Assembly (NCBI GenBank): GCA_017555845.1
Contig: JAFZFO010000037.1
Location: forward strand, 100,058 to 164,057
Length of the DNA stretch: 64,000 bases
Reading direction: 5' to 3'
Source: Bacteroidaceae bacterium
Lineage (GTDB): Bacteria > Bacteroidota > Bacteroidia > Bacteroidales > Bacteroidaceae
The translations under genes were made by a program, and so were the position numbers. The notes beneath the pieces are model-generated. The model searched no databases, was not told where the DNA came from, and worked only from the letters and a program-made list of their open reading frames with translations. The first letter of the stretch is position 1. Each line of letters begins with the position of its first letter. Positions 1 through 64,000 of this stretch are shown here, piece after piece.

Positions 1-1455
1 CAGAATCTTTGGCAGTGCATTGTCGGCAAGATACTGTATTGTATCGCCGCCCCATGCTTCGACATCTTTCTGTGTATATGCAACGACTCCCTCTTCACCA
101 ACCTTGAAATCGGGAATTACGCCCTCAAGATAGCAGTTCGAGAATGCAAGTTCCTCAAGGTTCTCCCAAAGCAACAAACGACGGAAAGCATTATCTGTGG
201 TTACATTGACATGCAAGCCGAGACCATCCTTGTCCTTATATTCATCTTTCTTGCGCAGGTCTGTAGTCTGCCAACGGCGCGATGCCACAAAGCTCAATGA
301 CTTGAGCTCGGGGAAGTTCTCCTGTGTGAGCATTGCCGGAATCTCGGCAAAGTTGTTCGCACTCAAGTCAAGAGCGACAAGTGATTTGCCAAGCTTCACG
401 AAGTCATCGGGCAATGACACAAGACCATAAGAGAAAAGTGTAAGATATTTCAAGTGCTCAAGCTCGCAAATCTCGCTACCCAAATCAATGTTGAGAAGCA
501 TTGTATTCACATTACTTGATATTGCCAACGACTCAAGGTACTTCAGATGACGTATCTCGGAAGGGATAGTCTCCTTGGTATTGAGGAAGCTATACTGTAC
601 CGCGCGTACACGGCCCACTGCCTCGGGAGCTGGCAAATCCTTGTCACTGGCCTCCCAAAGTTCAACGCCTTCCCAGTACTGCAGATTCTCGCTTGTATCC
701 CAGGCATCACTCCAGCAGTTCATACGCTCATATATTACCACAAGTGCAATTGAGTCTCCTGCGCGGTTGTCCTCAATCTTCAACGCCGGCTTCTGATATA
801 CCGATATCACTGCTGGCTCAACAAGTTCTGCACCTTCGCCCTCGGGTATAAGTTTAATCTCTGCCACACGCTGTTCGGGAACAGTGTTCATCTTCCACTC
901 GAAACGCAGCTTTGCAGTACGTGGGCGAGCGCCCTTGTCAAGTTCAACTGTCACGTTCTCCGATGTGAGCCACTCCTGCTCGGCACCAAGATAATCGACC
1001 TCAACACCGAACTTCACGTTTGTGGTAACGGTAGTCTCAAAGAAACGCTCCTCCATCTTTGCCGAAGACTCTACCCAAATTTCGCTGTTCTCGGGAACAA
1101 TCATCTTGCCATATCCCATCTGGTTTACAGTAACGTTGACTGCAGGCTTTGTAGAAGGGACAAAGCGTATAGATGCTGTACGCATTTCGTTCACGAGCGA
1201 CGAGTCCACAACAACATGGCAGGCTGCAGCGCCTGTACCACTCGCCGGAGATACCGACAACCATGGTTCTGTAACCGACACGGTCCAGCTCTCGTTGCTC
1301 TCAACCAGCACAACATCAGCTCCACCCTCGGCGGCAAATGTCAGCTCACTCTTGTCCAAAGAAAAACCTACGGCATTCTCATCCTCCTCGTTGCAGGCAA
1401 CGAACGGAAGGCAGACAATCAATCCTAATGCTATCTTATATAATTTATTCATCAT
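1..1455 (-). CDS. BACON and leucine-rich-repeat surface lipoprotein (3' end beyond window)
   Basis: The 485 codons in view start at 1455 (or the adjacent ATG at 1452) and run off the left edge without a stop. The N-terminus is a lipoprotein signal peptide ending in CLPFVAC, followed by the acidic NEEDE typical of surface-exported Bacteroidota lipoproteins. About residues 35-90 hold a BACON-type beta-sandwich (NESWTVS, then WLSVSPASG), and a second similar domain follows. From about residue 240 a WxxSDAWDTSENLQYWEGV segment leads into leucine-rich repeats with LxxLxLSxN patterns (LVALDLSANNFAEIP). It lies 18 bp after the next lipoprotein gene on the same strand, so it is probably the last visible gene of the susC operon. 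BACON domains are proposed to bind glycans or mucin; the ligand here is unknown. Confidence 0.85.
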   Translation of the reverse strand, partial: MMNKLYKIALGLIVCLPFVACNEEDENAVGFSLDKSELTFAAEGGADVVLVESNESWTVSVTEPWLSVSPASGTGAAACHVVVDSSLVNEMRTASIRFVPSTKPAVNVTVNQMGYGKMIVPENSEIWVESSAKMEERFFETTVTTNVKFGVEVDYLGAEQEWLTSENVTVELDKGARPRTAKLRFEWKMNTVPEQRVAEIKLIPEGEGAELVEPAVISVYQKPALKIEDNRAGDSIALVVIYERMNCWSDAWDTSENLQYWEGVELWEASDKDLPAPEAVGRVRAVQYSFLNTKETIPSEIRHLKYLESLAISSNVNTMLLNIDLGSEICELEHLKYLTLFSYGLVSLPDDFVKLGKSLVALDLSANNFAEIPAMLTQENFPELKSLSFVASRRWQTTDLRKKDEYKDKDGLGLHVNVTTDNAFRRLLLWENLEELAFSNCYLEGVIPDFKVGEEGVVAYTQKDVEAWGGDTIQYLADNALPKIL

Positions 1456-1473
1456 AACCTAACTGCATTAATA

Positions 1474-4080
1474 TCATTTATCAAGAACCAAGGCATCGCA
1501 ACCGCGGATATCCTGAGTCCTGTCATATATGAGAGTATAATATCCCGCATAGATGTAATCGCACACCGATGACATGTCAATTGAGATATTCGGATTATCG
1601 GCAATCTCAAAATACATGATATATGGCGAAATTGTATCCTCAATCTTGCGGAGGTCGTTGCCACCGATACAGAACACCACCATTGATGGGCAGGTGTAAA
1701 GACCTGTAGGCCACTCCTTGAGGATGCGGTTACCGTTCTCGTCACGCTGGTAGCGGATAAAGAAACGGCTCATTGTAGATATGCTCAAAGGCTTTGTGGG
1801 GAATGAAGAGAAACGGTTGTAACTCAAATCCATACCCGACAGATAAGGCAATGTACGTGCATAGAAGTCATCGGGCAGCTCGCTCAGGTAGTTGTAGCTG
1901 AGGTCAAGCGCCTCGAGCAGGAACGCATTCTCGCCCTGCAATGAGCCCTCAGGAATTCTCTTCATACCGTTACCGGCAAGGATAAGCTGGTTCATTGGCG
2001 AACCGGTCTTGAAGAGGATACCGGGGAAGGTCTCAAGACGGTTGTTTGTGATATTGACCGCCGATGAGTTGATACCTTTGAAGTTGTCGCCATTCTCAAA
2101 ACCTGAAATCTTGTTGTATGAGAAGTCAACAGACTGCATTATGTATACCGACTTTGCATTGAAGATGTCGGGGAACTGTGTCATCTCGTTGTTTGTAGCT
2201 GTAAAGCTCTCGAGCTGTGAGAAACCGCAGAAGTAACCGTCAGGAGCAACTGTCAGCTTCTCGATCTTGTTGTAGTCGAGATATACCTTTGCAAGTGTAA
2301 TCTCCTTACCGAAAGGATGCACAGTCTTCAACTGGTTATTGGTACAGTCAATCATGCCAAGCTTGGTCATCTTGCGGAGTTCCTCATATACAGGGGTCTC
2401 CTCAAGGTTGTTGAAACCAAGATAGAACACCTGAAGCTTGTCACCACAGTTACCGTTGATGAGAGCCTCCCAGTCGGCCTTCAGCTGCTTACCCGAAATG
2501 CCCTTGTTACTTGCGACATTGAGCATCTGCAACTCCGGTATAGATGTAAGCATCTCCATTGGCAGGGCTGTAAGCTTTGGACAGTTGAAAATCTCGACAT
2601 CATAGAGCGTCGTCAGGTTCTCCCAGCTGAGTGACTCGCGCTCTGCATAGAATGGAGACTCCGGCTCAATCTCGCGGAAGAAGCTGTCAACCTCAATAGG
2701 ACAGTTGGCAATGAAGAACTGCTGCAGGTTGGTACAACGCTGCAATGCCTTTGAAATACCTACAATGCCGTTTGTCATATCGCCGAAGTGAATTCCCTTC
2801 AAAGAGATACCCTTGCGGATAGGCTTCTCATTCGGATCCATCTCGATGGTCTTCTGCCACAATGCAGAATAACCTGTACGGAAGTCCTTGTCGAGCACTC
2901 TGTCGGCATAGTCCATACGTATCGCGCTCATCTGCTCAGCAGTCATGTCTGGTGTTATGCGACCAAAGAGATGACCGCCCAACAGGTCGGAGTGACTGGC
3001 GAGATAGAGAATTGAAAGCTCAGTGAGCTGACCGATGGCATCGGGCACCACACCCTTTGGACCGAAGCCCTCGAGTGAGATTGTAGCGACACGGCCATTT
3101 GCATCGAGCTGCACACCGGGCTGGTCGCCCCACATATCGATGTCCTTGTTGAAATACCAGTTCACACCATTGGTGTATACATCACCGGCATAGCTCCAGT
3201 TAGGACCATCAAGTGCCTCCCATATCTGCTTCAATGCTATGTAGTCCTTGATATACTCTGTTGTCTCGGAGAGATTTACAGGCACATTCACATCCTTTGT
3301 ATCCGCATCGTTCTCAACCACGAATGTGGCATCTGTATTGTTATACTCTGCGGCAAGCATTGTCTTGGCATTCTTGTCGGAGTATGTGATGCAGTTATGC
3401 ACACGGTACTCACCGGCCTTGAGCCAAACGAGAGTGTCGCACGCAGCATATGATGTCTCCTCTGAAGCGGGTTTGAAATCCTCGGTGTACTTTACAGGGA
3501 TTTTCTCAAAGGTCGTGAACTCCTTTGTAAAGAGATGCTGCACTGTAATATCAACAGTTCTGATATCACTGAAAGGATAGTATCCGTCATTGCCAACACC
3601 ACGTGTCTGCACCCACTCCTTCACAAGCTTGAACGACACACGTCCACGCTCAACCACATCGGGAGTAATGTGCTGTACATGCAGGCCACCGGGAACAATC
3701 TCAAACAAGCAGCCCTCGACATCTCTCTGCTGTATCTCCTCGTCGAGCTGATTATAGAGAACATAACCGATAAGGCTGTATTCGCCGGCCAAAAGGCGCA
3801 GTTTGTCACTGCGCAGACCATACTCGGCAGCCTCATCGTTGAAGGCATTGAGCAAAAGTGTCTGCTCGATAGTGTGGCCATTATACTGAAGGTAAACCTT
3901 TACCTTCTTTGCCTGGGAAAGACTCTCAAGCCTGTCGACCGCACGTGTTGCCTGTCCCACCTTGAACTGCACGTAGCCATACTGCTCCGCCTCGAGACCA
4001 TTGTCCTCGGAACAGCCAATCAATGCCACTCCGCTGAGCGACATAAACAAAACCAATAAATATATTCGTATTCTGTCCAT
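1474..4080 (-). CDS. Leucine-rich-repeat lipoprotein, DUF4458-like N-terminus
   Basis: About 868 residues. I prefer the ATG at 4080, which gives a compact 23-residue lipoprotein signal ending LSGVALIGC and then SEDNG; an in-frame ATG at 4092 would add four residues. Residues about 30-280 form a domain (YGYVQFKVG, LLAGEYSLIGY, CDTLVWLKAGEYRV) that I recall as DUF4458 of Bacteroidales surface proteins; that name is from memory. A linker with LEALDGPNWSY and DMWGDQPGVQLDANGRV leads into many LRR units (LEALDLSYNYLSELP, LSGMDLSYNRFSSFP). No enzymatic motif is visible, so a surface binding or adhesion role is inferred. It sits between two other surface lipoprotein genes with gaps under 20 bp. Confidence 0.88.
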   Translation of the reverse strand: MDRIRIYLLVLFMSLSGVALIGCSEDNGLEAEQYGYVQFKVGQATRAVDRLESLSQAKKVKVYLQYNGHTIEQTLLLNAFNDEAAEYGLRSDKLRLLAGEYSLIGYVLYNQLDEEIQQRDVEGCLFEIVPGGLHVQHITPDVVERGRVSFKLVKEWVQTRGVGNDGYYPFSDIRTVDITVQHLFTKEFTTFEKIPVKYTEDFKPASEETSYAACDTLVWLKAGEYRVHNCITYSDKNAKTMLAAEYNNTDATFVVENDADTKDVNVPVNLSETTEYIKDYIALKQIWEALDGPNWSYAGDVYTNGVNWYFNKDIDMWGDQPGVQLDANGRVATISLEGFGPKGVVPDAIGQLTELSILYLASHSDLLGGHLFGRITPDMTAEQMSAIRMDYADRVLDKDFRTGYSALWQKTIEMDPNEKPIRKGISLKGIHFGDMTNGIVGISKALQRCTNLQQFFIANCPIEVDSFFREIEPESPFYAERESLSWENLTTLYDVEIFNCPKLTALPMEMLTSIPELQMLNVASNKGISGKQLKADWEALINGNCGDKLQVFYLGFNNLEETPVYEELRKMTKLGMIDCTNNQLKTVHPFGKEITLAKVYLDYNKIEKLTVAPDGYFCGFSQLESFTATNNEMTQFPDIFNAKSVYIMQSVDFSYNKISGFENGDNFKGINSSAVNITNNRLETFPGILFKTGSPMNQLILAGNGMKRIPEGSLQGENAFLLEALDLSYNYLSELPDDFYARTLPYLSGMDLSYNRFSSFPTKPLSISTMSRFFIRYQRDENGNRILKEWPTGLYTCPSMVVFCIGGNDLRKIEDTISPYIMYFEIADNPNISIDMSSVCDYIYAGYYTLIYDRTQDIRGCDALVLDK

Positions 4081-4095
4081 AACTTCAATCATTTA

Positions 4096-5592
4096 TCATT
4101 GTGCCACAGGCCTTATGACAAGAGCCTTTATATTTACAATCTGTGGAGTATACAAGCGCAGAATGATAGTCTTGTTCAACGATGCAGGAACTGTAATATT
4201 CAACTTGTACAGACCGTCCTCGCCAAGCTCTGCAGTCGGGTTACCCCATGACTTGAGACGCTGATGCGCACCCTCAAGGTCTGTGATTGCAAAGTTGCCC
4301 TCCCAGTCATCCTTGTTGAGTCTTGTCACGATTGTATAGTTATTTCCGGGAACAAGTTCACAGGCAGTGAGATCGGTTATTGAGAACTCGCTGCAGAGCC
4401 ACTCATAATACTCTTCCTCGGCCACACATGGCACGGAAGCACCATCGGCATCGGTGATAATGAAGCCATCGGTTGCCTCAAGACTCTTCTGTTCAACCTC
4501 CAGCACAACATAAGAGAGGTTACTATCAATGAAAGTGTCCACATCGCTGCTTGCCGCAAGTGAATCGGCAAAGTTTTCATACATTGCAGCAGGAACAGCA
4601 AAGAGATAGCCCGAACGTGAACCGGATGCAAAGGCTGATACCGAGACGCTTACCTGCGAAAGGTCGTTGTTGTTCTGCGATGCAAGAATCCATGATTCGC
4701 TCTCATTCATGACAGCCAACATTCCATTGTTTACCTGAACAGGAACCAATTTGTAATCATAATTCAGGCAGGTTACTGAAAACGCGATGGCATCCTCAAC
4801 AACTGTCTCAACAGTCTCTCCCGAAGCTGTTGTTGTCTCCTGCATAAATGTCTTGCCGTCGAGCGAAACCTTCCAGCCCCATGGTGTGTTGTCACCCTCA
4901 ATCTTCATCAAGGTCGGATCCATACCAACATACGCAACAGGAACTTCATAAGTCACACTGCCGTCAACGTTACCGAATGTTACCACACCCTCCTTTTCAA
5001 AAGGCACGAAAGAGTTTGCCACATTCAATGTGTAACCACCCTCAGAAGCCTCGGGCTGGGCAAGCCAAGATGGGAAAGAGAGTATAGAACAGTCGAAATT
5101 GGCATTTGCAGCAACCCAAGCAGTGGCATCTGTACCAATCTCAATCTTCTCGATCTTCTCGCCCTCGCTTGAAACAAGAGCAAAATCATAATCCCAACCC
5201 TTGCGCCCAACAGTGACAACATTCTGTGACTTGCCACCGGCAACAAGAGTTACATTGGCATGTGCGTTGCCGAAGCCACGCGCATCATTTGTTACCTTTA
5301 TATATACGGTGTGTGTACCCTCGCCGCCCTGCACATCGTTGAAGAAGGCACCATCAGGCTGCATTGAGAGTTTTACCCACATCTTGTCACTGTAAAGATT
5401 CCAGGCTCCGTTTGATGTAATTTCAAACGAACTGACAATGCTTTCACAGCTGTCAAGAGAAGCCATATCAAATTCTCCGGGAGCGGTAAATGTCGCCTCA
5501 ACAGGAGTAACATCATCCTCGGAACAAGCCGATACCAAGCAACAGAATGCAATTGCAAGGCAGGCAATATACCATTTGTTTATATATTTCAT
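4096..5592 (-). CDS. Surface lipoprotein, DUF5003-like with BACON-like N-terminal domain
   Basis: About 498 residues from the ATG at 5592. The longer reading from 5619 would overlap the upstream stop by 14 nt and place nine extra polar residues before the signal peptide. The signal is MKYINKWYIACLAIAFCCLVSAC followed in the mature protein by SEDD, a surface-export type sequence, with the lipidated Cys near residue 23. The first mature domain has the BACON-like pattern FEITSNGAWNLYS...WVKLS and a GEGTHTVYIKVTND strand. The remainder is beta-rich without catalytic motifs. I associate the layout with DUF5003 lipoproteins that follow susD in Bacteroidales, from memory. Its stop is a few bases before the LRR gene start, so the two are co-transcribed. 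Confidence 0.82.
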   Translation of the reverse strand: MKYINKWYIACLAIAFCCLVSACSEDDVTPVEATFTAPGEFDMASLDSCESIVSSFEITSNGAWNLYSDKMWVKLSMQPDGAFFNDVQGGEGTHTVYIKVTNDARGFGNAHANVTLVAGGKSQNVVTVGRKGWDYDFALVSSEGEKIEKIEIGTDATAWVAANANFDCSILSFPSWLAQPEASEGGYTLNVANSFVPFEKEGVVTFGNVDGSVTYEVPVAYVGMDPTLMKIEGDNTPWGWKVSLDGKTFMQETTTASGETVETVVEDAIAFSVTCLNYDYKLVPVQVNNGMLAVMNESESWILASQNNNDLSQVSVSVSAFASGSRSGYLFAVPAAMYENFADSLAASSDVDTFIDSNLSYVVLEVEQKSLEATDGFIITDADGASVPCVAEEEYYEWLCSEFSITDLTACELVPGNNYTIVTRLNKDDWEGNFAITDLEGAHQRLKSWGNPTAELGEDGLYKLNITVPASLNKTIILRLYTPQIVNIKALVIRPVAQ

Positions 5593-5605
5593 ATAAGTCA
5601 TCTTT

Positions 5606-6526
5606 TTAGTATCCCTCACGTTTCAGTTTCTCGGCCTCATCGTCTGTAATCCACTCAACCGCATTCACGAATGTTCCCACGGTGTTGTATCCTTCCTCCA
5701 TTCCGGGAACGTAGAGTGTCATATACTGGAAGATGAACTTCTCGCAACTGCTGAAGTATGATGTATATGCTGTAGGCTGATACAATCTTATCAGGCCATC
5801 GCCATAAAGTGTTCCAAAGGCCTCAGAAGTGGAGCCGAACACCTGGTCTTCCATCTCAATGAGCGGATTGAGGATATCATTGTCCTTGAAAGTAATCCTT
5901 ACATCATAGCCATCGAAGAAGTAATCCCTCATGATGATTGTGTTCTCATTCTCAGGGTCAAGTTCAGCCTTTACAAGTCTCTTGTCTACCTCCATATAGT
6001 TCATGATGTATGTCGATGTCAGGACACAGTATCCGACAAAGGCATTGATATCGAACTTGCAGGCCTTCTGCAACAGCACATTGGTCTCAGTACCATACAT
6101 ATCCCACTGCAGTTCCTCGGGAACAATGAGGTTGAGTTTGAAACCCAATGAGTCATATACATCAATATTCTCGTGATAACCACGTACACGCACATTACCG
6201 ACGAGTTCGCCGGCCTTGATGGTAATGGTATTGGATTCGAGAGAATAGTGACGGCCTTCAATCGCGTTGCTTTCGGCATCAATAATCTCCACAGCAACTG
6301 TTCTGTCATAGTCGCAGGCCTTTGTTGCAACAACCTGCACATTGTGATACTCCACGTCATCAACTACGGGCAACACATAGAGTGTGTCCGAGAACTGGAT
6401 ATAATCAGGAGTAGTAGGCGCCATAGGCTCTCCCCCGTTGCAACCAACAATGCTGCCAACAACAGCAACAGTAAGGGCTGCACCCGATAAAATCCTTGCA
6501 AATCTGCTTATAATATTCATTTTCAT
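5606..6526 (-). CDS. SusD-associated lipoprotein, Calx-beta-like with DUF4984-like C-terminus
   Basis: 306 residues. Signal peptide with lipobox VVGSIVGC and a glycine-rich NGGEPMAP linker. Residues about 38-140 look like a Calx-beta-type sandwich: IQFSDTLYVLPVVDD, then DYDRTVAVEIIDAESNAIEGRHYSLES and a TITIKAGE strand, close to the DUF4843 pattern. The C-terminal half (CKFDINAFVGYCVLTSTYIMNY ... FDGYDVRITF ... DDEAEKLKREGY) fits DUF4984 as I remember it. Proteins of this type sit directly after susD in many SusCD loci and are presumed accessory surface binding proteins. An alternative start at 6520 would drop two residues. The gap to susD is 12 bp. Confidence 0.82.
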   Translation of the reverse strand: MKMNIISRFARILSGAALTVAVVGSIVGCNGGEPMAPTTPDYIQFSDTLYVLPVVDDVEYHNVQVVATKACDYDRTVAVEIIDAESNAIEGRHYSLESNTITIKAGELVGNVRVRGYHENIDVYDSLGFKLNLIVPEELQWDMYGTETNVLLQKACKFDINAFVGYCVLTSTYIMNYMEVDKRLVKAELDPENENTIIMRDYFFDGYDVRITFKDNDILNPLIEMEDQVFGSTSEAFGTLYGDGLIRLYQPTAYTSYFSSCEKFIFQYMTLYVPGMEEGYNTVGTFVNAVEWITDDEAEKLKREGY

Positions 6527-6538
6527 ATGTCGCTGCTG

Positions 6539-8068
6539 TTATCTGTTACTTTCATTAGGTTCAATTTCGGCACCCGGCGACTCGATCTCATGCTGTGGTA
6601 TAGGCCATACGAAGAGTGGATTGTCCGCAGCGATCTTCAGGCTGCTGCCGTTTGAGAGTGACTGGTCCTGAGGTGTACGCTCGAAGCCCTTGCCCCAACG
6701 CTTGAGATCCTGCAGGCGGAAGCCCTCCATGTAGAGTTCCTTGATACGCTCCTGCTCAATGATCTCCATTGCATTGTTTGCATTCAAAGCCACCGAGCCG
6801 TTTGTGTAGCGTGCTGCCATAAGGGTAGAGAGGTCCTTACCCGCCTTGGCGTAATCCGGAGTCTCGAGCTGGCAATAAGCCTCGGCACGAATCAGGTACT
6901 GCTCCGAGAGGCGGAATACCTTTGGCATTGAGACATTGAGCAGCTGCGCCTCGCTGTAGAGAGTCTGGTTACCCCAATACTTGTAGAGCAAAGGCCATGT
7001 GAGACCATGGCTGTAGCCCGTCTGCGCCTCATAGAAGTATGAGTTGTAGCGCAAGTCGTTTGAGCCATAGAGGTCGAGCACCCACTTTGCAGGAACATAG
7101 TCGGGCTTGAACGATGAGTAGTCATAGTTGAAGAAGACTGTTCCAAGCGCACCGCCATAGTTGGTTGATGTGAAGCCCACCTTCCAGATAACCTCGGAAG
7201 AGAGGTCATACTGCCACATGTAATCGTAATAGTTCATTCCTGCAGAGTACTGTGAATTACAGCTTGACAGGAAGAACATGTTGCTGTCAATGATTTTTGT
7301 CGAGTACTTGATTGCCTCCTCATAATCACGCATATAGAGTGCCACACGCGCACGGAGTGCATAAACGGTATACTCATTGAAGTACACAGAGTTGTTGTAG
7401 AGGTAACCGTCGACAGCGGGGTCATAATCATCATCAAGTTTCAGGAGCTCGGCAGCCTTGTCAAGGTCGCTGAGCACCAACTGATAAGAATCGTAGAGCG
7501 ACGCGCGCTTGATTGGCTGGTTCTCGTAATATTTTGTCTTGAGCACAACACCCAGCTCGTTCTGCGCAGCCTCATCGCTCTTGTAATCGACACAATAGAG
7601 CTTAATGAGTTCGCTGTACGCAAGAGCACGTGCGAAATATGCCTCGCCACAGTAGAGTTCCAGGCGGTCAAGCTCTGTATCGCTTGTAAGTGTAGGCTTC
7701 AGCTTCGCGGCATTGTCAAGAAGGAAGTTACAGTTTCCGATCAACGAATAGAGCGAGCCATAGACAGCCTCAATCTGTGAGTTTGTAGCAAGGATTTCCC
7801 AACGCCATACATCACCGAAAGTATTTGTATAACCGTTCACTGCATACACCATATCACACTGGATATCGGGTAGCAGGGTAAGATAGCCGCTGTATAGCGC
7901 ACCGCTGAGGAACGATGAGTATATACCCACCACAGCCTGGTCGGCCTCATCAACGGTTGTTATTGCCGAACCTTCGGGCACAGCATTCTCGGGGAACTTG
8001 TCGAGGCACGATACCGGTACTACAAGCATCGTTGCCAATAATATATAGGTAATTATATTTTTCATCAT
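6539..8068 (-). CDS. SusD/RagB family nutrient-binding outer-membrane lipoprotein
   Basis: 509 residues, the normal length of the family. The lipoprotein signal ends VPVSC and is followed by LDKFPENAVPEGSAITTVDEADQ, the classical SusD N-terminus. TPR-like helices (residues 90-260, e.g. EAYFARALAYSELIKLYCV) and the C-terminal ERIKELYMEGFRLQDLKRWGKG ... FVWPIPQHEIESP segment are diagnostic. SusD proteins form the lid on a SusC channel and bind the substrate at the cell surface. It lies 14 bp after susC. The substrate cannot be read from the sequence, and no carbohydrate-active enzyme is encoded beside it. Confidence 0.97.
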   Translation of the reverse strand: MMKNIITYILLATMLVVPVSCLDKFPENAVPEGSAITTVDEADQAVVGIYSSFLSGALYSGYLTLLPDIQCDMVYAVNGYTNTFGDVWRWEILATNSQIEAVYGSLYSLIGNCNFLLDNAAKLKPTLTSDTELDRLELYCGEAYFARALAYSELIKLYCVDYKSDEAAQNELGVVLKTKYYENQPIKRASLYDSYQLVLSDLDKAAELLKLDDDYDPAVDGYLYNNSVYFNEYTVYALRARVALYMRDYEEAIKYSTKIIDSNMFFLSSCNSQYSAGMNYYDYMWQYDLSSEVIWKVGFTSTNYGGALGTVFFNYDYSSFKPDYVPAKWVLDLYGSNDLRYNSYFYEAQTGYSHGLTWPLLYKYWGNQTLYSEAQLLNVSMPKVFRLSEQYLIRAEAYCQLETPDYAKAGKDLSTLMAARYTNGSVALNANNAMEIIEQERIKELYMEGFRLQDLKRWGKGFERTPQDQSLSNGSSLKIAADNPLFVWPIPQHEIESPGAEIEPNESNR

Positions 8069-8082
8069 AAACCCTCCTAAAA

Positions 8083-11022
8083 TTAGAATGTAATCTCAAC
8101 TCCGAATGTGTACTGACGTGACATTGGATACTGTGCCTTGTAGACGTTGCTTGTTGACTCCGGGTCAAGACCGCTGAACTTTGTCCAGGTAAACAGGTTC
8201 TGCGCCTGTGCATAGATGCGGGCACGGCTGATGAAACCAGTCTTTCCAAGCATTGCGCGTGGGAAGTCATAGCTTAGCATGAGGTTCTTCAAACGCAGGA
8301 ACGATGCATCCTCAAGGAAACGTGAGTCCATCTGTGGAGTAACGCCATAGCGTGGAATGTCGGTAACATCGCCCGGCTGCTTCCAACGGTCATAGAGCAG
8401 ACGCTTTGACTGGTTGTATGCCGAGTAAAGACCATTGCTCTCCTCGAAGAAACGGTCGTTGTTGAACATCCAACGGTCGGCAACCCAGCTGAAATTGGCG
8501 GTCAGAGAGATACCCTTATAGTTCATTGATGTGCCGAAACCACCCTGCCATGGAGCATTGTAGTTCTTGCCGACAAGCACCTTATCCTCCTCGCTGAAGA
8601 CATTGGTGACGTTACCTTCCTTGTCGTACCAGAGTGCATCACCATTTGCAGGGTTCACGCCGGCATACCTATTAATATAGAACTCGCCGATAGAGTGACC
8701 GACTACAAGCTTTGTCGAGGTGTTTGACATCTCATACTCATCGAGACCTCCATAGAGTTCTGTAATCTCGTTGTAGTTGTAGCTTGCGTTGGTATTGATG
8801 TTCCAGATGAAGTCCTTTGTGCTTACCACATCAGCACCCAACGACACCTCAAAACCCTGGTTGATCATTGCACCCACATTGTCCCAACGTGTACCGAAAC
8901 CATTGTTCACGTATGACTGCGGAACAAGCATGAGCATGTTGGTTGTCTTCTTGTGATAGAGCTCGATATCAGCATTAATGCGACCGAAGAAGCCAAGGTG
9001 CAGGGCAAGGTTCGATGTCCACAACTGCTCCCAGCTCAACTTCTCATTACCCTGTGTTGCTGGAGCAATACCTGCCACGCCCATATAGTTGGCACCACTG
9101 CCCACAAGAGCAAGGTGGTCATAATCAGGAATTGATGAGTTACCCGATGTACCGGTGCTCAATGCGACCTGTGCGTTGGTAAGCCATTTGTTCGCAGGCT
9201 GCATGAACTTCTCCTTGCGCATGTCCCACATGAAACCGAGTGACCAGAATGTAGCCCAACGGCCATCCTTACCGAAACGTGAAGAAGCATCGCTACGGAG
9301 TGAGAAATCGGTATAATAGCGGTCGTTGTAGTTGTACTCGCCGCGTGCAAAGAACGAAAGGAATGCGTGGCTTGAATATGAATTGGCCCACGATGACGCT
9401 CTTGTTCCCGATGAAAGCAGGGTAAATGCATCATTGTTCTGTCCGCGTGTCACCACCTGGAAGCCCTCGGAACGGTAGTCCACACCCTCCTGACCAAGCA
9501 TCACGTTGAAGTGATGATAACGCTGTACATCAAACTTGTAGTTGATTGTATTTGTTATTGTCAGGTTCACTGTCGTATATGAACTGCGGCCTGCTGCACC
9601 CACACCATTGTTGCCCACAAAGCTTGGATATGACTTCATATCGGCAGTAGAGTGCGAGTAGTCGATACCGAATTGTGAACGCAGGGTAAGATTGCGGATT
9701 GGAGTAATCTCGGCATAGAGCACACTGAGCGCCTTGTACTTCTTGTTGTCAAGAGGATTGTTCTCCATCCACTCCAACGGATTGTAGGATGTACCCTTCC
9801 AGCTACCATCCTTTGACGACGCCAAAGAGCCGTCCTCCTTGTAGGGATTCCAGTAAGGAAGCATGAAACGGCATGCCGAGATTGGGGTATAGAGAGCATA
9901 CTCGCCGTCATCGGCCTGCTGAACCTCCTCGTATGCCAACATAGAGTTGGTGCCGATCTTCAACCATGGCGCAACCTTTACATCAACATTCGAACGCATG
10001 TTGTAGCGTGCAAATGCCGAACCCTGTGCAATACCCTCCTGATCATAGTAACCACCTGAAACAAAATAGTTAAGCTTGTCGGTAGCATGGCTCACTGTCA
10101 GGTCATAGCTTTGCAACTGTGCATGGTCATTGAACACAACATCGAGCCAGTTGATATCGGTCTGGCCAAGAAGGTTGTAATCCTGACCGGCATCAAGACC
10201 TATCTCCTTCTCGAACTGTATTCTCTCGGCAGTGTTCATCATGTTCCACTCGCCATGGGCAAGGTTCGAGAAACCCTGCTGTGTACGCAAAGTGACATCT
10301 ACCTTTTCGGTTGAAGTTCCGCGCTTGGTTGTGATAACCACCACACCGTTTGCTGCACGTGCACCATAGATTGATGTTGATGAAGCATCCTTCAACACAT
10401 TGATAGACTCAATGTCGCCCGGGCTGATAGAGTTGAAATCGGAACTTGTGATGGGCACACCATCGAGAATGAACAGTGGCGATGTACCCGAATTGATTGA
10501 GTTTGTACCACGGATCTGGAATGTAGCCGGTTTGCTGGGCTCACCAGAATTTGATATTACGGTCATACCCGGTGTGGCACCCTGCAGAGCCTGGTCGAAG
10601 CTCACAGCCGGTACATTCTCAAGTTTTTCGGCCTTAACGGTCGAAACCGAACCTGAAATTGTTCCCTTCTTGCGGACACCATAAGCGACAACCACAACCT
10701 CATCGATTGTCATCTGCTCGGGTTCCATTACTACGTTCAGGACTTTTGTATCCTGATTGACAACGTGCTCCTGAGCTGTATAACCCACATAAGTGAATTG
10801 CAGTACAGCATCGCTCGCACCCTTGACCTCGATTTCATAGTTTCCATCAAAGTCAGTGACTACGCCGTTTGATGTACCCTTCTGCATGATGGTCAACGAA
10901 ATCATGCCCTCGCCGTCCTCGGATGAGGTAACCTGACCCCTAACCTTGAAGGACTGCGCCATGGCCGACTGAACCATAAATGAACAGAGAATGGCAAACA
11001 GCAAAAATACTCTATTTCTCAT
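8083..11022 (-). CDS. SusC/RagA family TonB-linked outer-membrane transporter
   Basis: I start it at 11022, giving 979 residues that open with MRNRVFLLFAILCSF and a signal peptide ending SAMAQ. A longer frame from 11121 would put 33 non-signal residues in front. Residues about 25-110 are a carboxypeptidase-regulatory-like domain (VRGQVTSSEDGEGM, YVGYTAQE). A TonB-box-like IDEVVVVAYGV precedes the plug (LQGATPGMTVISNSGEPS, FQIRGTNSI, LFILDGVPI, SIYGARAANGVVVITTKRG) and a 22-strand barrel follows. It is the first gene of the operon and forms an outer-membrane import complex with the adjacent SusD. A long leader of roughly 150 nt separates a candidate -7 box at 11179-11186 from the start codon. 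Confidence 0.97.
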   Translation of the reverse strand: MRNRVFLLFAILCSFMVQSAMAQSFKVRGQVTSSEDGEGMISLTIMQKGTSNGVVTDFDGNYEIEVKGASDAVLQFTYVGYTAQEHVVNQDTKVLNVVMEPEQMTIDEVVVVAYGVRKKGTISGSVSTVKAEKLENVPAVSFDQALQGATPGMTVISNSGEPSKPATFQIRGTNSINSGTSPLFILDGVPITSSDFNSISPGDIESINVLKDASSTSIYGARAANGVVVITTKRGTSTEKVDVTLRTQQGFSNLAHGEWNMMNTAERIQFEKEIGLDAGQDYNLLGQTDINWLDVVFNDHAQLQSYDLTVSHATDKLNYFVSGGYYDQEGIAQGSAFARYNMRSNVDVKVAPWLKIGTNSMLAYEEVQQADDGEYALYTPISACRFMLPYWNPYKEDGSLASSKDGSWKGTSYNPLEWMENNPLDNKKYKALSVLYAEITPIRNLTLRSQFGIDYSHSTADMKSYPSFVGNNGVGAAGRSSYTTVNLTITNTINYKFDVQRYHHFNVMLGQEGVDYRSEGFQVVTRGQNNDAFTLLSSGTRASSWANSYSSHAFLSFFARGEYNYNDRYYTDFSLRSDASSRFGKDGRWATFWSLGFMWDMRKEKFMQPANKWLTNAQVALSTGTSGNSSIPDYDHLALVGSGANYMGVAGIAPATQGNEKLSWEQLWTSNLALHLGFFGRINADIELYHKKTTNMLMLVPQSYVNNGFGTRWDNVGAMINQGFEVSLGADVVSTKDFIWNINTNASYNYNEITELYGGLDEYEMSNTSTKLVVGHSIGEFYINRYAGVNPANGDALWYDKEGNVTNVFSEEDKVLVGKNYNAPWQGGFGTSMNYKGISLTANFSWVADRWMFNNDRFFEESNGLYSAYNQSKRLLYDRWKQPGDVTDIPRYGVTPQMDSRFLEDASFLRLKNLMLSYDFPRAMLGKTGFISRARIYAQAQNLFTWTKFSGLDPESTSNVYKAQYPMSRQYTFGVEITF

Positions 11023-11178
11023 TATAATAAGTTGTTTCTTATCACACACAAAAAGATGCCCACACACCGCAACATTACTCGCAGAACCAAGCCGCGAAAG
11101 CAATGCCGAAGCACATGGCACACTCCATAAAAAGTATAAATATTAAGTTTTTATTCGCTTCTTTAACAAAAACCGCCG

Positions 11179-11186
11179 CAAAGGTA
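11179..11186 (-). promoter_or_regulatory. Candidate -7 box for the susC operon
   Basis: The minus strand reads TACCTTTG, an exact match to the Bacteroidales -7 consensus TAnnTTTG. The -33 region at the usual spacing is AT-rich and lacks a clear TTTG. The box lies between the engB terminator and susC. Confidence 0.45.
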
Positions 11187-11227
11187 GTAAAAAACACTAT
11201 TATATTAATAATAACACACGTATTTTT

Positions 11228-11263
11228 TAATAAAAAAGGCAAGTGCATCAATATACACTTGCC
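11228..11263 (-). terminator. Intrinsic terminator after engB
   Basis: GGCAAGTG and CACTTGCC form a perfect 8-bp stem with a 10-nt loop, followed on the minus strand by TTTTTTATT. It sits 24 bp past the engB stop. Confidence 0.85.
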
Positions 11264-11287
11264 ATATTCATATCTTTCCACAGATTT

Positions 11288-11893
11288 TCAGAGCGATGAA
11301 TTGATATCTGCGATATATCCCAACACCTCATCCTTGCCCAATCCATTCTCGGACGATGTTATGAACACCGGGGGTAACTCCTCCCACTCCTCGAGCAGCT
11401 TTGCCTTGTAAGCAGCGATGTTCTTTGCCAGAACACTCTTTGTCAGTTTGTCGGCCTTTGTAAAGATTATCGAGAATGGCACACCGTTCTCGCCAAGCCA
11501 CTGGAAGAACTCAAGATCAATCTTCTGAGGCTCGTGGCGGCAGTCGATGAGCACAAAGAGCAATGTCATCTGCTCACGGTCGAGCACATAGCTTGATATT
11601 ATATGCTCAAGCTGCTCGTTCTGCGACTTGCTGCGCTTTGCATAACCATAACCTGGAAGGTCGACAAGATACCACTCATTGTTGATGAGATAGTGGTTTA
11701 TCAGCAGTGTCTTTCCCGGAGTCGCAGATGTCTGCGCCAGCTTCTTCTGGTTTGTCAACGCATTGATAAGACTCGATTTTCCCACATTCGAACGGCCTAT
11801 GAAAGCATATTCGGGCTTGCCGTCCTGTGGACACTTCTTTATGTCGGTATTGCTTATTACAAATCGTGCGCTCTTTACAATTGGTGTGCTCAT
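11288..11893 (-). CDS. engB: Ribosome biogenesis GTP-binding protein EngB/YsxC
   Basis: 201 residues from the ATG at 11893. A longer frame to 11923 is excluded because its start would lie upstream of a near-consensus promoter at 11913-11943. GTPase motifs: G1 GRSNVGKS at residues 33-40, G3 DLPGYGYA, G4 TKAD, G5-like SSE. This is the compact TrmE-Era-EngA-YihA family protein that assists large ribosomal subunit assembly in the cytoplasm. It appears to be a single-gene transcription unit with its own promoter and terminator. Confidence 0.97.
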
Positions 11894-11912
11894 GTTGTCA
11901 ATATTTATGCCA

Positions 11913-11943
11913 CGAAGATACAACGATATTCACTAATAGCAAA
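11913..11943 (-). promoter_or_regulatory. Promoter of engB
   Basis: On the minus strand TTTG (11940-11943), a 19-nt spacer, then TATCTTCG (11913-11920), one mismatch from TAnnTTTG. Transcription would begin near 11906, about 13 nt before the ATG at 11893. Its -33 element lies in the T-tract of the upstream terminator. Confidence 0.7.
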
Positions 11944-11976
11944 GAAAAGGGCGTGCAAGATTGTTCATGCACGCCC
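11940..11976 (-). terminator. Intrinsic terminator after the TonB-dependent receptor
   Basis: GGGCGTGCA and TGCACGCCC form a perfect 9-bp stem with a 10-nt loop, followed on the minus strand by TTTTCTTTG. It lies 24 bp after the stop of the receptor gene. Confidence 0.85.
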
Positions 11977-11999
11977 ATGCGATATACACGTGGATATAT

Positions 12000-14306
12000 T
12001 TATTGCGATATCTTCACACCAACGAAGAATGTCCTTGGCTGTGTGGGGCCGTAGAAGTAGCCCGAATCGCGGAACTCACCCTTGTCCAAATCTCTTTGGA
12101 AACTGTTGAAGATATTCTGCACGCCACCATTGAGCTGCAGATTTATGTGGTCATGGAGGATGAACGTGTATCCGGCCTTGAAGTTGAGGTCGAAGAAATC
12201 GGGCGTCGTCTCCAGGCGGTCGTTCTCTATGTAACCGGCATAGTGCGGTACAATCATTGAGCCGGTGTATGTTCCCGACAATGAGAGGTCCAGTTTTTTG
12301 ACAGGCGATGACATTATTGTGAAATAGCCGTAATAATCGGGGGTACGCATCATGCGCTTTGTTGTGAGCGCAACACCGTCAACCTCGGTCCACGTCTCGG
12401 GCTCTTTATAAAGGCTACGCTGTGCAGTAAAGCCCAATTGTAGCGAGAACTGCTTTCCGTGCGCAATCTTTGCATCGATGTTTGCACCATACACTCGCGC
12501 ACCCGCACCATTGCGGCGCTCCTTTATGGCGTGACCAAAGTCGTTGACGCCCACATCCTCAAGCACGAATACATTGTTCAGGCCTGTATAGAAACCTTCA
12601 ACAAGCACATTCGCCTGCCAGTGTCCGAAGCGTGTTGTCCAGTCGACCGAACCGCTGAAGCTGTTTGAACGCTCCTCTTTCAGCCCGTCGGCAAGCTCAA
12701 TCTGCACACCCTCGCCACCCACGGCTGTCACGTGCAGATCCTCGTCATACGCCTGTGGGGCACGGAAACCTGTCGAATAGGTAAGACGCGCCTGCAGATC
12801 CTTCAATGGCTTGTAGAGGAAGTTCACACGTGGACTGAAGATTGGCTTTTCGATGAGGTTGTGTTTATCCATGCGCAAGCCCAACAACAACGAGAAGTAG
12901 CGTGCATTCCACTCGTTCTGTACAAAAGCACTACCTATGCGTACATCCTGGCGCATATCGCGGTCATAGCCCGTCATAATATCGTGGAGCCTATTCTCCT
13001 GATACTCCACTCCACTCATGAATGTTGCAGGCGAAAAAAACAGCCTGCTTATTTGCCATGTGTATGTGGCACCACTCACCCAGGTGAGGTCATCAGTCTT
13101 TCCGTATGCATTAGGATCGCGCTGAGCGCCATAGTAGCTGTCGCGGTCAATGTGCTGCAACGATGCGAACACCGATAGTTTATGTTTGTAGCCATCCCAA
13201 CCATGGTCATAAGAGACACCGCCGCTGTTTATGATATGCTTTGTCTGCTCTGTAATGTCGCTCTCATGTGGCTGCAGGTCGAACTTGTTTCCGCCGCGGC
13301 GCAATTCATTGGTTGTGTGGTATTCGACACTCAAGCGGCCGTTGTAAGTGGGGCGGTAATAGGTTCGCAGGCCAAAGGTATTCATGTTCAGCTTTCCTAG
13401 TTCCGAAAAGCCGTCGCCATCATGGTCATAGGGATTGCGGTTGCGATAATTCGCATACACCGCCATGCCATATTTGTTGTCGGGCGAAACGAGCGACACA
13501 TTGGCACCCACACTCTGCTCCCACGCCTTGCCGCCATAACCGGCAAAGTTACTTGTTACAGAGAATGAGTCGCTCACAGGATCCTTGGTAATGATGTTGA
13601 CCGTTCCACCCACAGCATTTGCGCCAAAGAGCGCCGAACCGCCACCGCGAACAACCTCAACGCGCTCAATCATATTCACAGGAATCTGCTCAAGGCCATA
13701 GACACCGCTCAAGGCACTGACCACAGGGCGGCTGTTTATTAGCACCTGCGAGTAAGGGCCTTCGAGACCATTGATGCGCACCTGTGGAAAACCGCAGTTC
13801 TGGCAGTTGTTCTCAACGCGCAAACCCGTAACATAATTGAGGCTCTTTGCCAGATCGACCGAGTTTACCGCCTCAAAAAGCGGCAATGCAGCCACCGACA
13901 CCACAACAGGAGCATCCTTACGGCTTATCTCATTGCGGTTAGCCGACACAACGACCTCATCAATGACAAAATCATCACTCTTCAGTTTGAAGTGCACAAC
14001 TGCCGTATACTCCTTGCTGACAACAACCTCCTTTGCCATTGTAGCATATCCCATGGCTGTCACTCGAAGAGTATATTTTCCCGGAGCAAGGTCGGTAAAT
14101 TCAAACTGACCGTTCTCATTACTTGTTGTTCCTTCGCCTGTTTCAACTACCAGCACTGCCGCAAAAGCGATATTCTCCTCAGTGCCATCCTCTACAACAT
14201 GTCCCAAAATCCTGTTTCCCTCTTTGATTACATCCGAATCCCCGGCCCATACAGCCAAAGCAGAGAGAGAAAGCATAAAAACTGCAAATATTCTTTTCAT
14301 AATCAT
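12000..14306 (-). CDS. TonB-dependent outer-membrane receptor, substrate unknown
   Basis: 768 residues; an ATG at 14300 (MKRIFAVF) is an equally good start. After a signal peptide ending AVWA comes a carboxypeptidase-regulatory-like domain (residues about 33-115: ILGHVVEDGTEENIAFAAV, NGQFEFTDLAPGKY). A TonB-box-like DEVVVSANR leads into the plug, with NCQNCGFPQVRINGLEGP, VLINSRPVVSAL, and VEVVRGGGSALFGANAVGG. The barrel ends RTFFVGVKISQ. The CQNCGF pair in the plug marks a Bacteroidota subfamily of BtuB/CirA-like receptors. No SusD follows, so it is not a glycan SusC; metal, heme or a cofactor is more likely. The leader is under 25 nt, leaving no room for a cobalamin riboswitch. Confidence 0.93.
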   Translation of the reverse strand: MIMKRIFAVFMLSLSALAVWAGDSDVIKEGNRILGHVVEDGTEENIAFAAVLVVETGEGTTSNENGQFEFTDLAPGKYTLRVTAMGYATMAKEVVVSKEYTAVVHFKLKSDDFVIDEVVVSANRNEISRKDAPVVVSVAALPLFEAVNSVDLAKSLNYVTGLRVENNCQNCGFPQVRINGLEGPYSQVLINSRPVVSALSGVYGLEQIPVNMIERVEVVRGGGSALFGANAVGGTVNIITKDPVSDSFSVTSNFAGYGGKAWEQSVGANVSLVSPDNKYGMAVYANYRNRNPYDHDGDGFSELGKLNMNTFGLRTYYRPTYNGRLSVEYHTTNELRRGGNKFDLQPHESDITEQTKHIINSGGVSYDHGWDGYKHKLSVFASLQHIDRDSYYGAQRDPNAYGKTDDLTWVSGATYTWQISRLFFSPATFMSGVEYQENRLHDIMTGYDRDMRQDVRIGSAFVQNEWNARYFSLLLGLRMDKHNLIEKPIFSPRVNFLYKPLKDLQARLTYSTGFRAPQAYDEDLHVTAVGGEGVQIELADGLKEERSNSFSGSVDWTTRFGHWQANVLVEGFYTGLNNVFVLEDVGVNDFGHAIKERRNGAGARVYGANIDAKIAHGKQFSLQLGFTAQRSLYKEPETWTEVDGVALTTKRMMRTPDYYGYFTIMSSPVKKLDLSLSGTYTGSMIVPHYAGYIENDRLETTPDFFDLNFKAGYTFILHDHINLQLNGGVQNIFNSFQRDLDKGEFRDSGYFYGPTQPRTFFVGVKISQ

Positions 14307-14328
14307 TACCTGTTCTTTTTTGCGGTTG

Positions 14329-14360
14329 CAAAATTACAAATGTGACAAAAAAGGTACAAT
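14329..14360 (-). promoter_or_regulatory. Promoter of the TonB-dependent receptor
   Basis: On the minus strand ATTG (14357-14360), a 20-nt spacer, then TAATTTTG (14329-14336), a perfect -7 box. The predicted start near 14322 leaves a leader of about 16-22 nt. Confidence 0.65.
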
Positions 14361-14462
14361 CACAATAAATTGTTAAAATACAGACCTTGTTTAACAAAAT
14401 ATCTCAAAATTTGACTATCGGCATCATTTTTCAACAAAACTCATACAAAATGTCTGCAAAAG

Positions 14463-14494
14463 TTTGGAAACATAAACCATTAATCATACATTTG
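14463..14494 (+). promoter_or_regulatory. Promoter of the C10 peptidase gene
   Basis: TTTG (14463-14466), 20-nt spacer, TACATTTG (14487-14494): a full match to the Bacteroidales promoter pattern. It is divergent from the receptor promoter about 100 bp away. Confidence 0.8.
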
Positions 14495-14523
14495 CGCCCT
14501 ACGACTTCCTAAACGACATAAAA

Positions 14524-17466
14524 ATGAAAAGATTTACTACACTTTTATTATCGTCACTTTTACTGACAATCACGGTTTTCGCAAACCCCATAGACCCCGA
14601 CAAGGCTTATGAGATTGCTTCGGGGGTATGGAAAAACAGCATCAAAAAGAACTCTGACGGTGCATTGGAACTCATCCCAAGAAACAAGATGTCCAAAGTG
14701 GGCAACCGCTTCGGCACCAAGGAGCAGACACCGGGGTTCTATATATTCTCTCCGGCAGACGGACAAGGTTTCGTTATCGTTTCGGGCGATGATGAACTGG
14801 CTCCTATCGTAGGTTACTCGACAACAGCCAAGGCCGGCGAGATGCCACCTGCACTTTGCGATCTGCTCAGTGTATACGACATGTATGTCGAGGATGTACG
14901 CAACGGCATTGCCGAGCCCATGCAGCCTGTAGTCACAGCTTCCAACAGCAGCATTGAGCCAATGCTCACAACAACATGGAACCAGGATTCGCCATACAAT
15001 CTCCAGTGTCCACAGATCAACGGTTCATACACACCCACAGGATGTACAGCAACCGCAACTGCACAGATCATGAAGTTCCACAACTGGCCCGAGAAAGCAT
15101 CAAAGTCATTTACATGGCATAACAACGTGACAGGAAAGGATGAATATGTCAACACATCAAGCCACAGGTATGATTGGGCAAACATGCTCGACAGCTACAG
15201 GAACGGATATACAACCACCGAAGCCAATGCCGTGGCATTGCTTATGTCCGATGTGGGCAAGGCAATGAACAGCACTTATGCTCTTGCAGGTACAGGCAGT
15301 ACCCCAACATACGCAGCACAGGCTTTGGTAAATATCTTCAAATACTCTCCCGACATCATTGTTGCAAAGAGAGAGGAATATACCAACGAAGAGTATATGG
15401 AACTCATCCGCAAGAACCTCGAGGCACGCCAGCCACTCCTGTATGCAGGACATGGACAGGACTACAGTTCGGGACACGCATTCGTGTGCGACGGTATCAA
15501 TGAGAACAATCTCCTGCACATCAACTGGGGATGGGGCGGTTCATATGACGGATATTTCGACATCACTTCAATGGCGCCAGGTGGTGCAGGTATCGGTGGT
15601 GGCGAGGACCGCTATAACGTGGGACAGACCATCATTGCAAACATCCGTCCACGAGTAACAGGCGAAGCCGATGTAAACGGACAACCTACAATTTACTCAA
15701 TGCTTATCCTGAACCCTGATACTGACAAGAGCAAGGGCGAAAGTTATCAGATTGTAGATGAATCAGTAAAGACATTCGAGAACAACGGAGCAAAACAGCG
15801 CATTGCTTTCGCACTCCTCAACTGGTCACACTCAACAACAAAAATGCAGATTCTCATGGCATTTGAGAAAGACGGCAAAGCATACCTCAATATGCTGATG
15901 AATGATGCCGACGACCTCATAGAGCTCAAGATGAACGAGGATTCCGGCGGTCATTACATCGTTGATTTCACGGTAAATAACAACAGCGACGGCGAGTTCT
16001 ACCTTGAGCAGGGTACATACAACGTGCGTCTATACTACTCGGACGGAGGAGAGGAGAGCGAATTCAAGTTGGTGCGCGGCGCGGAGAACAATATTGTCAT
16101 AGAGGTAAGTGAAAGCGGCACACGCACTTACATCCTGCAGCCCAAGGTAAAGGTTACAGAATTGACCTTCCACAGCACTCCTACAATGAAAGGCGACCCG
16201 ATCTCGTTTGATGCAAAATTCGAGAACACCAACAAGCGCAATTCACTCTTGGCCATTGCACCTGTGGTAAACCGCAAGATGGCGGACAATACATACAAAA
16301 GCGACACATTGACAAAGGCAATCGCAATGATCGATGTATATGACGATGAGGAAATCGTAGCCTCTTTTAAGAATGTAGGAACATTCCCCGAGGACGGCAC
16401 ATATCACATCTCGTTTGTTTGCAATGTGTTGAACAGCTACACAGAACGTGCTGAAGAACTTGATCGCAAATCGGCAATCTCCATAGCCGGCAAGAGCCAG
16501 GATATTACCATCAGCCCACTGCCCGACGGCCTGGTACTTTCAACCACAGCACTCAGCGCACCGGCAATAACATACGGTGAAAAGGCAAGCATCACTGCAA
16601 CCGTAAAGAACATCTCGACAACAGACGACACCTTTACAGGAGCATTGGCAATCTTTGCAAAAGACAATGCGACAGGTTGGGAATATCACCTTGCAACTGC
16701 ACTTGTAGACAATCTGAAGAAAAATGCTTCGACCGAGATCACTTGCAGTACCCCGGACTACCTACCTGTAATGAAACCCGGAAGCTACACAATCACTTTG
16801 AGAATGGCCGACAACGGCAGATGGAAAGAGATTAGACAATCGGCAGCGACATGCATCCAGGACATTGCGTCTACAACCGCAACTATCCCCTATGTAAAGG
16901 AGGTTATGGATATCAACAATGGCAACGACGTTGTTGTCCAGGGCGAGACCTTTGAAGTAAAAGCCACACTTGGTTGCCTGAATGCCGACTTCGACGGTTA
17001 TGTACGTGTAAACATCCCTTATGGTATCGGCTACCATGTACGTAGCGAGTATGTTGCAGTATCAATCAAAAAGGGAGAGACTGCTGACGTAACCTTCCAA
17101 TGCAGCAGCAAGACAACCACTCCGCTCAACAAATACAGACTGAATATCATCTACTACGACAGCAACAAGAAGAAACTCGGCGACATGTCAAACAATTCCT
17201 TGACTCATAAAGGCAACGGTTACTTCTGGGTCGGAGATGCAACAGCCGTTGAAAAAGTTGAGAATACGGAAGGTGCAACCATAACAGTATGCGGCAACAA
17301 CATAACGATTGCCAACACCATAGATACCATGACAACTGTCTACAGCGCAGATGGCCGCGAAGTCTACAAAGGTACAGACAGCACAATCCATGTTACAAGC
17401 GGCCTGTACATTGTGGCAGTTCAACAAGAGAGCACAACTACAGTGACAAAAGTGTTTGTAAAATAA
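14524..17466 (+). CDS. Secreted C10 (streptopain-like) cysteine peptidase with T9SS sorting domain
   Basis: 980 residues. Signal peptide to about Ala20, then a Spi/pre-peptidase region (GFYIFSPADGQGFVIVSGDDELAPIVGY). The C10 catalytic domain shows the nucleophile at Cys174 in PTGCTATATAQIMKFHNWP and the general base at His318 in SGHAFVCDG, followed by NWGWGGSYDGYF. The catalytic domain is about the size of streptococcal SpeB, and long beta-sandwich repeats follow (residues 380-890). The last 75 residues (ITVCGNNITIANT, VYSADGREVYKG, SGLYIVAVQ, VTKVFVK) look like a type A T9SS C-terminal signal. This predicts export through the type IX system and attachment to or release from the cell surface, as for the related Prevotella interpain A and periodontain proteins. 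Confidence 0.93.
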   Translation: MKRFTTLLLSSLLLTITVFANPIDPDKAYEIASGVWKNSIKKNSDGALELIPRNKMSKVGNRFGTKEQTPGFYIFSPADGQGFVIVSGDDELAPIVGYSTTAKAGEMPPALCDLLSVYDMYVEDVRNGIAEPMQPVVTASNSSIEPMLTTTWNQDSPYNLQCPQINGSYTPTGCTATATAQIMKFHNWPEKASKSFTWHNNVTGKDEYVNTSSHRYDWANMLDSYRNGYTTTEANAVALLMSDVGKAMNSTYALAGTGSTPTYAAQALVNIFKYSPDIIVAKREEYTNEEYMELIRKNLEARQPLLYAGHGQDYSSGHAFVCDGINENNLLHINWGWGGSYDGYFDITSMAPGGAGIGGGEDRYNVGQTIIANIRPRVTGEADVNGQPTIYSMLILNPDTDKSKGESYQIVDESVKTFENNGAKQRIAFALLNWSHSTTKMQILMAFEKDGKAYLNMLMNDADDLIELKMNEDSGGHYIVDFTVNNNSDGEFYLEQGTYNVRLYYSDGGEESEFKLVRGAENNIVIEVSESGTRTYILQPKVKVTELTFHSTPTMKGDPISFDAKFENTNKRNSLLAIAPVVNRKMADNTYKSDTLTKAIAMIDVYDDEEIVASFKNVGTFPEDGTYHISFVCNVLNSYTERAEELDRKSAISIAGKSQDITISPLPDGLVLSTTALSAPAITYGEKASITATVKNISTTDDTFTGALAIFAKDNATGWEYHLATALVDNLKKNASTEITCSTPDYLPVMKPGSYTITLRMADNGRWKEIRQSAATCIQDIASTTATIPYVKEVMDINNGNDVVVQGETFEVKATLGCLNADFDGYVRVNIPYGIGYHVRSEYVAVSIKKGETADVTFQCSSKTTTPLNKYRLNIIYYDSNKKKLGDMSNNSLTHKGNGYFWVGDATAVEKVENTEGATITVCGNNITIANTIDTMTTVYSADGREVYKGTDSTIHVTSGLYIVAVQQESTTTVTKVFVK

Positions 17467-17490
17467 TCATACTTAAAACTATTTAACCGG

Positions 17491-17523
17491 GACGGACAGG
17501 CGTGAGCTTGCCCGTCTTTTTTT
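17491..17523 (+). terminator. Intrinsic terminator after the C10 peptidase
   Basis: GACGG-A-CAGGC pairs with GCTTG-C-CCGTC around a GTGA loop, with one internal mismatch, followed by TTTTTTT. It begins 24 bp after the peptidase stop. Confidence 0.85.
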
Positions 17524-17542
17524 GTATTTAAAGCGCTAAAAA

Positions 17543-17574
17543 ATTGGTTGATTGCACACTATAGGTTATTTTCG
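17543..17574 (+). promoter_or_regulatory. Promoter of the secreted hydrolase gene
   Basis: ATTG (17543-17546), 20-nt spacer, TATTTTCG (17567-17574), each one base from consensus. Transcription would start near 17581, so only the ATG at 17593 and not the upstream in-frame ATG at 17548 would be in the message. Confidence 0.55.
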
Positions 17575-17592
17575 CACAAAATATCAAACACG

Positions 17593-18960
17593 ATGAACAG
17601 AATTATAGTATCGGCGTTTATCGCCATTGCGGCAATTGCCGGCAGCACTGCCGACTGCAATGCAAAGACAATTTCAAAATGCAAGACAAAGAAAGTGAGC
17701 ACATATTTTTCAAAGGTGCTCAATGCAGAAAGCGCAAGTTATAACGACAAAGAGAAGATAAAATGCGACAATATTGAGGCTACCCGCGAAGCTATATGGG
17801 AGTGCTGGCGCAATGCGGTGCTCGCATTCGATGAGGATAAACTCAACGCACCTTTCGCCACCAATGAGCCACGCGACACGGGCTACTGGCGACTCCCCGA
17901 AAACCTTGAGGAGAACGCACTTATGCCATACTATTTCATCAAGAAAGGCGACCAGCCACATGAGGGTTACCCGCTGTTCCTTTATATGCACGGCTCGGGC
18001 GACAAGAAGCACGAATGGGAAGCCGGCATACGCCTTTGCAGCAGCTACGACGATGCACCCTCACTGCACTTCATTCCGCAGATACCAAACGGATATGGCG
18101 AGCTTTACCGCTGGGCTATACAGAGCAAGCAGTGGGCATGGGAAAAACTGCTTCGCCTGGCATTCGTCAATGAAGACATCGATGCCAACAGAATATATTT
18201 CTATGGTATTTCAGAGGGTGGATATGGCAGCCAGCGCCTTGCATCATTCTATGCCGACTACCTGGCAGGAGCAGGCCCCATGGCAGGTGGCGAGCCACTG
18301 AAGAACGCCCCAATGGAGAACCTTGCCAACATAGCCTTTTCATTGAGGACAGGCGAGCAGGATTATGGCTTTGCACGCAACGCCATGACATATAATGCAG
18401 CGTTGACAATCGACAGCCTTGCGAAGAAACATCCCGGCCTGTACAAGAACTTCATTGAGCTAGTACCAAAGATGGGACACAGCATCAACTATGAAAAGAC
18501 AACTCCCTGGCTCAAGCAGTACAGCCGCAATGCCCATCCCACATATTTCTATTGGGAGGACTATGACATGTATGGCCGTCACCGCACCGGTTTCTATAAC
18601 CTGAAGGTAAACGAGACATCGCGTAATAACGACGAGGAGCGCAGCTGCTACGAAGTAAGCATTTCCAACAATACTGTGAACCTTACCGTGCAGAACGTGA
18701 CATACACAACCACACAGGCAATATACAACATACCAATGTTCTTCTCAAAGAGCTACTCACCCGCTACAAAGGGCAACGTTACAATATATTTGAGCGAGAA
18801 ACTGTTCGACTTTGCAAAACCCGTCAAGGTTGTCGTAAACGGCAAGGAGGCATTCAATGGCATGGTAACACCTACAATGAAAGCCATGGTCGAGAGTTGT
18901 GCCGAATATTTTGACCCTGAACGCATGTTCCCTGCCGAGGTTACCGTCGACATCAAGTAA
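17593..18960 (+). CDS. Secreted alpha/beta hydrolase fold protein, function unknown
   Basis: 455 residues from the ATG at 17593, chosen because the start is preceded by a promoter and gives a clean signal peptide (MNRIIVSAFIAIAAIAGSTA). Alpha/beta hydrolase features are the oxyanion region LFLYMHGSGDKKHEW (about residues 128-142), the nucleophile elbow GISEGGYG with Ser207, and KMGHSINY supplying a candidate catalytic His. The C-terminal 110 residues look like a beta domain (YEVSISNNTVNLTVQNV). It resembles esterase or peptidase-type hydrolases often annotated only as alpha/beta hydrolase in this phylum. No T9SS tail is seen, so it is probably periplasmic. It follows the C10 peptidase but has its own promoter. 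Confidence 0.85.
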   Translation: MNRIIVSAFIAIAAIAGSTADCNAKTISKCKTKKVSTYFSKVLNAESASYNDKEKIKCDNIEATREAIWECWRNAVLAFDEDKLNAPFATNEPRDTGYWRLPENLEENALMPYYFIKKGDQPHEGYPLFLYMHGSGDKKHEWEAGIRLCSSYDDAPSLHFIPQIPNGYGELYRWAIQSKQWAWEKLLRLAFVNEDIDANRIYFYGISEGGYGSQRLASFYADYLAGAGPMAGGEPLKNAPMENLANIAFSLRTGEQDYGFARNAMTYNAALTIDSLAKKHPGLYKNFIELVPKMGHSINYEKTTPWLKQYSRNAHPTYFYWEDYDMYGRHRTGFYNLKVNETSRNNDEERSCYEVSISNNTVNLTVQNVTYTTTQAIYNIPMFFSKSYSPATKGNVTIYLSEKLFDFAKPVKVVVNGKEAFNGMVTPTMKAMVESCAEYFDPERMFPAEVTVDIK

Positions 18961-18973
18961 CCGGTACCCTTAA

Positions 18974-19005
18974 TTTGCACAGTGGCGTTTTTTTGACTAT
19001 CTTCG
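18974..19005 (+). promoter_or_regulatory. Promoter of the recR operon
   Basis: TTTG (18974-18977), 20-nt spacer, TATCTTCG (18998-19005), one mismatch in the -7 box. Start of transcription near 19012, about 22 nt before the recR ATG. Confidence 0.7.
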
Positions 19006-19033
19006 TGACCGCTAAAAAAAAGAAGATGAACAA

Positions 19034-19654
19034 ATGAACCAGGAATACCCCTCAACACTTTTGGAACGCGCCGTAAAGGAGTTCTCCAAACTCCCCGGCA
19101 TCGGGCGCAAGACGGCCACGCGTCTGGTGCTGCATCTGTTGCGCAAGAAAGAGGAGGAGGTTGAAGGTTTCTCATCGGCAATCATCACACTCAAGCGCGA
19201 GGCAAAATACTGCAAGGAGTGCCATAGCATATCGGACACCGACATTTGCCCCATATGTGCCAACCCACTGCGTGACCACAGCCTCATTTGTGTTGTGGAG
19301 AACATACAGGATGTCATGGCGGTGGAAAACACAATGCAGTTCAGGGGTGTATACCACGTCCTTGGAGGCGTAATATCGCCGATGGACGGTGTCTCGCCAA
19401 GCGACCTTCACATAAACAGCCTCATTGAGCGTGTAGCAAAAGGCGAAGTAAAGGAGATAATCCTCGCACTGAGCTCAACAATGGAGGGCGACACAACAAA
19501 CTTCTACATCTACCGCAAGCTACAGCAGTATGATGTAAAGCTGTCAGTCATTGCACGCGGCATATCGATAGGCGACGAACTTGAATATACCGATGAGGTC
19601 ACATTGGGAAGCTCCATTATCAACCGCCGACCATTCACCGGTAAAACACTATAA
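19034..19654 (+). CDS. recR: Recombination mediator protein RecR
   Basis: 206 residues, close to the family's usual 200. Helix-hairpin-helix [18 protein letters not shown] at about residues 18-36, a C4 zinc finger [16 protein letters not shown] at about 57-72, and a Toprim domain ([26 protein letters not shown]). RecR acts with RecF/RecO to load RecA at gaps in damaged DNA. It heads a four-gene operon in which every following gene overlaps or nearly touches the previous one. Confidence 0.98.
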
Positions 19655-19658
19655 TGAA

Positions 19659-20108
19659 ATGAACAGAGAGAACGTACTTAAATCCTTGAAATTCAATTTT
19701 GCGACATCCATCTTCGCACTCATAATAGCCGTTGCGGCATTTGAAACAGGATACCTGACAAAAGGAGCATTGGCAATGAACCTTGCCCATGAGGACCTGT
19801 ACTACATTGAGGTAAGCGCAGTCATGCTTACCATAGCGATAATCCCGTTTGCATTGAAGGGATTCAGCCGCGCAATGAAGAAGGGCGCAGACCTTGACGG
19901 CATTGCATTCCTGAAACTATACAGCAAAAAAAGCCTGTTGCGTATGTTCCTGCTATTCATAGCCATTGTAGTCAATATCTTCGTATATTACGGCATTGAA
20001 TACAACGGAGCATTGTATTGTGCCATCATCAGCTTTGGAGCACTGCTCTACAGCTACCCTACCGGCAAAGTGCTTGACGAATACCAGAACGGCAACGAAA
20101 CAAAATGA
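19659..20108 (+). CDS. Small integral membrane protein, function unknown
   Basis: 149 residues from the ATG at 19659, four bases after the recR stop; an upstream in-frame ATG at 19581 would lie inside recR and is unlikely. Four hydrophobic segments are visible, at about residues 10-30 (TSIFALIIAVAAFETGY), 50-68, 92-112 (MFLLFIAIVVNIFVYYGI) and 116-132. No known catalytic motif is present. Its stop overlaps the glycosyltransferase start by four bases, so translation is probably coupled. The position between recR and an envelope glycosyltransferase suggests a membrane role, but I cannot name one. Confidence 0.88.
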   Translation: MNRENVLKSLKFNFATSIFALIIAVAAFETGYLTKGALAMNLAHEDLYYIEVSAVMLTIAIIPFALKGFSRAMKKGADLDGIAFLKLYSKKSLLRMFLLFIAIVVNIFVYYGIEYNGALYCAIISFGALLYSYPTGKVLDEYQNGNETK

Positions 20109-21316
20109 CAGGAATGAAGCTATCGGTCGTAATTGTCAACTACAACGTAAAATATTTCCTTGAGCAGTGCCTTGACTCGCTTGAGCAGGCTGCCATGGGC
20201 ATAGACTACGAGGTCATTGTGGTTGACAACGCGTCAACCGACGGCTCTACAGAATATATCACAGCGCGCTTTCCAAAGGTCAAATGGATGGCATGCAGGG
20301 AGAACAACGGCTTTTCCAAAGGCAACAACATTGCAATAGCCCAGGCCAAAGGCGAGTATATATTGTTGCTGAATCCTGATACCATAGTAACCAAAGAGGC
20401 CATTGAGGGCTGCGTGGATTTCATGGACAACAATGCCGATGCCGGCGCCTGTGGCGTATACATGTTGCGCATAGACGGCACGTTCGCACCCGAATCGCGC
20501 CGTGGACTTCCAACACCATTCGTGGCATTCTGCAAGATGTCGGGCCTGTCGAAGATATTCCCCCAATCACGCACATTCGGCCGCTACTATATGCAATACC
20601 TTGACAAAGAGGAGACCAACCCTATTGAAATCATATCGGGAGCATATATGATGCTGCGCAACAGGACAATCAAGAAGACCGGCGCACTCGATGAGGACTT
20701 CTTTATGTACGGAGAGGATATTGACCTGTCGTACCGCATCCTAAAAGGCGGCTACAGGAACTACTATCTACCCCTGCGCATACTACATTACAAAGGTGAG
20801 AGCACAAACAAGAGCACATACCGCTACGTGCACACATTCTACCGTGCAATGCAGCTGTTCTTCAAGAAGCACTACTCGCACTACTCGTTGCTTGTGAGTC
20901 TTCCCATCAACATTGCCATCTGGACACGCGCAATGTTGGCATATATAGGCAACCAGTTCGTTCACCGCAGCGTCACACAGGAAGCTCCGGCCATCAACTG
21001 CATTGTATTTGGCAGTAACGACACCATTGCAGATGTAAAGGAAATACTGCAGACGAAGTTCAAGAACGGCAGACACGCGTTTGTTGAGGCTACCGAGGAG
21101 ACAAAGCCACAAGGACATGTTGGCTGCGGCATAGACCTTAACAGCTACAACACCGTTATCTATGACACCGAGGCATATACATACAGCACAATACTCAAAC
21201 TACTGAATACCGATGCCGGACGCAGACTGCGCCTTGGAACATATTCATCAAAAACAAAGAAACTCATAACCGCAGATCAGATCTTCGATTATGACGACAT
21301 AATATCAAAGCGATGA
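20105..21316 (+). CDS. Family 2 glycosyltransferase
   Basis: 403 residues; translation from 20105 uses an ATGA overlap, and an ATG at 20114 (MKLSVVIVNYNVKYF) is an alternative. GT2 landmarks are SVVIVNYN, the nucleotide-binding VDNASTDGST, LLLNPDT (DxD-like), GAYMMLR and EDIDLSYRI. The arrangement resembles rhamnosyltransferase-like GT2 enzymes that add sugars to lipid-linked glycans on the cytoplasmic face of the inner membrane. A hydrophobic stretch near residue 270 could be a membrane contact. The extra C-terminal 120 residues have no obvious motif. The acceptor is unknown. Confidence 0.93.
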   Translation: MTGMKLSVVIVNYNVKYFLEQCLDSLEQAAMGIDYEVIVVDNASTDGSTEYITARFPKVKWMACRENNGFSKGNNIAIAQAKGEYILLLNPDTIVTKEAIEGCVDFMDNNADAGACGVYMLRIDGTFAPESRRGLPTPFVAFCKMSGLSKIFPQSRTFGRYYMQYLDKEETNPIEIISGAYMMLRNRTIKKTGALDEDFFMYGEDIDLSYRILKGGYRNYYLPLRILHYKGESTNKSTYRYVHTFYRAMQLFFKKHYSHYSLLVSLPINIAIWTRAMLAYIGNQFVHRSVTQEAPAINCIVFGSNDTIADVKEILQTKFKNGRHAFVEATEETKPQGHVGCGIDLNSYNTVIYDTEAYTYSTILKLLNTDAGRRLRLGTYSSKTKKLITADQIFDYDDIISKR

Positions 21317-21840
21317 ACACCACCTGGCTAAAAGATGATGCCATATCACTGCGCACCCCCGAACCCGAGGACCTGGAGCTGATGTACGCAATGGAGAACG
21401 ACACAACGCTATGGAGCGTTGGAAACACCACACTCCCCTATTCACGGTATACACTAAGGCAGTACCTTGAACAGAGCAAGCAGGATCTCTACGCCGAGCG
21501 CCAGGCACGCTTTGTCATTGGGGTTGAAAACGGCGAAGCTGCCGGAATGATTGACCTTGCCGATTTTGACCCGCTCAACAGCCGCGCCGAGGTCTGTATT
21601 GGACTGCTTGGCAAGTACAGAGGCAAAGGAATTGCAGCGCGCGCATTGAACCTGATATGCGATTATGCATTCAAAAAGCTGCACATCAACCAACTTTATG
21701 CTTTCATCCCTGAATGGAATGAAGAAAGTTTGGGACTTTTTGAAAAAAATGGCTTCAAAAAAAGTGCACTCCTACAACAATGGCAACGGACAGAAAACGG
21801 TTATAACAATGTTTTTTTAGTACAAAAATTGGTCGAATAG
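21313..21840 (+). CDS. GNAT family N-acetyltransferase, RimJ/RimL-like
   Basis: 175 residues, overlapping the preceding stop by four bases (ATGA). The acetyl-CoA-binding motif A is GLLGKYRGKGIAARALNLICDYAF, preceded by IDLADFDPLNSRAEV and followed by NEESLGLFEKNGFKK. The order of motifs fits the GNAT subfamily that modifies ribosomal proteins, spermidine or amino groups of small metabolites. The substrate cannot be assigned. It is the last gene of the recR operon. Confidence 0.92.
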   Translation: MNTTWLKDDAISLRTPEPEDLELMYAMENDTTLWSVGNTTLPYSRYTLRQYLEQSKQDLYAERQARFVIGVENGEAAGMIDLADFDPLNSRAEVCIGLLGKYRGKGIAARALNLICDYAFKKLHINQLYAFIPEWNEESLGLFEKNGFKKSALLQQWQRTENGYNNVFLVQKLVE

Positions 21841-21900
21841 CCTATTTTTGACCGAAAAATCAAAAAAAATCGCATTTTCTTGAAAAAAAACTCGAAAATG

Positions 21901-21931
21901 TTTGCAGATTCAAAAAAAAGCCCTACCTTTG
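21901..21931 (+). promoter_or_regulatory. Promoter of tRNA-Asp
   Basis: TTTG (21901-21904), 19-nt spacer, TACCTTTG (21924-21931), full consensus. Start of transcription near 21938, about 38 nt before the mature tRNA. Confidence 0.8.
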
Positions 21932-21975
21932 CACTCGCTTTGAGACACGAACAAAGTAGAAAACTTTGAAATATT

Positions 21976-22049
21976 GGTGCGTTAGTTCAGTTGGTTAGAA
22001 TACATGCCTGTCACGCATGGGGTCACGGGTTCGAGTCCCGTACGCACCG
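21976..22049 (+). tRNA. tRNA-Asp (anticodon GTC)
   Basis: 74-nt cloverleaf: acceptor GGTGCGT pairs with ACGCACC, discriminator G, D arm GTTC...GAAT, anticodon stem CATGC/GCATG with loop CTGTCAC, T arm ACGGG-TTCGAGT-CCCGT. CCA is not encoded. Confidence 0.97.
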
Positions 22050-22051
22050 CA

Positions 22052-22086
22052 AAAGCCTTTCAGTTATGCTGAGAGGCTTTTTTGTT
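22052..22086 (+). terminator. Terminator after tRNA-Asp
   Basis: AAGCCTTTCAG pairs with CTGAGAGGCTT (one wobble) around TTATG, followed by TTTTTTG. Confidence 0.88.
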
Positions 22087-22445
22087 TGTGTATATTCGTG
22101 AAGGGATAAAGGCAAGGTGGACAAAAAGTAGGATAAAATCTCCGCAATCTCTTGATTTACATATCTTTGCGAAGATTATTATTGATATGCTTAAAAAATG
22201 CTTTTTGTAGTTCTTCCAATGTGGTCAGGAATGACCTGAGAGGGTAGAGACTGATGTACAGATGCAAGGATTGTGGTAAGCAATTCATCGGTGGTGAAAG
22301 ACGCAATAAATCACATCGGCAAGAACCCCTATGCAACTATCAACGATTCCCCGTATTGGCTGCAGGGTAACGACAATTTTAACGAGAATGAATAATTCCA
22401 CACCACACTAATCCGCGCAGTTACAGTCTCCATGGAAAAGCTATA
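22087..22445. other. Non-coding stretch with gene debris
   Basis: This interval between the tRNA-Asp terminator and the porZ terminator holds the transposase remnant and the unidentified 3' coding fragment ending at 22395. A TATCTTTG box at 22162-22169 sits 18 bp before the remnant ATG and may be its old promoter. No intact gene is seen. Confidence 0.6.
22187..22320 (+). pseudogene. Decayed N-terminus of an insertion-sequence transposase (zinc-ribbon part)
   Basis: Reading from the ATG at 22187 and allowing one frameshift in the T-run near 22203, the translation is MLKKC, then FCSSSNVVRNDLRG, an in-frame stop at 22244-22246, and RLMYRCKDCGKQFIGGERR. The spaced cysteine pairs (CxFC ... CKDC) and GKQFIGGERR match the start of small zinc-ribbon transposases common in Bacteroidota. 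The rest of the transposase is missing, and no terminal repeats are clear. After about 22300 a different frame reads KNPYATINDSPYWLQGNDN to a stop at 22393, which may be the tail of another lost gene. Confidence 0.55.
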
Positions 22446-22483
22446 AAAGAGATCAGCAACCGTAATTGGTTGCTGATCTCTTT
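22446..22483 (-). terminator. Intrinsic terminator after porZ
   Basis: A perfect 16-bp inverted repeat (AAAGAGATCAGCAACC and its complement) with a 6-nt loop, three bases past the porZ stop. The run TTTCTTTT on the plus side suggests it could act in both directions. Confidence 0.85.
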
Positions 22484-22486
22484 CTT

Positions 22487-24796
22487 TTATCTTGTAATAA
22501 GAATCTTTGTTGCCACTCCCTCGTTTCCTTCACTATCGTAAGTGAGAACATAATAGACACCGCTCGCGACTTTTTCTCCGCGCATATTACGTCCATTCCA
22601 GGAATACATACCACCATTGGATTTGCCCTCATTTATTAAATATCCGGCCGCATCGACGATTTTTACATCACAGCCATATGTTAGTCCAACAATGGAGATA
22701 TTTCCGCTGTAATCGGCTCTCACGGGGTTAGGATAGGCGTGGATTTCACTCTTGTCAAGAGTTGGAGCCGACTCTGTTGCATCACTCCTATAACTTGCTA
22801 TGCCCATATCGGTTCCAATAAACACCTCGCCGGTTACATCATTGATGGCTATGCTTTCGATACAATCGGATGGCAAAGGTGAATTTTCTGTTGTAAAATG
22901 GTGAATTGTTTCCTGGCCATCGGCACTGACAAGGTATATTCCGTTACTATTTGTACCTATCCATTTGCGGTTTGCACCATCCACCTCAATATCCTTGATA
23001 TAGACACCGCTCATAAAGTAGTCGGCAAGGCCGGTTCCGTCATTGCGTGCAATCTTTATCTGCTTGAAGACACCATCGTTGAAAAACTTCTCGGGGTTGT
23101 CAATGACAAAGACACCGATATTCGTTCCAACCCAAATGGCACCAGTCATATCTTCGGCCATGTCATAGAGCTGGTAAATATCGTAGCTGATTCCATCCTG
23201 ATTGGTAAACTTGTTCAACCATTTCTTTGTTACGTCATCACTTGTGTCAAATGGTGTATTGTTCATCTTTGCACAGAACAGACCAGGATCGCCCTGCAGC
23301 GCCGTCAACCACAGCCAACCACGCGAATCGATATGAGGCTTTACCACTGTAGCCCAATACTCAATGTCCTTATAATTGAGCGAGAGCCATGTGCCATCCT
23401 TTCTGAGTATCTTTACAACATCCTTCACATCGGTATTCACGCACCAAAGATTACCGTCATTGTCAAATTTGACTGTGGGAACACGCACATAGGCATAGGC
23501 ATACCTTCCTGAACTTGCGCTTTCAATCTTGCTGTTTTCGTGATTGTAATGCTTTACAAACTCTCCATTCCTGAATTCATATACTCCATAACCGAACGAA
23601 CCGGCAAAGTAATGACCGGGCTCCGCAGGATCTTCATCGACAGAGCAGATGTTGACATATCTGTAGCCTGTTGCACTCTTTACAGCATCTTCGGGAAGAT
23701 TTACCCACCTGTCATCATCACTGTGATATTCCATAATAGTTCCATCATAGAACACATTATCGAAATAGTTGATGTTGCCGCCGGCAACAAGAAGTTTGCC
23801 ATCAGAAGTGAATTTCATATATTCACTATAGTTCCTGACAGGGGAATCCGACACGACAGGCAAAGATGTCTCCACAACGGAATTGCCCTTAATCTGGCAC
23901 TCCACCACACCTTTATAGCCCTTACAATCCCATAGAACATTACCATTCTTGGCAATATGGTTGCTACCGCTATTCTTATAAGTGGCAACAGCACTTTCAC
24001 CGGCTATCACACAGAGCTTACTCTTTGCAGGTGCTATGATTTCATTGCCTGCACAATATATCGTGGAGAATTTCTCACCGTTATTGCCTACAACAATCTT
24101 GAACTCTCTACTGTCGGGAATGAATGTACATATCTCCACCGCATCGACAAGGCAATACAGTTTCCCATCCAGCTCACAAAGGGATGTCACAAAACGGTCT
24201 GCTGAAAGCTGTTCCCAGTTATTCCTGTCAAGAAGGTTCTTTCCCATATCACAGCCAAAGAAGCCATCTTTTGTTCCTGAATACAACTTGCCTTTGTAGC
24301 TGTAGGTGCAATATGTATCGAGCCCGGTGCTGTAGGTATTTTCGAACTCCATATTCTCAAGATCAAGCACAACGACACCAAAGGATGTTGAAAGATAGGC
24401 AGTGTTGCCTTGGATGTCGATATTATTTATTGTCTTGTCGGGCAATACCTTATTCTTGAAATCGGTTATATTATAGACCGATCCGTCATCATAAAGAATA
24501 TCGATATTGGCATTCTTGTAGACAACCACAAGAGCATTTATAAAACTTGAATATCTTATATGGGCAATATCTATGTCACTGAGAGTTGTTATCTTATCAT
24601 ATGTCCTTACCTCGTTGTCGCTCATGTCATAGGAGTAGAGCGCCCCTGATGCCAGTACATATACCTTATCGCCTACCACTTGACAGTATGTTGCGTTGTG
24701 GTATGACGGATAAAGCGTCCAGTTGTCATCATCAGCCTTTACTCCATGAGCCAATACAAGGACAAACAGAAAAGATATCAACAATCTCTTAACCAT
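22487..24796 (-). CDS. porZ: Type IX secretion system sortase-accessory protein PorZ
   Basis: 769 residues, close to the 776 of Porphyromonas gingivalis PorZ. Signal peptide ([21 protein letters not shown]), then [13 protein letters not shown] and beta-propeller blades; the N-terminal propeller has [30 protein letters not shown] and [16 protein letters not shown], the pattern I associate with the PorZ N-propeller. A second propeller carries two-component-regulator blades ([36 protein letters not shown]). Residues about 685-769 are a type A C-terminal domain ([19 protein letters not shown]). PorZ works with the PorU sortase at the outer membrane to attach A-LPS to cargo. It overlaps rdgB by 8 nt. 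Confidence 0.82.
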
Positions 24797-25370
24797 AATT
24801 CTCTTTCAAATAATCACCAAGCTGCTGTGTTGCACGGAAACGATGGCTCATGCTGTTCTTCATCTCGCCACTCATCTGTGCAAAGCTTTCGGTATGCCCC
24901 TCGGGAATAAATATAGGATCGTATCCGAATCCGGAATCTCCTTTTTTCTCCGTGGCAATAGTTCCTTTCACTATACCGTCAAAGAGCATCTCCTTGCCGT
25001 CAATAATTAACGCGATAACTGTGCGGAATTGTGCGTTACGGTTGGATTTTCCTGTTAAATTTTCCAAAAGCTTGCGCATATTGGCCTCAGAGTCACACTC
25101 CTCGCCTGCATAACGCGCCGAATAGACACCAGGAGCACCACCGAGAGCCTCAACCTCAAGACCGGTATCATCGGCAAAACAATCAAGGCCATACTTCCCG
25201 CATATGTGCCTTGCCTTAATAAGCGCATTACCCTGCAGGGTATCGGCTGTTTCGGGAATGTCATCGCAGCAACCGATATCACTGAGTGACAGCACCTCTA
25301 CCCTATTGCCTACAATATCCCTTACCTCCTGGAGCTTATGCTTGTTATTGGTAGCAAAAACAAGTTTCAT
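24789..25370 (-). CDS. rdgB: XTP/dITP diphosphatase (RdgB/HAM1)
   Basis: 193 residues. The N-terminal [12 protein letters not shown], the catalytic [25 protein letters not shown] and the C-terminal [11 protein letters not shown] ... [10 protein letters not shown] are all intact family signatures. It hydrolyses non-canonical purine triphosphates to keep inosine and xanthosine out of nucleic acids. It overlaps yitT-like upstream by four bases and porZ downstream by eight, so the three form one translation-coupled unit. Confidence 0.97.
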
Positions 25371-26341
25371 ACCTTTTCCATTTTATCAGTGTCGACAACA
25401 ATCTTGTCATCAATCAGAACCTTCTTTTTCGCCTTGATCTTGTCGAATCCAAGACCATATACAGCCATCACCTTCGACTGTGATACCAATGCATTGGGGT
25501 CAATCTGCTTTATTGCACTGAGCAATTTGTTGGCCTGACTTGCACGTGTGATGGTAGTCACAACCTTACTCTCCTTGCCCGAGTAATAACCTATAGAGTC
25601 AAGCAATGTCACACCGCGTTTAAGATTTCTTGTGATGTAGTATGCAATGTCATCGTACTTGTTCGAGAATATGAAGAACTGCACAGTCTGACGGTTGCTG
25701 TTGACAACATAGTCGAGCGATACATTGACTATCACAAGGTTTATAAAGCCGTAGAACACCTTCTGCAGACTCATTGTCGTGTCAGCTGTAGGCACAATGA
25801 AAAAACTGCTTATTACGATACATGCATCGACATATAGCATTGCACGTCCAAAGCTCACATCCTTGTATTTGTTCACTATTGCCGCAATGATGTCGACACC
25901 GCCCGAACTGCCGTTACTAATGAAACAGAATGCAAGACCAAGACCTGTAAAAATAGAGCCCACGATACATGACTCGAGCTGCTTGTCAGGACCAAGAATA
26001 ACCGAGGCGTCAGGATACACCGCGAATACCATCTGGAAAAGCTGCAGGAATAGCGTGAGCACTGCAATTGCATATATGGTCTTTATACAGAACCTCAATC
26101 CAAGCTGCCATATGGCAATGACTATCAGCACCATGTTTATGGCAAAGTATGAGAACTGTATGGGAACACCCGTAGTATACTGTATGATAGCACATATACC
26201 GGTCACACCTCCTGTAACGAAAGTGTATGGAGCCATGAAGAAGTTCCACGCAAAGGCATAGAATGCAAGTCCTGCAGCAATGACAAGATAGTTCTTGACC
26301 TCACTCATCACTGAGGGCTGTGGTATGAATCGCTTAGCCAT
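25367..26341 (-). CDS. YitT family membrane protein (DUF161 plus DUF2179)
   Basis: 324 residues. Five to six hydrophobic segments occupy residues about 15-200 ([44 protein letters not shown], with the YitT-typical SGGVD). A soluble C-terminal DUF2179 domain follows ([27 protein letters not shown] ... [23 protein letters not shown]). The transport activity of the family is not established. It lies 45 bp after leuS with no visible promoter, so it is probably in the leuS operon. Confidence 0.93.
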
Positions 26342-26386
26342 AATTCTAAAGTATTACAATGACTTTTGTTATAGGGTTCTCTTTTA

Positions 26387-29218
26387 TCAGATTACAATGT
26401 TGACAATCTTCTTTGGTACAATGATGACCTTTCTGATAGGCTTGCCATCAATGTACTTCTGGCTATTCTCATTTGCAAGGACAGCGGCCTCAATCTCGGC
26501 ATTGGTTGCATCTACAGCAAAATCGAGAGTGAAACGTGCCTTTCCGTTGAATGAGATTGTGTACTTGACAGAATCCTCCTTGAGATAATCCTCGTTGAAT
26601 GCAGGCCACTGGGCATCGCATACCGTCGTTGTATTGCCCAATGTCTCCCACAACTCCTCACAGACATGTGGCGCAAATGGAGAAAGCACAATGACAATCT
26701 TCTCAAGGATAGCCTTCTTGTTACACTTGAGTGCTGTAAGCTCATTGAGACAGATCATGAATGCACTCACTGTTGTGTTGTATGAGAATGCAGGAATATC
26801 CTCGCTTGTCTTCTTGATGAGTTTGTGGAGCGACTTGAGTTCCTCCTTTGTAGGCTCGGCATCGGTTACAATACAATTGTCATCCTTGTCGAAGAACATA
26901 CCCCACAACTTGCGGAGGAAACGGTGGCAACCGTCGATACCGTTTGTATCCCATGGTTTAGACTGCTCTATAGGACCAAGGAACATCTCATACATACGCA
27001 ATGTGTCGGCACCATACTTCTCAACAATAACATCGGGGTTAACGACATTGAACATAGACTTACTCATCTTCTCGACAGCCCATCCGCAGATATACTTGTC
27101 GTTCTCGAGGATGAACTCGGCATTGGCATATTCGGGACGCCAAGCACGGAAAGCGTCAATGTCAAGGACATCATTTGCAACAATGTTTACATCAACATGC
27201 AATGGTGTAACATCATAATCCTTTGAAAGGTTATATGAAACGAATGTATTTGTGTCTTTTATACGGTAAACGAAGTTACTGCGGCCCTGGATCATACCCT
27301 GGTTGATGAGCTTCTGGAATGGCTCTTCCTTAACGCTGTAGCCACAGTCGAAAAGGAACATATTCCAGAAACGTGAGTAGATGAGGTGACCTGTAGCATG
27401 CTCCTTACCACCGACATAAAGATCCACGTTCTGCCAGTAGCCGTTTGCCTCCTCTGAAACGAGTGCTTTGCCGTTCTTTGGATCCATATAACGCAGATAG
27501 TACGCGCTTGAACCGGCAAAACCGGGCATTGTATTCAACTCCAATGGGAAGACAGTGCTATTGTTGACATTCTCTTTGCTTGTAATGCTGTTGGTTGTTG
27601 TATCCCAAGCCCACATCTTAGCATGACCGAGTGGTGGCTCACCGCTCTCTGTAGGCAGGAACTTCTCAACCTCGGGGAGTTCTATTGGCAAGCACTCCTC
27701 GGGAACAGGATAAGGCACACCGTTCTTGTAATAGATTGGGAATGGCTCACCCCAATAACGCTGGCGGCTGAAAATTGCGTCGCGCAGACGATAGTTGACC
27801 TTCACGCGGCCAAGCTTATTCTCGGTAACAAACTGCTTTGTCTTTGCGATTGCCTCCTTGACTGTCAAGCCATTGAGGTTGAGCTTACAATCACTGAAAG
27901 AAGCAACAGGAGAGTTTGTCATTACACCCTCCTTGGCATCGAAGCTCTCCTCGCTTACATCACAACCCTCAATCAAAGGACGTATCTCAATGCCGAAGTG
28001 CTTTGCAAACGCGTAGTCACGGCTGTCGTGTGCAGGAACAGCCATGATGGCACCTGTTCCGTAACCAGAAAGCACATAGTCGCTTACCCACACAGGAATC
28101 TCCTCGCCGGTAATAGGGTTGATGGCATATGAACCGGTAAATACACCTGTCACGTTGCGGTCAATCATACGCTCGCGCTCGGTGCGCTTCTTTGTACGGT
28201 CGAGATAAGCCTCAACAGTCTCCTTCTGTCCTGCGGTGGTAAGCTGTGCCACAAGTTCGCTCTCAGGAGCAAGCACCATGAATGTAACACCGAATATTGT
28301 ATCGGCACGTGTTGTAAAGATAGTAAACTCAATATCGCTATCCTTGATGCGGAACTGCATCTCGGTACCCTCACTGCGACCAATCCAGTTGCGCTGTGTC
28401 TCCTTGAGTGAATCGCTCCAGTCAATCTTCTCGAGACCATCGAGAAGACGCTGTGAGTAAGCCGATACTCTCAAGCACCACTGCTTCATTTTCTTTTGTA
28501 CTACAGGGTGGCCACCACGCTCTGAAACACCGTCGACAACCTCATCGTTGGCAAGCACAGTTCCAAGAGCCGGACACCAGTTTACCATTGTCTCGTTGAG
28601 GAATGCAATGCGCCAGTTCATCAACAGCTCCTGCTGCGCAACCTCGCTCATAGCGTTCCACTCTGCAGCTGTTACCTCAACTTCCTCAGTACATGCTGCA
28701 TTGATGCTTGCACTACCCTCCTTGCTCAACTTCTCAATGAGTTCAGAGATTGGCTTTGCACATTTTGCATCATTGTCGTAGTAGCTGTTGAACATCTTGA
28801 TGAATGTCCACTGGGTCCAGTGGTAGTAACCAGCATCACAGGTTCTGATTTCACGGTCCCAATCGAAGCAGAAACCGATCTTGTCGAGCTGCTCACGATA
28901 ACGTGCGATGTTCTGCTCTGTTGTCACGGCTGGATGCTGTCCTGTCTGTATTGCGTACTGCTCGGCAGGGAGACCATACGCGTCGTAGCCCATTGGATTG
29001 AGTACATTATATCCGTTAAGACGCTTGTAGCGTGCGAAAATATCAGATGCGATATAACCGAGAGGGTGTCCCACATGAAGACCCGCACCCGATGGGTAAG
29101 GGAACATGTTGAGGATATAGAACTTCTCCTTCTCCGCGTTTTCAACAACCTTGTATGTCTTGTTCTCTCTCCAGCGCTGCTGCCACTTCTGTTCGATTTC
29201 GTTAAAATTGTATGCCAT
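26387..29218 (-). CDS. leuS: Leucyl-tRNA synthetase
   Basis: 943 residues from the ATG at 29218, which gives the normal [16 protein letters not shown] start; an upstream ATG at 29260 would add 14 unlike residues. Class I signatures are [14 protein letters not shown] with HVGH at residues 48-51 and KMSKS ([14 protein letters not shown]) near residue 715. The CP1 editing domain is present ([33 protein letters not shown]). The C-terminal anticodon-binding domain ends MFNG-like with [16 protein letters not shown]. It charges tRNA-Leu. An imperfect palindrome lies 31 bp upstream. Confidence 0.98.
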
Positions 29219-29248
29219 TGTCTTTAAAATTTTAATCTTGTCAAAAAT

Positions 29249-29277
29249 ATTACTATCCACTTTGTGGATGTAGTAAT
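29249..29277. repeat. Imperfect palindrome in the leuS leader
   Basis: ATTACTATCCAC and GTGGATGTAGTAAT form a dyad with a TTT centre and a two-base bulge, 31 bp before the leuS ATG. It overlaps the end of a possible -7 box (minus-strand TATTTTTG, 29242-29249). It could be an operator or an RNA hairpin; there is no T-box-like sequence. Confidence 0.5.
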
Positions 29278-29382
29278 CTACAAAAATATATAAATTTTGA
29301 ATGATTTACCCCATTGAACGGGGAAATTGTTTTTCAAAACTCTTTTTTGTTTTTACAACGCCGGAAATTGAAGAAAAATTCG

Positions 29383-29390
29383 TACATTCG
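29383..29390 (+). promoter_or_regulatory. Candidate -7 box of mutS
   Basis: TACATTCG, one mismatch from TAnnTTTG, 35 bp before the mutS ATG. No clear -33 TTTG at the usual distance. Confidence 0.4.
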
Positions 29391-29424
29391 CATAATATTC
29401 ACGCATATAAAACACAATATATAA

Positions 29425-32052
29425 ATGGCCGAAAAAGATGTAGCTGCAACGCCAATGATGCGCCAGTTCTATGAACTGAAAGCAAAGCACCCCGATGCTG
29501 TGCTGTTGTTCCGTTGTGGCGATTTTTACGAGACATACTGCTCTGATGCCGTAATTGCGTCGGAGATTCTTGGCATAACACTCACCAAACGTTCAAACGG
29601 AAAGAGCGACGCGTCAAAAGCCATTGAAATGGCAGGCTTTCCATTCCATGCACTCGACACATACCTGCCTAAACTTGTGCGTGCCGGCAAACGTGTTGCT
29701 ATATGCGACCAGCTCGAAGATCCAAAGATGACCAAGAAACTGGTCAAACGAGGAATAACAGAGCTTGTCACACCTGGTGTCTCCATCAACGACAACGTTT
29801 TGGATTACAAGGAGAACAACTTCCTTGCTGCAGTCCACTTTGGCAAACCCATGTGCGGTGTCTCATTCCTCGACATCTCAACAGGAGAATACCTGGTGGC
29901 CGAAGGTACATTCGACTATATTGAAAAACTACTGATCAATTTCCGCCCCAAGGAAATACTTGTCGAGCGCGGCCTCAAAGGACGCTTCATCGAGAATTTC
30001 GGAACCAAATTCCTCACTTTCGAACTCGACGACTGGGCATTTACCGATGAATTTGCACACGAGAAGCTGACAAAGCACTTTGAGACAAAGAACCTCAAGG
30101 GATTCGGCATCTCACATCTGCGCAGTGGAGTAGTGGCGGCAGGTGCAATCCTGCACTATCTTGAAGTGACACTGCACACACAGATATCACACATACGCAA
30201 CATTTCGCGCATTGAGGAGGAGCGCTATGTGCGCCTCGACAAATTCACTATACGCAGCCTTGAGCTTCTCGGCAGCATGCATGACGGCGGTTCATCACTG
30301 CTGTCGGTGATTGACAGGACATTGACCGCAATGGGTGCCCGCCTGTTGAAGCGTTGGATGGTATTCCCTCTCAAGGACAAGAAGCCTATTGAGGAGAGAC
30401 TTGACATTGTAGAATACTATTTCCGCGAGCCATATTTCCGTGAAATCGTTGAAGACCAACTGCACCTTATTGGCGACCTTGAGCGCATCATTGCCAAGGT
30501 TGCGGCAGGCCGCGTATCACCACGCGAACTGGTACAGTTGAAAATGGCATTGCAGGCTGTAGAACCCATTAAAAAGGCTTGTGAGGAAGCTGACAACGAG
30601 GTACTCAAACGTATTGGTGCACAACTCGATTGCTGCGCCGAAATACGTGACAGAATTGCCGCCGAAATAGTTCCAGAGCCACCATTGTTGCTGAACAAGG
30701 GCGGGGTAGTGGCCGACGGTGTCAATGAACAGCTTGATGAATTGCGCCAGATAGCATACAACGGCAAGGATTACCTGTTGCAGCTACAGCAGCGTGAGAG
30801 CGAGCGCACCGGAATTCCAAGCCTCAAGATATCGTTCAACAACGTGTTCGGCTACTACATTGAGGTGCGCAACACCTACAAGGACAACGTGCCCGAGGAG
30901 TGGATACGCAAGCAAACACTTGTGAATGCCGAGCGTTACATTACCCAGGAGCTCAAGGAGTACGAGGAGAAGATTCTTGGTGCCGAGGAGAAGATACTCG
31001 CATTGGAGACGCAGATATACAACAACCTTGTTGCCGACCTGGCTGCATATATTCCAGCCATACAGGTGGATGCGACACACCTTGCAAGACTCGACGTCCT
31101 GCTCTCGTTTGCAAACGTTTCACGCGCATACAAATACATACGCCCTGTAATAAGCGAGGATGATGTGCTTGACATCAAACAGGGACGCCACCCCGTCATT
31201 GAAAGACAGATGGCAATAGGGGAGAGCTACATCCCCAACGACCTGTACCTCGACAATGATAAGCAGCAGATCATCATTGTAACGGGTCCCAACATGGCCG
31301 GTAAATCGGCTCTGCTGCGCCAGACAGCACTCATCACATTGCTTGCACAGATAGGTTGCTTTGTACCCGCTGACAGCGCCATAATTGGCCTTGTGGACAA
31401 GATCTTTACACGCGTGGGAGCGAGTGACAACATTTCGGCCGGCGAATCAACATTCATGGTCGAGATGACCGAGGCTGCCAACATCCTGAACAACCTTTCG
31501 GGCCACAGCCTTGTGCTGTTCGATGAGCTTGGACGCGGAACATCTACATACGACGGCATGTCAATTGCCTGGGCTATTGTAGAGTACATACATGAATATG
31601 CAAAGGGTAGGGCACGTACACTGTTCGCAACCCACTACCACGAACTCAACGAGATGGAGAAGAGCTTCCCACGTATAAAGAACTTCAACGTATCGGTACG
31701 TGAAATAGACGGAAAGGTCATCTTCATGCGCAAGCTTATGCCCGGTGGCAGTGAACACTCGTTCGGTATCCATGTTGCCCAGCTGGCAGGTATGCCTAAA
31801 AGCATTGTAAAACGCTCGGAGCAGATACTGAAGAAGCTTGAAGCTGGTAACAACAGGGGAGAACTCAAAAGCGCTCCTACAGCCGAAATTGCCGAAAGCC
31901 GTGAGGGTATGCAGCTGAACTTCTTCCAGCTCGATGATCCCGTGCTTTCACAGGTGCGTGATGAGATTCTTGGCATCGACGTCAATAACCTTACACCGCT
32001 TGAGGCACTGAACAAACTGAATGATATAAAGAGAATTGTAAAGGGAAAATAA
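29425..32052 (+). CDS. mutS: DNA mismatch repair ATPase MutS
   Basis: 875 residues. The mismatch-reading Phe-X-Glu is in GDFYETY near residue 33. The connector, lever and clamp domains follow. The ATPase has Walker A GPNMAGKS near residue 620, the signature [11 protein letters not shown], Walker [17 protein letters not shown] and the H-loop ATHYHEL. The C-terminus ends [19 protein letters not shown] as in full-length MutS1. It recognises base mismatches and starts repair with MutL, which is not in this window. It is divergent from leuS. Confidence 0.98.
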
Positions 32053-32071
32053 CACTTGAACAAACTTATAT

Positions 32072-32116
32072 AAAAGGGTGTTAATAGTTCTGTATGAATC
32101 ATTAACACCCTTTTTT
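32072..32116 (+). terminator. Terminator-like hairpin between mutS and the catalase start codon
   Basis: AAAAGGGTGTTAAT and ATTAACACCCTTTT form a perfect 14-bp stem with a 15-nt loop, followed by T6, as expected for a strong intrinsic terminator. The last T is immediately followed by the catalase ATG at 32117. Confidence 0.8.
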
Positions 32117-33622
32117 ATGGATAAGAAATTCTTGACAAATGAAGTTGGTGCACGCGTGCCCGACAACACAAATTCACTCACAGCCGGGGAGCGTGGCCCT
32201 GTGCTTCTCGAGGACAACTGGCTGCTCGAAAAACTTGCACATTTCGACCGTGAGGTAATCCCTGAACGACGTATGCACGCAAAGGGTAGTGGGGCTTTCG
32301 GCTGCTTTACAGTAACAAATGACATAACACATTACAGTTGTGCATCACTCTTTTCAAAAGTCGGCAAAAAGACCGATGTTTTTGTACGTTTCTCAACTGT
32401 TGCCGGTGAACGTGGAGCAGCCGATGCCGAACGCGATATACGTGGTTTTGCAGTCAAGTTCTACACCGATGATGGAAACTGGGATTTGGTAGGCAACAAC
32501 ACACCTGTATTCTTTCTGCGCGACCCGTTGCAATTCCCCGACCTTAACCACGCCATAAAACGCGACCCACAGACAAACCTGCGCTCACCACAGAGTAATT
32601 GGGATTTCTGGACAATGTTACCCGAGGCTCTGCACCAGATTACCATCGTTATGTCCGACCGTGGCATACCGGCCTCTTACCGCCACATGCACGGTTTCGG
32701 TTCACACACATACAGTCTCATAAACAAAAATGGTGAACGTGTATGGGTAAAATTCCATTTCCGCACACAGCAGGGTATAAAGAATATAAGCAACAGCGAG
32801 GCTGCCACCATCATAGCACACGACCGCGAAAGCCACGGACGCGACCTTTTCAATGCAATAGAAAAGGGCGATTTCCCACGCTGGAAACTATACATACAGG
32901 CGATGACCGAGGAGCAGGCTGCCACCTACAAGGAGAATCCCTTTGATATTACAAAGGTGTGGAGCCACAAGGATTTTCCGCTGATTGAAGTAGGCATTTT
33001 AGAACTGAACCGCAACCCCACAAACTACTTTGCCGAGGTTGAACAGGCGGCTTTTAACCCGGCTCACATAGTACCGGGTATAGGACTTTCGCCCGATAAA
33101 CTTTTGCAGGGCAGGCTTTTCTCATACGGCGACGCACAGCGCTACCGTCTTGGTGTAAACCACGACCAGATACCTGTAAACAGAGCAAAATGCCCGGTAC
33201 ATAGTTTTCACCGCGACGGCGCAATGCGAATTGATGGCAACAATGGAGCAACAAAAGGTTATTCACCGAACAGCATCGGTGAATGGAAGACTGCACCGGC
33301 AATGTATGCACACTCGGCTGTTACAGGTGAAGCTATGCGATACAATCCATACGAAAACCGCACTGACGACTGTTTCTACCAGCCGGGTAACCTATACAGG
33401 CTCATGAGCGAAGAGCAAAAGAAAGCTCTAATATCAAACACCGCCGAGGATATGTTGCCCGTTACCGACAATATAAAATACCGCCATGCGGCGCATTGTT
33501 ATCTTGCCGACAAGGATTATGGCACTCGCCTTGCAAAGGCTATGGGAATAGATATTACAGAGGTTGAGAAACTGGCTGCAATGAGTGAAACGGAAAGACT
33601 TGCAGCAACAGCTACAAAATAA
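32117..33622 (+). CDS. katA: Monofunctional heme catalase
   Basis: 501 residues from the ATG at 32117, the start that matches other catalases ([17 protein letters not shown], then [13 protein letters not shown]). An in-frame ATG at 32078 would lie inside the hairpin. Catalytic His54 is in [12 protein letters not shown], Asn127 in [12 protein letters not shown], and the heme ligand Tyr is near residue 337 in [22 protein letters not shown]-type clade 3 landmarks ([27 protein letters not shown]) are present. It degrades hydrogen peroxide in the cytoplasm. No ribosome-binding sequence or promoter can be placed normally because the terminator-like hairpin abuts the start codon, so expression control is unusual. 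Confidence 0.97.
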
Positions 33623-33623
33623 G

Positions 33624-33650
33624 AAAATCGGCAATCAAGCCGATTTTTTT
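33624..33650. terminator. Bidirectional terminator between katA and lgt
   Basis: AAAATCGGC and GCCGATTTT pair around AATCAA, followed by T-runs on the plus strand. It begins just after the katA stop and contains the last codons of lgt. Confidence 0.8.
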
Positions 33651-34462
33651 ATACCCTTTATCATGAAATAAGCTCCTGTAATTATAAGCGGAATACTGAG
33701 CCACTGTCCCATAATCAAGGTCATTCCTTCCTCAAATGCCACCTGGTTCTCCTTTATGAATTCCACAAAGAAACGGAATGTAAAAATGGTGAACAGGCAA
33801 TATCCCATGAACAGACCTGTTCCGATTTTTGCCTTATACTTTTTATAGAGCAATAACCCGAAGATGAATATTACAGCATAGGCAATTGCTTCATATAACT
33901 GGGCAGGGTGGTGTGGAACCGTTTCGCCCGCCTGCACAAAGACTACACCCCAAGGGAGGGAGGTCTCGGTACCGATTATTTCACTGTTCATGAAGTTACC
34001 GATACGTACCATAGCCGAGAAGAACGGTGCTGCAACGGCAATATTGTCAAGTGTCCACACCATTGTAAGCTTTGTCTTTCTTGTGTAAAGAATCAATGCC
34101 GTGATGACGCCTATAACTCCACCATGGCTTGCCAACCCCTCATACCCGCTGAAAAACCATCCATTGGCTGTATTCTTGATTGGCAACAGCATCTCGATAG
34201 GGTGCGTAAGATAGAATTCGGGCTGATAGAAAAGACAATGTCCCAAACGTGCACCAACCAGAATACCAATGAAACAGTACATGAACAGCGGATCAAATAG
34301 TTCTTCACTGACACCACCCTTCCTGTACAGTTTATGGACTATCATATACGCTCCAAGAAGGCCTATAACCCAACATAGAGAGTAGTACCTGACACCGAAG
34401 CCGAATATTGAAAACGGGCTTACCGATGGATCCCAGACAATAGCGCAGTCTACCAGACTCAT
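33635..34462 (-). CDS. lgt: Prolipoprotein diacylglyceryl transferase
   Basis: 275 residues with seven membrane segments. Family signatures are RYYSLCWVIGLLGAY near the N-terminus, GARLGHCLFYQPEFY, the essential-His region GLASHGGVIG, and the Lgt signature RIGNFMNSEIIGTETSLPWGVVF followed by HPAQLYEA. The enzyme transfers diacylglycerol from phosphatidylglycerol to the lipobox cysteine of preprolipoproteins, the first step for all lipoproteins at 1-8 kb. It lies six bases after ychF and is probably co-transcribed with it. Confidence 0.97.
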   Translation of the reverse strand: MSLVDCAIVWDPSVSPFSIFGFGVRYYSLCWVIGLLGAYMIVHKLYRKGGVSEELFDPLFMYCFIGILVGARLGHCLFYQPEFYLTHPIEMLLPIKNTANGWFFSGYEGLASHGGVIGVITALILYTRKTKLTMVWTLDNIAVAAPFFSAMVRIGNFMNSEIIGTETSLPWGVVFVQAGETVPHHPAQLYEAIAYAVIFIFGLLLYKKYKAKIGTGLFMGYCLFTIFTFRFFVEFIKENQVAFEEGMTLIMGQWLSIPLIITGAYFMIKGIKKSA

Positions 34463-34467
34463 AGTTT

Positions 34468-35571
34468 TTATACGTTAAAACGGAAGTGCATTATGTCGCC
34501 ATCCTGCACAACATATTCCTTACCCTCGACACTCATCTTACCGGCCTCCTTGACAGCTGCCTCAGAGCCATAGTTGATATAATCCTCGTACTTGATTACC
34601 TCGGCACGGATGAAACCCTTCTCGAAATCGGTGTGGATTACACCGGCACACTGAGGCGCCTTCCATCCACGACGGAAAGTCCATGCTCTAACCTCCATTA
34701 CACCGGCTGTGATATATGTTTGTAGGTTCAACAGGTGGTAGATAGCCTTGATAAGACGGTCGCAACCAGACTCCTTCAAGCCCATATCCTCAAGGAACAT
34801 CTGCTTTTCCTCATAGCTCTCGAGCTCGGCGATATCAGCCTCTGTCTGTGCCGAGATGATAAGAAGCTCGGCATTCTCGTCCTTGATAGCCTCACGCACA
34901 GCCTCTACATACTTGTTACCGTTCGCAGCGGATGTATCATCTACATTACAAACATAGAGTACAGGCTTTGATGTAAGCAAGAAAAGGTTCTTTGCAATCT
35001 GTTGCTCATCATCAGTGTCAAAAACCACTGTACGTGCCGATTTTCCGGCTTCAAGAGCCTCTTTGAACTTCATTAGCACATCATACTCGAGCTTAGCCTG
35101 CTTGTCACCACCCACACGAGCCTGTTTCTCGACACGCTTGATTCTGTTCTCAACGGTATCAAGATCCTTGAACTGGAGCTCAAGGTCAATGATTTCCTTG
35201 TCGCGGACAGGGTTCACTGAGCCGTCAACGTGCACAATGTTATCGTTATCAAAACAACGAAGAACGTGTATGATAGCATCGGTCTCACGGATGTTTCCAA
35301 GGAACTGGTTACCCAATCCCTCACCCTTGCTTGCACCCTTTACAAGACCTGCGATATCGACAATGTCACAAGTTGCAGGAACAATACGGTCAGGGTGTAT
35401 AAGCTCTGCGAGTTTATTCAATCGTTCATCGGGAACGGTAATCTGTCCCAACTGTGCATCGATTGTACAGAACGGGAAGTTCGCTGCCTGTGCCTTTGCA
35501 CTTGAAAGACAGTTGAAAAGTGTAGATTTTCCTACGTTGGGCAAACCAACAATACCTGCTTTTAAAGCCAT
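34468..35571 (-). CDS. ychF: Redox-regulated ATPase YchF (Obg-like)
   Basis: 367 residues. Nucleotide-binding motifs are G1 GLPNVGKSTLFN at residues 8-19, G3 DIAGLVKGASKGEGLGNQFL, and NVDD in place of the GTPase NKxD, which is typical of the ATP-preferring YchF/OLA1 branch. The C-terminal TGS-like DUF933 domain reads TFRRGWKAPQCAGVIHTDFEKGFIRAEV. It is a ribosome-associated stress-response ATPase. A full-consensus promoter lies 39 bp upstream. Confidence 0.97.
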   Translation of the reverse strand: MALKAGIVGLPNVGKSTLFNCLSSAKAQAANFPFCTIDAQLGQITVPDERLNKLAELIHPDRIVPATCDIVDIAGLVKGASKGEGLGNQFLGNIRETDAIIHVLRCFDNDNIVHVDGSVNPVRDKEIIDLELQFKDLDTVENRIKRVEKQARVGGDKQAKLEYDVLMKFKEALEAGKSARTVVFDTDDEQQIAKNLFLLTSKPVLYVCNVDDTSAANGNKYVEAVREAIKDENAELLIISAQTEADIAELESYEEKQMFLEDMGLKESGCDRLIKAIYHLLNLQTYITAGVMEVRAWTFRRGWKAPQCAGVIHTDFEKGFIRAEVIKYEDYINYGSEAAVKEAGKMSVEGKEYVVQDGDIMHFRFNV

Positions 35572-35609
35572 ATGAATATCAAATTTTAATCGTTTTGAAA
35601 AAAGTTCTG

Positions 35610-35641
35610 CAAAGGTAGTGAATTATTTCGGTACTATCAAA
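35610..35641 (-). promoter_or_regulatory. Promoter of ychF-lgt
   Basis: On the minus strand TTTG (35638-35641), 20-nt spacer, TACCTTTG (35610-35617), full consensus. The -33 element touches the stop codon of the upstream acyltransferase gene. Confidence 0.78.
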
Positions 35642-36718
35642 TTACCCTCTGTTACCGGTTACGGCTTTGGCTATATTAGGTGTGAATTTTGTCAGAAGAC
35701 CATACAATCCTATGGTTGCAGCCATGATTATCATTGGAGTAGCCACATATATGCCAAGCAACGCCAACGGATTATCGGTAGCTCTTGACAATTTATAGAG
35801 CACCATAATTATCGGGCCTATTATAATTCCATGAAGCGCATATAACAAAAAAGATATTTTACCCAATTTGGGTGTCGGTTTAAGGATATTCTTCTTGAAC
35901 AACAATGAGACAAGATAGAAGACAGCTGTTATCTTTATGCAACTTGTAAGCAGATCAAAACAATGTATATACTCACAATCAGAAGAAAGACCATTCATGA
36001 AAAGTTGCACAGGGATATATAAAAGCAGCATCATAACACCCAAATGTTTTGGAATTGATGTTATATCCACCTTGTGGATTGCCAGATATGCGCCTACCGA
36101 GAAAAAGAGTATTGCCTCCATACTCATTCCACAAACCGGAATTCTGACATTTATTGCATAACAGGCTGCAAGTAATATTATTGACAACAATCCATACCTG
36201 CCTTTGACAAGGTAATTTATGGCCGGAGCCATCAATGTTACAACCATCAGATCACGCATGAACCACAATGGGTTGTTTGCTGGCAATCCATTTCCATTTA
36301 TGGCAGAACTCCAGAAACCACTCAGATAATCAGCCAAAGAGTAGCCATTGTCAACTATTATGTCATATCTGAAATACATGAGCAGAATTGCAATGGCATT
36401 CCATACTAAATAGGGAAGCAGCAAAGAGTATACCCTACGCTTATACTTGTCTACAAAAAAGTGCACACTCCTCTCCTTTTGTGACCTAAAAAAGAAGTAT
36501 CCGGAAATGATAAAAAGAGTAGGGACGCGAGCCGGCAGCAGCAACCAATAGAAATAGTTGAAAATATATACAAGCCAGGCTGGCCAGTCCGGATTAGCCC
36601 CTTCCCAACCAGAAACAATGGCATACAGGTTACAATGGGCAAGCACCACTCCCAAAATAAGCGGGAAACGCAGCCACACCATTACATTTATCTGTTCAAT
36701 GTCGTAGGGTTTTCTCAT
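35642..36718 (-). CDS. Acyltransferase family 3 membrane protein
   Basis: 358 residues with about ten hydrophobic segments. The start MRKPYDIEQINVMVWLRFPLILGVVLAHCN carries the family's early motif with a conserved His (LAHC). The RVPTLFIISGYFFFRS motif follows, then a basic loop FVDKYKRRVYSLLLPYLVWN, all diagnostic of inner-membrane O-acyltransferases. Such proteins acetylate or succinylate sugars of LPS, capsule or periplasmic glycans, but some are regulators or transporters. The acceptor is unknown. It is 16 bp downstream of polA. Confidence 0.9.
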   Translation of the reverse strand: MRKPYDIEQINVMVWLRFPLILGVVLAHCNLYAIVSGWEGANPDWPAWLVYIFNYFYWLLLPARVPTLFIISGYFFFRSQKERSVHFFVDKYKRRVYSLLLPYLVWNAIAILLMYFRYDIIVDNGYSLADYLSGFWSSAINGNGLPANNPLWFMRDLMVVTLMAPAINYLVKGRYGLLSIILLAACYAINVRIPVCGMSMEAILFFSVGAYLAIHKVDITSIPKHLGVMMLLLYIPVQLFMNGLSSDCEYIHCFDLLTSCIKITAVFYLVSLLFKKNILKPTPKLGKISFLLYALHGIIIGPIIMVLYKLSRATDNPLALLGIYVATPMIIMAATIGLYGLLTKFTPNIAKAVTGNRG

Positions 36719-36734
36719 TTATCACATGTTATGA

Positions 36735-39563
36735 TCAATGAGCCTCTAACCAATTGACACCCCAACCATAGTCGGCAATCAATGGTACGCTTAGCGCAAT
36801 GGCATTCTGCATTTCACTGGTTACAATCTCAAGCACGATATCCTTCTCGCTCGGGTGCACATTGAAGTTCAACTCATCGTGCACCTGCAGAATCATTGTC
36901 GATTCCAAGGATGCAGCCTTGAAGCGCTTGTATATGTTTATCATGGCAACCTTGATGATATCGGCTGCACTACCCTGAATTGGCGCATTCACGGCATTAC
37001 GCTCGGCATAACCGCGCACAACTGCATTGTGTGAATTGATATCGGGGAGATAACGTTTACGACGGTATATAGTCTCGACGTATCCCTTTTCCTTAGCCTC
37101 CTGCTTGCAGCTTTCTATATACTGCTGCACGCCGCTGTATGTGGCAAAATAGTTCTCAATAAGCTCCTTTGCCTCACGACGGTCCATATTCATTCTCTCG
37201 GCAAGTCCAAAGACAGAGATACCATATATTATACCGAAGTTAGCCACTTTCGCCTTACGTCGTTCATCCTTTGTAACCTCATCTATAGGCTTTTTATAGA
37301 CCTTTGCAGCTGTTGCAGCATGAATGTCGTAGCCGCTACGGAAGTCATCTATCATATTCTTGTCACCACTCAGATGCGCCATGATACGCAGCTCAATCTG
37401 TGAATAGTCGACCGAGAGGAACAGGCATCCCTCATCGGGCACAAAAGCCTTGCGAACCTCCTTGCCATCCTCGTCGCGGATTGGGATGTTCTGCAGGTTA
37501 GGATTACTTGAACTCAATCGGCCTGTAGCAGTCACAGTCTGGTTATATGACGTATGTATCTTGCCGGTCTTTGGATTGACAAGTTCGGGCAAGGCATCGA
37601 TGTATGTGCTGAGCAATTTCTTCAGTCCACGGTATTGCAGAATATCTTTTACAATAGGGTGGCGGTTCTGCAACTGAGCAAGCACCTCCTCCGATGTCAC
37701 AAACTGGCCTGTCTTGGTCTTTTTTGGCTTGTCAACAATCTTGAGCTTACCAAAAAGAATATCGCCGACCTGTTTTGGGGATGCTATGTTGAAAGGCTCG
37801 CCGGCAAGTGAATATATATGCTCCTCAATATCGGCAAGGCGCTTACTGAACAGAGCCGATGTATCCTTCAAGGCCGCAGTATCTATTCTCGCTCCATTGC
37901 GTTCCATGTAGGCAAGTACTGGAACAAGAGGCATCTCTATATTGTAGAACAACTCCTCGATACCCTCTTTTTTCAACTCCTCCTGCAATATATTCTTCAG
38001 TTTGAGAGTCACATCTGCATCCTCGCACGCATAATCACATACAAGGGAAGGAGCAACATCGCGCATACTCTTTTGGCCGCGTCCCTTTTCTCCGATAAGC
38101 TCCTCAATCCTTATAGTTTCATAGTTGAGATAGATTTCGGCAAGATAGTCCATCCCGTGGAAAAGTTCGGGCTGCAGGACATAATGGGCAATCATTGTAT
38201 CGAAAAGTTTTCCGCGCACCTCAATTCCATAGTTGGCAAGAACTGTTATGTCATATTTCAAATTCTGACCAACCTTCTCAATCTCCTCGTTTTCGAAAAC
38301 CTCACGCAAAATTTCAAGACGCGGCAACACCTTCTCTCTTTCGGCAGGCATTGTCACATAGAACGCCTCATTCTCCTTGACAGAGAAGCTTACACCCACC
38401 AATTCAGCATCAATAGCGACGGTACTTGTGGTTTCAGTGTCAAAGCACACTGTTTTGTAATTTTTCAGTGTACGGGCTAAAACGGCTATATCTTCTTCTG
38501 TTTCAACGAGTTTATATACATTTTGTATATCTTTTAACGTCAAATGGCTCGATTTTTTTTCTTCACCCGTATCTTCGGTCGCAAAAAAATCAAAGAGAGT
38601 GCCTTGAAGAGAGTCCTGTTTTGCAGTTTTTTTGTTCGAAGAAGAAACAGTGGTTGTGACAACTGGAGCATCATCAAAAAGTGACGGTGCCTGCTGGTTC
38701 TTCATCACTCTCTCCTTCAATGCGCGTAATTCGTAAAAATTGAAAAGTTGTGAGAGCTCATCTTCATTGGGTGCCTCTCTTTTCAGAGAGTCAAGATCGA
38801 GTTCAACGGGAACATCGGTTTTGATGGTGGCAAGAAATTTACTGAACAGAATCTGTTCCTTGTTTTCCTCGACCTTTGTTTTCAATGCTCCTTTGAGTTC
38901 GGCTGCATTGGCAAGCATATTTTCTATGCTACCGAATTGGGCAATCAATTTCTGTGCTGTCTTTTCTCCAACACCCGGACATCCCGGGATGTTGTCACTT
39001 GAGTCACCCATCAGTCCAAGAAGATCAATTACCTGTCCGGTTGTTTCAATTCCGAACTTCTCCTTGACTCTCTCGACACCCATGACCTCGAACTCCTTGT
39101 CTCCATATTTTGGACGGTATATGAAAGTGGTATCAGAAACCAACTGTCCATAATCCTTATCGGGAGTCATCATATATGTCACGATACCTCTTTTCTCGGC
39201 TTGTTTTGCCAATGTACCTATGACATCATCGGCCTCATAGCCCGGTACTTCAAAAATAGGAATATTATAGGCCTTGATAAATTCCTTGATGACAGGTACC
39301 GATTCCCTGATAACCTCAGGTGTCTCCTCTCGTTGTGCCTTGTACTGTTCATAGGCCTCATGACGGAAAGTAGGACCTTTGGGATCAAAAGCTATTCCTA
39401 TGTGGGTTGGATTCTCCTTTTTCAAGACATCCTCAAGGGTATTTATAAAACCCATGATAGCCGATGTATTGAAACCTTTGGAATTTATTCTTGGATTCTT
39501 TATGAATGCGTAATAGGCACGGTATATGAGCGCGTATGCATCGAGAAGAAATAACTTGTCCAT
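36735..39563 (-). CDS. polA: DNA polymerase I
   Basis: 942 residues with all three domains. The 5' nuclease covers residues 1 to about 290 (LFLLDAYALIYRAYYAF, GYEADDVIGTLA, GDSSDNIPGCPGVGEKTA). The 3'-5' exonuclease (about 345-530) keeps its acidic residues: CFDTETTS, NLKYDITVLANYG and ACEDADVTLKL, so proofreading is expected. The polymerase has motif A VDYSQIELRIMAHLSGD near residue 716, motif B KVANFGIIYGISVFGLAERM, and motif C ILQVHDELNF near residue 894. It fills repair gaps and removes RNA primers. Confidence 0.98.
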   Translation of the reverse strand: MDKLFLLDAYALIYRAYYAFIKNPRINSKGFNTSAIMGFINTLEDVLKKENPTHIGIAFDPKGPTFRHEAYEQYKAQREETPEVIRESVPVIKEFIKAYNIPIFEVPGYEADDVIGTLAKQAEKRGIVTYMMTPDKDYGQLVSDTTFIYRPKYGDKEFEVMGVERVKEKFGIETTGQVIDLLGLMGDSSDNIPGCPGVGEKTAQKLIAQFGSIENMLANAAELKGALKTKVEENKEQILFSKFLATIKTDVPVELDLDSLKREAPNEDELSQLFNFYELRALKERVMKNQQAPSLFDDAPVVTTTVSSSNKKTAKQDSLQGTLFDFFATEDTGEEKKSSHLTLKDIQNVYKLVETEEDIAVLARTLKNYKTVCFDTETTSTVAIDAELVGVSFSVKENEAFYVTMPAEREKVLPRLEILREVFENEEIEKVGQNLKYDITVLANYGIEVRGKLFDTMIAHYVLQPELFHGMDYLAEIYLNYETIRIEELIGEKGRGQKSMRDVAPSLVCDYACEDADVTLKLKNILQEELKKEGIEELFYNIEMPLVPVLAYMERNGARIDTAALKDTSALFSKRLADIEEHIYSLAGEPFNIASPKQVGDILFGKLKIVDKPKKTKTGQFVTSEEVLAQLQNRHPIVKDILQYRGLKKLLSTYIDALPELVNPKTGKIHTSYNQTVTATGRLSSSNPNLQNIPIRDEDGKEVRKAFVPDEGCLFLSVDYSQIELRIMAHLSGDKNMIDDFRSGYDIHAATAAKVYKKPIDEVTKDERRKAKVANFGIIYGISVFGLAERMNMDRREAKELIENYFATYSGVQQYIESCKQEAKEKGYVETIYRRKRYLPDINSHNAVVRGYAERNAVNAPIQGSAADIIKVAMINIYKRFKAASLESTMILQVHDELNFNVHPSEKDIVLEIVTSEMQNAIALSVPLIADYGWGVNWLEAH

Positions 39564-39601
39564 TTCAAATTAAGATTAACTGTTTGTAAAAATACATATT
39601 T

Positions 39602-39635
39602 TTTGCCACTTTCCTTTGCTTTTTTATTACTTTTG
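39602..39635 (+). promoter_or_regulatory. Promoter of the polyprenyl synthase gene
   Basis: TTTG (39602-39605), 22-nt spacer (slightly long), TACTTTTG (39628-39635), exact -7 box. Start of transcription near 39642, about 46 nt before the ATG. Confidence 0.55.
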
Positions 39636-39687
39636 CAACGAAACAGTGTTTAAAGTTTTTGTTTGAACTGTCACATACTCATCCATC

Positions 39688-40662
39688 ATGGATTTATTGT
39701 CAACCATAAAAAAAACTATTGAGCAGGAAATTGCCGATTTCAACGACTATTTCAAGTCATTGTTGAAAAGTGATGTCATGCTTATGAATGATGCATTGTC
39801 ATTCCTCAGCGAGTCTGTTGGAAAAATGATGCGTCCAATGCTTGTCATACTGGTTTCAAAGAGTATCGGCAATGTGGATGAGAAAAACTTCTCGGCAGCA
39901 GCAGCTGTTGAAATGCTACACACAGCAAGCCTGTTGCATGATGACGTCATTGACGAGAGCAACAAACGCCGTGGACGCCCATCACTGAACACACGTTTCA
40001 ACAACAACGTGGCAGTGCTTACCGGCGACTATATGTTTTCAATGGCACTCAACTGCACAGCCAAGACCGGTGACATACGCGTAATAGATGCCATTTCAAT
40101 AATGGGACGTGACTTGCCAAACGGCGAGGTAATGCAGGTTGAACTGCAACAGAACGGTTCGTACAGCGAAGAGAACTACTTGAAGGTCATATATTACAAG
40201 ACAGCTTCTCTGTTTGTGTGTTGCGCTGCATGTGCCGTATATACAGCAGGTGGAAGTGATGAATATGTTGAAAAGTTCAGCAATTACGCAAAATATGCCG
40301 GACTCTGTTTCCAGATGAAGGATGATATATTCGACTATTACAGCAATGACATTGGAAAACCTACCGGCAGCGACATGAGCGAAGGTAAAATAACATTGCC
40401 TGCCCTGTATGTCTTGCGCACAAGTTCCAACCCACTTCTTCAGCCTATAAAGGAAAAGCTGTCAAATGGAATATATCTCGATGAAAAGGAGATAGAAACA
40501 TTGATTGAGATTTCAAAGAATGAGGGTGGTATCGATTATACAAACAGCTGCATAGAAAACTACCGCAACATGGCAATAGAGTCCATACCCGAAGATATTG
40601 AAAACGAGTACCGCGATGCACTGATTGCATATATCGACTACGTGATATCAAGAGAGAAATGA
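39688..40662 (+). CDS. ispB: All-trans polyprenyl diphosphate synthase (IspB-like)
   Basis: 324 residues. The first aspartate-rich motif is LLHDDVIDESNKRRGRPSLN near residue 85 and the second is QMKDDIFDYYSND near residue 212, with GEVMQVE between them. The small residues before the first motif (EMLHTASL) suggest a long-chain product. It condenses isopentenyl diphosphate to make the side chain of menaquinone, which would serve the fumarate reductase encoded at the right end of the window. Chain length is inferred, not read directly. Confidence 0.93.
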   Translation: MDLLSTIKKTIEQEIADFNDYFKSLLKSDVMLMNDALSFLSESVGKMMRPMLVILVSKSIGNVDEKNFSAAAAVEMLHTASLLHDDVIDESNKRRGRPSLNTRFNNNVAVLTGDYMFSMALNCTAKTGDIRVIDAISIMGRDLPNGEVMQVELQQNGSYSEENYLKVIYYKTASLFVCCAACAVYTAGGSDEYVEKFSNYAKYAGLCFQMKDDIFDYYSNDIGKPTGSDMSEGKITLPALYVLRTSSNPLLQPIKEKLSNGIYLDEKEIETLIEISKNEGGIDYTNSCIENYRNMAIESIPEDIENEYRDALIAYIDYVISREK

Positions 40663-40677
40663 TATAGAAAACAAAAT

Positions 40678-40708
40678 AAAAATGTCCCGACAAAATCGGG
40701 ACATTTTT
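40678..40708. terminator. Terminator between ispB and deoC
   Basis: AAAATGTCCCGA and TCGGGACATTTT pair around CAAAA with flanking A and T runs, so it can work for both convergent genes. Confidence 0.88.
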
Positions 40709-40730
40709 ATTTATAATGGCGATGTTCAAA

Positions 40731-41666
40731 TCAGAAGAACTTTACTTCCTCGCCAACAATCTCGCTAAGGCAAAGGTTAGCCAGACGGCTTGTTCCCAAA
40801 CGGAACAGTTCATTGTTCAGCCACTCCTCGCCAAGCAACTCCTTGACGATTGTATAATACACGAGAGCATCGTGCACGGTATTGATACCACCAGCAGGCT
40901 TGAAACCGATCTTGCGGCCTGTCTTCTGGTAATACTCCTTGATTGTCTGACACATTACATACGCAGCCTCGGGAGTTGCGGCAGGAGACTCCTTACCTGT
41001 AGATGTCTTGATGAAATCGGCACCAGAATAAATCGATAGAATCGATGCTTTTTTAATATTCTCGGCTGTTGCAAGAGCGCCAGTCTCAAGGATGACTTTC
41101 AAATGCTTTTCACCACACACGCTCTTCAGTTCCTGAATCTCATCACATACGCCTTCATAATCGCCGCTGAGGAACTTGCCAACACTGAGCACAATGTCAA
41201 TCTCAGTTGCACCATCGTGGATGGCCATGGCGGTCTCGGCAATCTTTATCTCCTGGAATGTCTGTGATGATGGGAAACCACCCGAAACACAAGCTATACC
41301 AACATTCTCAACCTGCAATGTATCGTTTACAATCTTTGCAAAATTAGGATATACACAAATAGCCGCAACATTTTTCAAATCGGGATACTTGTCATCAAAT
41401 TCATTAACCTTTTCAGTGAAAGCCATGACACTCTCCTCACTGTCGGTACATTTGAGGGTAGTGAGGTCAATGCAGTTGAAAAGCAATTTCTTCACATCGA
41501 GTGTATTGTTCTTTTCAACCTTTTCTTCGATAAGCTTCTTTACATTCGCTGCAACCTCATCATCGCTCATAGCATTACTGTATTCGCTTATGACAAAGTC
41601 ATACTTGCTCTCCTCATCGGCGTGGTGATGATGCTCACCGCAACCACAATTTACATGTTCACTCAT
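40731..41666 (-). CDS. deoC: Deoxyribose-phosphate aldolase with His-rich N-terminus
   Basis: 311 residues. The aldolase barrel shows VAAICVYPNF, ACVSGGFPSSQTF, EIDIVLSVG, KVILETGAL and the Schiff-base lysine in ADFIKTSTGKE, then GFKPAGGI. It cleaves 2-deoxyribose-5-phosphate to glyceraldehyde-3-phosphate and acetaldehyde. It is longer than the 220-260 residues of many DeoC proteins; the first 20 residues hold CGCGEHHHHADEE, a possible metal-binding tail, followed by a helical extension. It is the last gene of the mnmG-to-deoC run, four bases after the MazG-like gene. Confidence 0.97.
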   Translation of the reverse strand: MSEHVNCGCGEHHHHADEESKYDFVISEYSNAMSDDEVAANVKKLIEEKVEKNNTLDVKKLLFNCIDLTTLKCTDSEESVMAFTEKVNEFDDKYPDLKNVAAICVYPNFAKIVNDTLQVENVGIACVSGGFPSSQTFQEIKIAETAMAIHDGATEIDIVLSVGKFLSGDYEGVCDEIQELKSVCGEKHLKVILETGALATAENIKKASILSIYSGADFIKTSTGKESPAATPEAAYVMCQTIKEYYQKTGRKIGFKPAGGINTVHDALVYYTIVKELLGEEWLNNELFRLGTSRLANLCLSEIVGEEVKFF

Positions 41667-41670
41667 CTCT

Positions 41671-41997
41671 CTATAATTTTGGATTGTTTATATGTCTTTT
41701 ATTATCTCTTTTTGTCTTTTTATCGAAGTTTTTTTCAAGAGCGGCAGTCAAGTCAACACCAGTCTGGTTTGCTATGCATATGAGCACCCACAACACATCG
41801 GCCAACTCATCGCCGAGCTCACTCTTCTCATTCTCCTTGAATGATTGTTCACCATATTTGCGCGCCATTATACGTGCCACTTCGCCAACCTCCTCAGCAA
41901 GAATGGCAGTGTTTGTAAGTTCGTTGAAATAACGAACACCATACTCCTTGATCCACGCATCAACACGTTGCTGTGCCTCTTTGATTGTCATTGTCAC
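41671..41997 (-). CDS. MazG-like nucleotide pyrophosphohydrolase
   Basis: 108 residues. The Mg-binding acidic motifs are EEVGEVARI and ELGDELADVLW, the EExxE and ExxD signatures of the all-alpha NTP pyrophosphatase family. It is a single-domain enzyme of the RS21-C6/iMazG type, which cleaves (d)NTPs to monophosphates and prefers modified nucleotides. The start overlaps the dtd stop by four bases; an ATG at 41991 is possible. Together with rdgB it adds to nucleotide-pool cleaning genes in this region. Confidence 0.93.
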   Translation of the reverse strand: MTMTIKEAQQRVDAWIKEYGVRYFNELTNTAILAEEVGEVARIMARKYGEQSFKENEKSELGDELADVLWVLICIANQTGVDLTAALEKNFDKKTKRDNKRHINNPKL

Positions 41998-42446
41998 TCT
42001 TTATTCTTTGAATCAATAAAAATTGTTACAGGGCCATCATTGAGTAATCTTACCTTCATGTCTGCTCCAAAAACACCTCGCTGGATAGGTTTGTTTACAG
42101 CAATCTCCATCTCACTGCAGAACTCCTCATACAAGGGTATCGAGATATCAGGCTTGGCAGCCTTGATATACGAAGGACGGTTACCCTTCTTTGTAGATGC
42201 CATAAGGGTAAACTGGCTTACTGCAAGTATATCGCCACCGGCATCTATGACAGAACGGTTCATGACACCATTCTCATCATCAAAAAGACGTATGTTGGCT
42301 ATCTTTTTGGTCAACCAGAGGATATCCTCCCTGTCATCATCTTCTGTTATGCCTACAAAAACAAGTAATCCATTGTGTATCAAAGAAATAACCTCATTAT
42401 CAACGGTTACTGAAGCTTCTTTTACCCTTTGTATAAGTACTCTCAT
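41994..42446 (-). CDS. dtd: D-aminoacyl-tRNA deacylase
   Basis: 150 residues. Hallmarks are MRVLIQRVKEASVTVD at the start, the catalytic SQFTLMAST, RPSYIKAAKP, and the cross-subunit Gly-cisPro motif NDGPVTIFID at the end. The enzyme removes D-amino acids (and glycine from tRNA-Ala) from mischarged tRNA. It overlaps the MazG-like gene by four bases and lies 51 bp after uvrC. Confidence 0.97.
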   Translation of the reverse strand: MRVLIQRVKEASVTVDNEVISLIHNGLLVFVGITEDDDREDILWLTKKIANIRLFDDENGVMNRSVIDAGGDILAVSQFTLMASTKKGNRPSYIKAAKPDISIPLYEEFCSEMEIAVNKPIQRGVFGADMKVRLLNDGPVTIFIDSKNKE

Positions 42447-42497
42447 TACTTTAAACGGTTGTTTTTACTTTCCAATTGCGAAGATACACAAAAAGAG

Positions 42498-44318
42498 CTA
42501 TGATTTCAACCCATTGAATACTATTTCTGCTTTTGCCTTACCTATAACATCAGCAAGCTCTTCAATACCTGCTTTTTTTATTCTCTTGACACTCTTGAAG
42601 TGATTCAACAACAGCTGCTTGCTCTTTTCTCCAATCCCCTTGATATTGTCAAGCTCCGATGCAGTCTGGCGTTTGCTTCGTTTATCACGATGGAATGTTA
42701 TAGCAAAACGGTGCACCTCGTCCTGTATCTGGGACAACAGACGGAACAGCATAGTACCCTGTTTCAATCCTACTATATCTCCATTTTCAGTGATTACTTC
42801 AGATGTCTTGTGTCTGTTGTTCTTTACAAGTCCCAGGACCGGAATATCCAATCCCAATTCACCTTTCACAACACTGGATATTGCATCCATCTGCCCCTTT
42901 CCACCATCGGCAAAAATAATGCTCGGCAACTCCCCGCCATCTTCGACTATACGGCGGTACCGGCGCCCGGCAACCTCGCGCATCGATGCATAATCATCAG
43001 GGCCTTCGACAGTATTTATATTATACTTCCTATAATCTATCTTGCTTGGTTTGAGTTTACGGAACACTACACATGCCGAAACAGCATCACTTCCTTGAAT
43101 GTTTGAATTATCAAAACAATCGATTATTACAGGCAATTTTTCAAGATGCAGGGCCGCCTGTACCTCCTTCATCAGGCGTGTTGTCTTTTGCTCAGGATTC
43201 AGCTTGTCATCCTGCTTTAGACGATCGGCCTTATACTGTTTTACATTCAACTTTGACAATGCAAGCAGACGTGCTTTTTCGCCTTTTTGTGGCACTGTCA
43301 CAACAACACCTTCAATAGGTAATTCAACAATAAAAGGAAGTATTATTTCTTTAGCATTACTATTGAAACGCTCTCTCAATTCCACAATACCCATAGAAAT
43401 CAATTCTTCATCGCTTTCATCGAGCTTTTTGGAATACTCTATAGTAAAAGCCTGGGTAATGCAACCGTTGTTTATATGTAAGAAATTGACAAAGGCACTA
43501 TTCTCATCACTTTCAATTGAAAAGACATCGAGATTTGTCATTGATGAACTGACAACCTCACTCCTTAATCTGAAGTTCTCTATGAGCTTATATTTATTCT
43601 TTATTTCCTGAGCCGATTCGAAATCCAGAGCAGATGCTTTTTCAGCCATTTCAGCGAGAAGATTTTCCTGTAATACTTTAATATCGCCCTTCAATATGGA
43701 TATAACTTCATTGATCATTTTTCCATATTCACAAGCTGATATCTTACCTATACATGGTGCCGGACAATTCTTTATCTGATATTCCAGACAAGAATTTAAC
43801 TTGCCTTGACGCACTGATTCAGGTGTTATATTGAGATTACAGGTTCTTAAAGGATAAATCTTTTTAATCAGTTCAAGCAATGCGTGCAATGCTCCGGCAT
43901 TGGTATAAGGACCGAAGAAATGGCCTTTTCCTTTTTCAATCCTTCGTGTCTTGAACAGTTTTGGAAAATACTCATTGGTAATACATATTGAAGGATATGT
44001 CTTGTCATCCTTCAATAAAACATTATAACGAGGCTTATGCTGCTTGATGAGATTATTCTCAAGAAGCAATGCATCAGCCTCGCTATTTACCACGACATAC
44101 CTGATGTCGGAAATCTTTGCAACAAGCAGTCTTGTCTTTAAAGTCTGCTGTTCTTTATTGAAATAAGAGGATACGCGGCGTTTGAGATTCTTAGCCTTAC
44201 CCACATAAATGATCACACCATTATCATCGAGATATTGATAACATCCGGGCGATTCAGGAAGGCTAAGAACTATACCTTTCAGATACTCGTCTCTTTTTTC
44301 CCTATCCTCTTTTTTCAT
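42498..44318 (-). CDS. uvrC: Excinuclease ABC subunit C
   Basis: 606 residues. An N-terminal GIY-YIG-type nuclease (GCYQYLDDNGVIIYVGKAKNL, about residues 20-40) makes the 3' incision. A C-rich region follows (CNLNITPESV, CLEYQIKNCPAPC), then the UvrBC contact segment, the RNase H-like 5' nuclease (VIIDCFDNSNIQGSDAVSACVVF, IIFADGGKGQMDA) and tandem helix-hairpin-helix LDNIKGIGEKSKQLLLNHF. It completes nucleotide excision with UvrAB. Its ATG overlaps the apt stop by one base (TAATG). Confidence 0.98.
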   Translation of the reverse strand: MKKEDREKRDEYLKGIVLSLPESPGCYQYLDDNGVIIYVGKAKNLKRRVSSYFNKEQQTLKTRLLVAKISDIRYVVVNSEADALLLENNLIKQHKPRYNVLLKDDKTYPSICITNEYFPKLFKTRRIEKGKGHFFGPYTNAGALHALLELIKKIYPLRTCNLNITPESVRQGKLNSCLEYQIKNCPAPCIGKISACEYGKMINEVISILKGDIKVLQENLLAEMAEKASALDFESAQEIKNKYKLIENFRLRSEVVSSSMTNLDVFSIESDENSAFVNFLHINNGCITQAFTIEYSKKLDESDEELISMGIVELRERFNSNAKEIILPFIVELPIEGVVVTVPQKGEKARLLALSKLNVKQYKADRLKQDDKLNPEQKTTRLMKEVQAALHLEKLPVIIDCFDNSNIQGSDAVSACVVFRKLKPSKIDYRKYNINTVEGPDDYASMREVAGRRYRRIVEDGGELPSIIFADGGKGQMDAISSVVKGELGLDIPVLGLVKNNRHKTSEVITENGDIVGLKQGTMLFRLLSQIQDEVHRFAITFHRDKRSKRQTASELDNIKGIGEKSKQLLLNHFKSVKRIKKAGIEELADVIGKAKAEIVFNGLKS

Positions 44319-44851
44319 TATTTTCCTTCCAATGTTAGCAGACAGTCAATCTCTGCATCAGCTGGGAATATATCTCTTCCCTTCAAACCTTCAAGCTCAA
44401 TGATAAAGTTTATATAAACCTTTTTAGGGTTGAGTTTCTGAACAAGATGGTATGCAGCAAGCATGGTTCCGCCAGTAGCAAGAAGATCGTCATGAATCAA
44501 CACAACATCATCTTCACAAATAGCATCTTTGTGGATCTCGATAGTGTCGCGACCATACTCCTTACCATAAGTTTCACTTATTGTTTCAGCAGGGAGTTTA
44601 CCAGGTTTACGAATGGGTACAAAACCTGCGTTAAGTTTTACAGCAAGTGATGATGCCATCACAAAACCTCTTGACTCAATACCGACAATCTTTGTGATAC
44701 CCTTATCCTTGTACAGCTCATACAAGGCATTATCCATCTCACGTAGACATTCTGGTTTTTTAAAGAGTGATGTAACATCCTTAAACTGAATTCCCGGAAT
44801 TGGAAAATCCGGAATGTTTCTCAAGTTCTCAAGCAATAAATCCTTATTCAT
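44318..44851 (-). CDS. apt: Adenine phosphoribosyltransferase
   Basis: 177 residues. N-terminal IPDFPIPGIQFKDVTSL, the middle KIVGIESRGFVMASSLAVKL, FVPIRKPGKLP, and the PRPP-binding motif VVLIHDDLLATGGTM are all present. It salvages adenine to AMP. It is tightly joined to uvrC (one-base overlap). The 63 bp upstream, to the mnmG stop, hold a parS-like palindrome. Confidence 0.97.
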   Translation of the reverse strand: MNKDLLLENLRNIPDFPIPGIQFKDVTSLFKKPECLREMDNALYELYKDKGITKIVGIESRGFVMASSLAVKLNAGFVPIRKPGKLPAETISETYGKEYGRDTIEIHKDAICEDDVVLIHDDLLATGGTMLAAYHLVQKLNPKKVYINFIIELEGLKGRDIFPADAEIDCLLTLEGK

Positions 44852-44889
44852 ATGGTTATGTTTTTAAAAGTTCGAGTTGTTATTCTATA

Positions 44890-44913
44890 CGAATGTTCCA
44901 CGTGGAACATTCG
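44890..44913. promoter_or_regulatory. parS-like ParB binding site
   Basis: A perfect 24-bp palindrome whose central 16-mer, TGTTCCACGTGGAACA at 44894-44909, matches the conserved bacterial parS centromere sequence (TGTTnCACGTGnAACA). ParB-type CTPases load at such sites to organise the origin region for segregation. It lies between the apt start and the mnmG stop, and I found no second copy in the window. A dual role as a hairpin is possible but no U-run follows. Confidence 0.85.
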
Positions 44914-44914
44914 T

Positions 44915-46786
44915 TTATTTCCGCACCAATACCAAGAGTACGTTTATATCACTTGGCGAAACACCAGGTATTCTGCTTGCCTGTGCAAGTGTCTCGGGAT
45001 TAATGGCAGTGAGTTTCTGACGTGCCTCGGTTGATAGTGATTCTATATTGTTGTAATCAAACTTACCTTTTATACGTATATTCTCCAAACGTATCATACG
45101 CTCGGCCAACTCACGTTCACGATCAATATATCCCCTGTATTTAATTTCTATTTCTGTTGCTTCAACAACCTCATCACGGGAAGCACCCAACTTCTCAAGC
45201 TCACGTTTGAGTGGTAGTATATATTCAGCAATACTCTCAATTGTAATCTGTGGGCGCTCAATCAATGAAACCAATTTACATCCGCGCACAAGTGGGGTAG
45301 TGCCAAGTTCCTCAAGTCCCTTATTGATAAGATCGGCTTTGATAGAGAAGTTAGAAATAAACTCTGTCAACTGAGCTATCTGCTCTTTTTTATCACAAAG
45401 CTTCTTATACCTTGCATCACTTGCCAAACCAATAGAATGCGATTTTTCGGTAAGGCGCATATCGGCATTGTCCGAACGCAACAGTATTCTATACTCAGCT
45501 CTTGAAGTAAACATTCTGTATGGCTCATCAACACCTTTTGTTACCAGGTCGTCAATAAGTACACCTATATATGCTTCATCGCGACGCAACACAAACTCCT
45601 TTTTTGAATCTATTTTCAAAGCAGCGTTTATACCTGCAATCAATCCTTGACCGGCAGCCTCTTCATAGCCGGTAGTACCATTTACCTGACCGGCAAAATA
45701 CAAGCCATCTATTACCTTTGATTCGAGTGTATGCTTCAACTGTGTAGGATCAAAGTAGTCATACTCTATCGCATATCCAGGACGGTAAGCAACAGCGTTG
45801 GCAAGTGCCGGTATCTGACGGAGTGCTGTCAACTGCGCCTCCATTGGTAATGATGAGGAGAAACCATTCACATAAATCTCTTGTGTTGTCTCACCCTCGG
45901 GTTCAAGGAACAGAAGATGGCGGTCACGCTCGGCAAAAGTTACAATCTTGGTTTCAATACTTGGACAATATCTTGGACCTATACTCTGTATCTGGCCATT
46001 GTAAAGCGGGGAGTCATCAAGGCTGTCGCGCAATATCCTATGCACCTCTGGGTTAGTGTAACACCCCCAACAAGGCAACTGTTTCAGTTCGCGCTTGGTA
46101 TCATCATATGAAAAACGATGAAAATCGTTATCACCATCCTGAATATCAACCAATTGTAAATTGATTGAACGTTTGTCAAGACGCACCGGTGTACCGGTTT
46201 TCATACGGCCGGATGTTATACCGAATTTAGTTATACTCTCGGTCAATCCTTTGGCAGCAGGCTCAGCAACTCTTCCTCCTTCAATCTGCACCTTGCCTAT
46301 ATGCATAAGTCCGTTAAGGAATGTTCCTGCAGTTATGACCACAGCTCCAGCTCTGAATTCAGCACCCAGCTGGGTCTTTACTCCTTTAACCTTTCCTTCC
46401 TCGACAATAAGTTCGACAGCAATATCCTGCCACATATCAAGGTTAGGAATATTCTCAAGTATTTCTCGCCAATATTGGCTAAATTTCATTCTGTCACACT
46501 GCGCACGTGGACTCCACATTGCAGGTCCCTTGGAACGGTTGAGCATCCTGAACTGGATTGAAGCCTTGTCGGCAACAATAGCAGTGTAACCACCAAGAGC
46601 ATCAATTTCCCTTACAATCTGTCCTTTTGCAATACCACCGATTGCAGGGTTACAGCTCATTTGAGCAATCTTGTTCATATCAATAGTCATAAGGCAAGTC
46701 TTCTTTCCAAGATTTGCCGCAGCTGCCGCAGCCTCGCATCCAGCGTGGCCCGCTCCTATAACCAAAATATCATACTCAAATGTCAC
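44915..46786 (-). CDS. mnmG: tRNA uridine-5-carboxymethylaminomethyl modification enzyme MnmG (GidA)
   Basis: 623 residues. FAD-binding [19 protein letters not shown] at residues 8-26, the signature [37 protein letters not shown], and a second motif [11 protein letters not shown]. The C-terminal helical domain ([13 protein letters not shown] ... [18 protein letters not shown]) is the MnmE contact. With MnmE it modifies the wobble uridine of several tRNAs. In many bacteria this gene lies near oriC and parAB, which fits the adjacent parS site. It has its own near-perfect promoter. Confidence 0.98.
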
Positions 46787-46819
46787 CTTGTTTTCTTTTA
46801 TTTGAATTTAAACAACGAA

Positions 46820-46850
46820 CAAAATTAATACAACTTGCCGCATTCTCAAA
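46820..46850 (-). promoter_or_regulatory. Promoter of the mnmG operon
   Basis: On the minus strand TTTG (46847-46850), 19-nt spacer, TAATTTTG (46820-46827), full consensus. Start near 46813, about 27 nt before the ATG. The operon likely runs through apt, uvrC, dtd, mazG-like and deoC. Confidence 0.8.
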
Positions 46851-46915
46851 ATTTGAAAATAATTATTTGACTATCCGTATAGGTTGTATAAAACACAATG
46901 CAATAATATATCAGA

Positions 46916-48091
46916 CTACTTTTTGTAGAGTTCGATAATAGTTATCTCGGGACGTGCGCCAATGCGTGCAAAGTATCCCACACAGCCAATGCCGTCATTG
47001 ATATACAATCTGCTTTCTCCATCCTCATATAAACCACTCCACTCATTATACATGAATTTGGCAGGAGAGCAGCCTCCTATCTTCATCTGCATTGCGTGTA
47101 CATGACCGCTAAGGGTAAGGTCGCTGTACCCACTTTCATGAAGAGAGTGCCACAACTGTGGTAAATGTGAAACAGTAATATTGAAAACAGAAGCGGACAC
47201 ATTATTATATATATTGTCAATATCTACACCTTTTACAGCATCGGTAGAATGCTTGTATTTTAACAACTCCTCATTATAATCAATACCGGTTACAGATATG
47301 GTATCCTTCTCCTTATGTATATATATAGTACTATCTCTCAGAACCACCCAACCGGCGCGTTCCATCTTAACCTGTAGAGTATCCATATTCGTACTTCTTT
47401 GGGCTTTATTGGAGCTTTTAACATACGCACCAGTATCATGATTACCAAAAACCATAAAAACGCCGTCAGTTGCCTTAAAATGAGAATATACTCCAAGCAG
47501 GGGCTCATTGATCTCGGAATGATGTATGTTGATCATATCGCCACCGAAAAGTATAAGGTCAACATTGTTTCTATCTATGATTCCATTTATTTCATCAAGT
47601 TGTTCAACAGGAGATATCATTGAACCGATATGTATATCGGAAATGAAAGCCACTCTATATCCATTGAATTCAACAGGGAGGTTTTCAAAATACAACTCCA
47701 CCTTGTTTACCTTATAATTCACTCGGGTTACAAAGACTGAATATATGAATGTCAAAAAAAGAGCCGATGAGACTGCAATAGCTATCCACAACCAAACCCT
47801 TCTACTCGACGGTAACCAGATACAGTAAAAGAGTAGCCTCGGCAAAGACAGTGCGAGATATGTTGTCAACAATGCCATCGCGACCTTCATCATGAAAGCG
47901 CAATTCCCTTCGTTTATAAAAAAGTACATGAGAAGTGGAGTGGACAATATAAGCAGATATGATACAGCCACAACAGAAAGAAAGGCACATCTTACCACAT
48001 TGTTGATTCCACTCTTTGATATGCGATGATAAGCCTTATAATCGAGATATATTCCAAACAAGGCAATGAATATGGTTATTGCAATTGTCAT
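46916..48091 (-). CDS. Membrane-anchored calcineurin-like metallophosphoesterase
   Basis: 391 residues. Four hydrophobic segments occupy residues 1-130 (MTIAITIFIALFGIYLDY, LSVVAVSYLLILSTPLLMYFF, MALLTTYLALSLPRLLFYCIW, LWIAIAVSSALFLTFIYSV). The phosphoesterase domain follows with all metal motifs: FISDIHIGS, LFGGDMINIHHSE, FGNHDTGAY, VSHLPQLW and SGHVHAMQ. This resembles YkuE/UDP-diacylglucosamine-hydrolase-like proteins that act on lipids or envelope nucleotides, but the substrate is unknown. It is the last gene before the AT-rich intergenic region. Confidence 0.93.
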   Translation of the reverse strand: MTIAITIFIALFGIYLDYKAYHRISKSGINNVVRCAFLSVVAVSYLLILSTPLLMYFFINEGNCAFMMKVAMALLTTYLALSLPRLLFYCIWLPSSRRVWLWIAIAVSSALFLTFIYSVFVTRVNYKVNKVELYFENLPVEFNGYRVAFISDIHIGSMISPVEQLDEINGIIDRNNVDLILFGGDMINIHHSEINEPLLGVYSHFKATDGVFMVFGNHDTGAYVKSSNKAQRSTNMDTLQVKMERAGWVVLRDSTIYIHKEKDTISVTGIDYNEELLKYKHSTDAVKGVDIDNIYNNVSASVFNITVSHLPQLWHSLHESGYSDLTLSGHVHAMQMKIGGCSPAKFMYNEWSGLYEDGESRLYINDGIGCVGYFARIGARPEITIIELYKK

Positions 48092-48636
48092 AGTCTTACA
48101 TTTACTTTTAACTTATTTGGTCAGTATATTCCATTTATCCACTCTTTCAACCGATCTTATATTATATATATCCTTTTTAAAAATTTAAAAAGATTAACAA
48201 CAACAATAACTCCTGTTAATAATGATGAGAAAAAATATCAATAAAACTTGCATTTTGACTTATTAGTTTAAGAGAAATAGATACTAACATCTTTTCAACA
48301 AGTCAAAATATTGATAAATAATCAATTGTGTGTAGTTATCAACAATCTACTACCTACCTTTTCCCTTGATAAAAAGTGTTCATTTGGCTGTTGAAAACTG
48401 TTGATATCATACTTGAAAAAAAGTCATTAAAAAATGGTAAAATAATTTGGTATTTTAATTGCATCTTTGGCTTATCCAATTGTTCATAAAAACAAAATTG
48501 AAAAGACATTTTTTTTACTTTACTTTTCAAGTTGTTTTCAACACTTTATTAACAATGTTTTTAACATATGTTTTAAACAATCCAATACAAATGTACTGTT
48601 TTACTCTTTCAAATAATTAAATGGATTAAGTTTTAA

Positions 48637-48785
48637 GTAACAATATAGATGTTGACCCAATGTTGACATTATTCGCAAATTTGTCATCCTGAACGGATGT
48701 GAAGGATCTCATAACCACGCAGAACAGAGATACTTCGCTTTGCTCAGTATGACAGGGGCCGCTGGGTTAACTTCTATATCGTTAC
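48637..48785. repeat. Composite inverted repeat (REP/MITE-like)
   Basis: Outer arms GTAACAATATAGATGTTGAC (48637-) and its near-complement ending ATCGTTAC at 48785 match at 20 of 23 positions. Nested inside is a second imperfect dyad: TGTCATCCTGAACGGATGTG (48682-) against CTTTGCTCAGTATGACA (to 48754). The inner part resembles the GTCATCCTGA...CTCAGGATGAC repeats scattered through Bacteroidales genomes (from memory). No coding sequence. Confidence 0.7.
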
Positions 48786-48912
48786 CTAAATTTATATAAA
48801 ATCAAAAATACTTGATATACTTTTCCTGATTTTTCTGCAAAGTATAGGTTTTCTTCATCAAAAATAGAGTTATCTTCTTTTTGTATAATAAAAAATATAG
48901 CCCACGTTACAA

Positions 48913-48960
48913 TGAAGTGAACCCCAAAAGTTAGACAAAAAACTTTTGGGGTTCACTTCA
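48913..48960. repeat. Perfect 20-bp-arm palindrome resembling IS3-family ends
   Basis: TGAAGTGAACCCCAAAAGTT (48913-48932) and its exact complement (48941-48960) flank AGACAAAA. The AACCCCAAAAGTTAGACAAAA part resembles terminal repeats of IS3-family (IS150-like) elements of Bacteroidota, so this may be a MITE or excision scar. It lies 22 bp past the SusD-like gene stop and might also end its transcript, although no U-run follows. Confidence 0.65.
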
Positions 48961-48982
48961 GTCATGACATGTTAATAGATAA

Positions 48983-50881
48983 TTAAAAATTGGCTTTATC
49001 CACATCCCACCACAAACGTGTTGCTTGCTCATCGGGTCCACCTAATCTTTTTATTCCACTTTCTTCTATCAATTCTTTTGTTTTCTCATCTGTTGGAACC
49101 CAAGGAATACGACGGATTATATCTCCATACTGTAAACTTCCGTCACCATCTTCAGGGTTCAGTACTGGGAATAGTTTCGGGTATCCTGTTCGGCGCAATT
49201 CGGTCCATGCCTCTGTTGATAACGGGAACAAAGCAATATACTTCTGTGTAATGATTTTTTCAAGCTTTGTCTCCTTGTCGTCTGTATCGTTCCATTTGAC
49301 ACCTATTTCAGTGGGAGATTTCCAAGGCTCACCTTCACCTGTCGGGTCAATATTCCAGTACTCTGTAGCTGTCTCCTGCATCATATACTCTTCGACAAGG
49401 CTATTGTATGGCGATTGGTCAACGAATATCGGACAGTCAAAGTAGCCGTTGCGGATACCGCGCTCATAGAAGAACTGTGCATCGCCACCCATGTTCCAGC
49501 CACGGAGAGCACCCTCGGCACGCAAGAAGTCAACCTCGGCCCACTTGATGAAGTAGAGTGGAGGCATTGCCATACCCCAGCTCTCTGTGTTGATCTTTGA
49601 GAATGCCTGGAGTTGGTTGATAGAGTAGACCTGACCTGTACCGACCATTGTACCAGAACGCAAACCGCAGATTCTTGTACCTGTTGGGAGTGTCTCCTCC
49701 TCCTCTTCGTTGAAAATCTCGTTGTTGTTGTTGTCGAACACATAGCCCGCCTTTGAGTATGGGTGGTTCAAACTCATCATCAATGTCTCGAGTGAAGCCG
49801 AGAGAACAAGGTCACCCCAGCTGTTGATGATGTTGATGAGTGGGTGGCTAAAGCCAAGGAAAATTGGGTAGAGACCCTGCTGCTCCCATTCGCTCTCTAT
49901 CACACCACCATTTTCAGGAGCAACTGCAGCCTCGGCCCACTTCTTTGCTGTGGCTGGCTCAACCTTTACAATGTGCATAGCCATACGGAGTTTCAAAGAG
50001 TTTGCGAGCTTGATGTATGTGCTGAAGCCCATGTCGCTCTCAAGGTAGAATTTTGGGTTTGTATCGTGGAATTGTGACAATACACTAACAATCATCTCTT
50101 TGTACCAATCAGGACGGTTGTTCTCATAATACTGTAAGCAGGCAACGATGTTGTCGAGGTCCTTTACGATAGCATAGTAGATGCTGCGTACGTTGTTGTA
50201 GACGCGTGGGTTCGCAAGGTTCTGCTTGTCATCGAAATATGTATAAGGACCTGCAAGGTCAGCCTGCTCCTGTGCTGTGATACAGTAGAACAACAGATTG
50301 ATTGCCTTTATTTCCGGGATGTTGTTTATCTGTTCGGTGTTGAGCAATGGAATGAACGCGTCCTTTGCAATTGTGTAGCTGCCTAAGGCATTACTGTTGA
50401 AATCGGCCGAGAGGTCATAGGTTGATGTGTGCCTACCATACATGAAGTCGTAGTGGGGGATAGTGAAATAACCCGCATAAAGGTCCGGTCCAAATGAGTA
50501 CTGGCGCTGGTAAGCGTGTGATGCAGGCTTTTCGCCATAATTGTTGCCACCACGCATGGCATAACGGCCACCCATTGCCTGGGCAAACTGTACCTGGAGT
50601 GCATTTATTGCTTGAGCTACTTCTTCCTGTATTAATTCTCTCTTGTAGTCGAGCTTGTCGGCCTCTGTATCAATATATACAAGCTCGTTGAGACTGGCTG
50701 TGTCTACAGGAGTAGTTGTATTTATCTTATAATAAAAATCTATAAAATCTATATTGTCAATTTCAAAACTTGTAACACCATCAGTTGTGTGTATTTGCAT
50801 AATCTTTACAGTGTCTACAATCTGTGCATTTACGGCTAAAGTAAACAACAGTGCAAAAGTGGAAATAATCCTTTTCATCAT
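48983..50881 (-). CDS. Orphan SusD-like protein without lipobox (SusD-like_2 type)
   Basis: 632 residues. The signal peptide MMKRIISTFALLFTLAVNAQ ends in a normal signal-peptidase-I site, with no cysteine, unlike true SusD lipoproteins. A short domain KIMQIHTTDGVTSFEIDNID (about residues 28-47) resembles the start of many Bacteroidota secreted proteins. The rest matches the SusD/RagB superfamily: LLFYCITAQEQADLAGPYTY, KLANSLKLRMAMHIVKVEP, IKWAEVDFLRAEGALRGWN, EKIITQKYIALFPLSTEAWTELRRTGYP, and a WWDVDKANF end typical of SusD-like_2. No susC is adjacent. Its start overlaps the small T9SS-tail gene by four bases. Its location and partner are unknown. Confidence 0.88.
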   Translation of the reverse strand: MMKRIISTFALLFTLAVNAQIVDTVKIMQIHTTDGVTSFEIDNIDFIDFYYKINTTTPVDTASLNELVYIDTEADKLDYKRELIQEEVAQAINALQVQFAQAMGGRYAMRGGNNYGEKPASHAYQRQYSFGPDLYAGYFTIPHYDFMYGRHTSTYDLSADFNSNALGSYTIAKDAFIPLLNTEQINNIPEIKAINLLFYCITAQEQADLAGPYTYFDDKQNLANPRVYNNVRSIYYAIVKDLDNIVACLQYYENNRPDWYKEMIVSVLSQFHDTNPKFYLESDMGFSTYIKLANSLKLRMAMHIVKVEPATAKKWAEAAVAPENGGVIESEWEQQGLYPIFLGFSHPLINIINSWGDLVLSASLETLMMSLNHPYSKAGYVFDNNNNEIFNEEEEETLPTGTRICGLRSGTMVGTGQVYSINQLQAFSKINTESWGMAMPPLYFIKWAEVDFLRAEGALRGWNMGGDAQFFYERGIRNGYFDCPIFVDQSPYNSLVEEYMMQETATEYWNIDPTGEGEPWKSPTEIGVKWNDTDDKETKLEKIITQKYIALFPLSTEAWTELRRTGYPKLFPVLNPEDGDGSLQYGDIIRRIPWVPTDEKTKELIEESGIKRLGGPDEQATRLWWDVDKANF

Positions 50882-51345
50882 CTTATGATTTTAAATGAGT
50901 GATTGTTTACTTTTATTATATATACTCCTTTTTGAAGTGTGTTCAATTCAATCTTCGCACAATTGTCGCTCTTTGTTAAAATAGTGTCACACACTCTTCC
51001 ACTTATGTCATACACATTTATATCTGCATCCCCGGCAACTCCTTCTATGAACAGTAAATCTGGGTTGGTATATGTGAAGTGAATTTTGTCTATATTTTCA
51101 TTGACATCACTGATACCTGTATCATCCACCTCTTTAAAATAATATTTTATAATATCCAATAAATTATAAGATATCTCTATTTCAGTGGTTTTTATAACCA
51201 GTCTATCATTTTCAAAACTTATAATAGGTTTATCCAGTAATGAATAACTGTGTTGTTTTGAGTTATTCATTTCTATTACCAGATGATAATCGGCATACAT
51301 TGGTAATGAGAATAAAATGGCTAAAATAAATAATATCTTTTTCAT
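50878..51345 (-). CDS. Small secreted protein with T9SS type A sorting domain
   Basis: 155 residues. Signal peptide MKKILFILAILFSLPMYA, then a single small beta domain (YHLVIEMNNSKQHSYSLLDK, PIISFENDRLVIKTTEIEISY), then a linker and a type A T9SS tail of about 70 residues (ADINVYDISGRVCDT, LQKGVYIIKVNNHSFKIIR). It is almost all tail, with very little cargo. The gene overlaps the SusD-like gene by four bases. No consensus promoter lies upstream, only the aspC terminator-like hairpin 18 bp before the start, so expression may rely on read-through. Confidence 0.85.
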   Translation of the reverse strand: MKKILFILAILFSLPMYADYHLVIEMNNSKQHSYSLLDKPIISFENDRLVIKTTEIEISYNLLDIIKYYFKEVDDTGISDVNENIDKIHFTYTNPDLLFIEGVAGDADINVYDISGRVCDTILTKSDNCAKIELNTLQKGVYIIKVNNHSFKIIR

Positions 51346-51362
51346 GACATAAATAAATTAAT

Positions 51363-51407
51363 AAGGTTACCACCATCTTGTATTGATACAAGACAGTAGG
51401 TAACCTT
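51363..51407 (-). terminator. Terminator-like hairpin after the aminotransferase
   Basis: Outer stem AAGGTTACC/GGTAACCTT and an inner stem CTTGTA/TACAAG separated by mismatched loops. It lies 16 bp past the stop at 51423 and is followed on the minus strand by TTATTAATTTATTT. Confidence 0.65.
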
Positions 51408-51422
51408 TAAAAATAATTTTTA

Positions 51423-52616
51423 TTACTGTAGTTTTGCAAGTGCCTCCTTGATGCGGCGTATAGCTTCAACGATATTCTCATCGCTTGTAGCGTAGCTCAT
51501 TCTGAAGCATTCAGGTGCACCGAACGATGTACCGCCTACAGCAGCCACGTGAGCCTCGGTCAACAGGTACATTGCGAGGTCATCGCTGTCGTTGATAACT
51601 GTTCCATTGTAGCTCTTGCCATAGAATGAACTGCATTTTGGGAACAGGTAGAATGCACCCTCTGGAACATTGACCTCAAGACCAGGAATCTCTTTTGCAA
51701 GCTTTACAATGAGGTCACGACGGCGCTGGAATGCCTGGCGCATCTCTTCAACTGGCTCCTGTGAACCTGTGTAAGCCTCCAATGATGCCATCTGTGAAAC
51801 AGAGCAAGGTCCACTTGTGTACTGTCCCTGCAACTTGTTACAACCCTTTACAATCCACTCTGCAGCGGCAAGGTAACCAATGCGCCAGCCGGTCATTGCA
51901 TATGCTTTTGAAACACCATTGATGATGATTACACGCTCTCTGATCTCCTCAAACTGTGCAATACTCTCATGCTTGCCTACATAGCTGATGTGCTCATAAA
52001 TCTCATCAGCAACAACGAATACCTGTGGATATTTTGCAAGTACATCGGCAAGTTCCTTCAATTCTTCCTTGGTATATACCGAACCTGTTGGGTTTGATGG
52101 AGAACACAGGATCAACATCTTTGTCTTTGGAGTGATGGCAGCCTCAAGCTGTGCTCCTGTGATTTTGAAGTTCTGCTCAATACCAGCACTTACAATAACT
52201 GGTGTACCGTCGGCAAGCTTAACCATATCGGGGTAGCTTACCCAATAAGGAGCCGGTACAATAACCTCATCGCCTGGATTTACAAGTGCCATGATAGCGT
52301 TGCACACAGCCTGCTTCGCACCGTTCGATACTGAAATCTGTGTCTCCTTGAACTCCAATCCGTTCTCATTCTTTAGCTTTTCAACAATAGCCTTGCGCAA
52401 TGATGGATAACCGGGAACTGGAGAGTAACGTGACCAGTTGTCATCAATAGCCTGCTTTGCTGCAGCCTTAATTGCGTCTGGGGTGTTGAAATCTGGTTCA
52501 CCGACACTCATATTTATAACGTCTACGCCCTGTACTTTCAACTCCTGGCTTTTCTGTGACATAGCCAATGTTGCCGATGGCGCCAATCGGTTTACGCGAT
52601 CTGATAATTTGTTCAT
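51423..52616 (-). CDS. aspC: Aspartate aminotransferase, class I/II PLP-dependent
   Basis: 397 residues. The PLP lysine is near residue 238 in INGVSKAYAMTGWRIGYLA. Other fold-type I residues are SVGEPDFNTPDAI, SVSNGAKQAVCNAIMAL, CSPSNPTGSVY and VVADEIYEHISY. The FRMSYATSDENI end includes the substrate Arg region. It interconverts aspartate and oxaloacetate with glutamate as partner; close relatives also act on aromatic amino acids, so aspC is the likeliest but not certain name. It is 12 bp downstream of ribBA and probably in one operon with lptF/G and ribBA. Confidence 0.93.
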   Translation of the reverse strand: MNKLSDRVNRLAPSATLAMSQKSQELKVQGVDVINMSVGEPDFNTPDAIKAAAKQAIDDNWSRYSPVPGYPSLRKAIVEKLKNENGLEFKETQISVSNGAKQAVCNAIMALVNPGDEVIVPAPYWVSYPDMVKLADGTPVIVSAGIEQNFKITGAQLEAAITPKTKMLILCSPSNPTGSVYTKEELKELADVLAKYPQVFVVADEIYEHISYVGKHESIAQFEEIRERVIIINGVSKAYAMTGWRIGYLAAAEWIVKGCNKLQGQYTSGPCSVSQMASLEAYTGSQEPVEEMRQAFQRRRDLIVKLAKEIPGLEVNVPEGAFYLFPKCSSFYGKSYNGTVINDSDDLAMYLLTEAHVAAVGGTSFGAPECFRMSYATSDENIVEAIRRIKEALAKLQ

Positions 52617-52628
52617 ACAGTATCTTTG

Positions 52629-53852
52629 TTAGTTATTTTTCTTATTGAAATGAAATGTGTGTCCCATACGTTCTGCCTTTGTATGCAGGTAGCGTGAGTT
52701 GTGGTTGTTAGGCTCAATTTCAATACCTACAATTTCAGTTATTGTAAGTCCGTAGCTCTCGAGTCCAAGTCTCTTTACAGGGTTGTTGGTAATGAGTCGC
52801 ATGTTGTGTACACCTACCTTGCGCAGAATCTCGGCGCCAACACCGTAATCTCTCTCATCGGCCTTGAATCCAAGACACAGGTTTGCATCCACGGTATCCA
52901 TACCCTCTTCCTGCAACTTGTACGCACGCATCTTGTTCATGAGTCCAATACCGCGTCCCTCCTGGTTAAGGTATACTACAACACCCTTTCCTGTTTCATT
53001 GATGAGTTTCATTGCCTCATGGAGCTGTGAACCGCAGTCACAACGCTGTGAACCGAAAATGTCTCCGGTCATGCATGATGAGTGTACACGTACAAGTATA
53101 GGTTCATTCTCATCCCACTCGCCCTTGATGAGTGCAACGTGTTCAAGACCGTTTGATTTCTGACGGAATGGTATAAGGCGGAAATGTCCGAACTCTGTTG
53201 GCATATCAACCTCCTCGCCCTGCTCAACAGTAGATTCCTGTTTAAGTCTGTATTCAATGAGGTCCTTGATTGATATTATTTTCAGGTTGTGCTCCTTTGC
53301 AATCTCAACCAGCTGTGGCATACGTGCCATTGTACCATCCTCGTTCATGATCTCAATGAGGGCTGCAGCAGGGTAGAGTCCTGCAAGGCGTGCAAGGTCA
53401 ATACTTGCCTCTGTGTGTCCTGCACGGCGCAATACGCCATTGTCCTGGGCATACAAAGGGTTTATGTGTCCAGGGCGTGCAAATGTCTCGGGCTTGCTGT
53501 CGGGCGATGCCAATGCCTTGATTGTTGCAGCACGGTCAGCGGTAGATACTCCGGTAGAACAACCCTCAACCTTGTCAATGGTCACTGTAAACGGTGTACC
53601 CAACAAGCTTGTGTTTGAACTTACCTGTGGTGCCAGATCAAGTTCTTTGCAACGTGACAATGTAATAGGGGCGCAAAGTACTCCGCGTCCGTTCTTGAGC
53701 ATGAAGTTAACAGCCTCGGGAGTAATCTTCTCGGCAGCTATGATAAAGTCGCCTTCATTCTCTCTGTCCTCATCGTCAACTACAATAAGGAACTTACCCT
53801 CTCTGAAATCCTCGAGAGCCTCCTCAATCGTATTTAATTTAAATCCGTTCAT
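52629..53852 (-). CDS. ribBA: Bifunctional DHBP synthase / GTP cyclohydrolase II
   Basis: 407 residues, a fusion. The N-terminal DHBP synthase (1-200) has [20 protein letters not shown] and [20 protein letters not shown]. The C-terminal GTP cyclohydrolase II (205-400) has [20 protein letters not shown] with the zinc cysteines, [20 protein letters not shown] and [20 protein letters not shown]. Both reactions start riboflavin synthesis, supplying FAD for MnmG and the fumarate reductase flavoprotein. No FMN riboswitch is visible; the gene overlaps lptF/G by four bases. Confidence 0.98.
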
Positions 53853-55771
53853 TTATCTATATTTATAAGTTTTTCCCTTTTTATGATATTTATTATCTCT
53901 CTTGTCTTTGTTTCAACCTTTGTCAGTTCAATCATCAGTTTTATTCTGCCTCTTATTGAACGTGCATAAACCAAAAGGCTTATAGGCAATACCGGAAGCA
54001 AAATGATATTCATCCATCTCTTTTTGAAAGGAGATGATACCGCCTTTACATTCAATACCGGTATTTCATTCAGGTATATTATAATCTTTCTGTTCTCACT
54101 GTTGCTCAGCTCCTCAACGGTTTTTTCAAGTTTTCCATTCAATGTCTGCAGTACATAATCTTTCTCATTGAAGAACACTGTCTTTATTGAAGGGAGGCGT
54201 TTTAGCCTGTTCTTGGTCTTATAGATTCGTGAAATACTGTATATCTCCTTCAGATTATTGTAACACTTTTCATAGTCGGGAGTGTCAATTATAATCTCTT
54301 TAAGAGTTATCTGTCTTGCTTCGGATATCATGAATATCTTCTTGAAGAAACTCTTTATGGCATCATTTTTAAGTATTCCCGAGTCTTTGTTTGCCTGATA
54401 AGTAAAGAACAGTCCCAAAGGTACAAGAATCATTGTACTCCACCAAGAACCGAACCATATTTTCCACACACCTTCGCTTGCCATTTTTGAACCCGATGTC
54501 TCAAAAATGTAGTAAAGTATGAATGTTGCCACCGATATGATGATTGGATATCCCAAACCACCCTTTCTCACAATGGAGCCAAGTGGTGCACCAATGAGCA
54601 GAAAGACTATACAAGCCAATGAAAGTGTTATCTTCTCCCACCAGTATATCTTGTGCTTGTTGAGGTCCTTGTCAAGCTGGTGCAGTATCTTATCGTTTAT
54701 GTCATATGTATTCTTCAGGCTTGTGACATTCCTCAAGGCATCCCTTTTCCACATCAACTTCGACTTTTTTGTCGCGGCATTGTATATACTGTCCACATCC
54801 ATCCTGTATATACCATCCTTCATCATCAAAGTGGAATCGTTCCTGTCAAAGACAATCTTGTCCCTGTAGTTGTTGCGCTTCAGGTGTTTCAGGTTGTCAC
54901 GTCCTATGCTGTCGTTGGATATCTTCAGCGAGTCGACATCCTTTTCAAGCTGTTTCATGTTTTTACCGTCGGCTCTTGTCTTGAGGAAGTCGGCATCCTT
55001 TATTTCAAAACCACCCTCAGTTTCAATGACCACATCCTTTCTTGTAAAGCTTTCACGGCGGTAGTGTGTGTTCTTCTTATTTGAGTTTACCTCATCGAGG
55101 TTCGAGAACTGTTCTCCCGAGAACATTGACAGGATCATGAATCTCTCATCAACGGTATTCTTTATTAAAGCCGAATCGGAAACAAGTATGTTGGTCTTTT
55201 CAAAACCGGCTGACATGTCATATATGGTTACATCATACAACATACCGGTTTCGGTGTTCTTGTTCTTTATATATATGCTGTACCCATCGATTTTATTGTA
55301 GAATATCCTTTCGATAATGTCGCTTTCAGGTGATGTCTGTTTAATTGAATACATCATCCTCAAAAGTTTCATCTGTGCAACAGGTGCCACATTGTTCTGG
55401 AAGTAGAATGATATTCCACCAAACACTGCACAGCACATGAACAATGGAACAAGAGTTCTTATAAGCGGCACTCCTGCCGATTTCATTGCCAGCAGTTCCA
55501 GTTTCTCTCCAAAATTGCCGAATGTCATCAAGGCAGCAAGCAGTATTGCAAGTGGCAATGCTTTTGATACGAGTGATACCGAGCCGAACATGAAGAATTT
55601 TGCGATAATGGACATATCGAGTCCTTTTTCAACAAAATCATCAATCCATCTCCACAGCAGCTGAATGACAAAGATGAAAAGGCAAATGAAGAAGGTAGCC
55701 ATCAAATTTTTCAAAAAGGCCTTTATAATGAAAATATCCAACTTTTTTATGTAAAACCTGGGAAATTTCAT
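53849..55771 (-). CDS. LptF/LptG family LPS export permease
   Basis: 640 residues. Membrane segments cluster at residues 10-120 ([59 protein letters not shown] with the conserved ELLAMKSAG) and at about 375-470 ([32 protein letters not shown]). A long periplasmic domain lies between. The C-terminal 150 residues form an extra region ending in another hydrophobic segment, common in Bacteroidota homologues. It moves LPS from the inner membrane together with LptB. It could be LptF or LptG; the sequence does not decide. Confidence 0.92.
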
Positions 55772-55823
55772 ATTGGTTATGATGCGGTACCTTGCTGTTT
55801 AAATGGGTTATTCTATATATAAA

Positions 55824-55870
55824 GCACAGAAAACTGCACCCTTTAAAAGGGTGGCTACAGTTTTCTGTGC
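55824..55870 (-). terminator. Strong hairpin between the START-like gene and lptF/G
   Basis: GCACAGAAAACTG/CAGTTTTCTGTGC with an inner CACCCTTT/AAAGGGTG stem. It lies 43 bp after the START-like gene stop and about 50 bp before the lptF/G start. A TAAATTTG box (minus, 55870-55877) overlaps its edge, so the hairpin may sit at the 5' end of the lptF/G message. Confidence 0.7.
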
Positions 55871-55903
55871 AAATTTAGCATATTTTTTGGTTTATATGGC
55901 AAA
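55870..55903 (-). promoter_or_regulatory. Candidate promoter of lptF/G-ribBA-aspC
   Basis: On the minus strand TTTG (55900-55903), 22-nt spacer, TAAATTTG (55870-55877). The -7 box is exact but the spacing is one base over the usual range. Confidence 0.45.
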
Positions 55904-55912
55904 AAGTAGCCA

Positions 55913-56293
55913 TTACATACCCGATAGCCTTCTTAAATTTTCAATTTGTGAATTCCACAACTCCTTTTGGTCTTCAACCTCTCCTTTATCGGCAAAGTCC
56001 GTTATCTCAAGAGTGTTTTCGCGTGTAAGCTCATTATATGAAATTCTCATTTCGAAATAGGTGTTCTGTGATTCATCCTCCCACCTGAATTTGACATACA
56101 CTCCATTCCTTTGTGCCACAAGGTGTGCTACTCTTTTCTCGGTCTTACCCCAATAGAAGTTGTATGTACGGTCAAAACTTTCGACTTTGTCGGCGAACCA
56201 AGGCGACAACCCGGCGGATGTCCCGATATATTTCCATATCATCACCGCACTGCCTTTCATTGGGTATTCAAGAAAAATTTTCTCTTTACTCAT
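55913..56293 (-). CDS. START-like domain protein (SRPBCC fold)
   Basis: 126 residues. It reads as an AHSA1/START-like fold with the N-terminal FLEYPMKGSAVMIWKYIGTSAGLSPWFAD, then FYWGKTEKRVAHLV, VKFRWEDESQNTYFEMRI and a C-terminal helix NSQIENLRRLSGM. Such proteins are conserved single genes in Bacteroidales, with a hydrophobic cavity but no known ligand. A TAACTTTG box at 56301-56308 (minus) lies only eight bases before the ATG, which would make the message almost leaderless. Confidence 0.88.
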   Translation of the reverse strand: MSKEKIFLEYPMKGSAVMIWKYIGTSAGLSPWFADKVESFDRTYNFYWGKTEKRVAHLVAQRNGVYVKFRWEDESQNTYFEMRISYNELTRENTLEITDFADKGEVEDQKELWNSQIENLRRLSGM

Positions 56294-56466
56294 CCTAACG
56301 CAAAGTTATATGTTTAAACAAGTTATATATCTGCCGCAAGTTAATAAATATAAATTACAAATCAAATTTTTGCTTCCAATTTATCATAGTTTCCGCATGT
56401 CATTACCTGTTATTAAACAAAGTTTTTTGCTTAAAGGATTTTTTTTGATGAAAAAAGTCAAAAAAA

Positions 56467-56498
56467 TTTGTCTATTCAAAATTATAGACATATCTTTG
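56467..56498 (+). promoter_or_regulatory. Promoter of tRNA-Met
   Basis: TTTG (56467-56470), 20-nt spacer, TATCTTTG (56491-56498), full consensus; start near 56505, just before the tRNA. Confidence 0.82.
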
Positions 56499-56515
56499 CA
56501 CCGCAAAAATGCGAT

Positions 56516-56589
56516 GGCGAGATAGCTCAGCTGGTTAGAGCGCATGATTCATAATCATGAGGTCCCCGGTTCAATCCCGGGTCTCGCTA
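56516..56589 (+). tRNA. tRNA with CAT anticodon (elongator Met, or Ile2)
   Basis: 74-nt cloverleaf: acceptor GGCGAGA/TCTCGCT with a G-T first pair, discriminator A, D arm GCTC/GAGC, anticodon stem CATGA/TCATG with loop TTCATAA, T arm CCCGG-TTCAATC-CCGGG. The stem lacks the three G-C pairs of an initiator. Whether it is Met or lysidine-modified Ile2 cannot be settled by eye. Confidence 0.93.
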
Positions 56590-56592
56590 CTG

Positions 56593-56633
56593 AAACGGAG
56601 AAAGTTGAAAAACTCTCTCCGTTTTCTTTTTGT
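56593..56633 (+). terminator. Terminator after tRNA-Met
   Basis: AAACGGAGA-A-AGTT pairs with AACT-C-TCTCCGTTT, followed by TTTCTTTTTG. Confidence 0.82.
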
Positions 56634-56675
56634 ATTGTTGTCACGTTTGATTATCAGGAATTACGTGATATAAAT

Positions 56676-56713
56676 AAAGTGTCTGGATAGTCGACTAACT
56701 ATCCAGACACTTT
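56676..56713 (-). terminator. Terminator after the cation/proton antiporter
   Basis: A perfect 16-bp stem AAAGTGTCTGGATAGT with a 6-nt loop, 13 bp past the antiporter stop; the minus strand continues TTTATTTATA. Confidence 0.85.
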
Positions 56714-56726
56714 ATTAATCCCAGTT

Positions 56727-57914
56727 CTATTTCGCTTGAACTTGTTGCTGCTCGGCTTTCAAAGCCAATCTCTTTACTATTACCACAAAGCCACCTGTGA
56801 GAATAAGGTTGGACAGGATTGTAAGCAATGAGATTACCAACAACGGGCCACCCAGTCCGTAACCTATAGAGACAAATATGATGCCGGCACCGACCTCTCC
56901 ACGGGTAAACATTCCTATACTCAGGGCAAGGCGCTCGGTAAGCGAGCGGTCTCTGTAGAAAAACATCGGTACCATTTTGCCTATGTTTGATAGTGCGGTA
57001 ACAACTGCTACGTGCATAGCTATTTCGCCCCACGACATAGAGCCTACTTGTGCTATTGTGCACTCTCCTGCCATTGCAGCAAAATCAACACCAACAAAGA
57101 GTGGGGCACTCATTCCCACCAGGAACATGAATATATAGGAGATTACCGTCGCTACACTCTCATCCATTTTTGTGTGGTGGTGATGTGGTTTCATTATCAT
57201 TCCAAGGATGAATGCAGGCAAAAGCACCTCGATATGAATGGCTGCATCAACTCCAAAGATCTGTTTTGAAAGAACATACAGCCCCTGGAATGCAAACACC
57301 AGGATGGTAGAATAACCCAGTATTGAACCCCACGACTGGTTTAGGTTATAGCGTTTCAGGTATTTCCAGCCAATGTACAGGCAAAGGAATACAACAAGTA
57401 CCACAACTCCCAGCTGCCAACGCAGGCCTATCATAAATACCTGCAGGGGAATCATCAGCAATATTGTATCAAGGTCGTCGAAGATGGCCAGTACGCGTGT
57501 CTTGTTATATATCCACGATGATTTGAGCCCTGCTGCCGCCAACATAGTGAACAGGATTCCTGCCGAGGTGGGTGCAGCAAAACGGCTGAGCAAAAGGGTC
57601 TCTTTCCAAGCGCTCCAATCGGTGAAATATTCCGATGGTAGTAGTACCATATAGTAAAAACATATCAGCAACCATGGTGCTGCAGCTGTTGCCATTGCAA
57701 TGAAATAGTCCGATGTGTATGAACGCCAATGACTCTTGTCGAGTTCGAATTCACGGCCAACGTTTATCATGATAAATGCAAGGCAGACATATAGCATCGA
57801 GTCAAAGACCGGTTTTGTCTGATTGAATGTAGCATCGCCAAGGATATTAGGCAATGTCTGCGAACATATAAGACCTAAAATAAGGAATGTTGAAAAAAGT
57901 ACTATCTTCTTCAT
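56727..57914 (-). CDS. Cation/proton antiporter (CPA2/Kef-like membrane domain)
   Basis: 395 residues with about 11-12 hydrophobic segments. CPA2 features are the two-aspartate region RVLAIFDDLDTILLMIP, the unwound-helix segments with SRFAAPTSAGILFTMLAAAG, and FTRGEVGAGIIFVSIGYGLG near the end. There is no C-terminal TrkA domain, so it is the membrane part alone. A cytoplasm- or periplasm-facing loop carries KPHHHHTK at 57174-57185, a possible metal or pH sensor. It probably exchanges Na+ or K+ for protons. Its upstream promoter is not clear. Confidence 0.9.
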   Translation of the reverse strand: MKKIVLFSTFLILGLICSQTLPNILGDATFNQTKPVFDSMLYVCLAFIMINVGREFELDKSHWRSYTSDYFIAMATAAAPWLLICFYYMVLLPSEYFTDWSAWKETLLLSRFAAPTSAGILFTMLAAAGLKSSWIYNKTRVLAIFDDLDTILLMIPLQVFMIGLRWQLGVVVLVVFLCLYIGWKYLKRYNLNQSWGSILGYSTILVFAFQGLYVLSKQIFGVDAAIHIEVLLPAFILGMIMKPHHHHTKMDESVATVISYIFMFLVGMSAPLFVGVDFAAMAGECTIAQVGSMSWGEIAMHVAVVTALSNIGKMVPMFFYRDRSLTERLALSIGMFTRGEVGAGIIFVSIGYGLGGPLLVISLLTILSNLILTGGFVVIVKRLALKAEQQQVQAK

Positions 57915-58263
57915 GTGTAATTATTGGGTTAACTTGTTGATGTTATATTCTTGTTATTTGCCACTTTACACAAATAAAGTAAAACTTTTTGATATATACA
58001 AGCTATTCCCTTATGATTCGGTCAATAAGAATGGTTAACAGGGCTTTTTCCTAATTTTCGACATTGTAAAGCGAGAGTGTAAGTCTGTTTTTTTAAAATG
58101 AATAAGAAAGTGGGTGTCTATACAAATATTTACATTATTTGATCTTAAAATTCTCTCTACTTTTTTTATCCCAAATTACTTGCAGAAATAGATTATATCG
58201 TTTACTTTTGTATCGGTAAGCGATATAACGATAGCCGAAATAAAAATTTAAACTCATTAGCTT
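57915..58263. other. Divergent intergenic region, antiporter / padR
   Basis: 349 bp with no open reading frame of note. The right end holds the padR promoter and an inverted repeat over its -7 box. The left part is AT-rich, and I see no consensus promoter for the antiporter. Confidence 0.6.
58179..58226 (+). promoter_or_regulatory. padR promoter with overlapping dyad operator
   Basis: CTTG (58179-58182), 20-nt spacer, TACTTTTG (58203-58210). An inverted repeat ATATCGTTTAC / GTAAGCGATAT (58195-58205 and 58216-58226, one mismatch) spans the -7 box and the start of transcription. That is the expected position for an autoregulatory PadR operator. Confidence 0.65.
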
Positions 58264-58581
58264 ATGAATACAACTAACAACGCACTGACCGAGGCGGTAT
58301 ATTACATCCTACTTGCATTAGTTGATCCTATGCACGGTTATGGCATTATGCAGCAGACGGCCACATTGAGCAAAGGCAGGGTTCGACTTTCGGCTGGAAC
58401 GCTCTATGGAGCATTGGCTTCGTTGCTCGATAAGGGTTGGATTGAGCAGCTTCCGGAGGAGGGGCGTAAAAAGGATTATCGTATAACATTGGCTGGCCGT
58501 GAAGTGCTGGAACAAGAACTTTTGCGTCTCTCCGAGTTACTCGAGAACGGACGGAATACATTAAATAACCAAAACGAATAA
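58264..58581 (+). CDS. PadR family transcriptional regulator
   Basis: 105 residues. The winged-helix PadR domain is complete: AVYYILLALVDPMHGYGIMQQ, RVRLSAGTLYGALASLLDKGWIEQL, and the wing GRKKDYRITLAGREVLEQEL. The C-terminal dimerisation helix is short, as in subfamily 2. It is followed 24 bp later by a DUF2812 gene, a common partnership. An inverted repeat over its own promoter suggests autorepression. Confidence 0.95.
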   Translation: MNTTNNALTEAVYYILLALVDPMHGYGIMQQTATLSKGRVRLSAGTLYGALASLLDKGWIEQLPEEGRKKDYRITLAGREVLEQELLRLSELLENGRNTLNNQNE

Positions 58582-58605
58582 GTTTAATCTAAATAACTGA
58601 CAATT

Positions 58606-59202
58606 ATGGAGAAGAAGGATATTAAGAAGCTTTGGCGATTCTATACAATTGCTGACTACGAAAGGGAAGAGTCATTTTTGAATGAGATGGCACGTGCTGG
58701 CTGGAATCTTACAGCGGTAGGTTTTTGTCGTTATATCTTTCGTCGCGGCAATGCGGGAGAGTTTATCTACAAACTCGATATGGTAGAGCGCACCGAGTCC
58801 GACGAGGTAAAGGAGAGTTACTTCAATTTCCTTACCGATTGTGGAATACGTGTTGTGGGAGAGTTTAAGGATTGGATTTATCTTCAGAAACGAGCATCGG
58901 ATGGTCCTTTTGATACGAAGAATAACACCTACGCCAAGTTACGCCAGGTGAATAAGATATATTCTTTTTCGTTACGTACCGTATGTAACTTGTTGCGTAT
59001 CTTTGTTGCTATTATGTTGGTTCTTGTCCTTTTGCAGGTGTTAATGTCAAATAATGCCGGAGTAATGGATTTCTGTAATGGAGTTATATATAGCTTGGGT
59101 ATCAGTAGTTTGATTGCTCTGGCTATTATATGGGTACCTATCATCAACAAACTTCGCCGCAAGGTTAATAAACTTATAGAAGATATAGGTGTAAATTTAT
59201 AG
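58606..59202 (+). CDS. DUF2812 domain membrane protein
   Basis: 198 residues. The N-terminal 100 residues fit DUF2812: WRFYTIADYEREESFLNEMARAGWNL, YIFRRGNAGEFIYKLDMVE, FNFLTDCGIRVVGEFKDWIYLQK. Two transmembrane helices follow (FVAIMLVLVLLQVLMS at about residues 133-148; VIYSLGISSLIALAIIWVPII at about 160-180). DUF2812 proteins are usually paired with PadR regulators and are suspected to sense or respond to envelope stress, but no activity is proven. Confidence 0.9.
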   Translation: MEKKDIKKLWRFYTIADYEREESFLNEMARAGWNLTAVGFCRYIFRRGNAGEFIYKLDMVERTESDEVKESYFNFLTDCGIRVVGEFKDWIYLQKRASDGPFDTKNNTYAKLRQVNKIYSFSLRTVCNLLRIFVAIMLVLVLLQVLMSNNAGVMDFCNGVIYSLGISSLIALAIIWVPIINKLRRKVNKLIEDIGVNL

Positions 59203-59228
59203 CATAAAGTGTACCTTACAATATTATG

Positions 59229-59279
59229 CAAGTGTGGCGTATGTAGTGAACAATATAGTTCTCTCATACGCCACACTTG
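59229..59279 (+). terminator. Terminator after the padR-DUF2812 operon
   Basis: CAAGTGTGGCGTATG pairs perfectly with CATACGCCACACTTG across a 21-nt loop; TCTATTCTT follows. Confidence 0.75.
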
Positions 59280-59322
59280 TCTATTCTTAATGCATTTTTC
59301 GGAAGATACTTCTGCCTTCAGA

Positions 59323-59349
59323 AGTTTTTTGCAAAAATTGCAAAAAACT
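59323..59349. repeat. Perfect short inverted repeat
   Basis: AGTTTTTTGCAA and TTGCAAAAAACT flank AAA. It lies between two convergent transcription units and may be the terminator of the PepSY-like genes; no clear U-run, so role uncertain. Confidence 0.5.
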
Positions 59350-59417
59350 CCGATTATCAATAAGTTAAAATTAAAAGACCTATCCGACTCGGTTTGCATT
59401 GTTTTTTTGTTGTTTGT

Positions 59418-59840
59418 TCAGTTGAGTATTTCTCCATCGGCAGTTACAAAAACAGTCCTGTCCCATTCGCCTTTCTCAATTTCAACCTTGTAGCAGTCGC
59501 CGCTTGGTTTTTCAACATAGTCTACATCATCAATCCTGTATTCAGGGTAGCGTGAAAGGACACTCTCTCTTGCTGCATCGGGCAGTTGGCTGATGGGGAG
59601 ATCCCATATTGTGCTTATCCAGTTATTGTTACGGTTGAACCTTACCTCCTTTGTTTTGTTGTCGTGGACAATCTCAACCTCAATCTCTCCGTTGAAATCC
59701 TTTTCGGCATAAAGGATTCTGACACCTTCATATTTCTGTTCTATAAAATCCTTTATATAGTCATTCAACGCAATATTCTCTTCATCGCATGCCCAAAGTG
59801 CCACCAATGATATCAACAGTATTGGTAATAGCTTTTTCAT
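59418..59840 (-). CDS. PepSY-like lipoprotein (DUF2874 type)
   Basis: 140 residues. Lipoprotein signal MKKLLPILLISLVALWAC then DEEN, a surface- or outer-membrane-type start. Two PepSY-like repeats follow: YIKDFIEQKYEGVRILYAEKD with NGEIEVEIVHDNKTKEVRFN, and LPDAARESVLSRYPEYRIDDVDYVEK with YKVEIEKGE. This alternating FxxxxYP...I..v pattern fits the PepSY-like/DUF2874 group seen in Bacteroidota as small secreted proteins. The function is unknown. It forms a pair with the next gene. Confidence 0.88.
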   Translation of the reverse strand: MKKLLPILLISLVALWACDEENIALNDYIKDFIEQKYEGVRILYAEKDFNGEIEVEIVHDNKTKEVRFNRNNNWISTIWDLPISQLPDAARESVLSRYPEYRIDDVDYVEKPSGDCYKVEIEKGEWDRTVFVTADGEILN

Positions 59841-59882
59841 AATAGTTTTTTCTTAGTTGTTAGTATTTGTAAAATTATTGTA

Positions 59883-60323
59883 TCAGTCATCAATGTCATA
59901 GATATTGAAATCCTTGTCGAACTTCAGTTCGAAGCGGTTCGATAACTTTACTTCATAATCGTTGCGGTCTTTCTCAATATAAAGTATCTTCACTCCTGGA
60001 TAGTTCTTGTCAATGTACTCTTTAATAGCATTAGGAATAATAGCACCGGGAACTTCGCCAAAACGGCATTCAACATCGTCCCACACTCCCTTGCTCGTAA
60101 ACTCAATTTTTGCGCCGTTGGCAAGTCGCACCTCATATGAGTGTTTCAGGAAATCCCACTCTTCCTTTGCGTATGTGATGTCAATTCCGGCAAAGTGTTC
60201 GTTGATGAACTGTTGTGCAGGTGCCGGCAGTTGGCTTCTGTTGATAACCTTGTCATTGTCGGCCATTGCCGAGAAGATGCCTACTGAAAAAATTGCAATC
60301 AGTGTCAAAAAAATCTTTTTCAT
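59883..60323 (-). CDS. Secreted PepSY-like protein (DUF2874 type)
   Basis: 146 residues. Signal peptide MKKIFLTLIAIFSVGIFSAMA with no lipobox, so the mature protein is periplasmic. It has the same two-repeat layout as its neighbour: LPAPAQQFINEHFAGIDITYAKEE with YEVRLANGAKIEFTSKG, and IPNAIKEYIDKNYPGVKILYIEKD with YEVKLSNRFELKFDK. The two genes probably arose by duplication; they are 42 bp apart and likely co-transcribed, this one first. No partner such as a sensor kinase lies beside them. Confidence 0.88.
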   Translation of the reverse strand: MKKIFLTLIAIFSVGIFSAMADNDKVINRSQLPAPAQQFINEHFAGIDITYAKEEWDFLKHSYEVRLANGAKIEFTSKGVWDDVECRFGEVPGAIIPNAIKEYIDKNYPGVKILYIEKDRNDYEVKLSNRFELKFDKDFNIYDIDD

Positions 60324-60441
60324 AATATTGATGTTTTCTTAGTTAGTATAAGTTGTTGTTTCGCATTGTTTACGATGCAAAGATTATATGTGATTCTGAA
60401 ATGAATTTGAAATTTCAAGGAGTTCTTGAAAAAAATACAAA

Positions 60442-60473
60442 AAAACGGTAGCACCCACTGGTACTACCGTTTT
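60442..60473 (-). terminator. Terminator after the GPH symporter
   Basis: AAAACGGTAG and CTACCGTTTT pair around a 12-nt loop; the minus strand continues TTGTATTTTTTTC. It is 24 bp past the symporter stop. Confidence 0.88.
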
Positions 60474-60497
60474 CGTAAGGTATTAATATTATTAATA

Positions 60498-61889
60498 TCA
60501 GTTTTCTCTCACACTCTTCAACTGGTTGTTTATCTCCTTCATACGTTTGGTGGTAAGGGGATATATGAAAATGAATATAGCCGACAAGGCTGCAACTCCG
60601 GCTGGAATCCAACTTATCAACAGGCGCAGGCCCTCAATGGCTTCGGGTGTCTGTACAGCGCCTTCGGCTGTGTTGAATCCGAAAATGGCAAGCAACCATA
60701 GAACAGCCGAGGTACCGAATGCACCGCCGAACTTCTGTGCCATAGATGATGACGAGAAGATAAGACCTGTTGATGCTGTCTTGAACTTGAGCTCGGCATA
60801 GTCCGAAATGTCGGCATACATACTCCATACAAGTGGTGAAATTATACCTGTGAAGATACCTGTTGCAATCTGCAGGATGAGCAATGTCCAATACCCCGAT
60901 GTGGTATTTGTAGGCACATAGTAGAATGCAATACACAATGCCATGATGGCAAACAGTGAGTAGAGGAATGTGCTCTTTTTGCCAAGCTTGAATGTGATTG
61001 GAGTGGCAATGGCAACACCAACCATGTTTGCGATCTCTCCAATGGTAAAGAAGATTCCGGCATAGAACATGAATTCAATGGAGAAGAATGAGAGTGTTGC
61101 GCCTTCAGCGATCTGGGTTGTAAAGTAATATGGAATTACAGCATATCTTACAGCACCGAAGAAGTTGAAGAAGAGTACACCGCCAAGGAGAATCCACCAT
61201 GGTCCATTGTGGAGCAGTGACTTGAAATCGTCCTTTACGCTGCTTTGCTTAATTGCGGGCTTGATCTTCTCACGTGTCATCTTGAATGTGAGCACGAACA
61301 GTACAAGGCAGGTGAGGCTGACAACAACCATACCGGTCTGCCATGCGTGTGGGTCGTATGTGAGTTTGCCGCTTACTCCGGCAATGGAGTTGCAGAGCGG
61401 TTCCCAAAGAGCCAGCACAATGAATGAACCGGTGTAGGCGAAGAACATTCTGTATGATGAAAAAACAGTCTTTTCATCGGTGTCTTCGGTCATTACACCA
61501 AGCATTGAACCATATGGAACGTTGATGGCAGTGTATACGGTCATCATGAGGATGTAGGTCACGAAAGCCCAAACATTCTTGCCTGTCTCCCCAAGGTCGG
61601 GTTTAGTAAACAGCAGAACGCCTGCAATGGCAAATGGTACGGCAATCCATAAGAGGTATGGACGGTATTTTCCCCATTTTGTTGATGTACGGTCGGCAAT
61701 GATACCCATCATAGGGTCTGAAACAGCATCCCATATTTTAGTTACAAGGAATAGAAGGGCTGCAAGACCAAGGTCGAGTCCGAACACGTTTGTGTAGAAT
61801 ATTGGCAGGTATGCACTGAAGACTTTCCAGAACATTGATGAGGCCATGTCGCCAAATCCATAACCGATTTTTTCTTTTAATGTAGCCAT
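60498..61889 (-). CDS. Glycoside-pentoside-hexuronide (GPH) family cation symporter
   Basis: 463 residues from the ATG at 61889 (MATLKEKIGYGFGDMASSMFW, the usual family start); a frame from 61931 would begin inside the promoter region. The MelB-type signature SDPMMGIIADRTSTKWGKYRPYLL is intact near residues 60-80, and TM segments total about twelve. It imports a sugar or glycoside with Na+ or H+. No glycoside hydrolase is adjacent, so the substrate is unknown. It is a single-gene unit with its own promoter and terminator. Confidence 0.94.
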   Translation of the reverse strand: MATLKEKIGYGFGDMASSMFWKVFSAYLPIFYTNVFGLDLGLAALLFLVTKIWDAVSDPMMGIIADRTSTKWGKYRPYLLWIAVPFAIAGVLLFTKPDLGETGKNVWAFVTYILMMTVYTAINVPYGSMLGVMTEDTDEKTVFSSYRMFFAYTGSFIVLALWEPLCNSIAGVSGKLTYDPHAWQTGMVVVSLTCLVLFVLTFKMTREKIKPAIKQSSVKDDFKSLLHNGPWWILLGGVLFFNFFGAVRYAVIPYYFTTQIAEGATLSFFSIEFMFYAGIFFTIGEIANMVGVAIATPITFKLGKKSTFLYSLFAIMALCIAFYYVPTNTTSGYWTLLILQIATGIFTGIISPLVWSMYADISDYAELKFKTASTGLIFSSSSMAQKFGGAFGTSAVLWLLAIFGFNTAEGAVQTPEAIEGLRLLISWIPAGVAALSAIFIFIYPLTTKRMKEINNQLKSVREN

Positions 61890-61919
61890 TGGTTTGTGTT
61901 TAAGTTTTTTAATTTTTGG

Positions 61920-61951
61920 CAAATGTAACAAAAGTGCCTGTCAAATGCCAA
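61920..61951 (-). promoter_or_regulatory. Promoter of the GPH symporter
   Basis: On the minus strand an exact -7 box TACATTTG (61920-61927) with an ATTG-like -33 element about 21 nt upstream. Start near 61913 leaves a 24-nt leader and excludes the longer frame starting at 61931. Confidence 0.6.
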
Positions 61952-62045
61952 TACAGGAATGTTTTTTTTGAACACTGCCGACGGCAAATACGTTTTTTTA
62001 TTTCTTTTTCGGCAAATGGCGGCATTTTCCAAAAAAAAATGGCCT

Positions 62046-62079
62046 TTTGCTGTTTTTTATGAAAAAAAGTTTATTTTTG
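62046..62079 (+). promoter_or_regulatory. Promoter of the sdh/frd operon
   Basis: TTTG (62046-62049), 22-nt spacer, TATTTTTG (62072-62079), exact -7 box with slightly long spacing. The leader would be about 65 nt. Confidence 0.5.
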
Positions 62080-62151
62080 TCATTTGTAAAATACGCTAAT
62101 TGGCATTGGATAAACTATTTATTTATTTATATAATTTAAAATCAATTCATT

Positions 62152-62874
62152 ATGTGGTTATCTAAATCTTCAGTGGGAAGAAAGGTAGTAATGAGTGTAT
62201 CGGGTGTTGCCCTTGTACTCTTCCTTCTTTTCCACATGGCAATGAACCTGGTTGCTATCATCAGCACCGAGGGTTACAACATGATTTGTGAGTTTTTGGG
62301 AGCTAACTGGTATGCATTGGTAGGAACTGCAGGTCTTGCATTCCTTGTTCTTGTGCACTTTGTGTATGCTTTCATCCTTACAATCCAGAACAGAAATGCT
62401 CGTGGTTCACAGCGCTACGCAGTTGCTGAAAGACCAAAGGGCGTGTCTTGGGCATCGCAGAACATGCTTGTTCTCGGTATCATCGTGGTTCTTGGTCTTG
62501 GCTTGCACCTCTTTAACTTCTGGGCTAACATGCAGTTGCCTGAGGTTCTTCACAAGTTGGGTATGCACGTTGAGCCTGCTACAATGGAGAACGTGGCAAA
62601 CGGTTCAGGCTACATTGCAAAGACATTTACATGTCCTGTATATGCAGTTCTTTATGTTGTTTGGTTGGCTGCTTTGTGGTTCCACCTTACACACGGTTTC
62701 TGGAGTGCAATGCAGACACTCGGTATCAACAACAAGGTATGGTTCTGCCGTTGGAAGGCTATCGGTAACGTGATCGTTACTTTGATTATCCTCGGTTTCC
62801 TTGCTGTGGTTGTTGCCGGTTTCTTCGGTCTTGGCGCTTTGGGCACTATTGAGTGTGCTGCAGTTTGCTGCTAA
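62152..62874 (+). CDS. sdhC: Succinate dehydrogenase / fumarate reductase cytochrome b subunit
   Basis: 240 residues, five hydrophobic helices. It is the single-polypeptide type B (di-heme) subunit: SSVGRKVVMSVSGVALVLFLLFHMAMNL with a heme His, LVLVHFVYAF, LGLHLFNFW, and WLAALWFHLTHGFWSAMQT with further His ligands. It anchors the complex and passes electrons between menaquinol and the flavoprotein. In Bacteroidales this complex mainly reduces fumarate to succinate for anaerobic energy. Codons shift toward GGT, GCT and CGT compared with neighbours, as expected of a highly expressed gene. Confidence 0.96.
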   Translation: MWLSKSSVGRKVVMSVSGVALVLFLLFHMAMNLVAIISTEGYNMICEFLGANWYALVGTAGLAFLVLVHFVYAFILTIQNRNARGSQRYAVAERPKGVSWASQNMLVLGIIVVLGLGLHLFNFWANMQLPEVLHKLGMHVEPATMENVANGSGYIAKTFTCPVYAVLYVVWLAALWFHLTHGFWSAMQTLGINNKVWFCRWKAIGNVIVTLIILGFLAVVVAGFFGLGALGTIECAAVCC

Positions 62875-62910
62875 TAACAAATCAGTGTAAAAATCTAAAA
62901 CATATATATT

Positions 62911-64000
62911 ATGGCTAAAATCAGTTCAATCAAAGTGGATTCAAAAATCCCTGAAGGCCCATTGGCTGAAAAATGGACTAACTACAAGGCACACCAGAAA
63001 TTGGTGAACCCTGCCAACAAGCGTAAGTTGGATATCATTGTTGTAGGTACAGGTCTTGCAGGTGCATCGGCAGCTGCATCACTTGGTGCTATGGGTTTCA
63101 ACGTGCTCAACTTCTGTATTCAGGATTCTCCACGCCGCGCTCACTCAATTGCTGCGCAGGGTGGTATCAATGCTGCTAAGAACTATCAGAATGACGGTGA
63201 CTCTGTTTACCGCCTTTTCTACGATACAATCAAGGGTGGTGACTACCGTGCACGCGAGGCTAACGTTCACCGTTTGGCCGAGGTTTCAGGTGCTATCATC
63301 GACCAGTGCGTGGCACAGTGTGTTCCTTTCGCACGTGAGTACGGCGGTCTCTTGGCTAACCGTTCATTCGGTGGTGCTCAGGTATCGCGTACATTCTATG
63401 CCCGCGGTCAGACCGGTCAGCAGCTTCTTCTCGGTGCTTACTCAGCACTTAACTACCAGGTTAATCAGGGTACTGTAAAGGTTTACACACGTTACGAAAT
63501 GCTCGACGTTGTAATCATTGATGGTCGTGCACGTGGTATCATTGCGCGTAACCTTGTAACAGGTAAGGTTGAGCGTTTTGCTGCTCATGCTGTTGTTATC
63601 GGTACTGGTGGTTACGGTAATGCATACTTCCTTTCTACAAATGCTATGGGTAGCAACGGTTCTGCTGCTCTCCAGTGCTACCGCAAGGGTGCATGGTTTG
63701 CAATCCCATGTTACGCACAGATTCACCCAACATGTGTTCCTGTTCACGATGACAAGCAGTCTAAGTTGACACTTATGTCTGAGTCACTCCGTAACGACGG
63801 TCGCATCTGGGTTCCAAAGAAGTTGGAGGATGCAAAGGCTCTCCAGGCCGGTAAGAAACATCCTAACGATATTCCTGATGAGGATCGCGACTTCTATTTG
63901 GAGCGTCGTTATCCCGCCTTCGGTAACCTCGTACCCCGTGACGTTGCTTCACGTGCGGCTAAAGAGCGTTGCGACAAGGGCTTCGGCGTAAATAACACAG
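62911..64000 (+). CDS. sdhA: Succinate dehydrogenase / fumarate reductase flavoprotein subunit (cut by window end)
   Basis: The first 363 codons; the rest lies beyond the window. FAD-binding [21 protein letters not shown] near residue 45, the covalent-FAD His in [17 protein letters not shown], then [39 protein letters not shown] and the second dinucleotide motif [21 protein letters not shown]. It catalyses fumarate/succinate interconversion on the cytoplasmic side. The gap to sdhC is 36 bp, and sdhB (iron-sulfur) is expected next. It has the same highly expressed codon pattern as sdhC. Confidence 0.97.

Follow-up and report, generated by a model that had tools for sequence, protein, structure and literature searches.

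A probable chromosomal replication origin in a Bacteroidaceae bacterium and its homologs in other Bacteroidales

The window, by which we mean the whole stretch of 64,000 nucleotides analyzed here (G000:C23:100058-164057), reaches the end of its contig, in an assembly of 71 contigs (2.08 Mb, 83 % complete). It carries mnmG (44915-46786), the best relatives of which, among the matches listed, include Bacteroides, Mediterranea, and Prevotella assemblies (about 67-71 % identity), a metallophosphatase gene and a SusD-like gene (48983-50881). No open reading frame was called between the gene start at 48091 (minus strand) and the gene end at 48983 (minus strand), and the features of the putative oriC listed below lie in or near this interval.

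44894..44909, no strand assigned: parS-like palindrome TGTTCCACGTGGAACA, the sole match to TGTTNCACGTGNAACA in the assembled genome
46916..48091, minus strand: metallophosphatase gene, left neighbor of the putative oriC in part of the genus (PF00149, linkage)
48152..48282, no strand assigned: left module of the putative oriC (model R2), consisting of A/T tract, trinucleotide array, spacer, box, and conserved TTG...TTATTAGTT stretch, aligned in eight genus members (own included) and in B. fragilis
48154..48193, no strand assigned: probable DNA unwinding element, predicted to unwind from its A/T richness
48195..48209, plus strand: DnaA-trio-like array of five A-centred trinucleotides, whose 3'-to-5' reading leads away from the box (from the sequence)
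48210..48213: 4-nt spacer between the array and the inward box
48214..48222, minus strand: DnaA-box-like TTATTAACA, its 3' end toward the array (plus-strand TGTTRATAG conserved in alignment A4)
48260..48268, plus strand: conserved TTATTAGTT (alignments A3 and A4)
48292..48300, plus strand: predicted DnaA box TTTTCAACA (motif scan)
48336..48344, plus strand: predicted DnaA box TTATCAACA (motif scan; in ten other genus loci, a box on the plus strand falls between +53 and +61 of R2)
48388..48567, no strand assigned: right module of the putative oriC (profile R1)
48389..48407, minus strand: tandem predicted DnaA boxes TTTTCAACA and ATATCAACA, 10 bp apart (motif scan, relatives' alignment)
48429..48451, plus strand: conserved 23-bp non-box motif AAAAAATGGTAAAATAATTTGGT (relatives' alignment)
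48535..48554, plus strand: tandem predicted DnaA boxes TTTTCAACA and TTATTAACA, 11 bp apart (motif scan, relatives' alignment)
48983..51345, minus strand: SusD-like and sorting-tail genes, between the putative oriC and an aminotransferase gene and outside the former (PF12741, PF18962)

An earlier note on this DNA had reported five TTWTCAACA-like 9-mers in both orientations between 48292 and 48543, in AT-rich non-coding DNA. The motif scan of the window bears this out: there are four exact boxes, at 48292 (plus), 48336 (plus), 48389 (minus), and 48535 (plus), and a copy one base off, ATATCAACA, at 48399 (minus), and the GC content of 48092-48660 is 0.237. The number of boxes exceeds the background expected from this composition, since none of 1000 dinucleotide shuffles of 48092-48660 reached the four exact boxes observed (shuffle mean 0.10), and none of 300 reached the 12 sites with at most one mismatch (four exact plus eight more, all in a single 600-bp window; shuffle mean 1.84). 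The four exact boxes belong to the right half of the conserved module. Two further 9-mers had been put forward: TTATCCAAT, taken for a flanking box, sits at 48472, amid the boxes rather than outside them, and TTATCCACA is indeed present at 48996, but was left out because it falls within the SusD-like gene, at the 3' end of the latter. To the left of the boxes, the 30-bp windows starting at 48157-48161 contain only two G+C each, the lowest value in 48092-48982; the A/T-richest part of the region (48157-48190) is located just beyond the trinucleotide array, the middle positions of which (48196, 48199, 48202, 48205, and 48208) are all occupied by A. An A/T-rich candidate unwinding element thus adjoins the boxes, and the extent of the origin should be stretched leftward to 48152 in order to include the unwinding half (48152-48282), which the earlier note had missed.

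The intergenic regions of seven other members of the genus align with that of the window over about 420 bp, in which strongly conserved blocks are present. Two profiles were used, R1 for the right half and R2, a sequence-only profile of 131 positions based on nine training rows including B. fragilis, for the left half; as both were trained on the window and its relatives, their matches to the training members arise by construction. In the assembled genome of the window, the candidates scored (17 for R1 and 11 for R2) pointed to a single location for the module, where R1 matches both strands, and R1 matches were present in 15 of 151 family genomes. When 11 candidates were scored per genome with stricter filters, R2 matched 112 of the 301 family genomes, distributed over 17 of 30 genera, with a single match in 102 of the 112 and two matches in 10; under these filters the other 189 family genomes gave no match, which counts against the oriC reading, as do the second, weaker R2 matches of G190 and G216. 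In the draw from the order, 20 of the 295 genomes were matched, 16 of them from outside the family. Among eight named loci, R2 matched two: a Rikenellaceae locus (L104, E 3e-8), where the match lies beside four boxes and 7 kb from mnmG, and, weakly, L108 (E 0.021). In six loci (L214, L215, L217, L220, L224, and L227), R2 gave a further match at its own position but on the opposite strand, which makes the A/T-rich left half partly palindromic.

The conservation of the 9-mers in related genomes had been proposed as a check, and the boxes do recur at set offsets from R2. In the 49 loci with an R2 match used to analyze the box geometry (most of the 112 family matches are not among them; G296, G070, and G229, in which the match is at or near the edge of the piece, and L108, L187, L193, L283, L285, L289, and L297-L300 were left out), the box density is 4.18 per kb beside R2 versus 0.236 per kb in the flanks. 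In 28 of these loci, a box on the plus strand begins or lies between +241 and +290 of R2, and 23 have two or more boxes in the 420 bp beside R2. Nine of the 49 have no exact box in these 420 bp, which speaks against the oriC reading.

The array and the spacer were compared in 36 of 48 rows, after dropping two duplicates, six opposite-strand rows, and four rows in which the search expression gave no box or which were cut. The spacer that adjoins the conserved TGTTRATAG box on its left usually reads AGCC (with C at -1 in 33/36 and at -2 in 25/36, G at -3 in 26/36, and A at -4 in 26/36). All 36 distinct elements have A at -6 and -9, and A or T at -5, -8, -11, -14, and -17. In the 18 genus rows all five middle positions are A, including -12, -15, and -18, while in the 18 rows from outside the genus A occurs at -6 and -9 in 18, at -12 in 2, at -15 in 11, and at -18 in 9. 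The period of three is thus shared, but an array of five A-centred trinucleotides is characteristic of the genus. As given in the available text of the source, the published search rule for a DnaA-trio calls for at least three N-A-N at no more than 16 nt from a box (PMC8287927). The window, with its 4-nt spacer and five N-A-N, conforms to this rule for a basal unwinding system (BUS), and so do all 18 genus rows; the strict rule does not hold outside the genus, where there are mostly two N-A-N in a row and the third A is found in 2 of 18.

The complete genome of B. fragilis Q1F2 provides a reference for the whole chromosome. In 20 samples of 20 kb each, its negative GC skew gives way to positive values between 4.42 and 4.68 Mb, and in the 240 kb read there the skew minimum lies at 4,492,976, inside the R2 match at 4,492,943-4,493,062 (E 8e-16; this site is a training row of R2). 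R1, trained on sequences other than B. fragilis, also scores highest at this site within the 20 kb that contain it (E 0.047). TTATCAACA occurs at 4,493,130 (minus), 154 bp from the skew minimum, and at 4,493,329 (plus). The site is flanked by genes for a putative quinolinate synthase and a putative RNA methyltransferase, both named from their translations; the second box falls within the 5' extension of the longest open reading frame of the RNA methyltransferase, which we assume to start at a later codon. The mnmG gene of this strain is 104 kb away from the skew minimum.

The cumulative skew of the window itself reaches its minimum at 57441, 9.0 kb to the right of the cluster, and the contig ends 6.6 kb beyond; since this minimum is too near the contig end, the skew of the contig cannot be used to place the origin. 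In the relatives G003 and G022 (read 88 and 72 kb rightward), the skew is negative to the left, positive from +5 kb onward for 70 and 60 kb, respectively, and then weakly negative, the raw minimum lying 5.2 kb to the right of the cluster. Two other relatives do not favor the oriC reading, as G025 has its minimum on the left side of the cluster, at a distance of 15.9 kb, and G018 on the right side, at 20.8 kb, where the sequence read ends. A gene-level model of third-position skew with a strand term placed the breakpoints at +9.7 kb in the window's own contig, +20 kb in G003, and +4.9 kb in G022, and gave no sharper position for the origin in these three. The skew of the genus by itself locates the origin only to within 5-20 kb.

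Ten near-complete genomes (nine in one contig and G303 in two) were each sampled with four 20-kb pieces around the R2 match. The skew is higher to the right than to the left of the match in all ten, and its sign turns from minus to plus there in eight. In six of them, the 40-kb cumulative minimum lies less than 400 bp from the match (offsets 35, -125, 84, 83, 387, and 223), and the chance of at least six of ten being so close, if the minimum were uniform in 40 kb, is about 1e-8. In G229, the minimum is 5.5 kb from the match. G190, G216, and G325 have good R2 matches with minima more than 10 kb away and one outer 20-kb sample each of the wrong sign, and their loci (L234, L230, and L237, respectively) have zero or one exact box beside R2; both observations weigh against the oriC reading, and inversions or diverged boxes are possible causes of the misfit. 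With B. fragilis counted, homologous sites thus lie at skew minima in seven of 11 complete or near-complete genomes. G452, a one-contig genome from another family, has six exact boxes between -273 and +119 of its R2 match, where the skew changes from -0.023 to 0.033, and its 40-kb minimum is 1.8 kb from the match.

A skew minimum located elsewhere had been named as grounds for rejecting the origin, and this is in part what the contig of the window shows, with its minimum 9 kb to the right, although the contig comes to an end 6.6 kb beyond it. The true origin might lie at the local minimum, around 57.4-58.2 kb, the box cluster being a secondary DnaA-binding site: besides the minimum at 57441 and the gene-level breakpoint at +9.7 kb, the main genes from 48983 to 57914 share the minus strand, a pattern that changes at about 58 kb. 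However, a single exact TTWTCAACA is present there (57888), the raw minimum of G003 and G022 is 5.2 kb from the cluster, and the minimum of B. fragilis falls inside the homologous module, while in the six near-complete genomes the distance between the two stays below 400 bp, so we regard this alternative as very improbable.

The neighborhood of the module was then considered. A close ortholog of the metallophosphatase (at least 47 % identity) was found in 11 of the 61 genomes searched, own included, and a group of at least three boxes spanning no more than 400 bp was present upstream of it in all seven relatives scanned (G003, G022, G025, G018, G032, G019, and G004); in G029, R1 and R2 matches also adjoin the ortholog. 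The mnmG gene, which had been cited as a typical origin neighbor, is close to the cluster in the window and adjacent in G003 and G022, but 15-35 kb off in the other five scanned relatives and, as mentioned above, far from the site in B. fragilis. The argument based on mnmG is therefore weak, since the module follows the metallophosphatase ortholog in the genus while its distance from mnmG varies, and mnmG was rejected as an anchor. At least three TTWTCMACA within 400 bp were found near mnmG in four of the 46 loci scanned (of 80 named), namely L082, L096, L104, and L108. The aminotransferase gene lies directly on the other side of the module in the seven aligned relatives; it was rejected as a universal neighbor, its best match in B. 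fragilis being at 5.10 Mb. Among the eight aligned genomes, the SusD-like and sorting-tail genes separate the module from the aminotransferase gene only in that of the window. The intergenic region to the right of the origin also contains a perfect inverted repeat (48913-48960), with arms of 20 bp and a loop of 8 nt, which is absent from the relatives' alignment, and a stretch with the look of a dispersed repeat (TTGTCATCCTGAACGGA...GTGAAGGATCTC, about 48676-48760), which is unaligned with the relatives.

Sites such as datA serve for the titration of DnaA or for regulation, and the DnaA-box-like sites together with their position upstream of the metallophosphatase gene could suggest a site of this kind or a promoter region; this is very improbable, given that the homologous module has other neighbors in B. 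fragilis, that the copy in the window has an unwinding-type array, and that homologous sites lie at skew minima. Clustered repeats in A/T-rich DNA could also belong to an integrated plasmid or phage, as its replication origin, a notion to which we give hardly any credence in view of the single R2 match in most matching family genomes, the ordinary chromosomal genes alongside, and the large-scale skew changes at the homologous sites; no Rep gene was detected among the ten neighboring proteins scanned with Pfam, one of which (56727-57914) had no family. A chance cluster, which the low GC content might favor, is scarcely conceivable in the face of the shuffling results and of the box offsets recurring in relatives.

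The parS site said to lie near the cluster corresponds to the palindrome 3.2 kb to the left of it, matching TGTTNCACGTGNAACA, which we take to be the parS consensus. One such site is present 3.2 kb from the module in each of G000, G003, and G022; of the complete genomes, three have it, with two sites 44-45 kb from the R2 match in G070, one 94 kb off in G338, and one about 104 kb off in G296, if this record is circular; no match was found in 8 of the 14 genomes searched, which tells against the oriC reading. The dnaA gene is on another contig (C40), and no box cluster was found around it, one box being present in the 20 kb read (L007). The available text of a Prevotella paper states that oriC is commonly far from dnaA in this phylum (PMC4755523), and a figure legend in the part available of a paper on Porphyromonas gingivalis takes the first base of dnaA as oriC (PMC5771137).

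Taken together, these data point to 48152-48567 as the chromosomal oriC of this Bacteroidales bacterium, a reading of the sequence to which we assign a probability of about 0.95. The box cluster, the inward box, the 4-nt spacer, the A-centred array, and the A/T tract are conserved in the genus as a unit; homologous sites occur at skew minima; the boxes are in excess over shuffled sequences and the module occupies a single place in the assembled genome; and the cluster stays upstream of the metallophosphatase gene in seven relatives, whether mnmG is adjacent or not. At such an origin, DnaA would load on the tandem boxes and on the box at 48214-48222, and a DnaA filament might then extend along the melted top strand of the array and open 48154-48209, letting in the replicative helicase. 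Two forks would depart in opposite directions, and ParB bound to the nearby parS-like site could aid the separation of the new origins.

We tentatively propose that the chromosomes of Bacteroidales may share one origin blueprint, kept while the gene neighborhood changes, which consists of an A/T tract, a period-3 array, an inward box, a conserved non-box stretch with TTATTAGTT at its end, and, some 250-270 bp beyond, boxes on the plus strand, and that the conserved non-box elements at 48223-48268 and 48429-48451 might be sites for an origin-binding protein new to the order. No description of the module was found in the literature searched, the DoriC tables, supplements, and subscription papers lying outside this search, nor did the literature searched yield any paper on a DnaA-trio in Bacteroides. 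With the profile, a likely oriC can be located in Bacteroidales genomes that are fragmented, with no need for dnaA, mnmG, or a complete skew curve, and the location of oriC is a prerequisite of growth-rate estimates from read depth. Beyond the oriC of the window, it is the layout common to Bacteroidales and the conserved non-box stretches, which are individually testable, that should interest specialists.

The oriC of Escherichia coli lies near mnmG and has an inward-facing box adjoining its unwinding element. Both features have their counterparts here, but the closeness to mnmG does not extend to all relatives. The oriC predicted in Prevotella intermedia OMA14, considered here by its reported coordinates, likewise has multiple DnaA boxes at a skew transition, with dnaA elsewhere (PMC4755523). 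As regards the basal unwinding system of Bacillus subtilis oriC, as described in the text available (PMC8287927), the box consensus here is TTWTCAACA versus TTATCCACA in the Bacillus subtilis-type system, most of the trinucleotides differ from 3'-GAT-5', and only the first two are always A-centred outside the genus; what the two systems have in common is a box near the unwinding tract, a short spacer, tandem boxes nearby, and, as far as the window and the other genus members are concerned, three or more A-centred trinucleotides.
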